In this document: in pieces, positions 1 through 64,000 of the stretch | Position numbering within the stretch: position 1 is the stretch's first letter | Layout: every line of letters begins with the position of its first letter | Source: Bacteroidales bacterium | GTDB lineage: Bacteria > Bacteroidota > Bacteroidia > Bacteroidales > UBA10428 | Direction of reading: 5' to 3' | DNA: 64,000 nucleotides | Assembly (NCBI GenBank): GCA_016938235.1 | Contig: JAFGVA010000150.1 | Coordinates: forward strand, 1 to 64,000 | Program-made: the position numbers and the translations under genes | The notes under the pieces: model-generated | Seen by the model: the letters and a program-made list of their open reading frames with translations, nothing else | What the model was told of the DNA's origin: nothing | Database searches by the model: none

Positions 1-83
1 CGATCGTCTAATTTATGCACTAGCCGTGACGATTTTTCTACCAAAAAAAGAATTATTGAAAAAATCGACTTTTTAAGGGACGA

Positions 84-404
84 CTAAATAACAGAGGAGG
101 ACATGCAATTGTGTCTGCTATGGAACAACCACCTGTTGAACATGGTTCAGTAAAAGAAATGTTCGAAGCAGTTATGAAACACGAACAATATATTACTGAT
201 TCAATAAATCAAATTGTTGGTCTTACAATCGAAGAAAAAGATTTTACCACTCATAACTGGATTCAATGGTTTGTTACTGAGCAAATTGAAGAAGAAGCCA
301 GTGTGAGTACAATTCTAGATAAGTTGAATATGGGTGGCGTTGAGAACATGTACTTATTCGATAGAGACATTATGGGTTTACGTGGAACCGCTGCAGCAGA
401 ATAA
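84..404 (+). CDS. Ferritin, C-terminal part only (N-terminal half absent or disrupted)
   Basis: In-frame translation LNNRGGHAIVSAMEQPPVEHGSVKEMFEAVMKHEQYITDSINQIVG...NWIQWFVTEQIEEEASVSTILDKL matches the ferritin C-terminal half; in-frame stop (tga) at 57-59 and no ferritin-like N-terminus upstream. Confidence 0.8.
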   Translation, partial: LNNRGGHAIVSAMEQPPVEHGSVKEMFEAVMKHEQYITDSINQIVGLTIEEKDFTTHNWIQWFVTEQIEEEASVSTILDKLNMGGVENMYLFDRDIMGLRGTAAAE

Positions 405-428
405 TAATATATCAGTACAATAATATTT

Positions 429-465
429 TAAACCGTATAACATAGAAGGTTATGCGGTTTTTTTA
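429..465 (+). terminator. Rho-independent terminator after ferritin
   Basis: aaaccgtataac-atagaag-gttatgcggtttttttatt hairpin followed by T tract. Confidence 0.7.
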
Positions 466-3400
466 TTCAACTATTAGTTTTTGAATAAAGAAATTCTCAT
501 TGGTTGATATCCTTATAAAGTAAATTCCTTTTAACGGCGATGTGCTAAATGTTTCTTCTATTATAGTAGTGTTCTTATCTATCTCTTTTCTTTCAATTAT
601 TATTCCATTAGATGAAATCAATTCAATTGAAACAGGCGATAACAAAGTATTAAGAAACTTAACCTGAACATGGCCACTGGCAGGTGTTGGATTAGGGTAT
701 ACAAGATAGTTCTGATAATCGGTTGCCCTGACTCTTTTCACTGAGGTTAAACTATCTGATATGTTGACCCAAAATTCACCTGTTATTCCTCCATAAGAGC
801 CATCAACCTGTAAATATAGAGTATCGCCGGGTTTAAGGCCCGATAATAATTCAATTTCTGAATCATAAACAGAGGAGCTGATATCATCGTTAGCTGCAAT
901 AAGTTCATAATTACCTGAAAACAGGTTTTCATAGCTACTTGCACTGTATAAGGCAATTTTTGAGTCAAAGCCATTGACTTTTATTCTTAATTTACCATTT
1001 TGAGGTACAATTACTTTAAACCAAACCGAATGCCTGACCGTATCCTCAGAACCACACCAGCCATCTTGTGAGATGCATCCGTTGCTGGCTCCTGTACCAA
1101 TAGGGGGAGTTGGTTCCATTTCTTCTCGTCCCGCACAACCATTAGAAAAAATACCGTTTAATCCCGCAAGAAGAATTTGAGCATCGCTAAGATTATCTGG
1201 TATCAGTCTTATATTCAACTCATTATATGATTCGCATACACCGTGAATAGCGGTTACTTTAAATATAGTATCGTTTATTTTGGGCGATATGGTTATTGTA
1301 TTATCAACAATCGAATCAATAATCTCTTCCGGGAAAAAGGCATAGGTATAACCAGAGGGAACATTTATTTCAAGAGATGAAATTGCATTACATATGTAAT
1401 AGTTTGTGGGCGAGATATTTATTTTTAAGTCTGTAAGTATTTCTATAAATTGATATTTTAACTCAGTAGTTAAAGTATCATTCCTGAAGTGTTGCAGTGT
1501 AATAGATTTTAAGCCTGCATCAGGATATTTTATAACTATTGTATCATTATTTTTACTTGCAGAAATAAACTCAGCAGTATTATAGATCCACTTTAAACTA
1601 TCAAAATCTGATACTCCAGTATAGCTTAACCTAATTGGAGCATTAACACAACCCCGGGTAATGTCGGCAGTAAAATCAGCTTTCGGTAAAACTACGGGAG
1701 GAAGTTCGGCTTCCCATATTCCGCGCCCAAAGGTAGCTGCGTATATTTTATCAAACTCAGCCGATAATTCCAAATCATAAACAAGCACATTTGGTAAGTC
1801 AAAATTTACCTTTTGCCAGTGGTTCATATTAGCATTTCGGTAGTATACTCCAATGTCGGTTGCAGCAAAGAGTTCCTGATAACTGTTTTCACGAACTGCC
1901 AGTTTATTTACCGGAACATTTGGAAGACCAACTGAATAGTTCGACCAGCTATTGCCGCCGTTTGTTGAGTAGTATATTTTCTCTTCATCGGTATAGGAAT
2001 AAAAACACACCCATACTTTATTCGGATCGTTAGGCGAAATGGTAATTGAAGAAATATTCAGGAAGGGCAAATTTGAGTTTATTATTTGCCAGCTTAGTCC
2101 GCCATCTCTTGTTTTAAAAATAGTGTCGAAGTTAGCAGTATATATATAATCGTCGTTATTTGCCGATACAGCAAGAGCTATCAGGTTCTCTCCACTTAGG
2201 TTGTCAGATATTTTAGTCCATGTGCTTCCTTTGTCTGTTGTTTTGTACACATCCTGATATCCGGCGTATAAAATATTCTGATTTGAAGGATGTATTACAA
2301 AAGGGGTAATCCAATACCCAGATAATAAAGCATCTGGTTTTATACTGGTGAAATCTGAACCACCCGAAGTAGTTTTATATAAATTACCTGATTGAGTTGT
2401 TACATAGAAGGTGTTATCGTTTTGGTGATCAAAGAAACATTCCATCCCGTCTCCGCCAAATACTTCAAACCAGTTTTGATTTATTTTGAAGAAAGTACCA
2501 TTATCCTGATTGCCTGAGAGTATTTTATTGTTCGTGGTTTTCGAAATGCCTATTCTATATGATTGAAGTATTTTTAGGTTATTTGAAATATCTTCCCAGG
2601 TATTTCCATTATCTGTTGATTTATAAATTCCGCCATCGTTTGCCACAAAAAGATCATTTGTATGCGGTGAGTAGGCTAACATGTGTTGATCTACATGAAC
2701 GTATGGATATTCGGAGTCATGATAAGAGTCTGTCATTATAGTCCAGGAAATACCACTATCAGTAGAACGCCAGATGTTTATACCACCAACAAATAATATC
2801 GAAGAATTGGTTGGAGAAACAGCCAGGGCAAGATCGTACCAACCCTGACCACCCTGATCACTGCCGTTAGTATTCCTGCCCAACAGGTTTTTATTTTTGG
2901 TACCATCGTATATAAAACTCCAGGTACTTCCGCTATCGGTTGATTTAAACAAACCATACAAACCCGAATTTTCCACATCTGAAAATAATGCATAAATAAT
3001 GTTTGCGTTATTCTGTGTAACAGCGAGTTCGATACGTTCAACTTTTCCTGTTAAGTTTAAAGCATCAGAAACCACCGAAAAAGAGTTTCCCCCATTTGTA
3101 CTTCGGTAAATCTTGGCGTTGCCATATCCATCGTATGAGGTAGCATAAACATAGGAGGTATTTCCGGGTTTATATTCAATGTCCTTAAAGTTACCCGCCT
3201 GCACCATGGTATAGCTTTCCCATGCATTTGTGGTTTTGTAAATTCCTGCTGTTGAAGTTGCAATCATAACAGCCGGATTATTAGGGTTTATAATAATTCT
3301 TGAGAAAGAAATTCTTTGAGTAACATTCAAACTTAGCGATGTTGGCTCCCAGGTTTTGCCTCCGTCATTCGACTTTAATATTCCCATTGCATAGGTCTGA

Positions 3401-4002
3401 AACTTGTTTCCATCGCCATCGCCGGTAACAATATATATATTATTCGGATCGGTGGGTGAAACCGCTATATCGCTAACACCAATTATATCCAGAAAATCGG
3501 TGGTGGTATTCCATGTTCCGCCTCCGTCTTTTGTAATCCATAATCCGCCGGTAGGAGCGCCAACATAAATTATATCGGGGTTTGTTGGGTGAAATCTCAC
3601 ACAATTAAGTCTTCCGTTTCCAGTTAAATCTGTCGTTCCAATTGCAAATGGTGTTTGGTTTGGCCCGGAAAAAATCCATTTTAAAGAATCTCCCGATTCC
3701 AGTAACGATTCCTCTGTGAAATCATTCCAGATGCCTTTGAGATCTGGCTGTGAATTCGCCATTAATCTTTGCTCCGTAAAAAACGCCCATCTCAGATGAG
3801 GTTTATAACCTTTACTTTTTCGGTCTGTTCTGTTTTCCCAATATCGATTAAATGCTTCTTGCTGTTGTTCAAAACTTAATTCAGTGTTTTCGGTATTTTT
3901 GAATCTTGAAGAGTATTCATAAATCCAGGGCTGAGCAATAATACCGGAAAAAAAACTTGAAATTGCCAGTAGTAACAAAATTATGTAAAAAGAAAGTCGC
4001 AT
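463..4002 (-). CDS. Secreted BNR/VPS10-sortilin-like beta-propeller protein with T9SS type A sorting domain
   Basis: Signal peptide; many repeated 'STDGGxTW / STNGGNSW' Asp-box motifs; C-terminus YPNPTPASGHVQVKFLN...GIYFIRISTNENFFIQKLIVE typical of T9SS CTD. Confidence 0.9.
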   Translation of the reverse strand: MRLSFYIILLLLAISSFFSGIIAQPWIYEYSSRFKNTENTELSFEQQQEAFNRYWENRTDRKSKGYKPHLRWAFFTEQRLMANSQPDLKGIWNDFTEESLLESGDSLKWIFSGPNQTPFAIGTTDLTGNGRLNCVRFHPTNPDIIYVGAPTGGLWITKDGGGTWNTTTDFLDIIGVSDIAVSPTDPNNIYIVTGDGDGNKFQTYAMGILKSNDGGKTWEPTSLSLNVTQRISFSRIIINPNNPAVMIATSTAGIYKTTNAWESYTMVQAGNFKDIEYKPGNTSYVYATSYDGYGNAKIYRSTNGGNSFSVVSDALNLTGKVERIELAVTQNNANIIYALFSDVENSGLYGLFKSTDSGSTWSFIYDGTKNKNLLGRNTNGSDQGGQGWYDLALAVSPTNSSILFVGGINIWRSTDSGISWTIMTDSYHDSEYPYVHVDQHMLAYSPHTNDLFVANDGGIYKSTDNGNTWEDISNNLKILQSYRIGISKTTNNKILSGNQDNGTFFKINQNWFEVFGGDGMECFFDHQNDNTFYVTTQSGNLYKTTSGGSDFTSIKPDALLSGYWITPFVIHPSNQNILYAGYQDVYKTTDKGSTWTKISDNLSGENLIALAVSANNDDYIYTANFDTIFKTRDGGLSWQIINSNLPFLNISSITISPNDPNKVWVCFYSYTDEEKIYYSTNGGNSWSNYSVGLPNVPVNKLAVRENSYQELFAATDIGVYYRNANMNHWQKVNFDLPNVLVYDLELSAEFDKIYAATFGRGIWEAELPPVVLPKADFTADITRGCVNAPIRLSYTGVSDFDSLKWIYNTAEFISASKNNDTIVIKYPDAGLKSITLQHFRNDTLTTELKYQFIEILTDLKINISPTNYYICNAISSLEINVPSGYTYAFFPEEIIDSIVDNTITISPKINDTIFKVTAIHGVCESYNELNIRLIPDNLSDAQILLAGLNGIFSNGCAGREEMEPTPPIGTGASNGCISQDGWCGSEDTVRHSVWFKVIVPQNGKLRIKVNGFDSKIALYSASSYENLFSGNYELIAANDDISSSVYDSEIELLSGLKPGDTLYLQVDGSYGGITGEFWVNISDSLTSVKRVRATDYQNYLVYPNPTPASGHVQVKFLNTLLSPVSIELISSNGIIIERKEIDKNTTIIEETFSTSPLKGIYFIRISTNENFFIQKLIVE

Positions 4003-4172
4003 TATGGTTTCCGCTGGTTTATGATTTAAAGGTATAAAAATCTTAGAAGATTTGGTTTTTTTTAACAGAAATGGAACAATAAAATAGGGTATTTATAAAC
4101 AAATCCTTAGTGAATCTTATTAAAACAATTAAATTTGTTGGCCTTAAAAACAGCATATAATAAAACATAATA

Positions 4173-7100
4173 ATGAGCGTACTAACAAAAATTCTGGGTA
4201 AAATACTTGGCGACAAATCAGAAAGAGATATAAAAGATGTTTCTCCTCTGGTTGAAGCGGTTAAAGTTGAATTTGAAAAATTACAGAATATCTCTAATGA
4301 TGAGCTAAGAGCAATATCTATCAGGCTAAAAGCAGAAATTCAAAACAGCATTAAAGCAGATCAGGAACAGATAGAAAGTCTTAAATCCGACGCTGAAAAA
4401 GAAGAAGACATCAGCAAAAAAGAAGGTTATTACGATCAGATTGATAAAATTGAGAAGGAAATAGACGACAAGATTGAAGATGCCCTAAACAAAGCATTGC
4501 CTCAGGCTTTCGCTGTTGTTAAAGAAACTGCACGTCGTTTTAACGAACAGGAATTTTTAGAAGTTACAGCCAATGAAAATGACAGAAACCTGGCAGCGGT
4601 TTATGAAAATATTGAAATAGTTGGCAACAAAGCCAGATATGCTAACTCCTGGATGGCCGGAGGCAATAAAATTACCTGGGACATGGTTCATTACGATGTT
4701 CAGCTTATAGGTGGTGTTGTATTGCATCAGGGTAAAATTGCCGAGATGGCAACGGGTGAAGGTAAAACACTTGTTGCAACCTTGCCGGTATTTCTGAATG
4801 CTTTATCTGGCCGGGGCGTGCATATCGTAACTGTTAACGATTACCTTGCAAAACGTGACTCTGAATGGATGGGCCCCTTGTACCAGTTCCATGGTTTAAG
4901 TGTTGATTGTATTGACAAGCATCAGCCAAATTCAACTCAAAGAAGGAATGCTTATCAGGCTGATATAACTTTTGGAACAAACAACGAGTTTGGATTTGAT
5001 TATCTGAGGGATAATATGGCAATCAGCCCTGCAGATTTAGTTCAGAGAAGACACAATTATTCAATAGTGGATGAGGTTGACTCCGTTTTAATTGACGATG
5101 CCCGTACTCCACTTATTATTTCTGGTCCGGTTCCAAAAGGAGATAATCAGGAGTTCGAAGAGTTTAAGCCACGCGTCGAAAAATTAGTGAATTTACAGCG
5201 TAAACTTGTTACAGAACTATTAGCTGACGCTAAAAAACTTATTAGTAGCGGAGATAAAGAAAAAGGTGGATTTAAACTGTTGCAGGCTTTTAAGGGGCTG
5301 CCTAAGAATAAGGCGCTAATAAAATATATGAGCGAAGAAGGGATAAAAGCTCTTTTACATAAAACCGAGAATTTTTACATGCAGGATGCAAGTAAAAACA
5401 TGCATAAGGTAACCGACGAGCTTTATTTTGTGATTGATGAGAAGTTAAACTCTGTTGATTTAACCGATAAAGGTCTGGAGACTTTAACCTCAACAACCGA
5501 TGATGCTAACTTTTTTATAATGCCAGATATAGGTTCTGAAATTGCTGACCTGGAAAAATCAACCAGCTCCGAAAAAGAGTTATTGGAAAAGAAAGACAGG
5601 TTAATTCAGGATTATGCCATAAAATCAGACAGGATTCATACCGTTAATCAATTACTTAAAGCATATGCCATGTTCGAAAAGGATGTTGAGTATGTTTTAA
5701 TGGACAACAAAGTGAAGATTGTTGACGAACAGACAGGCCGTATTATGGAAGGACGGAGATACAGTGATGGTCTGCACCAGGCAATCGAGGCAAAAGAACA
5801 TGTTAAAGTAGAAGCTGCTACACAAACCTATGCCACTATTACTCTGCAGAACTATTTCAGAATGTATCATAAACTTGCCGGTATGACCGGTACTGCAGAA
5901 ACCGAAGCTGGTGAATTATGGGATATTTATAAACTTGATGTTGTTGTAATTCCAACAAACAGGCCAATTTCGAGAAATGACAGAGAAGACTTGGTTTACA
6001 GAACAAAACGCGAAAAATACAATGCTGTAATCGATGAGTGTGTAAGCCTTGTAAAACAAGGCCGTCCGGTTCTGGTTGGTACAACCTCAGTTGAAATTTC
6101 GGAATTATTAAGCAGAATGCTTAAAATGAAGGGAGTAAATCATAATGTGCTGAATGCCAAGTTACACCAGCGCGAAGCTGATATTGTTGCTGAAGCCGGT
6201 AAAGCCGGTACGGTTACTATTGCTACCAACATGGCGGGTCGTGGTACCGACATTAAACTTTCGGCCGAAGTTAAAGCTGCAGGTGGCCTTGCAATTATTG
6301 GTACTGAAAGACATGAATCCCGGCGTGTTGACAGACAGCTTAGAGGTCGTGCCGGTCGGCAGGGAGATCCGGGTTCTTCACAGTTCTATGTTTCTTTAGA
6401 AGACGATCTGATGCGCCTGTTTGGTAGTGACCGAATTGCTACACTGATGGACAGAATGGGACTTAAAGAAGGAGAGGTAATTCAGCATAGTATGATTACC
6501 AAATCAATTGAACGTGCACAGAAAAAAGTTGAGGAAAATAACTTCGGTATTCGTAAAAGATTACTTGAATATGATGATGTAATGAACAACCAACGTGAAG
6601 TAATTTATAAAAAACGTCGTCATGCTCTATATGGAGAAAGAATTCAGGTTGACATAGCAAATATGATGTATGAGGTTTGCGAAAGTCTGGTGGAAGAATG
6701 CCACGGAAATGTTGATTATGAAGATTACAATTTTGAAGTTATCAGGTTCTTGTCAATTTCTAATCCGATTAGCGAGGAAGAATACCTGCAGATGAATGAA
6801 AGTGACTTAACCGAAAAGTTATATCATGCAACAGTGAGTGCTTATGCCAGAAAGGCTGATTCGATTAAAAAACAAGCATTCCCGATAATTAAACATGTAC
6901 ACGAGCACCAGGCAAGTGCATACGAAAATATTTTAGTGCCAATTACTGATGGATCTAAAACTTATAATGTAGTTACAAACCTCGAGAAGAATGTAACTAC
7001 GGAATGCCAGGAGCTTGTGCGTTCATACGAGAAGTCGATTACTCTGGCTACAATTGACGATAACTGGAAAGAACATTTAAGAGAGCTTGACGATTTGAAA

Positions 7101-7478
7101 CAATCGGTTCAGAATGCAACCTACGAGCAAAAAGATCCTTTGTTGATTTATAAGTTCGAATCGTTTGAACTTTTTAAGAACATGATAGATACAGTGAATA
7201 AAGAAACTGTAGGTGTTCTTATGAAAGGACAAATTCCGATTGAAGATCCGAATGAGGTAAAAAAAGGTGAAATGCCGCGACGTTCAAATATGAGTAATCT
7301 TCGAACAAGCAAAAGCGATGCCGATTCATACGGTCCGGACGGTGGACAACAAAGTGAACCAAAACGTGAAGAACGGAGAGTTCAACCGGTTAGAGTTGAG
7401 AAAAAGGTTGGCAGAAACGATCCTTGTCCCTGTGGAAGCGGTAAGAAATACAAAAACTGTCACGGTAAACCCCAATAA
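4173..7478 (+). CDS. secA: Preprotein translocase subunit SecA
   Basis: [46 protein letters not shown]-terminal zinc motif [14 protein letters not shown]. Confidence 0.98.
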
Positions 7479-7487
7479 GAGTAAAAT

Positions 7488-7832
7488 ATGTATATTGAAG
7501 GAGAAGATAGAACCATTGCATGGTTGAGCTATTTAACCCCAATAGGTTGGTTAGTAGCAATTTTTATGTTTCTTAGCAATAACCGGTATAATTCCCTGGC
7601 TCAGTTTCACCTGAAACAATCTCTGGGTATATTTATTTCTGCAATTATTGCAGGAATTCTAAACAAATTTTTAATTTTTATTCCTGTTATTGGCGTTTTA
7701 TCAATAATGATAATAAACCTTTTGTTTCTTGTTCTGTGGATCCTGGGCCTTGTTGCAGCTGTACAGGGCGAGAAAAAAGAAGTGCCTTTTATTGGCAGGC
7801 TTTCACAGGAATTGCTAAACTTTATAAAATAG
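7488..7832 (+). CDS. Small membrane protein, DUF4870-like
   Basis: IAWLSYLTPIGWLVAIFMFLSNN...LAQFHLKQSLGIFI with 3 TM segments. Confidence 0.6.
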   Translation: MYIEGEDRTIAWLSYLTPIGWLVAIFMFLSNNRYNSLAQFHLKQSLGIFISAIIAGILNKFLIFIPVIGVLSIMIINLLFLVLWILGLVAAVQGEKKEVPFIGRLSQELLNFIK

Positions 7833-7841
7833 CTTATTTCT

Positions 7842-8720
7842 TTAAATTTCAGTTAATAGTTTCTGAAGTGTCACATACAATTCGTCACTGGCAGGAACTA
7901 AAGGTAATCTGACGTATTTTTCGCACATACCCATAATTTCGAGGGCAGCTTTAATTCCGGTAGGACTTCCTTCTTTGAATAAAGCAGCAATGTAATCAAT
8001 CAATTTATACTGAAACTTGTTTGCTTCGGTAAAATCGCCCTTTAGGGCAGCCTTTATCAATTGCGAAAATTCCCTTGGATGTGAGTTGGCAACAACAGAA
8101 ATTGCACCTTTTGCTCCCAGGCTAATCATTGGAAGGGTCAGTGCATCATCGCCTGATAATACGCTAAAGTACTCGGGTTTATTTTTAATAATTTTCATTA
8201 TTTGAGCAAAATTGCCCGATGCTTCTTTAATAGCAATAATATTGGAACATTCTTCAGCTAGTTTTAATACAGTCTTTGCAGCTATATTTGAACTTGTTCT
8301 GCCGGGCACGTTGTAAAGAATAACCGGCAAAACAGTTGCGTTTGCAATGGCCTTAAAATGCTCAAATAATCCGTCCTGCGATGGCTTATTATAATAAGGA
8401 GCAACAGAAAGTATTCCCGAAATGCCATTCAGGTTTGACTCTTTTAGTGTGTAAACAACTTCCATTGTATTATTGCCACCTGCACCAAGAACTATGGGTA
8501 CCCTGTTGGCAACCTTCTGTTTTGTGAATTCTACAACCTGTATCTTTTCTTCTTTCGAGAGAGTAGCAGTTTCACCAGTAGTGCCAAGGCTAACTATATA
8601 GTCTGTACCTCCCGAAATAATGTGATTAATTGTTTTGTCTAATGAGTCAAAGTCTACATTTAAATCTTTCGTAAAAGGTGTAACAATAGCTACACCTGTT
8701 CCCTCAAACGTGTTGCTCAT
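7842..8720 (-). CDS. dapA: 4-hydroxy-tetrahydrodipicolinate synthase
   Basis: GTGVAIVTPF, SLGTTGETATLS, LYNVPGRTSSNI, AIKEASGN. Confidence 0.97.
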   Translation of the reverse strand: MSNTFEGTGVAIVTPFTKDLNVDFDSLDKTINHIISGGTDYIVSLGTTGETATLSKEEKIQVVEFTKQKVANRVPIVLGAGGNNTMEVVYTLKESNLNGISGILSVAPYYNKPSQDGLFEHFKAIANATVLPVILYNVPGRTSSNIAAKTVLKLAEECSNIIAIKEASGNFAQIMKIIKNKPEYFSVLSGDDALTLPMISLGAKGAISVVANSHPREFSQLIKAALKGDFTEANKFQYKLIDYIAALFKEGSPTGIKAALEIMGMCEKYVRLPLVPASDELYVTLQKLLTEI

Positions 8721-8726
8721 AAAAGT

Positions 8727-9377
8727 CTAATTTTTTATCAAAGATAAGTAATGAATCAGTTGATTAATAAGAAAATTAAGCTGTAGTTCGGTATTCGTTT
8801 TGACGTCGGCAATAGTATCGTAGCTTGTTTTATGTTTAGAAGCTTTTGAGTAGTCTTTGGCAAGTTCAGCCTGAAGATCTTTCATTGCTGTCTTTTCTTT
8901 TTCAATATCAATCATTAAATCAAGTAGTTCCTGGCCTTCGGTAAATACACCGGTTTTAAATTTAGCTTTTGACATAGCTAAAATGTATTTTACAGGATAG
9001 GTCTCTTCGAGGTTTAAGTTTATTAATAGGTCAAATTCTTTATTTATGAAAGTATCAACGGCATCGCATTGTGGTTTCTGGTACCAGTTGAGATGATTTC
9101 TGGTAAAAAATTCAAAACCTTTCCGGTAAAGATAATGGTCAATCATTTGTTTGCTGTCAACATAACCAAGAACCATAATCTCATTATCCTTTTTCGAAAG
9201 TTGTTTAACAAGGTCTTTAACTACTTCAAAACTAACCAAATCAGTAGCATCATACATTAGCCCTATAGATTTGGCTTCTTGTATGCTACAAGCCTTGACT
9301 TTTCTCGATTGGGACTTTATGCTCTTTCTAAGAACATAGCTTCCAACTTTGTTTCGGATGGTCCCGGTTAAATTCAT
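8727..9377 (-). CDS. Hypothetical protein, DUF6913-like, adjacent to dapA
   Basis: IGLMYDATDLVSFEVVKDLVKQL...DLLINLNLEETYPVKYILAMSKAKFKTGVFT; family assigned from memory of its layout. Confidence 0.55.
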   Translation of the reverse strand: MNLTGTIRNKVGSYVLRKSIKSQSRKVKACSIQEAKSIGLMYDATDLVSFEVVKDLVKQLSKKDNEIMVLGYVDSKQMIDHYLYRKGFEFFTRNHLNWYQKPQCDAVDTFINKEFDLLINLNLEETYPVKYILAMSKAKFKTGVFTEGQELLDLMIDIEKEKTAMKDLQAELAKDYSKASKHKTSYDTIADVKTNTELQLNFLINQLIHYLSLIKN

Positions 9378-9456
9378 AGTACAATGTTAACAAAATTCAT
9401 TGTAACTGCATATCTATCTATTTAAGCTTTTTTTAACCAAACACAATTTTTATTTG

Positions 9457-11466
<2,010 letters not shown>

Positions 11467-11771
11467 CTAAAACGTAGTTTTACCTGTAAAGATAATTTTT
11501 AGTGTATTTTGTATCATACAAATACTTCCTTTTTTTATCTGTATATATTTCAAAAATGTTTTTAAAATTTTATCAGTTGTCGACTCGAATCCATCTTTTG
11601 ACTATATAATTCTGTTCTTTATCTATTTGAGTTGAAAATAATAAAATAAGTTATCATTTTTGATATTAGGAATTGTATGGAATGTATGGATTTAAATAAA
11701 AATTTTAATTCACATTTCTTATTTTATGTAGGTTTGAAAAGGTTTCGGGATTTGGTTTTACCGGAATCAGG

Positions 11772-11797
11772 AAAGGTGCTGTCAAAGCACCTTTTTA
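11772..11797 (+). terminator. Strong intrinsic terminator hairpin in divergent intergenic region
   Basis: aaaggtgct-gtcaa-agcaccttttta. Confidence 0.7.
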
Positions 11798-11858
11798 TTT
11801 CGAACTAAAAATATTTTTAATGCGCACTGGCAATTATTGTTAAATTTACTTCAGACCA

Positions 11859-13052
11859 ATGGTAGAATTTGGTGTTCCAACAAAGAAGCTGATGAAAGGA
11901 TTAAAGGCTGGAGTGGCACATATACAGGTTTGGGTATTGCTGTTTCTTATAAACTTCTGGGTTTTTAAGGATATAGGTTTTGAACTTGAACTTAAATACA
12001 AAATATACACATGGTTTTTATATGTCGTTGTTTTTTATATTAGTTACCTGTTCCTTTTTAAGTATTTTTTTCTGAAAAAGAAATATTTTCTTTTCTCAAT
12101 TATAACTGCTTGTCTCGTCATTGTTTCAACTTTCTTTTTGCGTGAAATAAGACAGGCCAGCATGAATAAATACTTTGAAACCCATAAGTTTATGGTGGCA
12201 GATCCTGCCTTCGACAGTTTATTTCATAGAGGCGATAAAATTTTGTCAAAGCCACCTCCAGGTGAAGAAAGGTATTCGGAGAATGATAATCGCTTTGGAA
12301 TTATGACTCCTGATTCTCTTAAACTGGAACAAAGAAAACTACCCGGAAGACCTCCGCTTCATAAAGATTTTTTCTCATTATATAGTGTGATTCTTGTACT
12401 TACTGCAAGTGTGTCGGTAAAGTTTTTTGAAGAATGGCAGGAAAACGAAAAAAGAAAAAGTGAGATGGAAAGTGAGAAACTGGCTACAGAACTTACTTAT
12501 CTTAAACACCAGATTAACCCACATTTTCTCTTTAATTCTTTGAATAGTATTTATTCTTTATCGATGAGTAAATCTGAGAATACCGCTGATGCTATAATTA
12601 AACTTTCATCAATTCTCAGGTATATACTTTACAGACCCGGAAATATAAAGGTGTTTCTCACGGAAGAATTGAAAATACTGGTTGATTATATTGATTTGCA
12701 GAAATTAAGATTAACCGATAAAGTAGATTTGAATTATAAAATTGTTGGCGATTCAGGCAATTACGAAATCGAACCATTTATTCTTATTCCCCTTATTGAA
12801 AATGCATTTAAATATGGAGCCGATAATGTGAATGATACTTTTATTGACATTCTTATTTCCATAAATGAGAATGTATTAACTTTATTAGTTAGGAACACAA
12901 ATCTTTCAAAATCAATTAAAAAGGAAGAATCATCGGGTATTGGAATACAGAATATAATTCGTCGGTTAGATTTAATTTATCCGAATGCCTACAAATTAAA
13001 ACTTGATGATATGGACGATGTATTTGTGGTTAAACTTGAAATTAATTTGTAA
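11859..13052 (+). CDS. LytS/YehU-type sensor histidine kinase (His_kinase family)
   Basis: N-terminal TM segments; LKHQINPHFLFNSLNSIYSLS; PLIENAFKYG; GIGIQNIIRRLDLIY. Confidence 0.92.
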   Translation: MVEFGVPTKKLMKGLKAGVAHIQVWVLLFLINFWVFKDIGFELELKYKIYTWFLYVVVFYISYLFLFKYFFLKKKYFLFSIITACLVIVSTFFLREIRQASMNKYFETHKFMVADPAFDSLFHRGDKILSKPPPGEERYSENDNRFGIMTPDSLKLEQRKLPGRPPLHKDFFSLYSVILVLTASVSVKFFEEWQENEKRKSEMESEKLATELTYLKHQINPHFLFNSLNSIYSLSMSKSENTADAIIKLSSILRYILYRPGNIKVFLTEELKILVDYIDLQKLRLTDKVDLNYKIVGDSGNYEIEPFILIPLIENAFKYGADNVNDTFIDILISINENVLTLLVRNTNLSKSIKKEESSGIGIQNIIRRLDLIYPNAYKLKLDDMDDVFVVKLEINL

Positions 13053-13053
13053 G

Positions 13054-13797
13054 ATGAATTGTATTGCACTTGACGATGAGCCTTTGGCTCTTAATGTTAT
13101 TGAGGAGTTTTGTTCTAAAATACCTTTTCTGAACCTTGTAAAGAAATGTACAAGTGCCATGGACGCGGTTCAGATTATTAATCAGCAAAATATCGACCTT
13201 GTATTTTTAGATATTCAGATGCCAAATATAACCGGGTTAGAATTTCTGAAAATATTGCCAAATCCCCCAATGGTTATACTTACAACAGCATATTCTGAAT
13301 ACGCATTGCAGGGTTATGAGCTTAATGTAGTAGATTATTTAGTCAAGCCGATTCCTTTCGAACGTTTTTTCAGAGCAGTAAACAAATCACTTGAACTGCA
13401 TAACTTTCGTCATTCCGAAGTGAAAAGTTCAATTCCTGAAAATATATACTCCACCGGACATGTTGTTGAAGAACCTGAAAAGGATTTCTTTTTAATTAAA
13501 GTTGAGTATAGCACTGTACGTGTAAATTTTACAGATATTCTTTATATTGAAGGCCTTAAAGATTACGTTAAGATTTATACAAAGGAAAAAATGCTGCTTA
13601 CTAAAAGTACCATGAAAAATATGGAAGAAAAACTTCCTGAGTCAAGATTTCTTAGGGTGCATAAATCATTTATTGTTTCGCTGTATTCTGTTGCTAAAAT
13701 AGAAAACAACCGGATTGTTATAAAAGATACCAGGATTCCGGTGGGTGAACAGTACAAGGAAACATTCTATAAATTTGTGGATTCCAATAGAATCTGA
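13054..13797 (+). CDS. LytTR-family response regulator
   Basis: MNCIALDDEPLALNVIEEF, DLVFLDIQMPNITG, VDYLVKPIPFERF, LytTR domain (FLRVHKSFIVSL); start corrected from track 13003 to 13054. Confidence 0.93.
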   Translation: MNCIALDDEPLALNVIEEFCSKIPFLNLVKKCTSAMDAVQIINQQNIDLVFLDIQMPNITGLEFLKILPNPPMVILTTAYSEYALQGYELNVVDYLVKPIPFERFFRAVNKSLELHNFRHSEVKSSIPENIYSTGHVVEEPEKDFFLIKVEYSTVRVNFTDILYIEGLKDYVKIYTKEKMLLTKSTMKNMEEKLPESRFLRVHKSFIVSLYSVAKIENNRIVIKDTRIPVGEQYKETFYKFVDSNRI

Positions 13798-14155
13798 TTA
13801 GCTTTTTTTGAAATCTGTATACACTCTTATTAACACATTTTAGCTAGCGATACTGTGTATTCTTGAACCATTGATCGTGCAAGTTGAAGTTTATATGTAC
13901 AAGATAAAGTTTTGCTTGTGTTTCCATGGCTATAACCTGTGTGTTTTAATAAAAGCTAAGAGAGTCGTAATAATAATAAGTTTCCTTAAGGTTTGGTATA
14001 TCGTGCAATCCGACTGAAAAATAACTTTTACAGTTAATCTTTCCGGAGAAATGGTCATTATAAGTACCAACTATTATAATACTGCCGCCCTTTGTTGGTA
14101 TTGAATCTAATATTATTATCGAAAAATTAAAAAGCGTGTGACGATTTTTTAATTA

Positions 14156-14176
14156 TTTAATCAAAGTTTGATTAAA
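14156..14176. promoter_or_regulatory. Perfect 21-bp palindrome, candidate operator
   Basis: TTTAATCAAA-G-TTTGATTAAA, 10-bp perfect arms, ~55 bp upstream of the ORF at 14231. Confidence 0.45.
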
Positions 14177-14230
14177 CCTTTTTAAATTAACAAAGTCAAA
14201 GTACCAAACAGAGATAATTTAAAAACAGGT

Positions 14231-14557
14231 ATGAAGAAGTATATAACAATAATTCTATTTTTCAGCCTCCCGTTTATTGCTTTTTCCCAGCAGGATAAAA
14301 AACCAGACATGGATGATTTGAAAGCAAAAATGGTTTTACGTGAAAACACCCGCGATAAGGTTGCTGTTGTTAACGATCATCATAATAAGCTAAAGTATCA
14401 AAAACGCAGTCAGATGATGAGTGTTCAGCAGCGAAAACTGATGCAGCAGCGCATGCAGCAGATTCAGCGCCAACAAATTCAAAGAAAGCATATTATGCAG
14501 CAAAGAAAAAAAGTAAGGGAAGATGCAGCAAGACGCAGACAAATGAGAGGCCGGTAG
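14231..14557 (+). CDS. Small secreted Q/R/K-rich hypothetical protein
   Basis: Signal peptide (KKYITIILFFSLPFIAFSQ); C-terminal half MQQRMQQIQRQQIQRKHIMQQRKKVREDAARRRQMRGR. Confidence 0.7.
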   Translation: MKKYITIILFFSLPFIAFSQQDKKPDMDDLKAKMVLRENTRDKVAVVNDHHNKLKYQKRSQMMSVQQRKLMQQRMQQIQRQQIQRKHIMQQRKKVREDAARRRQMRGR

Positions 14558-14579
14558 TTTAATTAATCTTAAAATTGTT

Positions 14580-15302
14580 ATGAATTCTAAAATTATTTAC
14601 ACCTTTCTGTTTTTACTGATACAGACTGTTGTTTGTGCACAAGATCCCGGTAATGAACAAGTTAAAGTTGGTCTTGATGCTCTTGATAAAGGAGATTATG
14701 TCCGGGCTATCGATATTTTTACCAAAGAATTAAAAGCCGATCAGTCGAATAGTGATTTATTGTTTTACAGAGGCAATGCTTATTTTGCTAATGAGCAGTT
14801 TAACAAAGCTTTAACCGACTTCAATAACGCCATAAAGGTTGATGGTGCAAATGCCAGTCTTTTCTTTAATCGCGGCAACTGTTACTATGAGATGGAAGAA
14901 TACGAAAAGGCAATAAATGATATGACAGAAACTGTAAAGCTTAAAAATGATTTTTATGAAGCCTACCGGGTAAGATCAAGCGCCTATTTTAATATTGAAA
15001 ATTACAAATCTGCAATATCCGATCTTTCAAAAATTATTGAATTTATTAAAGATGATGCCAGCTTGTATTACGATTTCGGAAATGCTTTGTTTATGTCAGG
15101 TGAATACAGCCAGGCAATTAATCAATTTTCAGATGCAATTAAATTAGATAATACCAAGGCAGATTATTTTTTTAACAGAGCCTTATCTTATTTTTATCTT
15201 GAAATTAATCTGGAGGGTTGCGCCGACCTTGAAGATGCCTCTAAACTAGGCGATGACGAAGCTTTAAATTATTACCAGGAATTTTGTAAAGATACTTTTT
15301 GA
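14580..15302 (+). CDS. Secreted/periplasmic tetratricopeptide repeat protein
   Basis: Signal peptide; multiple TPR units (ALTDFNNAIKVDGANASLFFNRGNCYYEMEEYEKAI). Confidence 0.85.
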   Translation: MNSKIIYTFLFLLIQTVVCAQDPGNEQVKVGLDALDKGDYVRAIDIFTKELKADQSNSDLLFYRGNAYFANEQFNKALTDFNNAIKVDGANASLFFNRGNCYYEMEEYEKAINDMTETVKLKNDFYEAYRVRSSAYFNIENYKSAISDLSKIIEFIKDDASLYYDFGNALFMSGEYSQAINQFSDAIKLDNTKADYFFNRALSYFYLEINLEGCADLEDASKLGDDEALNYYQEFCKDTF

Positions 15303-15400
15303 TTATTTAAAGCAAATAACTTTCTTATCACAACTTTTAAGAAAATATAAAGTTATGCAGGCAAGGAAGTTATGAAGAACAAATATTCTCTTTCTGTAAA

Positions 15401-15571
15401 TTATACAGAAAGTGGTTCTTCAATTACTAAAGCTTGAACATCAATACTGCCACATTGCGGACAAATTTCATATTCATTATCAGCCTCAGCCTTACTAAAG
15501 GTTTCAACTGAAAAAACTTCCTGATTACCTTGAAAACCGCAACATAGACACTTATATTCGGTGTTTTCCAT
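15401..15571 (-). CDS. 56-aa mini zinc-ribbon protein (paralog A)
   Basis: Own translation: MENTEYKCLCCGFQGNQEVFSVETFSKAEADNEYEICPQCGSIDVQALVIEEPLSV; CxxC...CPQC pattern; below ORF-track length cutoff. Confidence 0.7.
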   Translation of the reverse strand: MENTEYKCLCCGFQGNQEVFSVETFSKAEADNEYEICPQCGSIDVQALVIEEPLSV

Positions 15572-15830
15572 AGAGTTAAGAAATAGCGATTGTTAGCCAG
15601 GCAAGTTAAGAATAAAAATAATTAAAACAAGGATGCTGAACGGATTAATGTAATGAATACTCCTTTATTACCCTTCTTTATTAGGTTTTCGATTAAAAAA
15701 AAAGATTTCAGCCAGACTCTGATTTAGGATATTGAGGAAAGTTTGAAACCTTAAAAGATTTTCGTTCAAATGGTAATCTCTGAAACTTTATTTCTATTTT
15801 TAAGTATTCTAAACAATAAAACCAAATCTT

Positions 15831-16388
15831 ATGAAAGTTAAAGGAACAGCAATAAAGACTACCAGAGATTTTGTAAAAACCAAATATACAAAAGATTACG
15901 ATAAGTGGTTAAACAGTTTGCCTCCTGAATCAAAGAAGTTTTTTGAAGGTTCACTCGATGTAACTGAATGGTTTCCGTTAAAGGAAGCATATAAAATACC
16001 TATATTGAAGATTTCTGAAATGTTTTTTAGCGGGAACAACAAAGAATGTGCAGAGGCAATTGGATATTATAGCGCAGATGTTGCACTTAAAGGGTTCTAT
16101 AAAGTTTTTTTACTTGTTGCCTCGCCCAATTACCTTGCTCAGAGAGCTTCAAAAATCATAACTACTTTTTATCAACCTTCTGCTGTTGAAACAGTAAGCC
16201 TAAGCCCAAATTCAACTGCAATAAGAGTAACTGAATTTGCAGAAATGGATAATACTTTAGAATACAGATTTGGTGGTTGGTGCAAAAGAGCACTTGAGTT
16301 ATCCAATTGTAAGAACGTTAATTTTAAAATTAAATCATCTTTAGCAAAGGGAGATGATTGCACCGAAATTGTTTTTACCTGGGAATAA
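15831..16388 (+). CDS. TIGR02265/DUF2378-like (heme-NO-binding/V4R-type fold) protein
   Basis: MKVKGTAIKTTRDFVKTKY...GYYSADVALKGFYKVFLLVASPNYLAQRASKIITTFYQPSAVE; overall layout resembles this family. Confidence 0.5.
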   Translation: MKVKGTAIKTTRDFVKTKYTKDYDKWLNSLPPESKKFFEGSLDVTEWFPLKEAYKIPILKISEMFFSGNNKECAEAIGYYSADVALKGFYKVFLLVASPNYLAQRASKIITTFYQPSAVETVSLSPNSTAIRVTEFAEMDNTLEYRFGGWCKRALELSNCKNVNFKIKSSLAKGDDCTEIVFTWE

Positions 16389-16534
16389 AAATGCATGTAT
16401 GACATGAATACATATCATGCCAACCTTGAAAAAAGAAGTGCTTTCATTACAAAAAATTCTATTCTGTAATTGTAAGTTTATAGAAAATGAAGTGTTAAAC
16501 AAATAAATAACAGTTTTAAAATAAACAGACTGCC

Positions 16535-16714
16535 TTAGATCGCTTTACTTAGGTAATTAACTTCAGAATAGTAAGGTATAATGTTAATGCTTCCGCAAGA
16601 GGGGCAGTAATCAAATTCAATGTTGTCGGTTGTATCAATCCTTAAAGGTATCCCAAAATCATCCTGATTACCCGTAAAACCGCAACACAAACATTTGTAA
16701 TAAGTTGATTTCAT
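16535..16714 (-). CDS. 59-aa mini zinc-ribbon protein (paralog B)
   Basis: Own translation: MKSTYYKCLCCGFTGNQDDFGIPLRIDTTDNIEFDYCPSCGSINIIPYYSEVNYLSKAI; shares YKCLCCGFxGNQ...CPxCGSI with paralog A. Confidence 0.7.
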   Translation of the reverse strand: MKSTYYKCLCCGFTGNQDDFGIPLRIDTTDNIEFDYCPSCGSINIIPYYSEVNYLSKAI

Positions 16715-16897
16715 TTTCTTTAGGGTTATAATGGGTTATTATTACCCAATTAGAGAAACAAGTTACAAGTTAAATTAAAAGAATGTACATCATATTTTAC
16801 CAATACTATGTTCATTAAAGGTGAATGTCTGATTAGAGACGATAAAAGTAAAATCAGGTGGATATAATTGTCAGGTTTTATAATAAATGAAATAAAT

Positions 16898-17869
16898 TCA
16901 CCTGCTTTTATGAAATATGGGTTTCAAAACAAAAGCCAGGCTTAATCCGGTACTAAAATAAAAAGTTGTGCTTTCATCGTAGAACGTATTTTCTTCAAGA
17001 GGAATATTTAAAGATATAGAACTGTTAAACATATAATTTCCCAGGCTATAATAAACAGGCAGGAATAAATCCATGCTGGTTAAAGTATATTTTGGGTCGA
17101 AATAATCTAAATCAGTATTTTCAATAACATTTCTAACATAATACTGGGCAGCCTGCAAACTAAAACCTTGAAGAATAGTTCTTGTTCTGTTATAAATAAT
17201 AAGTGATAGATTATCCTGTGTCCAATTCAATAATTCATCTTCAGATAATGAATAAAAAAGGTATTCGCTGTAGAAATGCAGATTATTAAAATTGAAGTTA
17301 ATACCAGCTTGTATATTCAAGTGGCTCTTTTCTTTAAGAAAATCCTCTATGCCCACCTCCAGGGCATTTTGCCATGAAGCATAAAAAATATTTTTATCTC
17401 CAAGAATGTAACTGAAATTTAAAAAACTGCTAAAATGTTCGCCAAAGTAGCTAAAATCTGTTTGAAATATATCCGAAAACTGACCTGTCAAGTCATTGTA
17501 ATTTTTACTGTGGAATAACCTTGTATAGCTGGGATAGATTGAAATTTTTTCTTTCAAATAAAAAGTGTAGCCTAAAAAAATATTATGCTCAAAAGCAGGT
17601 TCAGAAAACGAGGTGTCACTATTAAATGTAGCGATACCGGAATATCCAATATCGAAATTATGTTTCGAAATGAAACTTAAATTACTGATAATAGTTGGTT
17701 GTTTTATCTCCGACAGTGTATAAGCGAAAGAATTTGAATTGGATGTATAATCCGCTGAAATAATTAAAAAGTCCGGATTCGTTGTCTCAACTTGTGCATA
17801 TACAGATGGTTCTGCACAAACTATGAAAATGAAAAACATAAGCCATTTGCTAATCAGGTTTTTAGGCAT
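16898..17869 (-). CDS. Putative outer-membrane beta-barrel protein, unknown function
   Basis: Signal peptide; alternating aromatic/polar beta-strand pattern throughout. Confidence 0.6.
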   Translation of the reverse strand: MPKNLISKWLMFFIFIVCAEPSVYAQVETTNPDFLIISADYTSNSNSFAYTLSEIKQPTIISNLSFISKHNFDIGYSGIATFNSDTSFSEPAFEHNIFLGYTFYLKEKISIYPSYTRLFHSKNYNDLTGQFSDIFQTDFSYFGEHFSSFLNFSYILGDKNIFYASWQNALEVGIEDFLKEKSHLNIQAGINFNFNNLHFYSEYLFYSLSEDELLNWTQDNLSLIIYNRTRTILQGFSLQAAQYYVRNVIENTDLDYFDPKYTLTSMDLFLPVYYSLGNYMFNSSISLNIPLEENTFYDESTTFYFSTGLSLAFVLKPIFHKSR

Positions 17870-17941
17870 AGCAATATCTTAAACTGTTTAAAAAAATTAT
17901 TAAAGGCATAACAAATTTCATTATTTTCGGTATATAATCAA

Positions 17942-20119
17942 ATGATATATGAATTCATGAGCAGAGTTTTTCTGGTTGTTTTGTTTTTATTTCAATTTAC
18001 CGGTACAGGTTTCTGCCAGGTCACCAGCTCAGGAATACCATATTTTAACCCAAAGTCCGATACCTTTTATATACCCGAAGTTACTATTGAAGCATACAAA
18101 AACAACATATTAGACTATAATAATGAACCAGGGTTTAAAAACAATCAGTTTGCGGTACCGGTCGAATTGAATATTTCACCCGAAGAATATGGTAAATGGG
18201 TTGTTTATCCAAAGAATAATAAAAAGGTCTGGTTTATAAAAATCAAGGCCAAACAAGCAAAATCATTAAGTCTGATTATAAGTCCCTTTAAACTTTTGCC
18301 TGGCGCCAAATTATTAATTTACGACACCCTACAGACACAAATTATTGGCGCTATAACTTACCGAAATAATAAGGAATCTGGCATTTTGCCGGTTACTACT
18401 CTAAATTCCGGCACAATAATATTAGAATTACAGGTTCCCTTGCCTTTTACAGAATACGGAAATATCAACATTTCAACAGTAGGAGTCGAGCCGGAAAATA
18501 AATCTGAGTTCAAATCCCCAATGGATCAGTGGTATAATACCTCGCGCAGTTGTAATTTAAATGTAAATTGTATACATAGTTCAAATATACAAGCCCAAAA
18601 GAATTCTGTTTGCAGAATAGTTTACCGGGGCACACAAAGGTGTACTGGCACCTTGATTAACAATCAGAGAACCGATGGAAAGCCTTATGTAATTACGGCT
18701 TCGCATTGCATAAGTACAGATTATCTGGCAAGTACTGCCGTATTTTCGTTCAATTACGAAAGTTCTGATTGTGAGAATGAAGATGACAGTGCACAAAGCA
18801 TTAGCGGTGCAACTTTAGTGGCTGCAGGCTATCATATACCCTCAAAGCCAGATACGCTAGATTTTTCATTACTTCTCCTTAGTGAAGAACTTCCCCTGGA
18901 TTATTATCCGTATTACTCGGGTTGGGACGCTACCGGAGTTACTCCCGATTCAACTTATGTTATTCATCATCCTAATGGAGATATAAAGAAAATAGCTTAC
19001 GATAGTGATGCTCCGGCAACAGGCGATTTTGAAAATGGCTTTGATTCTTATACCCACTGGCTAATTGAATCCTATGAAGTTGGAACAAGCGAAGTAGGCA
19101 GCTCGGGAGCAGGCCTTATTGATGATAAAAACCGTCTCATTGGTACCTTAACAGGTGGTGGACTGGAACCATGTGTTCCTTTAATAAATGATTATTATCA
19201 AAAATTCTCACATGCATTTAATGATTATGCCGATACCAACTGTCAGTTAAAATATTGGTTAGATCCCGATAACACCGGGAAACTTATCTGCGATCCCTAC
19301 GATTATTCGGGCTTACTTCGGAAATCAGCAACCACAATTTCAAATTTTAGTTCTATTGATGAATTTATCGACAAGGAGCAAAACAATAATTGGGGATACC
19401 TGGCAGGACATAATTATCAGTTAAATAAATCTTTTGCCGAAAAGTTTGAAATTAGTGGTAGTGTTTATTTATATGGCGCTGTTATTTACCCAAAAGCCGC
19501 ATACTCACAAACCGGTGAAAGTACATTGAAATTTAAGCTGTATAAAGGTGGCAATCATCCTGGTGAAGTTATTTATGAGAAACTAATTTTCCTGGCAGAG
19601 TTTGATAATCGGGAATCACATTATATCGATTTTGATTCAACTGTTCTGGTAAGCAATAGTTTTTACTTTGGCTTTGATATTGAATATAATGCCGATACTT
19701 TTGCTGTTAATTATTCTTCGGCTGATAATAATAAAAATACAGCATTTACATTTTTCAATAACGAATGGAAACCATTGCAACTGGATAATGTAAGTTTACC
19801 TGCACATATGGCTATTCAGCTTTTATCTTTTGATATGATGCCCCATAAGGGAACCCTGCCTGATAGTACTTTATGGAGTGATATTTCAATATATCCGAAT
19901 CCTGTTCATGAACAGGTTCAGATTTTATTTAAGGAGAAACCGGATGGCCCTGTTAAAGCTGTTTTATATGATTTAGCCGGTAAAACAATTCATATCGAAG
20001 AATATATTGAAGCCTCTATAAATTTACCATTTCCACTAAATGTTGAGGGTGGAATATACTTTTTGCAGGTAAGAGCCGGTAATGAAAAGCTGAAGGTCTT
20101 TAAATTACTGGTTTATTAG
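17942..20119 (+). CDS. Trypsin-like (S1, lysyl-endopeptidase-like) secreted protease with T9SS sorting domain
   Basis: YVITASHCIS (His), LDFSLLLLS (Asp), EVGSSGAGLID (Ser); C-terminus ISIYPNPVHEQVQILF...LKVFKLLVY. Confidence 0.88.
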   Translation: MIYEFMSRVFLVVLFLFQFTGTGFCQVTSSGIPYFNPKSDTFYIPEVTIEAYKNNILDYNNEPGFKNNQFAVPVELNISPEEYGKWVVYPKNNKKVWFIKIKAKQAKSLSLIISPFKLLPGAKLLIYDTLQTQIIGAITYRNNKESGILPVTTLNSGTIILELQVPLPFTEYGNINISTVGVEPENKSEFKSPMDQWYNTSRSCNLNVNCIHSSNIQAQKNSVCRIVYRGTQRCTGTLINNQRTDGKPYVITASHCISTDYLASTAVFSFNYESSDCENEDDSAQSISGATLVAAGYHIPSKPDTLDFSLLLLSEELPLDYYPYYSGWDATGVTPDSTYVIHHPNGDIKKIAYDSDAPATGDFENGFDSYTHWLIESYEVGTSEVGSSGAGLIDDKNRLIGTLTGGGLEPCVPLINDYYQKFSHAFNDYADTNCQLKYWLDPDNTGKLICDPYDYSGLLRKSATTISNFSSIDEFIDKEQNNNWGYLAGHNYQLNKSFAEKFEISGSVYLYGAVIYPKAAYSQTGESTLKFKLYKGGNHPGEVIYEKLIFLAEFDNRESHYIDFDSTVLVSNSFYFGFDIEYNADTFAVNYSSADNNKNTAFTFFNNEWKPLQLDNVSLPAHMAIQLLSFDMMPHKGTLPDSTLWSDISIYPNPVHEQVQILFKEKPDGPVKAVLYDLAGKTIHIEEYIEASINLPFPLNVEGGIYFLQVRAGNEKLKVFKLLVY

Positions 20120-20175
20120 TTTATTATATTTTAAAAAAACAGATAGTTTTATTACCTTAAATTAAATTTTGTTTA

Positions 20176-23100
20176 ATGAAAAGAGCTGTTATTGCAGGTT
20201 TTCTGATTATTTTCTTTGCAGCAGGAACCTTTGCTCAGGAGGCATTCCTTGAGATTAAGGGTTTTGTTGAGAGCTTAAAAGGCGATGTTTTGTCGGGTGT
20301 AGTTGCTGAATTATATAGTGGAAGCTCAAAAGTAAACTCTTTTACTACTGGTTCCGATGGATATTTTAGTTTCAAACTTGATTACGGCAAATCATATAAG
20401 TTAATTATTACAAAGCCCGGAATGATAAAGAAACGTATTGATTTTAACACAAACGTTCCTGCCGACAAACAAAAAAAACTGGTAAATGAGTTTGGTATTA
20501 CACTTACCGAATCATGCGAGGGAGCAAATGTTTCAGTTTTCGACGAACCCGTTGATATTGTTGAGTTTGATGAAGGTAAAAGTAATTTTATCTCGAATAG
20601 GTCGCACTTCGAGAAAATGCAGAACAGGATTGTTGATGCTTATCTGGATATAGAAAGATGTTTGGCTGATAAATTAAACGATAAAATCAATGAGGCAGAT
20701 AAAGCATTGCAGGATAATAATTTTAGCCAGGCCGAGAAAATTTTAAAAGAAGCACTGGCAATGGATCCTGCAAATTCTGCTGTAAAGAAGAAAATTGCTG
20801 AAGTTAGAAAAGCGCAGGAGCAACAGCAGGTTAATGATAGTAAATACGAACAATTAATTAAAGATGCAGAATTATACCTGGCCCAGAATCAGTTAGATGT
20901 AGCAAAGCAAAGATATTCCGAAGCGCTAAAATTAAAACCGGGCGATGCAACAGCGCAAAATGAGATAAAAAAAATTGATGGCATAATGGCTCAAAAGGCC
21001 GAAGCTGCTCAAAAGCAACAAGCTCTCGACAGGCAGTACGATGATGTGCTTAAACAAGCTAATTCTGCTTTGGCTGCAAAAAATTACCCTATGGCTAAGC
21101 AATTGTTTGAGCAGGCAAAAGGTTTAAAGCCAGCCGAAGCTTATCCTGTGCAGAAAATTGCTGAAGCACAGCAGGCTCTTCAAAAACTTGAACAGGAAAA
21201 ACAAGATCAGGAAAGAAAAGACAAAGAATATTCCGATGCTATGGCAAAGGGACAATCGGCATTACAAAAAGGGCAGTTTGCCGAGGCCGAAGATTTCTTC
21301 AGACAAGCCTTGGCAATAAAACCAACAGAGGCTGAACCAAGACAAAGCATTGGTGAAGCACAAAGACTCGCAGCGCAGAAAAAGCAACAGGAACTGGATG
21401 CTCAACAGGCCGAAATTGAAAGAAAGTACAACGAAGCCATTCAAAAAGCTGATGGTTTGTTAGCTCAGAATCAATTCGATGCTTCTGTAGCAGCCTATCA
21501 GGATGCAATGAAAATTAAACCCTCCGATGTATATGCAAGCGAACAAATAATAAAGGCTCAGAATCTTAAAGTTCAGATGGAGAAAGAAAAGCAATCTGTT
21601 ATCGAACAAGCATATACTCAGGCCTTGGCTGACGGAGATTCAAAAAAACTAAGCCAGGATTTCGAAGGTGCAATAGCTTCTTACCAACAAGCTTTACTGT
21701 CAAAACCTGGCGATGCAGTTGCTCAATCAAGAGTTACTGAAGCTCAGAAATTACTTGCCGACCAACAACTGAAATTTAAAGAAGAATCTGAAAACAGGGC
21801 TAATTACAATCAATTTGTTCAGGAGGGAGATGGCTTATTGAAGAGTGAAGAGTATGAACAATCGAGGGCTAAATACCAGGCAGCTTTAAACTTATATCCC
21901 CAGGAAAGCTATCCTAAAAATCAGGTTGCCAAGATTGATAATATTTTATCCAAACTCGAAACCGAAGCTGAGTATAATAAAATGGTTTCTGAAGCTGATC
22001 TAAAATTTAACCAACAGGATTTTAATGGAGCCAAAACAATATATACTTCCCTGGTTGCAGCTTATCCTGAAAAATCATATCCAAAACAGAAACTCAACGA
22101 AATAAGCAATTTAGAAACGAATATGGCTCGTGATCAACGACAGGCTGAGTTTGACCAACTTGTTGCTGATGCCGAAGTTGCTGCAGATCAGGGTGAATAT
22201 GACAGAGCAAAGAATTTGCTGAACAAAGCTTCAGCAGTTATTCCTGAAAGCCCTTACCCTCAAAAACGGATTAACGAAATCAATGCCTTAATTGATCAGC
22301 TGGCCAGGGATAAAAAGATGGGTAAATATAACGAGCTTATTAGCCAGGCTGATGGTCTGTTTAACCAGGAACAGTATAACGAGGCAAAAACAATTTATAA
22401 GCAGGCTCAAACCGAAAATCCTGAAAGCACATATCCTCAGCAAAAAATTAACGAGATAAACCAAAAGATTTCCAATAAAGCGCGTTTAGATATAGAAAGT
22501 CAATACAATACTGCAATTGCCGAAGCCGATAATTATTTCAATCAACAGAATTACGATGCCGCCAGGGCATCCTATCAAAAAGCCTCTTCAATTCTACCTG
22601 AGCAAACTTATCCACAAACAAGGATAAATGAAATAAACAGCATTTTGGCAAATGCTGTAAAAACTGAGCGTGATAAACTAGAAACGCAAAGCAAATATGA
22701 TCAGCATATTACACTGGCTGATAAGTTCTTTAATGAAAAGAGCTATATGCAAGCCCGCGATGAATATTCAAGAGCTCTAGGTGTTTTCTCAGACAAAGAT
22801 TATCCACGAACACAAATTGATAAAATTGAATCTATTCTTGCAGACCAACAGGCAAGAGATGCTCAGGCGCTTGAAACATTGCATAAATATAAAGAAGCAG
22901 TTGAAAAGGCTGACAACCTGTTTAAGGCTCGTACATATAGCGAATCTAAGAACTACTATAACCAGGCGCTTGGTTTTAAGCCAGGTGATGTTCATTCAAG
23001 TTCCCAAATAAAAAGAATTGACGATATTCTTGCTCAGCAAAATGCCGATAAAGAAAAGAATGCTGCAGTAGAAACAAAATATAATGAACTTATTTCGAAT

Positions 23101-23574
23101 GCCGACTCAAAGTTTTCTGCTAATGATTACACAAATGCCCGCAAATCTTATTATGCGGCACTTGAGGTGAAACCCAATGAGGAGTATCCTAGAGAAAGAA
23201 TAAAAATAATTGATAATAAAATAAAGCAATTGGCAGTTACAAATGCAAGTGCTGGTTCCGAAAAGGTAAATGATACACCAAAAAGTAATATAGAAGATAT
23301 CAACTTTAAAAATGAGAGTGAAAGAGCTAATTATCTTGAAAATTTAAAAAAGAATTATCCTCCTGGTGTAACTCTCGAAATATATACCGAAGGCAAAAAA
23401 ACTACCAAACGCTATGTCGTAATCAGAAACGGCGAAGTGCATGAATACCGCGATGTTAGTTTTACCTGGGGAGGTGGGCAATATTTTGTTGATGGCAAAC
23501 CCACCAATTCATTGTATGTTCAAAAGCAGGTTCGCCCACAGGAAGGTGAGGCCTATAACGAGATTAAAAAATAA
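20176..23574 (+). CDS. Large secreted/periplasmic repeat protein: carboxypeptidase-regulatory-like N-terminus plus many ~70-aa TPR-like helical repeats
   Basis: Signal peptide; KGDVLSGVVAELYSGSSKVNSFTTGSDGYFSF; repeated 'YNELISQADGLFNQEQYNEAKTIYKQAQTENPESTYPQQKINEIN' units. Confidence 0.85.
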   Translation: MKRAVIAGFLIIFFAAGTFAQEAFLEIKGFVESLKGDVLSGVVAELYSGSSKVNSFTTGSDGYFSFKLDYGKSYKLIITKPGMIKKRIDFNTNVPADKQKKLVNEFGITLTESCEGANVSVFDEPVDIVEFDEGKSNFISNRSHFEKMQNRIVDAYLDIERCLADKLNDKINEADKALQDNNFSQAEKILKEALAMDPANSAVKKKIAEVRKAQEQQQVNDSKYEQLIKDAELYLAQNQLDVAKQRYSEALKLKPGDATAQNEIKKIDGIMAQKAEAAQKQQALDRQYDDVLKQANSALAAKNYPMAKQLFEQAKGLKPAEAYPVQKIAEAQQALQKLEQEKQDQERKDKEYSDAMAKGQSALQKGQFAEAEDFFRQALAIKPTEAEPRQSIGEAQRLAAQKKQQELDAQQAEIERKYNEAIQKADGLLAQNQFDASVAAYQDAMKIKPSDVYASEQIIKAQNLKVQMEKEKQSVIEQAYTQALADGDSKKLSQDFEGAIASYQQALLSKPGDAVAQSRVTEAQKLLADQQLKFKEESENRANYNQFVQEGDGLLKSEEYEQSRAKYQAALNLYPQESYPKNQVAKIDNILSKLETEAEYNKMVSEADLKFNQQDFNGAKTIYTSLVAAYPEKSYPKQKLNEISNLETNMARDQRQAEFDQLVADAEVAADQGEYDRAKNLLNKASAVIPESPYPQKRINEINALIDQLARDKKMGKYNELISQADGLFNQEQYNEAKTIYKQAQTENPESTYPQQKINEINQKISNKARLDIESQYNTAIAEADNYFNQQNYDAARASYQKASSILPEQTYPQTRINEINSILANAVKTERDKLETQSKYDQHITLADKFFNEKSYMQARDEYSRALGVFSDKDYPRTQIDKIESILADQQARDAQALETLHKYKEAVEKADNLFKARTYSESKNYYNQALGFKPGDVHSSSQIKRIDDILAQQNADKEKNAAVETKYNELISNADSKFSANDYTNARKSYYAALEVKPNEEYPRERIKIIDNKIKQLAVTNASAGSEKVNDTPKSNIEDINFKNESERANYLENLKKNYPPGVTLEIYTEGKKTTKRYVVIRNGEVHEYRDVSFTWGGGQYFVDGKPTNSLYVQKQVRPQEGEAYNEIKK

Positions 23575-23671
23575 TATTTTTAGAGAAATATAGCACCTAA
23601 TTTTTCCTGATAATAGACTTTTTTGTAACTTTTCAGCAATTCAACCGTCCCACTTAAAAACTTTTGATGTT

Positions 23672-23887
23672 ATGAGTCAAGTTAGAAAAATCGCAGGATT
23701 TATACTTATTGGATTAATTTTAGTATTTACAGGTGTTGCAATACTCGGTATCTGGGGTATTATTGACCTTGAAGATGTTTTATTGAAAGTGCTTCAATCT
23801 CTGTTGGTTGTATTCGTTGCCTCGGCAGTGGTATTGTTTATTACCACCGTGTTGATAAAAGACGAAAACGGAAAACAAATTCAATAA
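23672..23887 (+). CDS. Small two-TM membrane protein, hypothetical
   Basis: MSQVRKIAGFILIGLILVFTGVAILGIWGIIDLEDVLLKVLQSLLVVFVASAVVLFITTVLI. Confidence 0.6.
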   Translation: MSQVRKIAGFILIGLILVFTGVAILGIWGIIDLEDVLLKVLQSLLVVFVASAVVLFITTVLIKDENGKQIQ

Positions 23888-23918
23888 GTATCCTGTCATT
23901 ATATAGGCTGAAAACTAC

Positions 23919-25307
23919 TTATTTGTGTTTTGATAGTGCCGTATTCAACAGGAAGTTTTCCAGTTCGGGTAGTGTATAATTCTTATTAATAATCTTCTTC
24001 TCTTTATCAAGCAGAAAGAAAGTAGGAGTATAGCTCAGATTGTATTTTAAAGCAACTGAATTATCGTCTTCAGCTACTATTACATTTGTGTAATGTGATA
24101 GATTCTTTTCTTTAATATAGGTTTTCCATACTTCAGAATTTGAACCCAGACAGATGGTTATTAGATTAACATCCAGATAATTATATCTTGATAGAATTTT
24201 GTTTAATTCGGGTGTGATTCTGTCGCATAAAGGGCATTCATAATTATAGAAGTAAAGAATAATAAATTCTGCATCGGTATCATTTAAATTAATCTTATCA
24301 TCCATTTCATTACTGAGTAAAAATTCAGGAGCTTCAGAATAAAGTGCAGCTGGTTTTTGCCTGTTATACTCTAGGGTTAACAGCTTCAGGTCGTTGTTTG
24401 AAACCCAGGGTTGAGAATTCTTTAAATAGTAATTTTCAATAATGTGTAAATAACAGTATTCGCCTAAAGCACTGTTGTCTTGTTTACTGAATTTTTTTAG
24501 CAAATAATTAATCATAAACCTTTGGGTTGTGGTATCATTCGAAGCCTTATTTATCAGGTAATCGATAGCCTTTATTTTCGCATGACTGGTCTGCATCGTT
24601 ATTTGTGATAAATAAGTATCAATCTTTTGAGTATAAACAGGGCTTCTGATTAAGCGGTAGTCCGAAAACTCCACATTGTCGAGATAGTGTTTTTTATAAT
24701 ATGTTATTTTATAGTCCCAAATTGCTGAATCGCTTAACTGGCTGTTATCAGTAGCTTCTAATGCAGGTATTTCAATACTTAATTGAGCTTTTAATAAATT
24801 TTCGAAGAAGCTACTTGTATTGTATTCAATATATTTTTTTATAACGCTGTCTTTTGCCAGTTTATATTCATTTAGCAACAATCCATCTTCATCTGTCAGC
24901 AACTTTGCCCCTTGTTTTTTGTTTAATGAATCTAAACTTTCGCAATATTTATTATAGAGTAGTGTAGGGGACGGGGCATCTTTAATATTAAATATCTCTT
25001 TAGTACCCTCGCTAATACTTATCTTCCCGGGGAAGTCTTTATCTATCAGAAATGGAAAAGAGAGGGAATCATTTAAAAACAAATAATAAATTCCGCTGCT
25101 ATACTCATCTGACTGGAAAACTCCAAAACCATCTTCATTTAAGGTTATTTCATTGAGTTTATATATTCCATCGCCAAAATGATAAGCAAGTGTAATTTTT
25201 TGATATGAAAATATTTTCGATTTAATTGTAATAATTTGCGAAAAAACCACGCTTGAAGAGTAAAGAAATGTAAGTAGAATAGCGTATTTTAAATGGAACA
25301 CTTTCAT
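23919..25307 (-). CDS. TlpA-like thioredoxin-fold lipoprotein/secreted protein
   Basis: N-terminal signal; YFYNYECPLCDRITPELNKILSRY (CxxC) with YTPTFFLLDKEKKI. Confidence 0.8.
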   Translation of the reverse strand: MKVFHLKYAILLTFLYSSSVVFSQIITIKSKIFSYQKITLAYHFGDGIYKLNEITLNEDGFGVFQSDEYSSGIYYLFLNDSLSFPFLIDKDFPGKISISEGTKEIFNIKDAPSPTLLYNKYCESLDSLNKKQGAKLLTDEDGLLLNEYKLAKDSVIKKYIEYNTSSFFENLLKAQLSIEIPALEATDNSQLSDSAIWDYKITYYKKHYLDNVEFSDYRLIRSPVYTQKIDTYLSQITMQTSHAKIKAIDYLINKASNDTTTQRFMINYLLKKFSKQDNSALGEYCYLHIIENYYLKNSQPWVSNNDLKLLTLEYNRQKPAALYSEAPEFLLSNEMDDKINLNDTDAEFIILYFYNYECPLCDRITPELNKILSRYNYLDVNLITICLGSNSEVWKTYIKEKNLSHYTNVIVAEDDNSVALKYNLSYTPTFFLLDKEKKIINKNYTLPELENFLLNTALSKHK

Positions 25308-25399
25308 ATTGAAATCGTATAGAATAAAAAAGTTTTCAAAGATGAATAATAATATTCATTTTTGCACGTTCATATGAAAACAATATAGAGAGAGAAAGT

Positions 25400-26305
25400 A
25401 TGTTGTCGGTTTTGATTCCAGTTTTCAACTACGATGTGCGTGAATTAGTACAGGAAATTCACAAACAGGCAGTTAGTGCGCAAGTTGATTTTGAGATTCT
25501 CGTTATCGATGATGCATCTGACGAAGAATTCAGAAAAATAAATCGTTCGCTCAAAAAACTTGAGTTTGTAAGTTATTCCGAAGAGACTATTAATCTTGGG
25601 CGCTCAAAAATCAGAAATAAACTGGCCTGCACCTCCAGGTATAACAACCTGCTGTTTATGGATTGCGATTCGGGTATAATTAAACAAGATTATATCAGGA
25701 GTTATATTGATGTAATTGCTATGCATCCTGTTGTATACGGGGGTAGACTCTACAAGGAAGATGTTCAGGTTGCTTCGAATTACAAACTTCATTGGCTGTA
25801 TGGAATAAAAAGAGAACAATCAACTGCCGATCACAGAAATATTGAGCCTAATCGTTCCTTTCAAACAAATAACTTCCTCATTAAAAAAGATTTAATTCTA
25901 AATATTGGTTTCAATGAAAAAATAACCGGATACGGCCACGAAGATACCTTGTTTGGTTATGAGCTTAAAAAAAGAAACATATCTATTAAGCATATTGATA
26001 ATCCTGTAGTGCATTTAGGGCTTGAGCCAAGCGAAGAATTTCTAAGAAAAACGCGCGAAGGAATAAAAAATCTAAGGCGCATTATGCGTATTAACGGAAA
26101 TGAAAAGAAACTGGTAAGGGATATAACCATTTTAGCTTATTATAAAAGAATTGAAAAGTTGGGGTTACAACATGCTGTTGAATTCTTTTATAACAAATAC
26201 GAACATATTCTGCGAAGAAATTTACTTGGCAGAAACCCCAACTTATTAGTGTTTGATTTATATAAGCTAGGTTATTTGTGTTCCATTAAAAGGGATAATT
26301 TCTAA
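25400..26305 (+). CDS. Family 2 glycosyltransferase
   Basis: LSVLIPVFNYDV, ILVIDDASDEEF, FMDCDSGI, GYGHEDTLFGYEL. Confidence 0.88.
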   Translation: MLSVLIPVFNYDVRELVQEIHKQAVSAQVDFEILVIDDASDEEFRKINRSLKKLEFVSYSEETINLGRSKIRNKLACTSRYNNLLFMDCDSGIIKQDYIRSYIDVIAMHPVVYGGRLYKEDVQVASNYKLHWLYGIKREQSTADHRNIEPNRSFQTNNFLIKKDLILNIGFNEKITGYGHEDTLFGYELKKRNISIKHIDNPVVHLGLEPSEEFLRKTREGIKNLRRIMRINGNEKKLVRDITILAYYKRIEKLGLQHAVEFFYNKYEHILRRNLLGRNPNLLVFDLYKLGYLCSIKRDNF

Positions 26306-26386
26306 GCCGAATTCCACATCTTTTATTCATCATTCGAAAAACTAATCCTTTTCTATTATTAAAGTCTTATTTATCGAAGCTTATGT

Positions 26387-26394
26387 TATCTTTG
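26387..26394 (+). promoter_or_regulatory. Candidate Bacteroidetes -7 element upstream of argS
   Basis: TATCTTTG matches TAnnTTTG; no clear -33 element seen. Confidence 0.4.
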
Positions 26395-26447
26395 TAGCCG
26401 TTTTTTAATACCATTTTCATTTAGTTTCTTAATTAAACTTTATTCGA

Positions 26448-28241
26448 GTGAATCTTACTACTGTATTAACAGAAAATGTATTTGAGGCAATAAATGTTCT
26501 ATATAAAGCAAAGCCTGCCGAGTCGCAAGTTCAACTCCAGAAAACCAGGAAAGAATTTGAAGGAGATGTTACGCTTGTGGTTTTTCCTTTATTAAAAATT
26601 TCTAAAAAATCACCCGATCAAACAGCCAACGAAATTGGTGATTTCCTCGTTGAGAGGGGTGGTCTTGTAACAAAATACAATTCAGTAAAAGGCTTTTTAA
26701 ATCTTGTAATTTCTGATTCGTATTACATCAATTTCCTAAAGGAAATACAAAATATTGAGAATTTTGGTTTTAAGGCTAAAACAGAAAACTCGCCAGTAGT
26801 AATGGTAGAGTATTCTTCGCCAAATACGAACAAACCCTTGCATTTAGGCCATATTCGGAATAATTTATTAGGTAATTCTCTTTGTAGGATTCTTGATGCC
26901 AATGGTTCTAAAGTAATCAAAACCAATATTGTTAATGACAGGGGCATTCATATTTGCAAATCTATGATTGCCTGGCAGAAATGGGGTAAGGGAGAAACTC
27001 CTGAAACCTGTCCCAGAAAGGGAGATCATCTGGTTGGAGATTATTATGTAATCTTTGATGCTGAATACAAGAAACAAATTAAACGACTTGTAGTTAAAGG
27101 CATGCCGGAAGAACAAGCTGCCAAAGAAGCTCCATTACTAAAAGAAGCCCAGGAAATGCTCAGAAAGTGGGAAAATAATGACCCCGAGGTTCATGAACTT
27201 TGGAGAACAATGAATCAATGGGTTTATGATGGTTTTGATGTAACATACAAGCGTCTTGGAGTTGATTTTGATAAAATATACTACGAATCTGACACTTACC
27301 TGGTAGGGCGCGATACCGTTCTCAAAGGATTAAAAAACAATATTTTCATTCAGAAAGAGGATAATTCAGTCTGGGCCGATTTAACAGCAGATGGTCTTGA
27401 TCAAAAAATACTACTTCGTAGCGATGGTACTTCTGTTTATATGACACAGGATATCGGAACCGCTCAACTCAGACAAAACGATTACAACCCTGACAAGATG
27501 GTTTATGTTGTTGGGAATGAGCAAAATTATCATTTCAAAGTGTTGTCCATTATTCTTGATAAGCTTGGATTCTCGTGGGCTAAAGACCTGTACCATATGT
27601 CTTATGGCATGGTTGAGCTTCCTGAAGGTAAAATGAAGTCGCGCGAAGGTACCGTTGTTGATGCCGACGACTTAATGGATGAAATGATAGCCACAGCCAG
27701 AAATATGGCTATTGAATTGGGTAAACTCGAAGGTCTTTCTCCCGAGGAAAAGGAAGAGAACTACAGAATTATTGGTATGGGGGCTTTAAAGTATTTTATA
27801 CTTAAAGTTGATCCTGTAAAAAACATGACCTTTGATCCGAAAGAAAGTATCGATTTTAATGGTAATACCGGACCTTTTATTCAATATACTTATGCACGTA
27901 TTCGCTCAGTTTTCAGAAAAGCAGAAGAGCTTGGAATCGCTGCAGCAACAGGTATTATATCGCTTGATTCATTGTTTGACAAAGAAAAGAGTCTGTTAAA
28001 GTTGCTGCATGAGTACCCGGCCATTGTTAATGAGGCAGGAGAAAATAACAGCCCGGCAATTATTGCAAATTATATTTACGAACTGGTAAAAGAATATAAC
28101 CAGTTTTACCATGAGCATTCAATATTGAAAGAAGAAGATTCGATGAAAAGAGATTTCAGATTAGTACTCTCTGAAAATGTTGGAAAAGTTATTAAATCCG
28201 GAATGAATTTGCTTGGTATTGATATGCCTGAAAGAATGTGA
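26448..28241 (+). CDS. argS: Arginyl-tRNA synthetase
   Basis: VEYSSPNTNKPLHLGHIRNNLLG, KMKSREGTVVDADDL, NGNTGPFIQYTYARIRSV; initiates at GTG. Confidence 0.97.
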   Translation: MNLTTVLTENVFEAINVLYKAKPAESQVQLQKTRKEFEGDVTLVVFPLLKISKKSPDQTANEIGDFLVERGGLVTKYNSVKGFLNLVISDSYYINFLKEIQNIENFGFKAKTENSPVVMVEYSSPNTNKPLHLGHIRNNLLGNSLCRILDANGSKVIKTNIVNDRGIHICKSMIAWQKWGKGETPETCPRKGDHLVGDYYVIFDAEYKKQIKRLVVKGMPEEQAAKEAPLLKEAQEMLRKWENNDPEVHELWRTMNQWVYDGFDVTYKRLGVDFDKIYYESDTYLVGRDTVLKGLKNNIFIQKEDNSVWADLTADGLDQKILLRSDGTSVYMTQDIGTAQLRQNDYNPDKMVYVVGNEQNYHFKVLSIILDKLGFSWAKDLYHMSYGMVELPEGKMKSREGTVVDADDLMDEMIATARNMAIELGKLEGLSPEEKEENYRIIGMGALKYFILKVDPVKNMTFDPKESIDFNGNTGPFIQYTYARIRSVFRKAEELGIAAATGIISLDSLFDKEKSLLKLLHEYPAIVNEAGENNSPAIIANYIYELVKEYNQFYHEHSILKEEDSMKRDFRLVLSENVGKVIKSGMNLLGIDMPERM

Positions 28242-28295
28242 TTTCAGATATTATTCTTTATTTCTATTTTTGTGCACTAAACAGTAAAAAATACA

Positions 28296-29630
28296 ATGTT
28301 TGATAATTTATCAGAAAAGCTAGAAAGATCGTTTAAAGCCCTTAAAGGCCAGGCAAGAATAACAGAATTAAACATTGCCGAAACAGTTAAAGATATTCGT
28401 AAAGCATTACTCGATGCCGACGTTAACTATAAAGTTGCAAAAAGTTTTACTGATTCGGTCAGAGAAAAAGCACTGGGTCAGAAAATCCTTACAGCAGTTA
28501 AGCCCGGCCAAATGATGACCAAAATAGTTCACGATGAGCTCGTTGAACTAATGGGTAGTGTACATGTAGATGTTAACATTAAAGGGTCGCCGGCAGTTGT
28601 TTTATTAGCTGGTCTACAGGGTTCTGGTAAAACAACTTTTGCGGGAAAGCTAACCAAACACCTAAAAGAAAAAAGAGGTAAATCTCCCCTGTTGGTGGCT
28701 TGTGACGTATATCGTCCGGCAGCGATAAATCAATTGAAGGTTTTAGGAGAACAAATAGGTGTGCCTGTTTATACCGAAGAAGGAAATCAGGATCCTGTGA
28801 AAATTGCTAAAGCCGGTATAAAAGAAGCAAAGAAGATAGGATACGATTTAGTAGTAATTGATACTGCTGGTCGTTTGGCTATTGATGAGCAGATGATGAA
28901 AGAAATTGCTGCTATCAAAAAAGAAGTTAATCCCAACGAAATATTGTTTGTAGTCGATTCCATGACAGGTCAGGATGCCGTAAATACCGCTAAGGAATTT
29001 AACGACACACTTGATTTCGACGGAGTTGTTTTGACTAAACTCGATGGTGATACACGTGGTGGTGCTGCTATTTCTATCAAGTCGGTTGTTAATAAACCTA
29101 TTAAATTTGTTAGTGCCGGCGAAAAAATGGAAGCCCTGGATCTTTTTCATCCATCGCGTATGGCCGACAGAATTCTGGGTATGGGCGATATTGTATCGCT
29201 TGTTGAAAAAGCCCAGGAGCAGTTCGATGCCGAAGAGGCTCGCAAATTGCAGAAAAAGATTGCAAAGAATCAATTCAATTTTGATGATTTTTTATCCCAG
29301 ATTCAGCAGATAAAGAAAATGGGTAATGTAAAAGATCTTGCAGCCATGATACCCGGAGTTGGCAAGGCCATGAAGAATTTGGATATCGATGACGATGCAT
29401 TTAAAGGGATTGAGGCAATTATTCATTCAATGACTCCGCTGGAAAGAGATAATCCAACAGTTATCAACGGTTCCAGGCGTAAGCGTATTGCCGACGGCAG
29501 TGGAACAACAATTCAGGAAGTAAATAAATTGTTAAAGCAGTTCGACGAAACACGAAAACTCATGCGCATGATGCAGGGAGGCAAAAATATGCAAAGAATG
29601 ATGGGTGCAATGGGTGGTCGAATGAGATAA
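28296..29630 (+). CDS. ffh: Signal recognition particle protein Ffh
   Basis: [24 protein letters not shown]-type motif ([10 protein letters not shown]), [14 protein letters not shown], methionine-rich M domain. Confidence 0.97.
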
Positions 29631-29641
29631 ATTTTATAATT

Positions 29642-30517
29642 ATGGAACTTATCGATGGTAAAAAAATATCTGCAGAGATAAAGCAGGAAATAGCACTTGA
29701 AGTTCAGAAGATGAAGGATTCCGGAGCTAAAGTTCCACATCTTGCTGCTGTTTTAGTCGGGCATGATGGAGGAAGCGAAACTTATGTGGCTCATAAAGTT
29801 AAAGCATGCGAACTGATTGGTTTTAAATCAACTTTGATTCGCTACGAAGATGATGTTACTGAAGAAGAGTTGCTAAAAACGGTTGATAAACTAAATAACG
29901 ATGACGATATTGATGGGTTCATTGTTCAATTGCCGTTACCAAAACATATCTCCGAAGAAAAAATTATTGAAGCTATTGATCCGGGGAAAGATGTTGACGG
30001 TTTTCACCCAGTAAACGTTGGAAAAATGTCTGTTGGATTGCCTGCTTTTGTTTCTGCAACACCTGCTGGTATTGTTGAACTAATTAAAAGATATAATATA
30101 GAAACATCGGGGAAGCATTGTGTGGTTATTGGAAGAAGCAATATTGTGGGCAGACCGGTTAGTATTCTGCTTTCGCAAAAAGCAGATTTTGGCGATGCTA
30201 CAGTTACTGTTTGTCATAGCCGCACAAAAAACCTTAAAGAACATTGCCTGAGTGCTGATATTATAATTGCAGCTCTTGGAATGCCTGGATTTTTAAAAGG
30301 TGATATGGTGAAAGAAGGAGCCGTGGTAATTGATGTTGGAACTACACGCTTAAAATCAGATAAAACAAAATCAGGTTTCAAGCTGCATGGCGATGTTGAT
30401 TTTGATGAAGTTTCGCCTAAATGCAGCTATATAACACCTGTGCCGGGCGGTGTGGGACCAATGACAATTGTTTCATTGTTGATGAATACACTAAAAGCAG
30501 CAAAAAACAGAAATTAA
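29642..30517 (+). CDS. folD: Methylenetetrahydrofolate dehydrogenase/cyclohydrolase
   Basis: [58 protein letters not shown]. Confidence 0.97.
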
Positions 30518-30673
30518 AAAATACATATTTTTCAGGCTTCAGAAAAAAATATTAACTCCACTGTATGGTTTGTCTTTCAAAGATTACAGCGAGTTTTCAA
30601 ACACAGTTGTTAATATCTGATCCTTGCGTCAACTAGTAGTTTTATTAATTTAGTTTTCAAGTTATATCGAACC

Positions 30674-32095
30674 ATGCAGGAGAGTTTTGATCATTATTTT
30701 GAGGAGGATAGTCTTTACCAGGCAATTAGCAGGTTTGAAGACATGATAAAAGCAAATACCCTTTGCTATTTCGATGTGTGTGAGTTCGAAATTATAATTG
30801 ATTATTATCTCGATCAACATAATTTTAAAGAAGCAGAAGAAGCTGTAAATGTAGGTCTGAGTCAACATCCTTCAGCAGAAGAGATTAAGTACAGGCTTGC
30901 ACAGCTTTATATTCAGAGTGGCAAGCCTGCCAAAGGCTTACGTTTGTTGAGGGAGATCGAAAATCTTGAATCTTCGAATTCGGAATTTTATTTACTAAAA
31001 GGTTCTGCTTTAAATCTTCTCGGCAGAAAAGAGGAAGCAACGCAGTCTTTCGACGAAGCTATTAGAAATTCTACGGAGGCAAAAGACGATATCATTTATA
31101 ATATTGCTGTATCTTATATAAACACACGCCGATATCAACTTGCAAAAAAATACTTAATGCTGGCTTTCGAGATTAATCCGGAAAATCTTCAGGTAATTCA
31201 CGAAATTGCATTAGTAAGTGAGCGAATCGACGATTTAGATACCAGTATTAAGTTTTACAATAAATACCTTGATTTAGATCCGTTTAACGATCATATCTGG
31301 GTAAGCCTCGGAATGGTATATTCCAACAAGGATATGAACGAGCTGGCAATAGATGCATATGACTATGCCATTGCTATTGATCCTGAAAATATATCAGCCT
31401 TGTTTTCAAAAGCCAATACCCTTGTAAATATGGCTGAGAATAAGGAAGCAATTAAGACCTACCTCGAAATTCTTGACCTTGAATCAGATAATATTCAGGC
31501 CTACATATATATTGGCGAATGCTATGAAAAACTTGAGTTCTTCAAGCGTTCAATATACTATTTTACAAAAGCAATTGAGCTTGATGAACATAATGCCGAT
31601 GCCTGGTATGGTTTGGGTATTGCCTATTTTCAGCAGGAACAGTTCAGTGAAAGCCTGAGCTACTTCAACAAAGCAAAAAAACTTGATCCCGAAAATTCAG
31701 ACTTTTGGTTTATGTTGGGTGAGGTTTACAGAAAACTTACGAAAATAGAACAAGCAGCTAATGCCTATAACAGGGTTATAGAATTAGATCCTAATGACTT
31801 TGAAGCCTGGATTTGTCGTGCAGAACTTAGTTATAAGGACAATTCTGATTTATCTGGCGCAATAAAAATTTTAGTTAAATCACTTGACTTCAATTCAGAG
31901 GTGTCAACAATAAATTATCATCTTAGTTCCTATTATTTTTACAGTAATCAATCAAGAAAAGCAATTTCATACTTTGATAAAGGATTGCAATTAAACTATA
32001 AAGAGCATACCGAATACTTGAGTGATATTCCAGCAAAATCCAGAAAATCTGTTAATTCACTCATTAAAAGAAATAAAAAATTTGATAAAAACTAG
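30674..32095 (+). CDS. Cytoplasmic tetratricopeptide repeat protein
   Basis: Ten or more tandem TPR units, no signal peptide. Confidence 0.88.
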   Translation: MQESFDHYFEEDSLYQAISRFEDMIKANTLCYFDVCEFEIIIDYYLDQHNFKEAEEAVNVGLSQHPSAEEIKYRLAQLYIQSGKPAKGLRLLREIENLESSNSEFYLLKGSALNLLGRKEEATQSFDEAIRNSTEAKDDIIYNIAVSYINTRRYQLAKKYLMLAFEINPENLQVIHEIALVSERIDDLDTSIKFYNKYLDLDPFNDHIWVSLGMVYSNKDMNELAIDAYDYAIAIDPENISALFSKANTLVNMAENKEAIKTYLEILDLESDNIQAYIYIGECYEKLEFFKRSIYYFTKAIELDEHNADAWYGLGIAYFQQEQFSESLSYFNKAKKLDPENSDFWFMLGEVYRKLTKIEQAANAYNRVIELDPNDFEAWICRAELSYKDNSDLSGAIKILVKSLDFNSEVSTINYHLSSYYFYSNQSRKAISYFDKGLQLNYKEHTEYLSDIPAKSRKSVNSLIKRNKKFDKN

Positions 32096-32112
32096 AATCT
32101 TTGTATAGATTC

Positions 32113-32144
32113 AAAAAGCCTGCTTATATTTAGCAGGCTTTTTT
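32113..32144 (+). terminator. Intrinsic terminator
   Basis: aaaaagcctgct-tatatt-tagcaggctttttt. Confidence 0.85.
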
Positions 32145-32171
32145 GTTTGTTGTAAATAAAACTGTAGGAAA

Positions 32172-32960
32172 ATGAACTATAAATTACCTTTTCTGCCAGA
32201 ACGATCCGGAAAACCCAGAACTGAGGGTTTGACAATGATGATGGACAAGGGTTTAAGCTTTCGTCAAACTGAAGATTTTATAAGTGCTGCCGGTGATTTT
32301 ACCGACTTCGTGAAGTTTGGGTTCGGAACATCAATCATTACAAATAACCTTAAAGAGAAAATAAAAATCTATAAGGATGCCAATATTCGTCCATACTTTG
32401 GCGGAACCCTTTTTGAGGCATTTGTAATTCGCGATATGTTTGACGATTACAGAAAGTATATCGATGAGTTTGGACTTGATCTAACTGAGGTTTCTGATGG
32501 ATCTATGCTTATACCACACGATAAAAAACTGAAATATATATCAACACTGGCAAAGCAATGCACGGTACTTTCCGAGGTTGGTTCAAAAGTTAAAGGAGTT
32601 GTTATTCCGCCTGAATCGTGGGTTGAAATGATGAATGCCGAATTGGAGGCAGGATCGTATAAAGTTATTGCCGAAGCACGTGAAAGCGGAACAATAGGAA
32701 TTTATAACAGCGATGGTTCGGTAAATGAGAGTCTGATAAACACAATATCAGAAAAAGTTGGTAATAAAAACATTATTTGGGAAGCTCCAAATGGCAAACA
32801 ACAGGTGTGGTTTAATAAAATATTTGGTTCAAATGTTAATCTTGGAAATATTGCACCGGATATAGTTGTTCCTTTAGAGTGTTTGCGACTTGGTTTGAGA
32901 GGAGATACGTTCTTTGATTCATTACCGGATAATCTGCAACATTTAAAACAAGAGGATTAA
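32172..32960 (+). CDS. ComA-like phosphosulfolactate synthase
   Basis: RSGKPRTEGLTMMMDKGLSF, DFVKFGFGTS, YFGGTLFEAF, EVSDGSMLIP. Confidence 0.85.
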   Translation: MNYKLPFLPERSGKPRTEGLTMMMDKGLSFRQTEDFISAAGDFTDFVKFGFGTSIITNNLKEKIKIYKDANIRPYFGGTLFEAFVIRDMFDDYRKYIDEFGLDLTEVSDGSMLIPHDKKLKYISTLAKQCTVLSEVGSKVKGVVIPPESWVEMMNAELEAGSYKVIAEARESGTIGIYNSDGSVNESLINTISEKVGNKNIIWEAPNGKQQVWFNKIFGSNVNLGNIAPDIVVPLECLRLGLRGDTFFDSLPDNLQHLKQED

Positions 32961-33631
32961 ACACTGTTTTTTTTCAGTGCTTTTATATATTCTTTTATAA
33001 AGAAATCCTTTTGTTTTCTTCTGTATTGCATTATCCATCGAGGGTGAGGAAGAACCTCAAGGGTTTTGAAAAATTTATTTGTGCGGTTAATTTCTTGTAA
33101 AAATTTGAGGTTTTTACCTTGACCAATACAAAAACAAACAGAATTATTATTAACCAGTTCTACTTGCTTTTTTAAGGTCTTTATTATAAAACTTTTTGAT
33201 TTTTCAAACAGGTCTTTATCGTCGTAATAATTAATATTTATTCCGTCTTTGGTAAATCCAAGCGGACAAACCGCCGACACCAGAAATTTGTTATAAAACA
33301 GCGATGGTCCGCCATATTCTCCGATTACTTCATGAATGAACCCGGCAGACAGTTCAGGTTTCTTTTCAAAATCATTCATTATTCCAAGATTATTTTCAAG
33401 TTCAATCGGATCGGTAAAGGAAATACCGGTTATTCCGGCACCAAACCTTCCCGGGTTGATACCTAAAATTAATACTCTTGGGTTATTATCGTTGTAATAT
33501 TTTGTATAGAATTCCTCCGAAATTTTAATCACATTAGCTGATGAATAGGGATTTAAAACTTCAATTTTGCTATGATTTTCGTATTTGAAATCAAGGTTTG
33601 TGAAGAACTCATGTAAATTGTTTCCAATCAT
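32957..33631 (-). CDS. Uracil-DNA glycosylase superfamily protein (SMUG2/DUF4918-like)
   Basis: VLILGINPGRFGAGITGISFTDP; FLVSAVCPLGFTKDG; LEVLPHPRW. Confidence 0.75.
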   Translation of the reverse strand: MIGNNLHEFFTNLDFKYENHSKIEVLNPYSSANVIKISEEFYTKYYNDNNPRVLILGINPGRFGAGITGISFTDPIELENNLGIMNDFEKKPELSAGFIHEVIGEYGGPSLFYNKFLVSAVCPLGFTKDGININYYDDKDLFEKSKSFIIKTLKKQVELVNNNSVCFCIGQGKNLKFLQEINRTNKFFKTLEVLPHPRWIMQYRRKQKDFFIKEYIKALKKNSV

Positions 33632-33701
33632 TTATTTTACTTTTCAGCCAGTTTCTGCTAAAGGTAGTCAAATCATAAGTTTTAAATCAGCCTTGAATAA
33701 T

Positions 33702-33709
33702 TATCTTTG
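33702..33709 (+). promoter_or_regulatory. Candidate Bacteroidetes -7 element upstream of DUF368 gene
   Basis: TATCTTTG; also shows the track start at 33707 is too far upstream. Confidence 0.4.
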
Positions 33710-33736
33710 CCTCGGATTTTCAAAACATACATCAAA

Positions 33737-34708
33737 GTGAAAAAAATAAAAGAATACCTGGTTTTAGTGCTAAAAGGAGTTGGTATGGGTGCTGCAAATG
33801 TTATTCCTGGAGTTTCCGGTGGCACTGTAGCCTTAATTACCGGAATCTTTGAAGAACTTATAGATTCAATTAAATCATTTGATTTAACGGCTTTACGGCT
33901 TTTACTTAAAGGCAGGTTTAAGGAATTTGCTTTGCATGTTAATTTATCTTTCCTCGTATCTGTATTTCTTGGTATTGCATTAAGTATACTCTCTCTTGCA
34001 AAAGTCCTCGATTACTTGTTTGTGAATTATCCTGTATTTATTTGGGCTTATTTTTTCGGATTAATATTAGGCTCAATTTATTTTGTTGGCAAAACAATAC
34101 AGAAATGGAAAGCCTCGGTCATTTTAAGTTTTATAGTAGGTACTGCTGTTGCATTATCAATATCGTTTCTATCGCCTGCTACCGAAAACGAAGCCTTTAT
34201 TTACCTTGTAATTTGTGGGGTAGTGGCCATATGCAGCATGATTTTACCAGGGCTTTCAGGTTCGTTTGTGCTCATTCTTCTTGGTAACTACCATTTGGTA
34301 GTAATAAAAGCGGTAAACGATATGAGAATTGATATTCTGGCGCCGGTATTGATTGGTGCGGCTGTTGGACTGGTACTGTTTTCGCATCTGCTTTCGTTTA
34401 TTTACAAGAAATTCAAAAATGAAACTATATCTACCTTAACTGGTTTCATTTTAGGTTCGTTATTAATTCTTTGGCCTTGGAAAAATTCCTTCGATGCAGC
34501 CGGAAATATCATTTCAATAAACAAATTTGGAGCATTTACAGACTCTTCGGGACAAATTATCTCAGAAGTAAAAGTTTATTTTTATAAACAAATTTTGCCT
34601 GCCGAAGTAAATACAGTAGTTATTATTGCTATTGCGCTAATGATTTTAGGTTATATTTCTATCTGGTTGATGGAAAAATTTGCCGGACAACAAGAAAAAG
34701 AGGTATAA
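33737..34708 (+). CDS. DUF368 family membrane protein (likely polyprenyl-phosphate transporter-like)
   Basis: KGVGMGAANVIPGVSGGTVALITGIFEELI and ILPGLSGSFVLILLGNY repeats; likely GTG start at 33737. Confidence 0.88.
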   Translation: MKKIKEYLVLVLKGVGMGAANVIPGVSGGTVALITGIFEELIDSIKSFDLTALRLLLKGRFKEFALHVNLSFLVSVFLGIALSILSLAKVLDYLFVNYPVFIWAYFFGLILGSIYFVGKTIQKWKASVILSFIVGTAVALSISFLSPATENEAFIYLVICGVVAICSMILPGLSGSFVLILLGNYHLVVIKAVNDMRIDILAPVLIGAAVGLVLFSHLLSFIYKKFKNETISTLTGFILGSLLILWPWKNSFDAAGNIISINKFGAFTDSSGQIISEVKVYFYKQILPAEVNTVVIIAIALMILGYISIWLMEKFAGQQEKEV

Positions 34709-34712
34709 GATA

Positions 34713-35462
34713 ATGAAGAAATACGGACTGGTTGGATATCCATTAGGTCATTCCTTTTCAAAAACATACTTTACCAATAAGTTTAAAAAGGAAGGTATAG
34801 TTGATTGCGAGTACAATAATTATGCTCTTGAATCCTTGGAGTCTTTAACTGATTTAATTAAAGAAGAAAAAGACTTAATAGGATTGAATGTTACAATTCC
34901 TCATAAACAGGGTGTTTTGAAATACCTTGATGAGCTTGATAATACAGCAATCGAAGTTGGAGCTGTAAATACCATTAAGATAAGCAGAGATTCAAATAAT
35001 AATATTTTTCTGAAAGGCTTTAATACAGATGTTTATGGTTTTATGCTTCCTTTAAAAGATGCAATCAAACAATATCATACTCAGGCTTTAATACTTGGTA
35101 CCGGTGGAGCTGCAAAAGCTGTTTGTTGGGTTTTAAAACAATTGGGTGTTGAATACAATTTTGTGTCCCGTAAACCAAAAAATCAGGTTGATTTTTCTTA
35201 CGAAGATTTAAATGATGAGCTAATTAGTCAATATAAACTGATAATAAACACCTCTCCAATCGGGATGTTTCCAAATGTGGACCAAAAACCTGCTATACCC
35301 TACAATGCAGTTACTGGAAAACATATTCTTTACGATCTTGTTTATAATCCCGAGGTGACTCAGTTTCTTGCTGAAGGAGCAAAAAAAATGGCAACCACAA
35401 TAAATGGGTTGCCAATGCTATATAATCAGGCTGAAAAAGCCTGGGAAATTTGGAATAATTAG
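34713..35462 (+). CDS. aroE: Shikimate dehydrogenase
   Basis: YGLVGYPLGHSFSKTYF, GLNVTIPHKQGV, LGTGGAAKAV, TSPIGMFPN; start corrected to 34713. Confidence 0.95.
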   Translation: MKKYGLVGYPLGHSFSKTYFTNKFKKEGIVDCEYNNYALESLESLTDLIKEEKDLIGLNVTIPHKQGVLKYLDELDNTAIEVGAVNTIKISRDSNNNIFLKGFNTDVYGFMLPLKDAIKQYHTQALILGTGGAAKAVCWVLKQLGVEYNFVSRKPKNQVDFSYEDLNDELISQYKLIINTSPIGMFPNVDQKPAIPYNAVTGKHILYDLVYNPEVTQFLAEGAKKMATTINGLPMLYNQAEKAWEIWNN

Positions 35463-35467
35463 TTTGG

Positions 35468-36001
35468 TTAGTATGTTTTAAAGGCCATTTCGCTAAGCTT
35501 GGAGCTTAATTTAATTTGTCGTGATGTTGCATTTGAAGGTTTAACTTCAAATTTCAATTTATCCCCGATAACCAGGAAATTTATTGCTGCCCCTTCGTCA
35601 ATGGCTCCGTTTTTTTCGCATATTATCAGTGTGCTTTTTGAAGCAAGAGCCGAAACAACTTCGCTCATCTGCTTTGTTTTACTAAAAGGCACAAATAAAA
35701 TATGACAATTACTTATCTGGTTAGGCTCATCAAACTTCTTCACTTGAATTGTTTGACTTCCTACCGATTTATTTTCAGTATACGCCAGCAATTCAGTATA
35801 AGTCTGCGAACTACCTACAGAACCAATTATAAAAGGGCCATCTTTATAAGATGCCGGCCATTCAATCAGTCTTGAGAAATTGTAAATAAACATTGCCTGG
35901 GCTCTGGGTATTCCTGTTTGAGAACCCGCAGACGTGAGAACTATCCATATTATTAAGACACCTATAAATTTTTTCATATTCCCCTTTTTTTTCATTTTCA
36001 A
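35468..36001 (-). CDS. YfiR/DUF4154 family periplasmic protein
   Basis: AMFIYNFSRLIEWP, SQTIQVKKFDEPNQISNCHILFVP, GAAINFLVIGDKLKFEV. Confidence 0.82.
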   Translation of the reverse strand: MKMKKKGNMKKFIGVLIIWIVLTSAGSQTGIPRAQAMFIYNFSRLIEWPASYKDGPFIIGSVGSSQTYTELLAYTENKSVGSQTIQVKKFDEPNQISNCHILFVPFSKTKQMSEVVSALASKSTLIICEKNGAIDEGAAINFLVIGDKLKFEVKPSNATSRQIKLSSKLSEMAFKTY

Positions 36002-36100
36002 CGATTAATTTAAACAAATGTTTCTAAAATTCTAAATAAAAACAATTAAGTTGTATTATTAGCACTAATATTTTATTCAAATTTTTCAAATACATAACAT

Positions 36101-36886
36101 TTAAGAATCAGGTTTGTTGGGTATTAGGTAGGGATATTGGATTTCCTCGAGAAACAAGCCAGAAGCCGGAACAGAGGTGCCAGCTTTCATTCTGTTTTTA
36201 TCCTCAATTATCCGGCAGAATTCCTCAAGGCTAATTTTCTCTTTACCTACATCAATTAATGTGCCAACTATTGCCCGAACCATATTTCTTAAAAATCTGT
36301 CAGCTTTAATAGTAAATATGATACGTTCTTCTTGCTGAATCCAATAAGCTTCAGATATATTGCAGTTATTGGTTTTTGTGTCTGAATGCAGTTTACTAAA
36401 GCTTGTAAAATCAGAATAGTTTTTTAAAAGCGAAGCAGCCTTATTCATTAGCTCAATATTTAATTGTAAGCTATTTTGCCATACCAAATCTTTAAAAAAA
36501 ATTTCCTTTCCCTTTGAGATATAATATTTATATGTTCGTTTGTTTGCATCAAACCTGGCATGAGCATTATGCAGCATATTATGAATTGCATATATTTTAA
36601 TATCATCCGGCAATATGCTGTTTAGTTTGAAAATAATTTTCTGGTCTGAATCAATGCTTGTTTGCTTGGAATCAAAATGAGCATAAAAATTTCTTGCATG
36701 AACACCTGTATCCGTTCTTCCACATCCGGTTAATTGAACAGGTTCACGAAATAATACTTCCAAAGCTTTTTGTAAAGTTTCTTGTATACTGGGAGAATTG
36801 GGCTGAATCTGCCATCCATTATAATTTTTCCCGTTATAAGCCAGATGTATGAAATATCGGTTCATTACAAATATAAAGTTATTCAA
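36101..36886 (-). CDS. truA: tRNA pseudouridine synthase A
   Basis: LAYNGKNYNGWQIQPNSPSIQETL, GCGRTDTGVHA, FLRNMVRAIVGTLIDVG. Confidence 0.96.
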   Translation of the reverse strand: MNNFIFVMNRYFIHLAYNGKNYNGWQIQPNSPSIQETLQKALEVLFREPVQLTGCGRTDTGVHARNFYAHFDSKQTSIDSDQKIIFKLNSILPDDIKIYAIHNMLHNAHARFDANKRTYKYYISKGKEIFFKDLVWQNSLQLNIELMNKAASLLKNYSDFTSFSKLHSDTKTNNCNISEAYWIQQEERIIFTIKADRFLRNMVRAIVGTLIDVGKEKISLEEFCRIIEDKNRMKAGTSVPASGLFLEEIQYPYLIPNKPDS

Positions 36887-37047
36887 TAGGGAAATACAAT
36901 GCAGATAATAATGTTAACATTTTTTAACAGTGGTTATTTATCAGTATATCAATTAAATAAGATTGCATTAAAAATGCATCCTGTTTATCCAAAACAAAAA
37001 TTATTACTTTCGGTTTCTAATTAGAAAAACAGTTAAAAAAAACAATC

Positions 37048-38046
37048 ATGAGTCAGGTGAATGTAAACATAAAGGAGATTAATGAAAAGATACAAAGCGA
37101 GAGTTCGTTTGTTGACCTGATAAACATCGAAATGAAAAAGGTAATAGTTGGACAGCAACATCTTATTGATGGATTGTTGATCGGTCTGTTATCAGATGGT
37201 CATATCTTGTTAGAAGGAGTTCCCGGATTAGCAAAGACTCTTGCAATAAAAACTATTTCCGGAATAATTGATGCAAAGTTCAATCGCATTCAGTTTACCC
37301 CCGATTTGCTTCCTGCCGACCTTATCGGTACTATGATTTATAGTCAGAAAAAGGAAGAATTCCAGGTAAAACAAGGCCCGATTTTTGGTAACTTTATTTT
37401 AGCAGATGAGATTAACCGTTCGCCTGCTAAAGTTCAAAGTGCATTATTAGAGGCTATGCAGGAAAAACAAGTAACAATAGGAGTAAATTCTTTTAAATTG
37501 CCGAACCCATTTTTGGTTATGGCAACACAGAACCCTATTGAACAGGAGGGTACATATCCATTGCCGGAAGCCCAGACCGACAGGTTCTTGTTAAAAGTTG
37601 TTCTGGACTATCCTAAGAAAGAAGAGGAAGCATTAATAATACGTGAAAATCTCGGGCAGAATTTTCCAACTGCTAATACTATTCTTAAACCGGAAGATAT
37701 AGTTAAAGCTCGTAATGTTGTTAAAGAAGTATATATGGATGAAAAGATTGAGAATTACATTCTTGATATTGTATTTGCAACACGTTATCCCGAGAGATAT
37801 AAACTGGAAAAATATAGCAGCCTGATAAACTATGGTGGTTCACCACGCGCCAGCATTAGTATGGCAAAAGCAGCAAAAGCATATGCTTTTATTAAACGCA
37901 GAGGATATGTAATTCCCGAGGATGTTCGCGCTGTTTGTTACGATGTTATGCGGCACAGAATAGGACTGAGCTACGAAGCTGAGGCTGAAAATATCACAAC
38001 CGAGGATATAATTACAGGTATTCTTGATAATGTAGAGGTACCATAA
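37048..38046 (+). CDS. MoxR-family AAA+ ATPase
   Basis: GHILLEGVPGLAKTLAIK, FILADEINRSPAKVQSALLEAMQE, ATQNPIEQEGTYPLPEAQTDRF. Confidence 0.96.
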   Translation: MSQVNVNIKEINEKIQSESSFVDLINIEMKKVIVGQQHLIDGLLIGLLSDGHILLEGVPGLAKTLAIKTISGIIDAKFNRIQFTPDLLPADLIGTMIYSQKKEEFQVKQGPIFGNFILADEINRSPAKVQSALLEAMQEKQVTIGVNSFKLPNPFLVMATQNPIEQEGTYPLPEAQTDRFLLKVVLDYPKKEEEALIIRENLGQNFPTANTILKPEDIVKARNVVKEVYMDEKIENYILDIVFATRYPERYKLEKYSSLINYGGSPRASISMAKAAKAYAFIKRRGYVIPEDVRAVCYDVMRHRIGLSYEAEAENITTEDIITGILDNVEVP

Positions 38047-38058
38047 TCACTAAGAATT

Positions 38059-38481
38059 ATGAGAGTCTTATTAATTATTTGGATTGCACTTAGCTCTATG
38101 ATGATCAAGGTTGACTCTTTTTTTGGAGTGAATTACATTGGTATGTCTAAGAATGAGATAAAACAAATGATTTCTGAAAATCATAAGGCTCTTAAACTTA
38201 ATACTGTAAACACTAATGATAAATATAATTACCTGAAATATGAAGACAGGATTAATGAAATAACCGTTTTATTTTTTCTGTCAGAAGATGATAACTGCAC
38301 ATTGGTGCGCTTAATGAGCGATTACAGTAACATAAACGATATTCTTGATGATTTAAACTCTATTTATATACCAATTGATAAAAGCAATTGGAAATTCAAA
38401 GATGCTGAAAACTTAATAATAAATCTGGAAGAAGGAGATTGGTTTTTTACCATAACAATCAGAGAAAAGGATAAAGAGTAA
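38059..38481 (+). CDS. Hypothetical protein inserted between moxR and DUF58 gene
   Basis: Intact 140-aa ORF in operon context, hydrophobic N-terminus, no recognised family. Confidence 0.6.
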   Translation: MRVLLIIWIALSSMMIKVDSFFGVNYIGMSKNEIKQMISENHKALKLNTVNTNDKYNYLKYEDRINEITVLFFLSEDDNCTLVRLMSDYSNINDILDDLNSIYIPIDKSNWKFKDAENLIINLEEGDWFFTITIREKDKE

Positions 38482-38482
38482 T

Positions 38483-39349
38483 ATGGAAACTACTGATTTA
38501 TTAAAGAAGGTACGACGAATAGAAATAAAAACCCGTGGTATTTCTCAACATATTTTTGCCGGAGACTATCATAGTTCTTTCAAAGGAAAGGGTATGGCAT
38601 TTAGCGAAGTTCGCGAATATCAATACGGAGATGATATTAGAAATATCGACTGGAACGTTACCGCAAGGTTTAATCATCCCTATGTTAAGGTTTTTGAAGA
38701 AGAGCGCGAACTAACCGTTATGTTGCTTATCGATGTCAGCGGTTCAAGAAATTTCGGTTCCGGAAATTTGTTAAAAAAGAATCTGATAACAGAAATTTCT
38801 GCTGTACTTGCGTTTTCAGCAATTCAAAACAACGATAAAATTGGGGTAATTCTTTTTAGCGATAAAATAGAAATGTTTATTCCTCCTAAAAAAGGAAGGC
38901 AGCATATTCTCAGAATAATCAGAGAGTTAATAGAATTTAAACCACAAAATACCGGAACAAATATTGCTGAAGGCCTGCGATACTTTACAAATATTATTAA
39001 GAAACGTTCAGTAGCCTTTTTAATATCCGATTTTATTGATCAGGATTATGAAGATGCAATAAAAATTGCATCCCGAAAGCATGATTTAATTGCCTTAAAG
39101 ATTAAAGATGAGCGCGAAGCCGAAATTCCCGATGTGGGATTGGTTTATATGAAGGATTCAGAAACAGGCAAAAAAATGTGGCTTGATACTTCAAGTAAGA
39201 AAACCCGTGAAATATACCGGGGAATATACGAGCAGCGACAAAAAACACTGGATGAAGTTCTTAGGAAATATGGTATTGATACCGCTGAATTAGACACGAA
39301 ATCAGATTATATTAAACCATTAAAATCGTTATTCAAAAAAAGGGCTTAG
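38483..39349 (+). CDS. DUF58 domain protein
   Basis: GKGMAFSEVREYQYGDDIRNIDWNVTARFNHPYVKVFEEERE; VWA-like VMLLIDVSGSRNFG. Confidence 0.95.
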   Translation: METTDLLKKVRRIEIKTRGISQHIFAGDYHSSFKGKGMAFSEVREYQYGDDIRNIDWNVTARFNHPYVKVFEEERELTVMLLIDVSGSRNFGSGNLLKKNLITEISAVLAFSAIQNNDKIGVILFSDKIEMFIPPKKGRQHILRIIRELIEFKPQNTGTNIAEGLRYFTNIIKKRSVAFLISDFIDQDYEDAIKIASRKHDLIALKIKDEREAEIPDVGLVYMKDSETGKKMWLDTSSKKTREIYRGIYEQRQKTLDEVLRKYGIDTAELDTKSDYIKPLKSLFKKRA

Positions 39350-39354
39350 TAGAG

Positions 39355-40647
39355 ATGAGAGAATTGCTCAGTAAAATTCTATTATTAAATGCTTTGGTAT
39401 TGGGTTTCATTTGCAATATTGAAGCCCAGCTTGTCACAATCGAAACCTTGTTGGATACCAATACGGTGGAGCTTGGCAGAAATGCGGAACTTAAGTACAA
39501 GATTGTTAAACGGGATAATGATTTTATAAGCCTGCCAACATTTACCGACACCCTGTTTGACGGAATTGAGCTGGTTGCTCCGGTAAAAATCGATTCCAGT
39601 TTTGATAAAAGTTCAGAAAAGGAAACTTTAGAGCAGGTACTCCGGATTACTTCCTACGAAACGGGAATGAGATATATTCCAGCTCAGAATTTTATTTTAA
39701 GAACCGATTTTGGAACAGATACTTTGGTGTCGATGTCAAGTTACCTGAACATTGTAGGAGTGGCAATCGATACTACAAATGCTATTCGGGATATAAGCGA
39801 TGTGGAGTGGGTGTTACCTACATTACGTGATTTTATTCCGCTTGTTCTTGTTTTGTTAATCCTCGGAATAATTGCATTCTTAATTTATTACTTCTGGCCG
39901 GGACGACACAATAAGAGAATTGAACAACAAATAGTTAAAAAAGCCGACCCTCCTCATATTGTTGCTCTGCGTGAACTTGATAAGTTGAAAGCTCAGAAAT
40001 TGTGGCAACAAAATCAGCTTAAAGAATATTATTCAAGACTAACTTCTATTATTAGAACTTATATCGAAAAACAATTCGGGTTTCCTGCTATGGAACAAAC
40101 CACTCGTGAAATTCTGGCATCTGTGCGTGATAGAGAATTAACAGAAGTGCTTGAAATAAAACAACTCGAAAAGCTTTTGAACCTGGCAGACCTTGTGAAA
40201 TTTGCAAAAGGACAAACTTTACCGGAAGAAAATATTGAACATTTAGAGTCAACTTACGAATTTGTAAAAGAGTCACATAAAAAAGTGGTTCGGGAAAATC
40301 TTAAGCATGTCAGTGAGGCCATTGACAATAAATTAGCAAATAGCTATGCGCTGGCAAAAAAGATTCGTAATGTTTCTAATCTGAATGATTTAGAGATTAT
40401 CAACAGGCTCGATTCAGGATATAAGCTTATTCAGTTCAATTATACTGTCTCGGTTATTGTTATGACTTTTAAACTGAATTCTCCGATTTACCTTTTGGCA
40501 CCAGATGATAACGCGCGTAAAAAGGGATTGCTTTTTACAGCAATATCGGTTGTTGCAGGTTGGTGGGGAATTCCGTGGGGGCCGGTTAGAACCCTGCAAT
40601 CAATAAGAACAAATTTAAAAGGTGGAAAAAAAGTAGAAATACAGTAA
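39355..40647 (+). CDS. Bat-operon membrane protein (DUF4381/BatD-like) with extra C-terminal domain
   Basis: Signal peptide, Ig-like N-terminus, TM, LKEYYSRLTSIIRTYIEKQFGFPAMEQTTREIL; extra ~105 aa ending SVVAGWWGIPWGPVRTLQSIRTNLKGG. Confidence 0.8.
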   Translation: MRELLSKILLLNALVLGFICNIEAQLVTIETLLDTNTVELGRNAELKYKIVKRDNDFISLPTFTDTLFDGIELVAPVKIDSSFDKSSEKETLEQVLRITSYETGMRYIPAQNFILRTDFGTDTLVSMSSYLNIVGVAIDTTNAIRDISDVEWVLPTLRDFIPLVLVLLILGIIAFLIYYFWPGRHNKRIEQQIVKKADPPHIVALRELDKLKAQKLWQQNQLKEYYSRLTSIIRTYIEKQFGFPAMEQTTREILASVRDRELTEVLEIKQLEKLLNLADLVKFAKGQTLPEENIEHLESTYEFVKESHKKVVRENLKHVSEAIDNKLANSYALAKKIRNVSNLNDLEIINRLDSGYKLIQFNYTVSVIVMTFKLNSPIYLLAPDDNARKKGLLFTAISVVAGWWGIPWGPVRTLQSIRTNLKGGKKVEIQ

Positions 40648-40651
40648 TACT

Positions 40652-41653
40652 ATGATGGCTGAATTAGATTTTGCAAGACCCGGATTTTTGTATATGCTGT
40701 TTATTCTTATACCAATAATAGTATGGTATATTTATAAAAACAAACACGCGTTTGCAAGTATGCAAATGAGTACCATAGAACCATTGATTAATTCTGTTAA
40801 ATCCTATAAAACCATTTTACGTCATATACTTTTTGGTTTACGTTTATTGGCAATTGCGGCATTAATTATAGCCTTGGCCAGACCACAATCAACCGATACC
40901 TGGGAAAATGTTGATACACTTGGCATTGATATTATGCTTTCAATTGATATTTCCGGAAGTATGCTTGCACGTGATTTTAAACCTGATCGCCTTGAAGCAG
41001 CAAAAGATGTTGCAATTGAGTTTATATCTGGAAGAAAGAATGACCGTATGGGATTGGTTGTTTTTAGTGGTGAGAGTTTCACCCAATGTCCTCTTACAAC
41101 AGATCATGCAGTACTAATAAATCTTTTTCGCGATATAAAAAGCGGAATGATTGAGGATGGAACAGCCATTGGAGTTGGGCTTTCAAATGCTATTAACAGG
41201 TTAAAAGACTCTGAAGCAATAAGCAAAGTAATTATCTTGTTGACTGATGGAGTAAATAACCAGGGAGTAATTGATCCTACAACTGCTGCAGAACTGGCTA
41301 AAGCATTTGATATCAGAGTGTATACTGTTGGTGTAGGTACAATTGGTGAAGCTGATTATCCGGTTGGAGTTGATGTTTGGGGAAATACAGTATTTCGCAA
41401 ATTACCTGTTGAGATTGATGAAGCTACGCTACAGAAGATTTCAGATATGACAGGTGGTAAATATTTCAGGGCAACCAGTAACTCCAAACTTCGTGAAATC
41501 TACCAGGAAATAGATCAACTCGAAAAATCGAAAATCAATGTAAAAGAATACAGCAGGAAAGAAGAACGCTTTATGCCATTCGTTTGGTTAGCCCTGCTAT
41601 TTGTTCTTATAGAAATTGTATTACAAAAAACTGTTTTAAGATCTATACCATAA
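40652..41653 (+). CDS. batA: BatA-like VWA domain membrane protein
   Basis: DIMLSIDISGSMLARDFKPDRLEAAK (MIDAS), VIILLTDGVNNQG; position in operon. Confidence 0.9.
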   Translation: MMAELDFARPGFLYMLFILIPIIVWYIYKNKHAFASMQMSTIEPLINSVKSYKTILRHILFGLRLLAIAALIIALARPQSTDTWENVDTLGIDIMLSIDISGSMLARDFKPDRLEAAKDVAIEFISGRKNDRMGLVVFSGESFTQCPLTTDHAVLINLFRDIKSGMIEDGTAIGVGLSNAINRLKDSEAISKVIILLTDGVNNQGVIDPTTAAELAKAFDIRVYTVGVGTIGEADYPVGVDVWGNTVFRKLPVEIDEATLQKISDMTGGKYFRATSNSKLREIYQEIDQLEKSKINVKEYSRKEERFMPFVWLALLFVLIEIVLQKTVLRSIP

Positions 41654-41669
41654 ATAATTACAAACAGTT

Positions 41670-42695
41670 ATGTTTAGAATTCAAAATACAGAAATATTAT
41701 ATTTACTATTAATAATACCTGTTTTCTACCTGGGGTACTACCTCTATAAGATAAATTATAGAAAAAGACTCAGGCTTTTTGGTAATAATGAGTTAATTGA
41801 GCAACTGATGCCTATGAAGTCGGTTGCCAGGCAAACATTAAAGTTTTCTTTTTTAATGCTCTCACTTGCTTTACTAATTTTTTCTTTATCAAGACCACAG
41901 TTTGGCTCAAAACTTAAAGAAGTAAAACGGAAAGGCATAGAGATAATAATTGCCCTCGATGTTTCTAACAGTATGATGGCTAATGATATTGCTCCGAACC
42001 GTTTGGAGAGAGCAAAACAGGCTATCAGCACATTGGTTAAAAAACTCAATAACGATCAAATTGGTTTAATAATATTTGCCGGTGATGCATATACCCAATT
42101 GCCTATTACAAACGATTATGTTTCAGCAAAACTCTTTTTATCAAACATTACTACCGATGCTGTTTCAAAGCAGGGAACTGCTATTGGAAAGGCCATAAGA
42201 CATGGTATGCATTCTTTCACACCTAATGAAGAAACGTCGAAAGTAATTATAATCATTTCTGATGGTGAAAACCATGAAGGTGACGCAGTTCAGGCTGCAC
42301 AAGAGGCAGAAGAACAGGGCATAAAGGTGTTTACTATTGGCATGGGATCAGCAGAGGGTTCACTAATACCATTAAAAAACAGGTCAGGATTTGTTACCGA
42401 CAGGCAGGGGAATCCGGTTACAACACGCATGAATCCTGAAATGTTAAAACAAATAGCCGTTGCAGGTGGAGGAGATTTTTATTTGGCTTCGACCAGTAAC
42501 GTAGGATTAAATAAATTATACGGGGAATTAAAGAAACTCGATAAGGCCGAAATTGAAAGTCAGGTGTATTCAGAATACGATGATCAGTATAGCTATTTTG
42601 TTTTAGCTGCACTCTTACTAATTATACTTGATCTTTTTATTTTAGAGAGAAAAAATAAATGGTTGTCAAACATTAAACTATTTGAGCAGAAATGA
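41670..42695 (+). CDS. batB: BatB-like VWA domain membrane protein
   Basis: EIIIALDVSNSMMANDIAPNRLERAKQAI, VIIIISDGENHEGDA. Confidence 0.9.
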   Translation: MFRIQNTEILYLLLIIPVFYLGYYLYKINYRKRLRLFGNNELIEQLMPMKSVARQTLKFSFLMLSLALLIFSLSRPQFGSKLKEVKRKGIEIIIALDVSNSMMANDIAPNRLERAKQAISTLVKKLNNDQIGLIIFAGDAYTQLPITNDYVSAKLFLSNITTDAVSKQGTAIGKAIRHGMHSFTPNEETSKVIIIISDGENHEGDAVQAAQEAEEQGIKVFTIGMGSAEGSLIPLKNRSGFVTDRQGNPVTTRMNPEMLKQIAVAGGGDFYLASTSNVGLNKLYGELKKLDKAEIESQVYSEYDDQYSYFVLAALLLIILDLFILERKNKWLSNIKLFEQK

Positions 42696-43336
42696 GAGGC
42701 TTAGCTTTAATATTAGTAGTTACTATGGGGGTTATTTCTTTCGCTCAAAGTCCGGGAAAATCTGTACGACAGGGAAATGTGTATTATAAAACAGATAAAT
42801 ACACCGAAGCTGAAATAAAATACCGCGAAGCGATCGATAATAATCCACAGATGTCGCAGGCAAACTATAACCTTGGCAATGCAAAATACAGACAGGATAA
42901 TTATGAATCGGCTGTTTTAGATTATCAGAATGCGATAAGCTCAACAAAAGATCCCAATCGCCTGTCAAAATATTACTATAACCTCGGAAATGCTTTTTAC
43001 AATCAGCAAAAATTAAAAGAAAGCGTTGAAGCGTATAAAAACGCCTTGAGAAATAACCCGGATAATGAAAATGCAAGGCATAATTTGTTTTTAGCAGAAC
43101 AAATGCTGAAACAGCAACAGCAACAACAGCAGCAACAAAACCAGGATTCAAAACCACAGGAACCATCAGAATTTGCAAAGAAACTAAAAAAACAAGCGCA
43201 GGAATTAGTGAATCAGCGCAGGTATTCTGAGGCATATAACCTGATGGTGGAGGGCGAGAAGAAGGATCCTACAGTTGCTTACTTTAAGGATTTTACGAAT
43301 AAGATTAATGAGGTTGATCAAATAAATAAAATGTAA
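42692..43336 (+). CDS. batC: BatC-like TPR protein
   Basis: Signal peptide, TPRs (YYYNLGNAFYNQQKLKESVEAYKNALRNNPDNENARHNL), poly-Q tract. Confidence 0.82.
   Translation: MRGLALILVVTMGVISFAQSPGKSVRQGNVYYKTDKYTEAEIKYREAIDNNPQMSQANYNLGNAKYRQDNYESAVLDYQNAISSTKDPNRLSKYYYNLGNAFYNQQKLKESVEAYKNALRNNPDNENARHNLFLAEQMLKQQQQQQQQQNQDSKPQEPSEFAKKLKKQAQELVNQRRYSEAYNLMVEGEKKDPTVAYFKDFTNKINEVDQINKM
43105..43140 (+). repeat. CAR(Gln)-codon microsatellite-like tract in batC
   Basis: cagcaacagcaacaacagcagcaacaaaac. Confidence 0.7.
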
Positions 43337-43337
43337 T

Positions 43338-43871
43338 ATGAGGCATTTTGGCATAATCACAGGCTTAATATTTCTATTTTTATTGAATGTTAATGGGCAG
43401 CAAAATGCAGAAGATATTTTTCATTTTGCAGGGAATTTGTTTATTAACGGCAATTATAAAGGAGCAAAAGCCGAGATTGAAAATGGGTTGAAACTGTTTC
43501 CGGGTGATTCAAAGCTTCAGGCCTTAAGAGACAAGATTAAGGAGCAGGAGAAAAAGCAGCAGGAGCAAAATCAACAAAACCAGGATCAGAATAACGAAGA
43601 AAAAGACAAGCAAAACCAGAAACAGGAAGATAATCAACAAGCCGATAACTCAGACCAGGAGCAAAACCAGCAGCAGCCTCAACCTAAGGATGGTGAACAG
43701 GAAGAACAGCAGCAACAACAGCAGCAACAACAATATGTCGAAGGTGAGATATCTAAGGAAGATGCAGAACGAATTCTGAATGCTCTGGAAGAAGAAGAAA
43801 AAGATGTGTTGAAAAAGCTTGAATTAGAGAAAGCTAAATCGAAGAAAGTGCCAACTGAAAAGGAATGGTAA
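43338..43871 (+). CDS. Secreted Q/E/N-rich protein in bat operon
   Basis: Signal peptide; EQEKKQQEQNQQNQDQNNEEKDKQNQKQEDNQQADNSDQEQNQQQPQPKDGEQEEQQQQQQQQ. Confidence 0.8.
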   Translation: MRHFGIITGLIFLFLLNVNGQQNAEDIFHFAGNLFINGNYKGAKAEIENGLKLFPGDSKLQALRDKIKEQEKKQQEQNQQNQDQNNEEKDKQNQKQEDNQQADNSDQEQNQQQPQPKDGEQEEQQQQQQQQQYVEGEISKEDAERILNALEEEEKDVLKKLELEKAKSKKVPTEKEW

Positions 43872-43884
43872 ATACAAATTAATA

Positions 43885-45684
43885 ATGAAGATTAAGTTAA
43901 TATCAGGTTTTATTTTACTGGCAATTGCAACTAAATTGCTTGCCCAGGATATATCTTTTGTTGCCAGCGCTCCAAAATATGTACGGGTGGGAGAACAGTT
44001 CCAGATTCAATATACTATTGATAAAAATGTTGATGATTTTACCCCTCCTGATTTTGATGGCTTCGATTACCTTGGTGGGCCAATGCAAAGTACCAGTTCA
44101 AGCACAAACATCATAAACGGTAAAGTTACCCGCTCTACCACTTTTACGCTCATATATTATTTAAGGGCAAAATCACCTGGCAAATACACAATAAAGCCTG
44201 CCCGGTCAAGTTATAAGAAAGATCAGGTTTCTTCAAACGCTGTCGACATTGAAGTTGTAGGCACAGCAACTTCACAACAACCTCAATCCAATACAACTCA
44301 GCAAAGTTCTGGCACAGCTACCTCAACCGGTGATGATATTTTTGTAAGCCTGGTTTTGGATAAAAAAACAGCTTATGTTGGTCAGCAAATTACTGCCTGG
44401 GTAAAAGTTTATACAAAAGTCGATTTAAATGATATTGATCGCAGAAGTTACAAAGGACCAGAGTTTAATGGTTTTTTTAAACAAAATATTGAAATACCTC
44501 CTTTAAGAAATCTTGAGAGAGAAAAGGTTGGTGATGAAATATACTATTCAGGAGTAATTGAAAAATTTATTATTAGTCCACAGAGAACAGGTAAGATTTC
44601 TATAAATCCATTTGATTTAACCGTACTTCTTAAAAAACAAGCCAGACAACCACAGAGTATTTTCGATGATTTTTTTGGCCCATCGTATTCCTCTGTTCCT
44701 AAAAAACTCACCTCAAAATCGGTTACAGTAAATGTTAAACCTTTACCGGAGAACCAGCCGGCAGAATTTTCAGGCGCAGTTGGTAGTTATTCAATAAAAG
44801 GTTCAATTAATACAAACAAGGTAAATGTAAACGAAGCCATTCAGTTTAAAATTGTTGTTTCTGGTCAGGGAAACATAAGACTTATTGAAAAACTGAATTA
44901 TGATTTGTCGTTTTTCGATGTTTTTGATCCGGTTGTAAACTCAAATGTTGATAATTCTGGTTTAGGTGGCACAAAGGTTTTTGAGATAACTGCAATTCCC
45001 AGGCATGCCGGAACCTTTTCAATCGATCCCTTTTCGCTGACTTACTTCGATATTAATTCTAAATCATACAAAACGCTTAAAACGCAAACTTTTGATCTTA
45101 TTGTTGATAAAGGAGATGCAGATACATCCAGTATAATAATTACCAATATAGCAAAAGAAGATGTCGAGCTTTTATCAAGCGATATACGCTATATTAAAAC
45201 GAACTCGAAATTTAAACCTTCACATAATTATTTAATTGCTCAATTCAGGTATTATATCATTTACATCATTTTGTTAACAGCATCTTCTTTAATATTAATA
45301 TTTAAACGTAAACAAATAAAAAATAATGCTGATATCGTACGAACAAGGAATAAAAAAGCCAGTAAAGTTGCTAAGAAACGTCTTAAAAAGGCTTTGAGTT
45401 TACTTAAAGCAAATGAAAAAGAAAATTTCTTCGAAGAATTATCCAGAGCACTTTGGGGCTACTTCTCAGATAAACTGAATATTCCAGTATCAAATCTTTC
45501 AGCCGAAAAAGCTAAGGCTTCTTTAATGAATAAGAATATTGACAATCAGATTGTTGATGATATGTTGAAGGTGATTTCGGATTGTGAGTTCGCCAGGTAT
45601 GCCCCAGGAGGTTTCGATAGATCCTTAAAAGAAGTGTACGACGAGGCAGCAAAATTTATAACTATTATCGATCAAAAATTATAA
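43885..45684 (+). CDS. batD: BatD-like membrane protein
   Basis: DISFVASAPKYVRVGEQFQIQYTIDK; LVLDKKTAYVGQQITAWVKVYTK; C-terminal TM; LWGYFSDKLNIPVSNLSAEKA. Confidence 0.9.
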   Translation: MKIKLISGFILLAIATKLLAQDISFVASAPKYVRVGEQFQIQYTIDKNVDDFTPPDFDGFDYLGGPMQSTSSSTNIINGKVTRSTTFTLIYYLRAKSPGKYTIKPARSSYKKDQVSSNAVDIEVVGTATSQQPQSNTTQQSSGTATSTGDDIFVSLVLDKKTAYVGQQITAWVKVYTKVDLNDIDRRSYKGPEFNGFFKQNIEIPPLRNLEREKVGDEIYYSGVIEKFIISPQRTGKISINPFDLTVLLKKQARQPQSIFDDFFGPSYSSVPKKLTSKSVTVNVKPLPENQPAEFSGAVGSYSIKGSINTNKVNVNEAIQFKIVVSGQGNIRLIEKLNYDLSFFDVFDPVVNSNVDNSGLGGTKVFEITAIPRHAGTFSIDPFSLTYFDINSKSYKTLKTQTFDLIVDKGDADTSSIIITNIAKEDVELLSSDIRYIKTNSKFKPSHNYLIAQFRYYIIYIILLTASSLILIFKRKQIKNNADIVRTRNKKASKVAKKRLKKALSLLKANEKENFFEELSRALWGYFSDKLNIPVSNLSAEKAKASLMNKNIDNQIVDDMLKVISDCEFARYAPGGFDRSLKEVYDEAAKFITIIDQKL

Positions 45685-45686
45685 CC

Positions 45687-46451
45687 ATGCGCTATTTATT
45701 AAATATCATAATAGTATATCTAAGCTTTTCATCAATAGCCTTTGGTCAGGCAGATACCGATTCCTTATTTGCAAAGGGGAATGAAGCATATAAGAATAAG
45801 CAGTTTTTTGATGCAATTGAATTATATTCTGTAATTATTGAGCATCATGAGAATGTTTCTGCCGAGGTTTATTATAACCTTGGTAATGCTTATTATAAAA
45901 CGGGTGATTTCTCAAGAGCAATATTAAATTACGAAAGGGCATTATTGCTCAATCCATCCGATGAAGATATTCAGTTTAACCTGGCAAAAGCAAAAACATA
46001 TCTGGTCGATAAGATTGAGGTTATACCTGATTTCTTTGTTAAAACCTGGTTTAAAAAGATATTGATTTTCTTTGACAGTAACCTTTGGGCAATTCTTGCT
46101 TTGCTATTTTTCAATCTTTCAATAACAGGGATATTAATCTATAACTTTACAAAATCGGTTGCTTTCAGAAAATTATCTTTTATTCTTTCTATTCTCTTTT
46201 TGTTTTTTTCAGTATTTGCTTTAAGTTTCGCATTCAAAACAAGAAATTATATCGAAGAATCAAATTCTGCAATAGTTTTAGAGCCAACCGTCAGGGTAAA
46301 AAGCTCACCTGACCTTGAAAGTAATGATATGTTTATAATTCACGAGGGTCTTAAAGTAGATGTTATTCGGGAAATAGGAACTTGGTCAGAAATCAGGTTA
46401 TCTGACGGTAAGCAAGGTTGGATGCAATCTGAAAATTTTGAAAAAATATAG
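45687..46451 (+). CDS. batE: BatE-like TPR + SH3 protein
   Basis: TPRs then TM pair, C-terminal SH3-like VRVKSSPDLESNDMFIIHEGLKVDVIREIGTWSEIRLSDGKQGWM. Confidence 0.88.
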   Translation: MRYLLNIIIVYLSFSSIAFGQADTDSLFAKGNEAYKNKQFFDAIELYSVIIEHHENVSAEVYYNLGNAYYKTGDFSRAILNYERALLLNPSDEDIQFNLAKAKTYLVDKIEVIPDFFVKTWFKKILIFFDSNLWAILALLFFNLSITGILIYNFTKSVAFRKLSFILSILFLFFSVFALSFAFKTRNYIEESNSAIVLEPTVRVKSSPDLESNDMFIIHEGLKVDVIREIGTWSEIRLSDGKQGWMQSENFEKI

Positions 46452-46462
46452 AGAATTACTTA

Positions 46463-47278
46463 CTAATAGAAGCCTCCGTATCTGTGCAATTCAATCTTAG
46501 GATTAATACACATTACAGGAATTTTATATTTGTTTGATATATATTTCTGTTCAGAAATTCCAAATAAATTACTGAATAATCCGAACCGTTTCCTGAGCAT
46601 AATAATTATTAATTGTGCATCAACTTCATGAGCAAAATTAAGGGTAGCTTCAGCAAAAGGTAATTTCTCTTTATTGCCAACAATTTCATAATCAATGCTT
46701 TTGCCTTCCAGAAATCGCTTAGAAAATTCCGCATTATTTCTTACCTTATAATCATTGATATCTGATCTGTACAGATAGATTTTAGAGGTATAATATTTCG
46801 ACAATGTGCTAATCCAAACCAGTTTTTCTTTATTTTCTGTCCTGAAGTCAATCGGGAAAACAATTTTCTTAAACGAAAGTCGCTTAGGTGGCGCCTGAAC
46901 AACAATAAAAGGAATTTTTGCGCCGCTCATTACTCTAATACTTCGGCTTCTTAAAAAACGCTCTGTTCCTCTGGGGGGTTGAGCTTTCATTATTACTATA
47001 AATGCATCAAGGGTTTCAGCTACCACCTTAATTACTTTATGTACTACACCAGCTCTGATTTTCACCTCAACTTTCACACCATATTTTGCAGTTATTGCTT
47101 TTGCAACTTCTTCTAATCTTTTATGGTGCTCTGCTTCTTCGTTAAGTTCATCAATAACATGCAACAGAACAAGTTCAGTTTCAACGATTTTTGCTATAAG
47201 AACTGCATATTTAACAGCGTATTCCGATAGTTCGGTATAATCGTAGGGAACCAGTATTTTGCGATTTTCAGATGCCAT
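46463..47278 (-). CDS. Universal stress protein (UspA family)
   Basis: KILVPYDYTELSEYAVKYAVLIAKIVETELVLLHVID; second Usp-like half. Confidence 0.85.
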   Translation of the reverse strand: MASENRKILVPYDYTELSEYAVKYAVLIAKIVETELVLLHVIDELNEEAEHHKRLEEVAKAITAKYGVKVEVKIRAGVVHKVIKVVAETLDAFIVIMKAQPPRGTERFLRSRSIRVMSGAKIPFIVVQAPPKRLSFKKIVFPIDFRTENKEKLVWISTLSKYYTSKIYLYRSDINDYKVRNNAEFSKRFLEGKSIDYEIVGNKEKLPFAEATLNFAHEVDAQLIIIMLRKRFGLFSNLFGISEQKYISNKYKIPVMCINPKIELHRYGGFY

Positions 47279-47403
47279 ATGGTTGGTGTTTTTTCTGAAT
47301 GTTTAATTTAGTAAAAAAAAATATATTTTTTATACTATTCTTAATATGTATAAAACTATAGTTATTAATCGGTTATACGAAATTACATTAAAACAGTTTT
47401 TAT

Positions 47404-49140
47404 ATGAACGCAATTTTATTAATAATTCTTGTCTTTGCAGGATATATTATTGCATATAAGACCTATGGTCGGTATTTGAGTAAAAAGATATTTAAAGTCT
47501 CAGATAGAAACATTGTTCCATCTCATGAATTTCAAGATGGCATCGACTATGTGCCAACCGATAAAAGTATAATTTTTGGTCACCATTTTACAACAATTGC
47601 AGGGCTGGGTCCCATCATTGGGCCGGCAATCGGAATTATATGGGGCTGGCTGCCTGCTCTTATGTGGGTATTCTTTGGTTCAATTTTCATGGGGGCTGTT
47701 CATGATTATGCAACTTTAATAATTTCTGCAAGGAATAAAGGAAAAACAATAGGTGAACTTACCGGAAATGTTCTAAACCCTGGCTCGCGTATTGCTTTTC
47801 AGTTAATTATGCAAGTTTTGTTAACTATTGTATTATCTGTTTTTGCATTGATAGTAAGCACCCTGTTTGTTCTTTATCCCGAATCGGTGATACCAATTTG
47901 GCTGCAAATTCCAATAGCTATTTTATTAGGAAGAATTATTAAAAGAGGAGGTAACAAAATTGTGTATTCTATAATAGCTATTATTCTTATGTATGTCACA
48001 ATATATATTGGCATGCTTTTCCCAATTAATATTGCAGAGTTGCCATTTCTGTCAAGGTTTGCAGGTAATCAGACTCAACTATTCAATATTGTTGCAATAA
48101 TTTGGTGTTTAATTCTTTTTATTTATGTTTCAATAGCCTCAGTTTTACCTGTTGGAGTTTTGCTACAACCACGCGATTTTATTAATTCTTTGCAGTTATT
48201 CATTGCAATTGTTGTAATTGTTTTGGGTGTATTTGTTGCAAACCCAATAATTTCAGCACCAGCTATAAATTCATTAGCTTTTGAACCCGGAAATGATGTT
48301 CCTGCAATAGCACCGGTATTGTTTATTATTATTGCCTGTGGTGCTATTTCGGGTTTTCATTCAATTGCAAGTTCTGGAACAACCGTTAAGCAGCTTGATA
48401 AGGAATCGGATGGTTTGTTTATTGGCTTTGGAAGTATGCTTACAGAGGGGTTTCTTGCTGTACTCGTTATTATTTGTGCCACTGCAGGACTTGGATTAGG
48501 TTTCGATTTTAACGGAGAAATTTTAAAAGGTTCAGATGCATTTTATCATTATTATTCATCTTGGTCGGCAACCCAGGGGGGAATAAGTAACAATATACAA
48601 TCGTTTGTAATCGGTACAACAAACCTTCTCGCTGTAATAGGAATTCCCCGGGAATTCTCAGCTGTTATGATTGCAGTTTTTATAGTAAGTTTTGCAAACA
48701 CTACCCTCGATTCGGCAGCAAGAATTCAAAGGCTTTCAATGCAGGAACTGGTTGGTGAAAAAAGAAAATTTTTAAACAACCGGTATATATCAACAATTAT
48801 TGTGATTTTGTTGGCCGGTATTATTACATTCCTTAAGCCCGGAGGTGCCGGAGCAAAGATATTGTGGCCGCTGTTCGGAAGCATGAATCAACTTTTGGCA
48901 GCCTTGGGACTAGCGGTTGTGACGGTTTACATGCATCAGAAAGGTAAAAAATACATCCTGTTTCTTGTCCCTATGCTTTTTATTCTTATAATGACCTTGT
49001 GGTCAATGGGAATAAATCTTTTTCGTTCGATTCAAAAGGCAGACTATGTGCTGATAACAATTTCATTTGTAATTTTAGCCCTGACAGGATGGTTGTTGTT
49101 CAGTGGACTGAAAACAATAATTCGTAATAGAATTACCTGA
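47404..49140 (+). CDS. cstA: Carbon starvation protein CstA family transporter
   Basis: YVPTDKSIIFGHHFTTIAGLGPIIGPAIGIIWGWLPALMWVFFGSIFMGAVHDY; GFHSIASSGTTVKQ. Confidence 0.95.
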   Translation: MNAILLIILVFAGYIIAYKTYGRYLSKKIFKVSDRNIVPSHEFQDGIDYVPTDKSIIFGHHFTTIAGLGPIIGPAIGIIWGWLPALMWVFFGSIFMGAVHDYATLIISARNKGKTIGELTGNVLNPGSRIAFQLIMQVLLTIVLSVFALIVSTLFVLYPESVIPIWLQIPIAILLGRIIKRGGNKIVYSIIAIILMYVTIYIGMLFPINIAELPFLSRFAGNQTQLFNIVAIIWCLILFIYVSIASVLPVGVLLQPRDFINSLQLFIAIVVIVLGVFVANPIISAPAINSLAFEPGNDVPAIAPVLFIIIACGAISGFHSIASSGTTVKQLDKESDGLFIGFGSMLTEGFLAVLVIICATAGLGLGFDFNGEILKGSDAFYHYYSSWSATQGGISNNIQSFVIGTTNLLAVIGIPREFSAVMIAVFIVSFANTTLDSAARIQRLSMQELVGEKRKFLNNRYISTIIVILLAGIITFLKPGGAGAKILWPLFGSMNQLLAALGLAVVTVYMHQKGKKYILFLVPMLFILIMTLWSMGINLFRSIQKADYVLITISFVILALTGWLLFSGLKTIIRNRIT

Positions 49141-49405
49141 TATCAAATCCGGTATAATTCTTCAACGATTCAATATTAAAAGTAATTGTATCAACTCTTG
49201 AATGGGGCGGACCAATCTTACACCAGTCAACAAACTTGGTTAATTGATTTAAACTTCCTTCGGCTTCGATATAAACTGAACCATCATACCGATTCATAAC
49301 AAAGCCTTTAAGTCCGTATCCTCTGGCCATTCTTTGTGCTGTATATCTGAAACCTACCCCTTGTACCCTACCAGAGATAGAAATGGTATAATGATGAATT
49401 TCCAT
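49133..49405 (-). CDS. Acylphosphatase
   Basis: ISGRVQGVGFRYTAQRMARGYGLKGFVMNRYDGSVYIEAEG. Confidence 0.95.
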   Translation of the reverse strand: MEIHHYTISISGRVQGVGFRYTAQRMARGYGLKGFVMNRYDGSVYIEAEGSLNQLTKFVDWCKIGPPHSRVDTITFNIESLKNYTGFDIR

Positions 49406-49420
49406 AAAACCTGAAGTGTG

Positions 49421-51064
49421 CTATTCAGAGAGAAACTTGTTTACAGTAATAAGTAATTCCTGAACCTCAATGGGCTTTGTGATTATATCATTACATCCGG
49501 CTTTAAGACTTTCAACTTTGTTTTCTTCCGATGCAAGCGCTGTCTGGGCAATAATGGGAATTTTTGTATTAAATTTCCGAATTTCGGATGTAGCTTTTAT
49601 CCCATTTAGTCCGGGCATTTTTATGTCCATCAGTATAAGGTCTATTTTATTTATTGATTTGCAAAGATCTATTGCTTCGAACCCGTTCTTTGCAAATAAA
49701 AGTTGTACGCTCGTACCTTGAAATACAGCATCAAGAAACATTGCATTTACTTCTTCATCATCAACAATAAGAATAACCTTGTTGGGCCAGATATATGATG
49801 TACCAAATGTAATTTCTTCATCAGAAATTTTTTGTTCTTCTTTATCAATAGCTTCAAAAGGAATAGTGAAAAAGAACGAGGTGCCATTTCCTTCATCCGA
49901 TTCGACCCATATCCGGCCACCTAAGTTTTTTACTATATTTCTTGCTATTGTCAAACCTAAACCCGGGTCTTCATACTTTGTAATGTCGGTATTATCTAGA
50001 GTTATAAATTTATTGAAGATTACCTTTTGTTCGTCTTTTGATAATCCCGGACTTGTGTCTTTCACAAAGAAAATTATTTTCTGTAATGGCTCATCAAACC
50101 GATACCCGATTTCAATGTGGCCTTTCTGAGTATACCTGAGCGAATAGGTTACAATGTTATTAATAGTTTGTTGCAAACGACCCGAATCTGTTAAGGTTTC
50201 AACGCCATTTGGTTTAGGAACATTAAGACGTATTTCTACCAGTTCTTGCTGCGATATTGTTCTTTGCTGATTAATCCCTAAAATCAATTCGTTCAAAACA
50301 AGGTTGAGGTTGCAGGGGGTTTTAGAAATATTAATATTGCCCGATTCAAGTTTAGCAACTTCCGATAAGTCATCAATAAGGCCAAGAATTCTTTTGCTTT
50401 GCCTTTTAATTATATCAATAAATTCTCTGCGTTTAATAGAGTCTGAATCACTGGCAGCTAAGAGTTCAGCAAATCCGGTAACAGAGTTCAACGGAGTTCT
50501 TATATAATGAGAAATATTAGAAAGAATGGTTGTTTTTAGTTTGTCGGATTCTTCTATTTTCTCTTTTGTTTTTAATAGTTCCTTTTGTTGTTTAGTTTGT
50601 ACAGAAATATCTTTAATAGCTATAAGAGCTTTTTTATCCTTTCCGGGAATGTTAGTTAAAGTAATTTCTGTTGGCTTTACTTCTTTTGCATCATTATTAA
50701 GCAGCACTCGTGCCTGGCATTTTATGCTTGGCTGTTCCTGTAGTTTTGTAATGCAATTCTGAAATATGAGAAGGTCGTCAGGTAGAATTATTTCTTCCGG
50801 ATTTTGAATTTCATAAATTGGCCGGTTAAAAATGCAACTTTGAGACTCATCGTCAATTGATTCAAATCTGCCGTTTTGAATATTATAGATCAAAAAATCG
50901 ATTTCTTCGTATTTCGAAAACAGAGAGAGCAATATCGATTTTGGTATATTACCAGAAACAGATTTATCGTCTTGTTCTTCAGATTTTAATTTTGAGATTT
51001 CACTCTCAAGTTCTCTAATCCTGGTTTCAAGTCCCTTTATTGTTTGTTTCTTATTTATTCGCAT
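49421..51064 (-). CDS. Hybrid sensor histidine kinase with C-terminal receiver
   Basis: LSNISHYIRTPLNSVTGFAELL (His present), DPGLGLTIARNIV, receiver VILIVDDEEVNAMFL...DLILMDIKMPGLNG. Confidence 0.93.
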   Translation of the reverse strand: MRINKKQTIKGLETRIRELESEISKLKSEEQDDKSVSGNIPKSILLSLFSKYEEIDFLIYNIQNGRFESIDDESQSCIFNRPIYEIQNPEEIILPDDLLIFQNCITKLQEQPSIKCQARVLLNNDAKEVKPTEITLTNIPGKDKKALIAIKDISVQTKQQKELLKTKEKIEESDKLKTTILSNISHYIRTPLNSVTGFAELLAASDSDSIKRREFIDIIKRQSKRILGLIDDLSEVAKLESGNINISKTPCNLNLVLNELILGINQQRTISQQELVEIRLNVPKPNGVETLTDSGRLQQTINNIVTYSLRYTQKGHIEIGYRFDEPLQKIIFFVKDTSPGLSKDEQKVIFNKFITLDNTDITKYEDPGLGLTIARNIVKNLGGRIWVESDEGNGTSFFFTIPFEAIDKEEQKISDEEITFGTSYIWPNKVILIVDDEEVNAMFLDAVFQGTSVQLLFAKNGFEAIDLCKSINKIDLILMDIKMPGLNGIKATSEIRKFNTKIPIIAQTALASEENKVESLKAGCNDIITKPIEVQELLITVNKFLSE

Positions 51065-51117
51065 ACCAAAATTATTACTCTAAAAATAATAATAGTGAAA
51101 GATAATAATCTTGTAAT

Positions 51118-53412
51118 TTAGAATAGTTCAACTTCAATGGTTTGTATAAATGCTGTATAAGTGATTTCCTTTTCAACCTGTGCCTTTGATAAAAGAATGA
51201 GCACAGATAGTTCATTACTGTCTTTCGTCAGCATCTTTATTTCGGTTCTCACTCCAACTAGTTTTGAATCTCCGGGTTGAATATATTTACTTACAAAACT
51301 ATCATTGATAGCTGTATCTTCAGAGAAAAGAATGCCAACGTTTTTATTAAGAACTTCCTCTTTTTTATAGCCAAGAAGCAATTCAGCAGCTTTGTTATAG
51401 AAAATGATTTTATTGTCTTTTGAAGTCTGAATAATAGCATCTAATGCACCTTCCAGTGTCCTTTCGTTTCTGATTTTATTGTTTTCGATTTCTTTAAATT
51501 GTTCCTGCATTTCAAGTTTTGCTTCGCGAAGCTTACGGCTCAATTCTTTTTCAGATTCACGCAGAAGTGCCTCCTGTTTTTTAAGAATTTCGTTTTGGTT
51601 TTTAAATTCAATCTCCATGAACTTTTGGTTGGTAATATCATGCCCAATAAATATTACTTTTTCAACTTCCCCATACATATTATACACACAACTAAACGCA
51701 CCCTGTATCCAACACTCTTTACCTTCGTTTGATTTAACTTTGAACTGCCCCTCGAAGTTCATACCATTAACAATGTTTTCCCATTTTTTACCAAAGGTTT
51801 CCAACTCAAGAGGATCAATAAGATCCATAACATTAAGCCCGGCAACTTCTTTTTCTGAGTATTTGAAAAGATATAGGAAAAGTTCGCTAAATGTTTTTAT
51901 ATTACCGGTTGTGTCGAATTCAATTTTAATACTGGATCGATTTACCGCTTCAACAAATCCTTCTAAATTCAGGCTGATTTTTTTCTGTTCAGTGGTATCA
52001 AGTGCAAGGAATAAGATTCTTTCAGCCTCGCCGTTTTCATCTCTGATACAAGTATATGTTGCCATTGTCCAAAGATCTTTTCCAGACTTTGAAACATGTT
52101 TCATATATCCTTCAAAATGACGACCGCCCTGAGAAAGATTTTTCCAGATATTATTGAACCACTCTTCATCTTTCTTTGAAAGGAACATGGAGATATGCTT
52201 GCCTTCAACCTGTGAGTTCGAAGTATATTCAAGCTTTTTCAGGAAGTTAGTGTTGGCATAAAGTAAAATACCATCAATATTGTATTCTGCCCTAATCATG
52301 GTGTGATTTACAGTATTCTCAAGACGTAAAAATCTTTCAGCTTGTCTGGCAGCTTCTTCCTGAGTTGCTTTTAATTCTTCCATGTTTTGCCTCATTTCTT
52401 CTTCTTGCGAGGCAAGAGCCTGAGCCTGTTCTTTTGATTCTTTTAAAAGCTGTGAGGTTTGCAGGTTCATTCGCACTGTCGATAGGGTAGAAGCGGTATT
52501 ACCAGCAACTTTTTCAATGAAGTTTATATGGTCTTCTGTAAATTCATTAAGTGATGTGATTTCAAGTACCCCGAATAATTCACCTTCCGATACCATTGGA
52601 GCAACAATTAATTGATTTGGATTAGTTTTTCCTAATCCTGAAGTAACAGATACATACCCATTTGGTATGTTTTCCATGTGTATGGTTTTTTGCTCCCGGG
52701 CCGCAGTTCCAATTAATCCTTTTCCCCATGGAGTTGTTTTATCGGCATATTTTTTGCGTCCGTAGGCATAAAATGCTATCAGATTGAAAAATTTATTGCC
52801 GTTTTCTTCCTCAAGATGAAAAAATCCGCCCTGAATAGCTCCTACATAATCAGTTAATTCTTTTACAACATTAAAGGCCAGCTTTTCAAAATCATTATTA
52901 TTCCTTAAAATTTCACCGAACCTGGCATGGCCTTCTGCATGCCAGTTTCTTTTTTCATCTTCAGTCCGTTGTTTTTCAACAATCTGTTTGTTTGTTTTTA
53001 AGGTGTTTCGCAGATTTGTAAGCGATTTTTTTAATATGTCTTTATTGTCGAGTACTTCTAGTTCCTCATCGTAATTCTCATCAATCAGGTGCCCTATATA
53101 TTCCGTAACAATGCGGTTTTTAGTTTCCTGAGAAGCAATTTTTTTACCAATTTTTTCCTGAATTTTGCTGATGATTCGCAAATAAAAAACCAGTGAAACA
53201 GGGATTAAAATTACTTGGGCAAGCAATATCAGAAGTACTTTATTCTCAATAAGAATGTTTAAAAAACTTTGAAAAGAGTATATTTCTTTATCGTTTGTGA
53301 TAAGATCTATAATAAGCCCAACCAAAAAGAAAAAGAAAGTAAAAACAAATGATATTATAACAGGCAGATTACTGTTTCTTCTACTATCTTCAAACTCCAT
53401 ATAAAACTTCAA
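51118..53412 (-). CDS. Membrane sensor: 2 TM, GAF, coiled coil, multiple PAS domains, no kinase output
   Basis: TM segments at N-terminus; GAF (GGFFHLEEENG...IGTAAREQKTIHMENIPNGY); PAS repeats (ILYANTNFLKKLEYTSNSQVEGKHI; IFYNKAAELLLGYKKEEVLNKNV); C-terminus ends in PAS. Confidence 0.85.
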   Translation of the reverse strand: MKFYMEFEDSRRNSNLPVIISFVFTFFFFLVGLIIDLITNDKEIYSFQSFLNILIENKVLLILLAQVILIPVSLVFYLRIISKIQEKIGKKIASQETKNRIVTEYIGHLIDENYDEELEVLDNKDILKKSLTNLRNTLKTNKQIVEKQRTEDEKRNWHAEGHARFGEILRNNNDFEKLAFNVVKELTDYVGAIQGGFFHLEEENGNKFFNLIAFYAYGRKKYADKTTPWGKGLIGTAAREQKTIHMENIPNGYVSVTSGLGKTNPNQLIVAPMVSEGELFGVLEITSLNEFTEDHINFIEKVAGNTASTLSTVRMNLQTSQLLKESKEQAQALASQEEEMRQNMEELKATQEEAARQAERFLRLENTVNHTMIRAEYNIDGILLYANTNFLKKLEYTSNSQVEGKHISMFLSKKDEEWFNNIWKNLSQGGRHFEGYMKHVSKSGKDLWTMATYTCIRDENGEAERILFLALDTTEQKKISLNLEGFVEAVNRSSIKIEFDTTGNIKTFSELFLYLFKYSEKEVAGLNVMDLIDPLELETFGKKWENIVNGMNFEGQFKVKSNEGKECWIQGAFSCVYNMYGEVEKVIFIGHDITNQKFMEIEFKNQNEILKKQEALLRESEKELSRKLREAKLEMQEQFKEIENNKIRNERTLEGALDAIIQTSKDNKIIFYNKAAELLLGYKKEEVLNKNVGILFSEDTAINDSFVSKYIQPGDSKLVGVRTEIKMLTKDSNELSVLILLSKAQVEKEITYTAFIQTIEVELF

Positions 53413-53563
53413 TTAATAGTCAATAGACTAAATATAATCAAATATTTATAAATACACTGAAAAATATATGAAACTTTGCTAACACTCAGGCTTAAGATAC
53501 ATTTCAGGATTAAAGAAAAGTGCACCTGAAATTTATTTAAAAAGCTGAATATGAAAATAATAG

Positions 53564-54697
53564 TTAATGCTTGTATTGAACGATTGTTTGAGCAATTTTT
53601 GACAAGGGAAGTATCTTGTCGGCAGCGTTTAAATTTATAGCTTCTTTGGGCATGCCGAATACTACACATGAATGCTCATCCTGTGCTATTGTAAATGCCC
53701 CTGAGTTTTTCATTTCCAGTAAGCCTTTTGCGCCATCGTCTCCCATTCCGGTCATAATTACACCTATGGCATTTTTACCGGCATATCGGGCTGTTGATCT
53801 AAACAATACATCAACGCTGGGGCGGTGACGGTTAACTAAAGGGCCCTCTTGTATTTCAACATAATATCTGGCACCCGAACGTTTCAGCAGCATATGGTGA
53901 TTCCCCGGGGCAATTAAAGCTCTGCCTGGTATAACGGTATCGTTATTTTGGGCTTCTTTAACCGATATTTTGCATAAAGTATTAAGTCGTTCGGCAAAGG
54001 AACGCGTAAAATGTTCAGGCATATGCTGAACAACAACTATTCCTGGGCTATCTACAGGCAGCTCCTCAAGAAATATCCGTAAAGCTTCAGTTCCTCCTGT
54101 TGATGCACCAACTGCAACTACCAAATCAGTAGTTTTTATCATGCTGTAATCATTTGCTGGGGGTAGTATGGCATCGGCAGAGTATTTTGGTTGCACTTTT
54201 ATTGTATAACTTGGAGTGATACTTGCAGTGTGAGTTGAAGGTTGCGGAGATGAAGAAAAGTCGCTATTTGGCGATGGAGTTTTTCTTCGCGAAATCTTTG
54301 CAAACGATGCTGCCTTTACAGCATCGCAAATTTTTATTTTCGATTCTTCAATGAACTCCTTTGTATTCATCTGGGGTTTGGTAATTATTTCAACCGCTCC
54401 ATATTCCAGTGCTTTCATACCGGTTTCGGTTCCTTTTTCTGATAAGCTTGATATAATGACAACCGGGAGCGGATGTTGACTCATAATTTTTTTTAGGAAA
54501 GTCAGTCCGTCCATTCTTGGCATTTCAACATCGAGTGTGATAACATCCGGCACTTCTTTGGCAATCTTTTTAGCAGCAAATATGGGATCTGCAGCAGTAC
54601 CTATTACTTCAATCTTAGGATCGGTGCTTAGAATTTCAGATAATGTCTGTCGAACAACCGCTGAATCATCAACTATAAGTACTTTTATTTTTGTCAT
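53564..54697 (-). CDS. cheB: CheB protein-glutamate methylesterase
   Basis: [66 protein letters not shown]. Confidence 0.97.
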
Positions 54698-55185
54698 TTG
54701 CTACTTGTATTTGGTGAAGTTGTGGATTTAACAAATCGTTGGGAAATTTCTCCGGTATTGGAGTTGAAAATTATTTTACGACCTAATTTTCCTCCTGTAC
54801 TGTGGGCAACAATAGGAATTTTCAATTTTGCCAGTAATTCATTTGCAAGGTGAACATTACGTTCGCCAACGTTAAAATATGAAAAACTGGTTTGCAAAAC
54901 TTCTCCTCCGCCGAACACCTTAGCAATAAGGTTTTCGTGTCTGGTTCCGTAATTAATCATTTTTTCATATAGTTTTTCAATGGCAATATTTCCATATTTT
55001 GGTGATGCAAGCCCCTGTCCATTCCAAAAAGGAAGCATGTAATGGTTAATCCCTCCATATTGCAATTTTATGTCATACAAACAAACGGCTACGCATGAGC
55101 CGAGAATTGTATGAACTATTGCAGGTTTTCTGGGAACTACCAGTGCTGCCGGATATAAATAAATGCTTTCTTTTTCCTCTGTCAC
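54694..55185 (-). CDS. cheD: CheD receptor glutamine deamidase
   Basis: [40 protein letters not shown]. Confidence 0.95.
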
Positions 55186-55193
55186 GGTTGCAG

Positions 55194-56078
55194 CTAAAAT
55201 GTTTCCTCATCAAAGAAAAGCTCATTAACATCAGATGATGTGCCCGTACTTGTTTCCTTTGATTCAGGAATGTTTACAATAAATGTCGTACCCTTTTTTT
55301 CTGTACTTGTAAACGATATTGTACCATCAAGAATATCAAGTACAGCTTTATTGACTGAAAGACCCAATCCATGACCTCTGTTAACTGAATTGATACCACT
55401 GTCAACTCGTTTAAAGCGATCAAAAATTATATTTTCATCCTCTGAAGAAATTCCTTTGCCAAAATCTTGAACTTCAACAATTAACTTATCGAAAACTTTT
55501 GAAGCTCGTAAATATATTTTGCTTTTTTCATAGCTGAATTTAAGGGCATTACTAAGCAGATTCATTAATATTAAACTTAGTTTTTCAGGATCGGTATTAA
55601 AGAATAATTTGCCCTCATTATTTTTTCCTTCAATTTCAGAAATTATATTAATGCTTTTGTGTCTGGTATCGTATTTAAAGGTGTCAATTACATGCCCAAT
55701 AAGGCTCTCAATATCTACTGTTGATATTTCAGGCTGAAGTTCACCAGCTTCGAGTTTGGCTGCAGCAAATATGTTTTTAAGTTGAAAATCAAGATGGAAT
55801 ACTTCAGAATGGATTAGGGCAACCATGGATATTACCTTTTTCCAGTTTTCTTTATCAACGTCCAGAATATTATCAGACAAAGCTAAAACTGAAGTAAATG
55901 GATTTACTAATTCATTACAGATATTGGAAATGAAATGACTTTTTAAAGCTTCAGCTTCTTCAAGTTTACTGTTGACCTTAACCAGCGAAGCTTCTAAACG
56001 TTCAATTTCCTCCTTTAATGAAGCTTTTTCCTTATTTGCAGCTTCTAGTTCACTTATATAGTTTCTCTCTGCAGCCAT
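55194..56078 (-). CDS. Histidine-kinase-like protein with degenerate phospho-acceptor (His to Asn) and intact HATPase
   Basis: SHFISNICNELVNPFTSVLALSDNI (expected SHE motif reads CNE); HATPase motifs LLSNALKFS, DFGKGISSEDENIIFDRF, GHGLGLSVNKAVLDI. Confidence 0.88.
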   Translation of the reverse strand: MAAERNYISELEAANKEKASLKEEIERLEASLVKVNSKLEEAEALKSHFISNICNELVNPFTSVLALSDNILDVDKENWKKVISMVALIHSEVFHLDFQLKNIFAAAKLEAGELQPEISTVDIESLIGHVIDTFKYDTRHKSINIISEIEGKNNEGKLFFNTDPEKLSLILMNLLSNALKFSYEKSKIYLRASKVFDKLIVEVQDFGKGISSEDENIIFDRFKRVDSGINSVNRGHGLGLSVNKAVLDILDGTISFTSTEKKGTTFIVNIPESKETSTGTSSDVNELFFDEETF

Positions 56079-56081
56079 AGC

Positions 56082-56948
56082 TTAAATTTTAGAAAATACT
56101 GTTGGTATTATTGGTCTTAATGGTAAATCCAAACCTGTTATCGACTCGGAATGTCCTAGAAATAAGAATCCTCCTTTAATCAGGTTACTGCTTAATGCAG
56201 ACAGAATTTTAAACTGGGTTGGCCTGTCGAAATAGATTAGTACATTTCTGCAAAATACAAAATGATACTCAGCATTTCTGACAGGAGTTAACTCAAGCAG
56301 GTTAATTCGAACGTATTCGATTTTATTGCGCAAGGCTGAAACAATTCTAACTTTTTTTTGATTTTTATCTTTACTTCTTAAAAAGTATTTTTTCTTGAGA
56401 ACGAGCGGAATGTCAGCAATTCTGTCTTCCTTATAAACAGCATTTACAGCAGTTTCAAGCATTTTTGTTGAAATATCAGATGCCAGTATATGGTAATCAA
56501 TTCCGTGATGATTCTCAATAAATTCGCTTAGGGTTATTGCTAAAGTGTAAGGTTCTTCTCCGGATGAACATCCAGCACTCCATACCTTTATTAACCTTGT
56601 ATTAAAGTTTTTAACCGCATGTGGCAGTGCAGTTTCGAGCATAAAGTCGAAATGAATCGATTCTCTGAAAAAGTCGGTTTTGTTTGTGCTGACAACGTCC
56701 ATCATATGAATTACTTCTTCACTCATTCCATGAGGAGAGAAAAGATATTCGATATAATCTTTGAAGTTATTCATATTTAATGCTTTCAGACGTTTCTGCA
56801 GCCGACTCTGAAGCATTATTTTTTTCTCGGGTGGCATCTTAATGCCATACTCCGTCATTATAAAATTACTTAGCTTATTAAACTCAAATTGAGATAATTC
56901 AGCAGAATATAAACCAGATGAACTTATGGCTGAATCATTCTTTTCCAT
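56082..56948 (-). CDS. cheR: CheR-type MCP methyltransferase
   Basis: VVSTNKTDFFRESIHFDFML, KVWSAGCSSGEEPYTLAITL, FVFCRNVLIYFDRPTQFKIL, FLGHSESI. Confidence 0.97.
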   Translation of the reverse strand: MEKNDSAISSSGLYSAELSQFEFNKLSNFIMTEYGIKMPPEKKIMLQSRLQKRLKALNMNNFKDYIEYLFSPHGMSEEVIHMMDVVSTNKTDFFRESIHFDFMLETALPHAVKNFNTRLIKVWSAGCSSGEEPYTLAITLSEFIENHHGIDYHILASDISTKMLETAVNAVYKEDRIADIPLVLKKKYFLRSKDKNQKKVRIVSALRNKIEYVRINLLELTPVRNAEYHFVFCRNVLIYFDRPTQFKILSALSSNLIKGGFLFLGHSESITGLDLPLRPIIPTVFSKI

Positions 56949-57009
56949 ATCTTTTACTGAAATCTATAACAGGTTAGTAATTAATAAATTTCTAATAGCA
57001 GACTAACTG

Positions 57010-57474
57010 TTAAATATTTATAACTTCTTCGTCTGAAAACACCTTGTTCACATCAATAAGCATAACAAATTCGTCCTGAACTTTTGCCATTCCCCATAAA
57101 ATATCGGCATTGTAACTTGTTCCAATGCTGGGCGAAGCCTGGATGTCAGAATCAGCTAACTGAATAACTTCTCTTACACTATCTACTATTACACCAAGTA
57201 AAATAGACTCGTTTTTTATTTCAATATCCAAAACAAGTATACAGGTATCGGTTGTATAGGCGGTTTCTTCCAAACCAAATTTTAATCTTGCATCTAATAC
57301 GGGTAGTACACTCCCTCTCAGGTTTATAACGCCTTTCATATAAGCCGGAGATTTTGGAACTTGTGTAACTTTAGTCATCTCAAGTATGTTGATGACATTT
57401 TTTACATTAGCAGCAAATATTTCATTTCCAATCTGGAATGAAAGATACGATCTCATAGTTGAGTTTTCTTGCAT
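57010..57474 (-). CDS. cheW: CheW coupling protein
   Basis: YLSFQIGNEIFAANVKNVINILEMTKVTQVPKSPAYMKGVINLRGSVLPVLDARLKFG. Confidence 0.96.
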   Translation of the reverse strand: MQENSTMRSYLSFQIGNEIFAANVKNVINILEMTKVTQVPKSPAYMKGVINLRGSVLPVLDARLKFGLEETAYTTDTCILVLDIEIKNESILLGVIVDSVREVIQLADSDIQASPSIGTSYNADILWGMAKVQDEFVMLIDVNKVFSDEEVINI

Positions 57475-57502
57475 TTTGTAAAACTTAAGATGATTACTAA
57501 AA

Positions 57503-57868
57503 TCAGCGAATAACCTTATTAATTGCAGCTAATAATTTTGCCGGAACAAATGGTTTAACAATCCATCCTGTTGCACCAGCATCTTTAGCCTCCATTTTTT
57601 TTTCGGTTTGCGATTCCGTAGTTAAAAATAAAATTGGAGTTCTTTGATAATCCGGCATTTTTCTTATTTCTCTAATTAGTTCAATGCCATTCATTTCTGG
57701 CATATGAAGGTCGGTTATTATTAGATTTATACTTTGCCCGTCTAAATGATTTAGAGCATTCTTGCCATTATCGCTAATAAGAACATCGTAACCTTCATTT
57801 TGGAGGGTGAAACTTACTATTTCACGAATACTTTCAGAGTCGTCGACAAAAAGTATCTTTTTGCTCAT
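57503..57868 (-). CDS. CheY-like single-domain response regulator
   Basis: KKILFVDDSESIREIVSFTLQNEGYDVL...LIITDLHMPEMNGIELI...GATGWIVKPFVPAKLL. Confidence 0.95.
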   Translation of the reverse strand: MSKKILFVDDSESIREIVSFTLQNEGYDVLISDNGKNALNHLDGQSINLIITDLHMPEMNGIELIREIRKMPDYQRTPILFLTTESQTEKKMEAKDAGATGWIVKPFVPAKLLAAINKVIR

Positions 57869-57887
57869 GTTTGTTTGTTTTTATATT

Positions 57888-59591
57888 TTAAAAGAATTCG
57901 ACTTCGTCGTCATTATCATCCATTTTTTTACTTTCGTTATCGTCACCGGTGATAAGCTTATGTACTTCTCGCTCACTCTCCATTGTATACAGCTTCTTAA
58001 GGTGTTCCAACCGATCTTTTTCTACATCTTTCTGATTAATATTTATGTTTTCCAGCAACTGATCCAGAAAGTGTATTATCTCTTGTACTTCTTTTTCAAA
58101 GGTTTTATAATATGCAACTTGGTCAACACTAAAATCACTTGTAGGTTCTAAATGCATATTTGTGTTGAAGCCTGGTTTAAAAAGTTCCTCCATATATTCA
58201 GTAAGAATAGCTAAATCTTCCGAAAATTTATCGATTAATTTAATATCGAGTTTAATTTTATCTTTAATAAGATTACCTGAGATATTAATTTTATGTATTG
58301 AATTTGAATATTCATTTTCAAGTTTATTATACCATTCATTTAGTTTATCCAACTCCTCAGTTATCTGGGCAACAGGATTGTATTTATTGTCTTTTAAATG
58401 AGCCGATTCAATATTCCCGATTATTTTTCTCAAATCTTTAATGTTTATTAATATATCATCTTTTTTTGACTTATAAGCAATGTATTTTGTTAAATCTGTA
58501 TCTACCGCATCTACCAGCTTATAGAAATTATTATATAAATGGTTAAGAGAAAACTTTCGGCTTGAAAGGTTCGATGACTGTTCAACCAAGTTTGATTTTA
58601 TCATTTGGAGTTTTATGCTTTCCGGTTTACCGAACTGGTTCCAAATTGTATTATACTGATTAAAGAAAGAATCAAGGTCGTTTATTTTATGTAAGATTGT
58701 CTCAACAGCTTTTTGATATTCCCGATTGGCATGTATTAATTGTGCCGATTGCAAGGTGTTGATATCCCGTATTTTATAAAGTTCATCGTCGCTAATTATT
58801 TCACCTTCACGATGAGAATCCTTCAGGTTCCTGGTAATATCCTGATGGGCCTCCTGTACATGTTCTATTTGTTGTCTTAAAATATCCTGAAACTGCAGAT
58901 TTGTAATTATTTCTGATGTGCTGCTAACTTTCTTTTTTTCAATTTCGTCAATATGCTTTTTATGCTTTTTAACGGAAATACTTATGTCTTCTATATGAAA
59001 TAAAGACTGTTGAATTTTTTCAATCTGTTCACCAAATAATTCAGAATTACTAAACAATCCTTCCTCGATAAACTTGATTGATTTATTAATTATTAAACAA
59101 ATTGCTTTATTTGCTGTTTCCTGTTCTTTATGACTTTTGCTGATGGAGTCAATAAGATTATTAATTGATTTATAATCGGTTGAAATAATTGGGTCGAAGT
59201 GTAAATTTGTTACAAGCAACTTAATTGTACTTAAATCCTGTTTGGCATTGCTAAGTATCAGCTGAAAAAAATTGAAGGTCTGACTTAATTCTTTGAGCTT
59301 TTCGAGATGTGAACTTAAGCTGTCAAAAATCTTTTCTTTTTGATATTTGTCTTTTGATAGCAGAGAGTTGAAATTATCGTTTTCGTGTATCTTATTAATA
59401 ACATCAATAATTTTATTTGAAGCCTCTGAGAGCTTCTGCAGGTTAAGGTAATATTTTTTGAAGTTTGAATTAAGTATTTCGAAATCTTTAACAGAACAGT
59501 CTATTAAACTATCTATTTTCGATCTGACTTCATCAAAAATTAGAATAGCTTTTTTAAGAACTTCTTTAATTGAGTATGATTTGTTCGTCAC
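57888..59591 (-). CDS. Long cytosolic coiled-coil protein of the che cluster with CheZ-like FQDxxxQ motif
   Basis: Helical/coiled-coil composition; EIITNLQFQDILRQQIEHVQEAHQDI; acidic C-terminus DDNDDEVEFF. Confidence 0.75.
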   Translation of the reverse strand: MTNKSYSIKEVLKKAILIFDEVRSKIDSLIDCSVKDFEILNSNFKKYYLNLQKLSEASNKIIDVINKIHENDNFNSLLSKDKYQKEKIFDSLSSHLEKLKELSQTFNFFQLILSNAKQDLSTIKLLVTNLHFDPIISTDYKSINNLIDSISKSHKEQETANKAICLIINKSIKFIEEGLFSNSELFGEQIEKIQQSLFHIEDISISVKKHKKHIDEIEKKKVSSTSEIITNLQFQDILRQQIEHVQEAHQDITRNLKDSHREGEIISDDELYKIRDINTLQSAQLIHANREYQKAVETILHKINDLDSFFNQYNTIWNQFGKPESIKLQMIKSNLVEQSSNLSSRKFSLNHLYNNFYKLVDAVDTDLTKYIAYKSKKDDILINIKDLRKIIGNIESAHLKDNKYNPVAQITEELDKLNEWYNKLENEYSNSIHKINISGNLIKDKIKLDIKLIDKFSEDLAILTEYMEELFKPGFNTNMHLEPTSDFSVDQVAYYKTFEKEVQEIIHFLDQLLENININQKDVEKDRLEHLKKLYTMESEREVHKLITGDDNESKKMDDNDDEVEFF

Positions 59592-59660
59592 TTGCTTTGT
59601 ATTTATGTCTTGACTAACATAAATTTAGAACGAACTAAATGATAAATAAAATAATAAAAA

Positions 59661-59672
59661 TGATATTAATCA
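59661..59672. promoter_or_regulatory. Candidate Crp/Fnr-type site TGAT-N4-ATCA
   Basis: TGAT ATTA ATCA, ~70 bp upstream of the minus-strand gene starting at 59591. Confidence 0.45.
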
Positions 59673-59704
59673 CCCTGTATTGGTGATATAAAACATTTTA
59701 TTTA

Positions 59705-60085
59705 TTAACGATGAGAAACTATCTTTAGTGAAATGTTTATTAATGCGGAAACACATGTTAAAAATTTATCTGTATCAATAGGTTTTGTAAATGTGTTTTT
59801 AATACCCATTTTATTTAAAATGTATAAATAGTAGGGATTATTGCCAGACATCGCAATAATTTCAATAGAATCAGAAATATTCTTTATTTGTTTGATGAGT
59901 TCAACTCCTTCAATCCTGGGCATTACAATATCAGTAATGACCAAATTATAATTTCCGGCTTTTATTTTTTCGAGAGCCTCGTAACCATCCTTAGCGGTAT
60001 CTGCTGCAACATTAAAATTATTCTCAATTAAATACCGTATATATTTTCTGTCAAGAATATTATCGTCTACTATCAGAATTTTCAT
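59705..60085 (-). CDS. Single-domain response regulator
   Basis: MKILIVDDNILDRKYIRYLIE...LVITDIVMPRIEGVELI...NTFTKPIDTDKFL. Confidence 0.93.
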   Translation of the reverse strand: MKILIVDDNILDRKYIRYLIENNFNVAADTAKDGYEALEKIKAGNYNLVITDIVMPRIEGVELIKQIKNISDSIEIIAMSGNNPYYLYILNKMGIKNTFTKPIDTDKFLTCVSALINISLKIVSHR

Positions 60086-60190
60086 GGCATAACATTTATT
60101 AGTAGTTACGCCAAACGCTTTATATAGTTAAAACTATTAGATAAATGGATTGATTATTATGATTAATCTGAGAATTTTGCGCTTTAATAC

Positions 60191-60592
60191 CTATTTGGTC
60201 ATTTTGGCGTCTTGCTGTAAAACAGATTCAACTTTATCAACGAGATATTGTAAATCAATAGGCTTTTTAACAAAGTCGATAGCTCCCATATTCATTATTT
60301 TCTCGATGTTTTCTTCATCTGTAAGTGCTGAAACAACAATAACCGGTGTTGATTTGGTATTATCATTCTTTCTTATCTCCTGCAAGAAATCGAAACCACT
60401 TATTTTAGGCATTAATAAATCTAATAAAATAAGATCTGGAGTGTTCTTCTCAATAATTGAATATGCTTCTTTAGCATTCAGGGCAGTTTCTATCTTATAA
60501 CCCTTTTCATCCAATATCGCTTCTAATAATACTACATTGGTAGTAGAATCGTCAACAACTAATATGGTGTAATCTTTATTATCTGGCATCAT
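60191..60592 (-). CDS. Single-domain response regulator
   Basis: MMPDNKDYTILVVDDSTTNVVLLEAILDEKGY...DLILLDLLMPKISGFDFL...AIDFVKKPIDLQYLV; start trimmed from track. Confidence 0.92.
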   Translation of the reverse strand: MMPDNKDYTILVVDDSTTNVVLLEAILDEKGYKIETALNAKEAYSIIEKNTPDLILLDLLMPKISGFDFLQEIRKNDNTKSTPVIVVSALTDEENIEKIMNMGAIDFVKKPIDLQYLVDKVESVLQQDAKMTK

Positions 60593-60707
60593 TTGATACT
60601 GAATTTCTAATGTGATATTTATTCGCTTATTGTAAATATAAGTAAAAATGAGCAAAAATTGCAACAACTTGATTTTTTATAGGCCTGAGATTTGTTATTG
60701 GTAATAA

Positions 60708-60721
60708 ATGATCTAAATCAT
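60708..60721. promoter_or_regulatory. Candidate Crp/Fnr-type site in divergent promoter region
   Basis: ATGAT CTAA ATCAT perfect palindrome, ~80 bp upstream of the Crp/Fnr gene. Confidence 0.55.
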
Positions 60722-60802
60722 CATTTTTTAGACAATACTCTTTGATTTAGTCTTTTTTTTGCTAATTTTAATAGAAGATAACCTATAAAGAAATGTGAGT
60801 TA

Positions 60803-61480
60803 ATGCAAGGTTCCACAAAGAATAATTCTATCGTCCCTTTTGAACATTTATTGTCTGAACAGGAAAAGCAACAGATTATTGATAACAGTAATACGGTTTT
60901 ATATAATAAAAAGGAAATAATATTCAGACAGAATACACGCACCTCACATATTATGTTCATTAAGTCGGGCATGGTAAAAATTTTTAAAGAGGGAAGAAAC
61001 AAAAAGTTCATCATATTAAAGGTTGCCGTTCAGCAAGACTTTCTTGGCTTATTGTCAATTTACGGTCGCGATACCCATCAATATTCAGCATCAGCTGCTG
61101 TACCTACAGAAATATGCTTTATTGATATTGGGGTGTTTAATAAAATATTGTTTTCTAACGGGGAGTTTGCCGAGAGGTTTATTAATAAAATCTGCAACGA
61201 TGGACTTTATATTTTTGAACGTCTGATGAGTCAGTCGCATAAGCAACTTCCGGGACGTATTGCCGATGTTATTTTATATTTTGCTGAGAGGATATTTAAA
61301 GCCGATGAATTTGAATTCCCTTTCACAAGAAGGGAACTGGCAGAGTTGGCCGGAACAACAAAAGAAAGCTTTATACGAACTCTTGCTGAGTTTAAGAACG
61401 ATAAAATTATTGATCTGGATGGCTCTAATGTAAAGATTAATAGTTTAAAAATTGTTAAAACATTAAGTCAACTCGGATAA
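60803..61480 (+). CDS. Crp/Fnr family transcriptional regulator lacking N-terminal Fe-S cysteines
   Basis: cNMP-fold FRQNTRTSHIMFIKSGMVKIFKEG; HTH FTRRELAELAGTTKESFIRTLAEFKNDKII; only two internal Cys. Confidence 0.92.
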   Translation: MQGSTKNNSIVPFEHLLSEQEKQQIIDNSNTVLYNKKEIIFRQNTRTSHIMFIKSGMVKIFKEGRNKKFIILKVAVQQDFLGLLSIYGRDTHQYSASAAVPTEICFIDIGVFNKILFSNGEFAERFINKICNDGLYIFERLMSQSHKQLPGRIADVILYFAERIFKADEFEFPFTRRELAELAGTTKESFIRTLAEFKNDKIIDLDGSNVKINSLKIVKTLSQLG

Positions 61481-61490
61481 TTTGTATAGC

Positions 61491-61868
61491 ATGTCAAAGT
61501 TAAAGATTATAATTGCTGATGATATTTTTACTAACCGACTTCTATTGTCTGAAATATTAAAGGATCTAGGGTATGAGTTTTTCCTGGCAAAGAATGGCAA
61601 GGAAGCTGTTGATGAATTGCAGAAAAGCGATTACAACCTTGTTTTAATGGATATTGAAATGCCGGTAATGAATGGCGTTGAGGCAACTAAATTTATACGC
61701 GAACAACTGGAGAGCCCAAAATGCAATGTGCCGGTTGTAGCACTTACTGCACATAATCCAAAACTTTTTTTTGATGACTTCAGAAACGTTGGCTTTTCAC
61801 AACTTCTGACCAAACCTTATTCTGTGGCGAAACTCCGGGAATTACTGGAGTCGTATGTTGAAATTTGA
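61491..61868 (+). CDS. Single-domain response regulator, co-oriented with Crp/Fnr gene
   Basis: KLKIIIADDIFTNRLLLSEILKDLGY...LVLMDIEMPVMNGVEATKFI...SQLLTKPYSVAKL. Confidence 0.93.
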   Translation: MSKLKIIIADDIFTNRLLLSEILKDLGYEFFLAKNGKEAVDELQKSDYNLVLMDIEMPVMNGVEATKFIREQLESPKCNVPVVALTAHNPKLFFDDFRNVGFSQLLTKPYSVAKLRELLESYVEI

Positions 61869-61873
61869 GCTTT

Positions 61874-62338
61874 TTATAAAAATTTCTTATTTATTAAATT
61901 TAAAATTCCGGAAAGTCCCGCCAGATCGTCCCGATCGAACTGTTCTGTTTTATCACTATCAATATCGAGTACCCCAACCACTTTTCCTGAAGTATCTTTT
62001 ACAGGAATTACAATTTCCGATTTCGAACGTGAATCGCATGCTATATGATCGGGAAAATCTTCTACATCAGCGACAATAATTGGCTCAGATTTTAAAACTG
62101 AAGCCCAGCAAACGCCTTTAGGTTTTGTAAGTACCTGACAGGCTAATGGTCCCTGGTAGGGCCCAACAATTAACTCATCGTTTTTTATAAAATAAAATCC
62201 TACCCAAAATATATATGGCACTTTATGATACAATAGGGCATTTATTGTTGCTAACTGAGCATTTAGTGAAGGACTGTTTTTTAAAAGAGGCTCAAGTTGA
62301 TGTATAAGTCTGTTGTATTTTTTTTGTTTCGAGTTCAT
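61874..62338 (-). CDS. GAF-domain free methionine-(R)-sulfoxide reductase (fRMsr)
   Basis: VGFYFIKNDELIVGPYQGPLACQVLTKPKGVCWASVLKSEPIIVADVEDFPDHIACDSRSKSEIVIPV; three conserved Cys. Confidence 0.9.
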   Translation of the reverse strand: MNSKQKKYNRLIHQLEPLLKNSPSLNAQLATINALLYHKVPYIFWVGFYFIKNDELIVGPYQGPLACQVLTKPKGVCWASVLKSEPIIVADVEDFPDHIACDSRSKSEIVIPVKDTSGKVVGVLDIDSDKTEQFDRDDLAGLSGILNLINKKFL

Positions 62339-62422
62339 TACAAAATGTTTGCTGGAAATATAAAAAAAAATAATCCAAACAGAAGCCTGGATTATTAATT
62401 TCTTGAAATTGTTTGTTGGTTT

Positions 62423-62641
62423 TTAGGCTGGTATAAAGTCATAGATACGTATTACTTTAAACAAATTGTGTGGCAATGGTTTTAATACAATTCGTTTATC
62501 ACCCTTTTGGTAGAGCACATAGTGATAAAATTCGAAACACTGTAAGTTTGTAGGTCTTACTCCAAGCAAGCTAAGTTCATCTGTACTAAAGCATGAACCT
62601 GATTTGATTTGTAGGGTAGGAGTTTGTACTAATGTATTCAT
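62423..62641 (-). CDS. Hypothetical 72-aa protein
   Basis: Intact ORF with two upstream TGATATGA-type palindromes; no recognised family. Confidence 0.5.
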   Translation of the reverse strand: MNTLVQTPTLQIKSGSCFSTDELSLLGVRPTNLQCFEFYHYVLYQKGDKRIVLKPLPHNLFKVIRIYDFIPA

Positions 62642-62706
62642 ATCTATTGAGATTTGGTTCCGGTACTAAACTACTATAAAGTTCAACTTGAAACCTAAAG
62701 AGTTGT

Positions 62707-62722
62707 GGTGATATGAATTACC
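62707..62722. promoter_or_regulatory. Candidate Crp/Fnr-type site (imperfect copy)
   Basis: GGTGAT ATGA ATTACC. Confidence 0.45.
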
Positions 62723-62729
62723 TAAGAAG

Positions 62730-62745
62730 GGTGATATGAATCACC
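62730..62745. promoter_or_regulatory. Candidate Crp/Fnr-type site (perfect copy)
   Basis: GGTGAT ATGA ATCACC, perfect 6-bp arms. Confidence 0.55.
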
Positions 62746-62932
62746 ACTAAAAACACTTTAGAATACATGTAAATAAATGAAATACAGTAATATACATTAA
62801 TTGTTGTATTTTAACAATTAAAAAAATAGTATAAATACAACAGTTTTTCTTTGGAAAAAAAATCAGGAAGTCCTATAATATACAAAAAAATATTGTAAAA
62901 AACAAGAGTTAATTTTGCGAAATGACCAAATA

Positions 62933-62969
62933 AAAAACCGGTTAAGTTTTTTTAACATTAACCGGTTTT
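62933..62969 (-). terminator. Intrinsic terminator downstream of tRNA-Lys
   Basis: aaaaccggttaa-gtttttttaaca-ttaaccggtttt on plus strand; T-run on minus strand after hairpin. Confidence 0.85.
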
Positions 62970-62970
62970 G

Positions 62971-63043
62971 TGATTCCGCTGAGGCTCGAACTCAGGACCC
63001 CATCCTTAAAAGGGATGTGCTCTACCAACTGAGCTACGGAATC
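62971..63043 (-). tRNA. tRNA-Lys (anticodon TTT)
   Basis: Reverse complement gattccgtagctcagttggtagagcacatcccttttaaggatggggtcctgagttcgagcctcagcggaatca folds as cloverleaf; anticodon loop cttttaa. Confidence 0.95.
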
Positions 63044-63258
63044 TTAATTTCAGAGGGCTTAAAGCCTCTCTCAAAGGCGATGCAAAAATAGTATTTTAAT
63101 CTTTCCTGCAAAAATATTTCGGAAAATAATTTGACTTTTTTTTTGTATATTTAATAAGCGGTTCAAAAAGAATGTTTTATATATGAACAAAACTTTTTAA
63201 TATCGTGTTCGTAATACTAATATAAATTTAATACTAACTAAGCATAAAAACATATCAG

Positions 63259-64000
63259 ATGAAAAACAAAATCCTAACTTTAATTGTCGTTAGCTTAATC
63301 AGTTATAATTCCTTCTCTCAAATTAAAGGAGTTGCAGATATGCTGGGTAGCGGAACCGAAAACGCAGAAGCTCTTTTTGAAGCCTACCTGTCACCCTGGA
63401 CAAATGCTTTTGGAGCCAGTTTAAATGGAGGCTGGTATAACACTGCAAAACCACATAAATTAGGAGGTTTTGATATAACAATGAGCTTTAATGCAGCAAT
63501 AATACCTGATTTGGATAAAACTTTTGACTTATCAGGTTTAGGTTTATCGGGAATGTCTTTCCCCGAAGGTTCCATGTCGTCAACAGCAGCCGGGCCAAGA
63601 GATGGGGGCAAGCCTATGATATATACCCCAAATGCTGCATATCCTCAAGCGTCTGTTCCCATTAATGCTCCAAATGGTACAGGAGTGGGATTTATACCGC
63701 TTCCAACAGCACAAATTGGTGTTGGTTTCATTAAAGAAACCGATCTTAATTTTAGATATATGCCTGAAGTTTCGTTAGGTGATATTGGTAACATGAAGCT
63801 TTGGGGGATAGGAGTGAAGCATTCTATTAAACAATGGATCCCGGTTCTGGCTAAGGTTCCGGTATTTCAACTTTCGGCTCAGGGTGGATATACAAAGTTT
63901 TCTACCAATCTGGGGATTAATTTAACTCCTGATGCTTTTGGAGATGATTATAGCAGTTTGGGAACAGGAAATTATAATGATCAAAACTTTGGTTTTGAAG
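63259..64000 (+). CDS. DUF6588-like secreted protein (truncated by window end)
   Basis: MKNKILTLIVVSLISYNSFSQIKGVADMLGSGTENAEALFEAYLSPWTNAFGASLNGGWYNTAKPHKLGGFDITMSFNAAIIPDL, open to window end. Confidence 0.75.
   Translation, partial: MKNKILTLIVVSLISYNSFSQIKGVADMLGSGTENAEALFEAYLSPWTNAFGASLNGGWYNTAKPHKLGGFDITMSFNAAIIPDLDKTFDLSGLGLSGMSFPEGSMSSTAAGPRDGGKPMIYTPNAAYPQASVPINAPNGTGVGFIPLPTAQIGVGFIKETDLNFRYMPEVSLGDIGNMKLWGIGVKHSIKQWIPVLAKVPVFQLSAQGGYTKFSTNLGINLTPDAFGDDYSSLGTGNYNDQNFGFE

Follow-up and report, generated by a model that had tools for sequence, protein, structure and literature searches.

The intergenic DNA of a che gene cluster in a Bacteroidales bacterium (UBA10428) carries repeated TGAT-N4-ATCA palindromes around an embedded gene for a Crp/Fnr-family protein, raising the question of whether these are operators of that protein and how far its control would extend. 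The window analyzed was a stretch of 64,000 nt (GCA_016938235.1, contig JAFGVA010000150.1, positions 1-64,000), within which the region under study spans 59661-62745 (Table 1); open reading frame starts were assigned by a simple caller, and -7 elements served to derive the putative transcription starts. A sequence-only reading of this DNA had quoted four palindromes and suggested a local regulon with autoregulation of the regulator gene (crp) and control of the che cluster. Direct inspection of the sequence confirmed the positions of all four and their intergenic location, and the distance claimed to the start codons (roughly 65-105 bp) agreed with site centers at 73-97 bp from the coiled-coil, crp, and 72-aa genes. 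The comparative analysis supports, with a probability of roughly 0.84, the prediction that the GRTGATNTANATCAYC palindromes are operators of the 60803-61480 Crp/Fnr protein controlling chemosensory and surface-lifestyle genes.

Table 1. Coordinates of predicted operators, promoter elements, and genes in the window.
Feature	Position	Strand	Remarks
Primary palindrome TGATCTAAATCA	60709..60720	.	Common to crp and divergent RR2
Degenerate second site TAACAAATCTCA	60686..60697	-	23 bp from primary site, RR2 side
Putative -7 element of crp TAATTTTA	60763..60770	+	TAnnTTT[GA] at fixed distance in relatives
Putative -7 element of RR2 TATATTTA	60633..60640	-	At +74 from site center
Palindrome TGATATTAATCA	59661..59672	.	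Upstream of coiled-coil che gene
Second copy TGATATAAAACA, one mismatch	59684..59695	.	23 bp from 59661
Palindrome TGATATGAATCA	62732..62743	.	Inside GGTGATATGAATCACC (62730-62745), upstream of 72-aa gene
Second copy TGATATGAATTA	62709..62720	.	23 bp from 62732
Crp/Fnr-family regulator (crp), 225 aa	60803..61480	+	PF00027 and PF13545; helix TTKESFIR
Response regulator RR2	60191..60592	-	Response_reg; divergent partner of crp
Response regulator RR3	61482..61868	+	Directly 3' of crp; probable operon
Coiled-coil che-cluster gene, 567 aa	57888..59591	-	No Pfam match; predicted target
cheB, cheD, histidine kinase, cheR, cheW, cheY	53564..57868	-	Downstream of coiled-coil gene
72-aa conserved protein	62423..62641	-	Predicted target

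The frequency of the bare core did not distinguish the locus. TGATN4ATCA was found four times in the window compared to 2.04 expected (13 of 100 shuffles reached four), and the 148 copies in the 5.22 Mb genome were about as many as predicted from the shuffled window rate. Because neither the window nor the genome was enriched, raw counts alone are uninformative and the significance of the sites derives from their conservation and position. A position weight matrix was trained on 30 crp-upstream sites with the window left out and applied to 1.25 Mb of the bacterium's own genome, where it identified 10 upstream-intergenic sites scoring at least 14 bits; matrices with permuted columns gave 0.25 on average and at most 2. 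The sites of the 59661-62745 region made up five of the 10. The consensus was GRTGATNTANATCAYC, and the base before TGAT was G or A (99%) and hardly ever T (1%).

A scan of bacterial genomes with the 60803-61480 protein yielded 61 loci, all from Bacteroidota and mostly labeled Bacteroidales. The sequence-only reading had made its proposal depend on conservation in orthologous intergenic DNA, and this was borne out: the exact palindrome was present within 300 bp upstream of the crp orthologue in 33 of 58 loci, the window included, compared to 0.8 (maximum 4) in dinucleotide shuffles. Site position and sequence were maintained across dozens of loci, with protein identities of 38-82%. In a spacer control on the crp upstream regions, N4 was strongly preferred and other spacers were rare, with a peak at N7 (12 loci) attributable to the overlap of TGATGAT and ATCATCA. 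The exact site was absent in about 40% of the crp loci, among them a paralogous clade with the same recognition helix. The gene order coiled-coil gene, RR1, RR2, divergent crp, RR3, GAF, and 72-aa gene was kept in close relatives, and most orthologous loci have RR2 next to crp in divergent orientation, such that the 60709 site is common to crp and RR2. Six Marinilabiliaceae relatives (L087, L088, L089, L093, L096, and L098) have the site before RR2 of a che gene cluster instead of crp, often as a 22-23 bp pair, and contain hybrid kinases between RR2 and crp.

The arrangement of the sites was similarly constrained. Around the best site in 44 RR2 upstream regions, the only strong secondary peak of the matrix score was at an offset of +23, and a weaker copy was located exactly 23 bp nearer the gene on both the RR2 and 72-aa sides. 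The same 23-bp pairing was displayed by the coiled-coil gene sites, the spacing of 59661 and 59684 being identical to that of 62709 and 62732, and six relatives retain the 59661/59684 pair. In the RR2 regions, the weaker copy had TAA replacing TGA in the left half and kept the right half. A Bacteroidota-type -7 element, TAnnTTT[GA], was found at +47/48 from the site center on the crp side in 17 of 34 regions (~0.8 expected). On the RR2 side, TAnnTTT[G/A] occurred at +63/64 in 18 of 42 relatives compared to about one by chance, with a smaller group at +73/74, and the RR2 element of the window falls one helical turn beyond the +63/64 of its relatives. With transcription taken to start ~12 bp past the first base of the -7 element, the operator centers fall at ~-60 for crp and at ~-76 and ~-53 for RR2, positions that would suit activation. 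The copy at 59684-59695, the sharing of the 60709 site by divergent RR2, and targets elsewhere in the genome are three features beyond those described previously for this DNA.

Comparison of the che clusters revealed where the coiled-coil gene has a site of its own. When this gene lies directly 3' of RR2 (gap 6-81 bp), its own site was found in 0 of 20 relatives, one of them with a mis-called ORF between the two genes, compared to 6 of 6 relatives, plus the window, when RR1 intervenes (gap 108-401 bp), where the sites usually form a pair. The restriction of the site to broken operons is as expected if the che genes must stay under the same regulator. Co-transcription of the downstream che genes with the coiled-coil gene is possible. 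At 57010-57868, cheW and cheY adjoin without a cheA between them and a 294-aa histidine kinase is encoded separately; relatives such as L049 and L054 have a 680-690 aa CheA-like gene in that position. Elsewhere in the genome, a second Crp/Fnr paralogue (L180; G000 C142:9000-15000) adjoins cheW-like and MCP-like genes, and a link between Crp/Fnr proteins and chemotaxis therefore occurs more than once.

The regulon suggested as local proved too narrow, as distant genes for SiaC, the 63-aa protein, an ABC transporter, YfiR-like proteins, a chemoreceptor, and adhesins are also preceded by sites. In the bacterium's own genome, the genes behind distant matrix sites include those for a chemoreceptor with a CZB domain (C224), a phosphoprotein of the SiaC family (C167; 60.9 against an NCBIfam equivalog cut-off of 150, and thus below it), a protein resembling YfiR/HmsC (C27), a 63-aa protein (C197), a SprB-repeat protein (C198), and an Ig/PKD protein of 4521 aa that bears a CHU_C type IX signal (C149). 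Four YfiR/HmsC-like (DUF4154) genes occur in tandem at G000 C27:63705-66242 (partly L194), and the window has an additional copy at about 35486-35977. In other genomes, strong sites again precede members of several of these target families or of similar families. The site was present in 8 of 8 SiaC orthologues of the genus compared to 0 of 20 scorable SiaC paralogues, in 6 of 7 scorable 63-aa orthologues compared to 0 of 7 paralogues, and in 12 of 18 best-per-genome ABC transporter matches compared to 0 of 12 more distant paralogues. Every 72-aa orthologue had the site, located between about -71 and -99 in all but one, whose start was mis-called, and clear orthologues were found only in genomes that also encode a crp orthologue. 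The 72-aa protein had no Pfam or NCBIfam match and no significant PDB fold match (best fold E 0.42). Upstream of its 62730 site, at 62937-63043, are a tRNA-Lys (TTT) on the minus strand and then a hairpin-like CCGGTTAA repeat, which makes separate transcription of the 72-aa gene probable. Among 40 relatives, 21 encode a Crp orthologue and 19 of these carried the strict motif, compared to 3 of the 19 that lack one, a co-occurrence for which shared ancestry accounts in part; a reversed-motif control gave one match in all 40 genomes.

Crp/Fnr proteins bind TGA-containing dyads via E and R residues of the recognition helix, and the Escherichia coli FNR box is TTGAT-N4-ATCAA. The 60803-61480 protein passed the gathering cut-offs of both PF00027 (E 1.1e-15) and PF13545 (E 7.7e-13) and by domain content belongs to the Crp/Fnr superfamily; its own gene and the recurrent targets are preceded by conserved TGA-containing dyads. 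The helix TTKESFIR, to which the sequence-only reading had drawn attention, was invariant in orthologues down to 38% overall identity except for F/L/I at one position, as was the surrounding block GTTKES.IRTL.EFKNDKII. The sensor domain, by contrast, varies among the orthologues, a pattern consistent with an unchanging operator and a variable input. The protein shares with E. coli FNR the superfamily, the TGAT-N4-ATCA core and spacing, and the E and R of the helix, but differs in the G or A before TGAT, in isoleucine replacing the helix serine, in lacking the N-terminal cysteine cluster, and in a predicted regulon that is chemosensory and surface-related rather than one of anaerobic respiration. 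FNR proper was rejected, as only two cysteines are present (EICF and KICN), none of them near the N-terminus, compared to four for a 4Fe-4S cluster, the Fnr model scored 37.1 bits against a cut-off of 228, and the rarity of T before TGAT does not fit the FNR box TTGATNNNNATCAA.

A cAMP-dependent CRP was likewise rejected. A phmmer alignment to CRP chains showed the Glu72 and Arg82 contacts both replaced (GELGLF..RSAW to GLLSIY..QYSA), and the CRP equivalog model scored 42.1 bits against a cut-off of 266; the input signal is probably not cAMP. The cNMP-fold sensor, the Crp-type HTH, and the class I-like site positions resemble E. coli CRP, but the cAMP-contact residues are not conserved and the motif has TGAT and no TGTGA half-site, the E. 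coli CRP box being AAATGTGA-N6-TCACATTT (PMC5449483). The closest solved relative by sequence is CrpPg (PG0396) of Porphyromonas gingivalis (PDB 2gau). This protein needs no cAMP to bind DNA, including its own promoter, and affects fimbriae and biofilm (PMC12040651). The box reported for it is similar to that of E. coli CRP, its helix MTVSNAIR lacks the E of the 60803 protein, and it corresponds better to the C216 paralogue of the bacterium's own genome (TTSNAIR). The SiaABCD system of Pseudomonas aeruginosa (PMC7647112; PMC8457831) is comparable in that a phosphoprotein of the SiaC family recurs here among the predicted targets, but the link in the present case is transcriptional and predicted. 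Among the papers found in literature searches, none described the motif or the regulon.

Alternative explanations concern which protein binds and with what effect. That the palindromes serve a different Crp/Fnr paralogue, or are common to several, with closeness to the 60803 gene explaining only part of the pattern, is unlikely. The genome encodes several paralogues, some with the E..R recognition pattern, and two relatives (G007 and G010), although their genomes are 97-98% complete, have neither crp nor RR2, nor the coiled-coil and 72-aa genes, yet retain sites, before SiaC and the 63-aa gene in G007 and as one site near the ABC gene in G010. The TTKESFIR helix was not found in any Crp/Fnr paralogue seen in these two genomes, in which the locus may be missing from the assemblies or another paralogue may bind. 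Against a different binder, the site is conserved at the promoter of the 60803 orthologue itself, motif and orthologue co-occur across genomes, all four own-genome paralogues examined lack a strong site at their own gene, and paralogues with other helices have other dyads, e.g., TGTGATNNNNATCACA. Other Crp/Fnr paralogues with helix RESVSR or RESISR (L397 and L398) have a different dyad, TGTGATNTGNATCACA, located ~30 bp before the start of their own genes, which suggests separate autoregulated regulons.

A mainly repressive role of the 60803-regulator sites would overlap with the favored explanation and differ only in the sign of control. It is doubtful, though less so than a different binder: in other bacteria, tandem sites of the CRP/FNR type can mediate repression, but the centers ~60 bp (crp) and ~53 and ~76 bp (RR2) upstream of the derived starts lie outside the core promoter. 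Chance occurrence in AT-rich intergenic DNA could appeal to the flat raw counts of the core in window and genome, but is contradicted by the conserved position and sequence, the contrast between orthologues and paralogues, and the exact 23-bp pairing, and is extremely improbable. A terminator or RNA hairpin was rejected on account of the short dyad, the N4 center, and the conserved position upstream of promoters.

Autoregulation and che-cluster control by the embedded Crp/Fnr protein thus remains the best reading of the sequence, with sites conserved at crp, the 72-aa gene, and the coiled-coil gene of broken operons. The sites, their conservation and spacing, and the genes behind them are computational observations, from which we infer the identity of the binding protein, activation over repression, and the physiological role. 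A Crp/Fnr dimer would bind the dyad via the TTKESFIR helix about 60 bp upstream of the putative crp start, and RR2, the 72-aa gene, and the coiled-coil che gene would be served by tandem pairs of a strong and a weaker site 23 bp apart, positions that are typical of activation. Under this arrangement, the regulator would act on its own gene, on a response regulator, and on the chemosensory cluster, together with dispersed targets predicted to include the SiaC-type phosphoprotein, YfiR-like proteins, CZB chemoreceptor, ABC transporter, and giant type IX-secreted adhesins. Most likely, the regulator is a Crp/Fnr protein that activates a regulon for chemosensory functions and surface adhesion independently of cAMP. 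As judged from the genomes compared, the operator is well supported, its two-site layout is defined, and the regulon is broader than proposed earlier. With somewhat better than even odds, this is a previously undescribed Bacteroidales regulon in which a cAMP-independent Crp/Fnr protein couples chemosensory signaling to type IX-secreted adhesins and SiaC/YfiR-type signaling through a fixed layout of a strong dyad and a one-half-degenerate dyad 23 bp nearer the promoter.

Little is known of the control of che-like clusters and surface adhesins in Bacteroidota without flagella, and the papers found dealt with PorXY and T9SS motor control. The outcome is a precise predicted operator, a defined regulator, and a list of targets over chemosensory, signaling, and adhesion genes, with orthologues in named strains including Alkalitalea saponilacus and Marinilabilia rubra. 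The contrasts between orthologues and paralogues and between intact and broken coiled-coil operons provide clean natural experiments for operator evolution.
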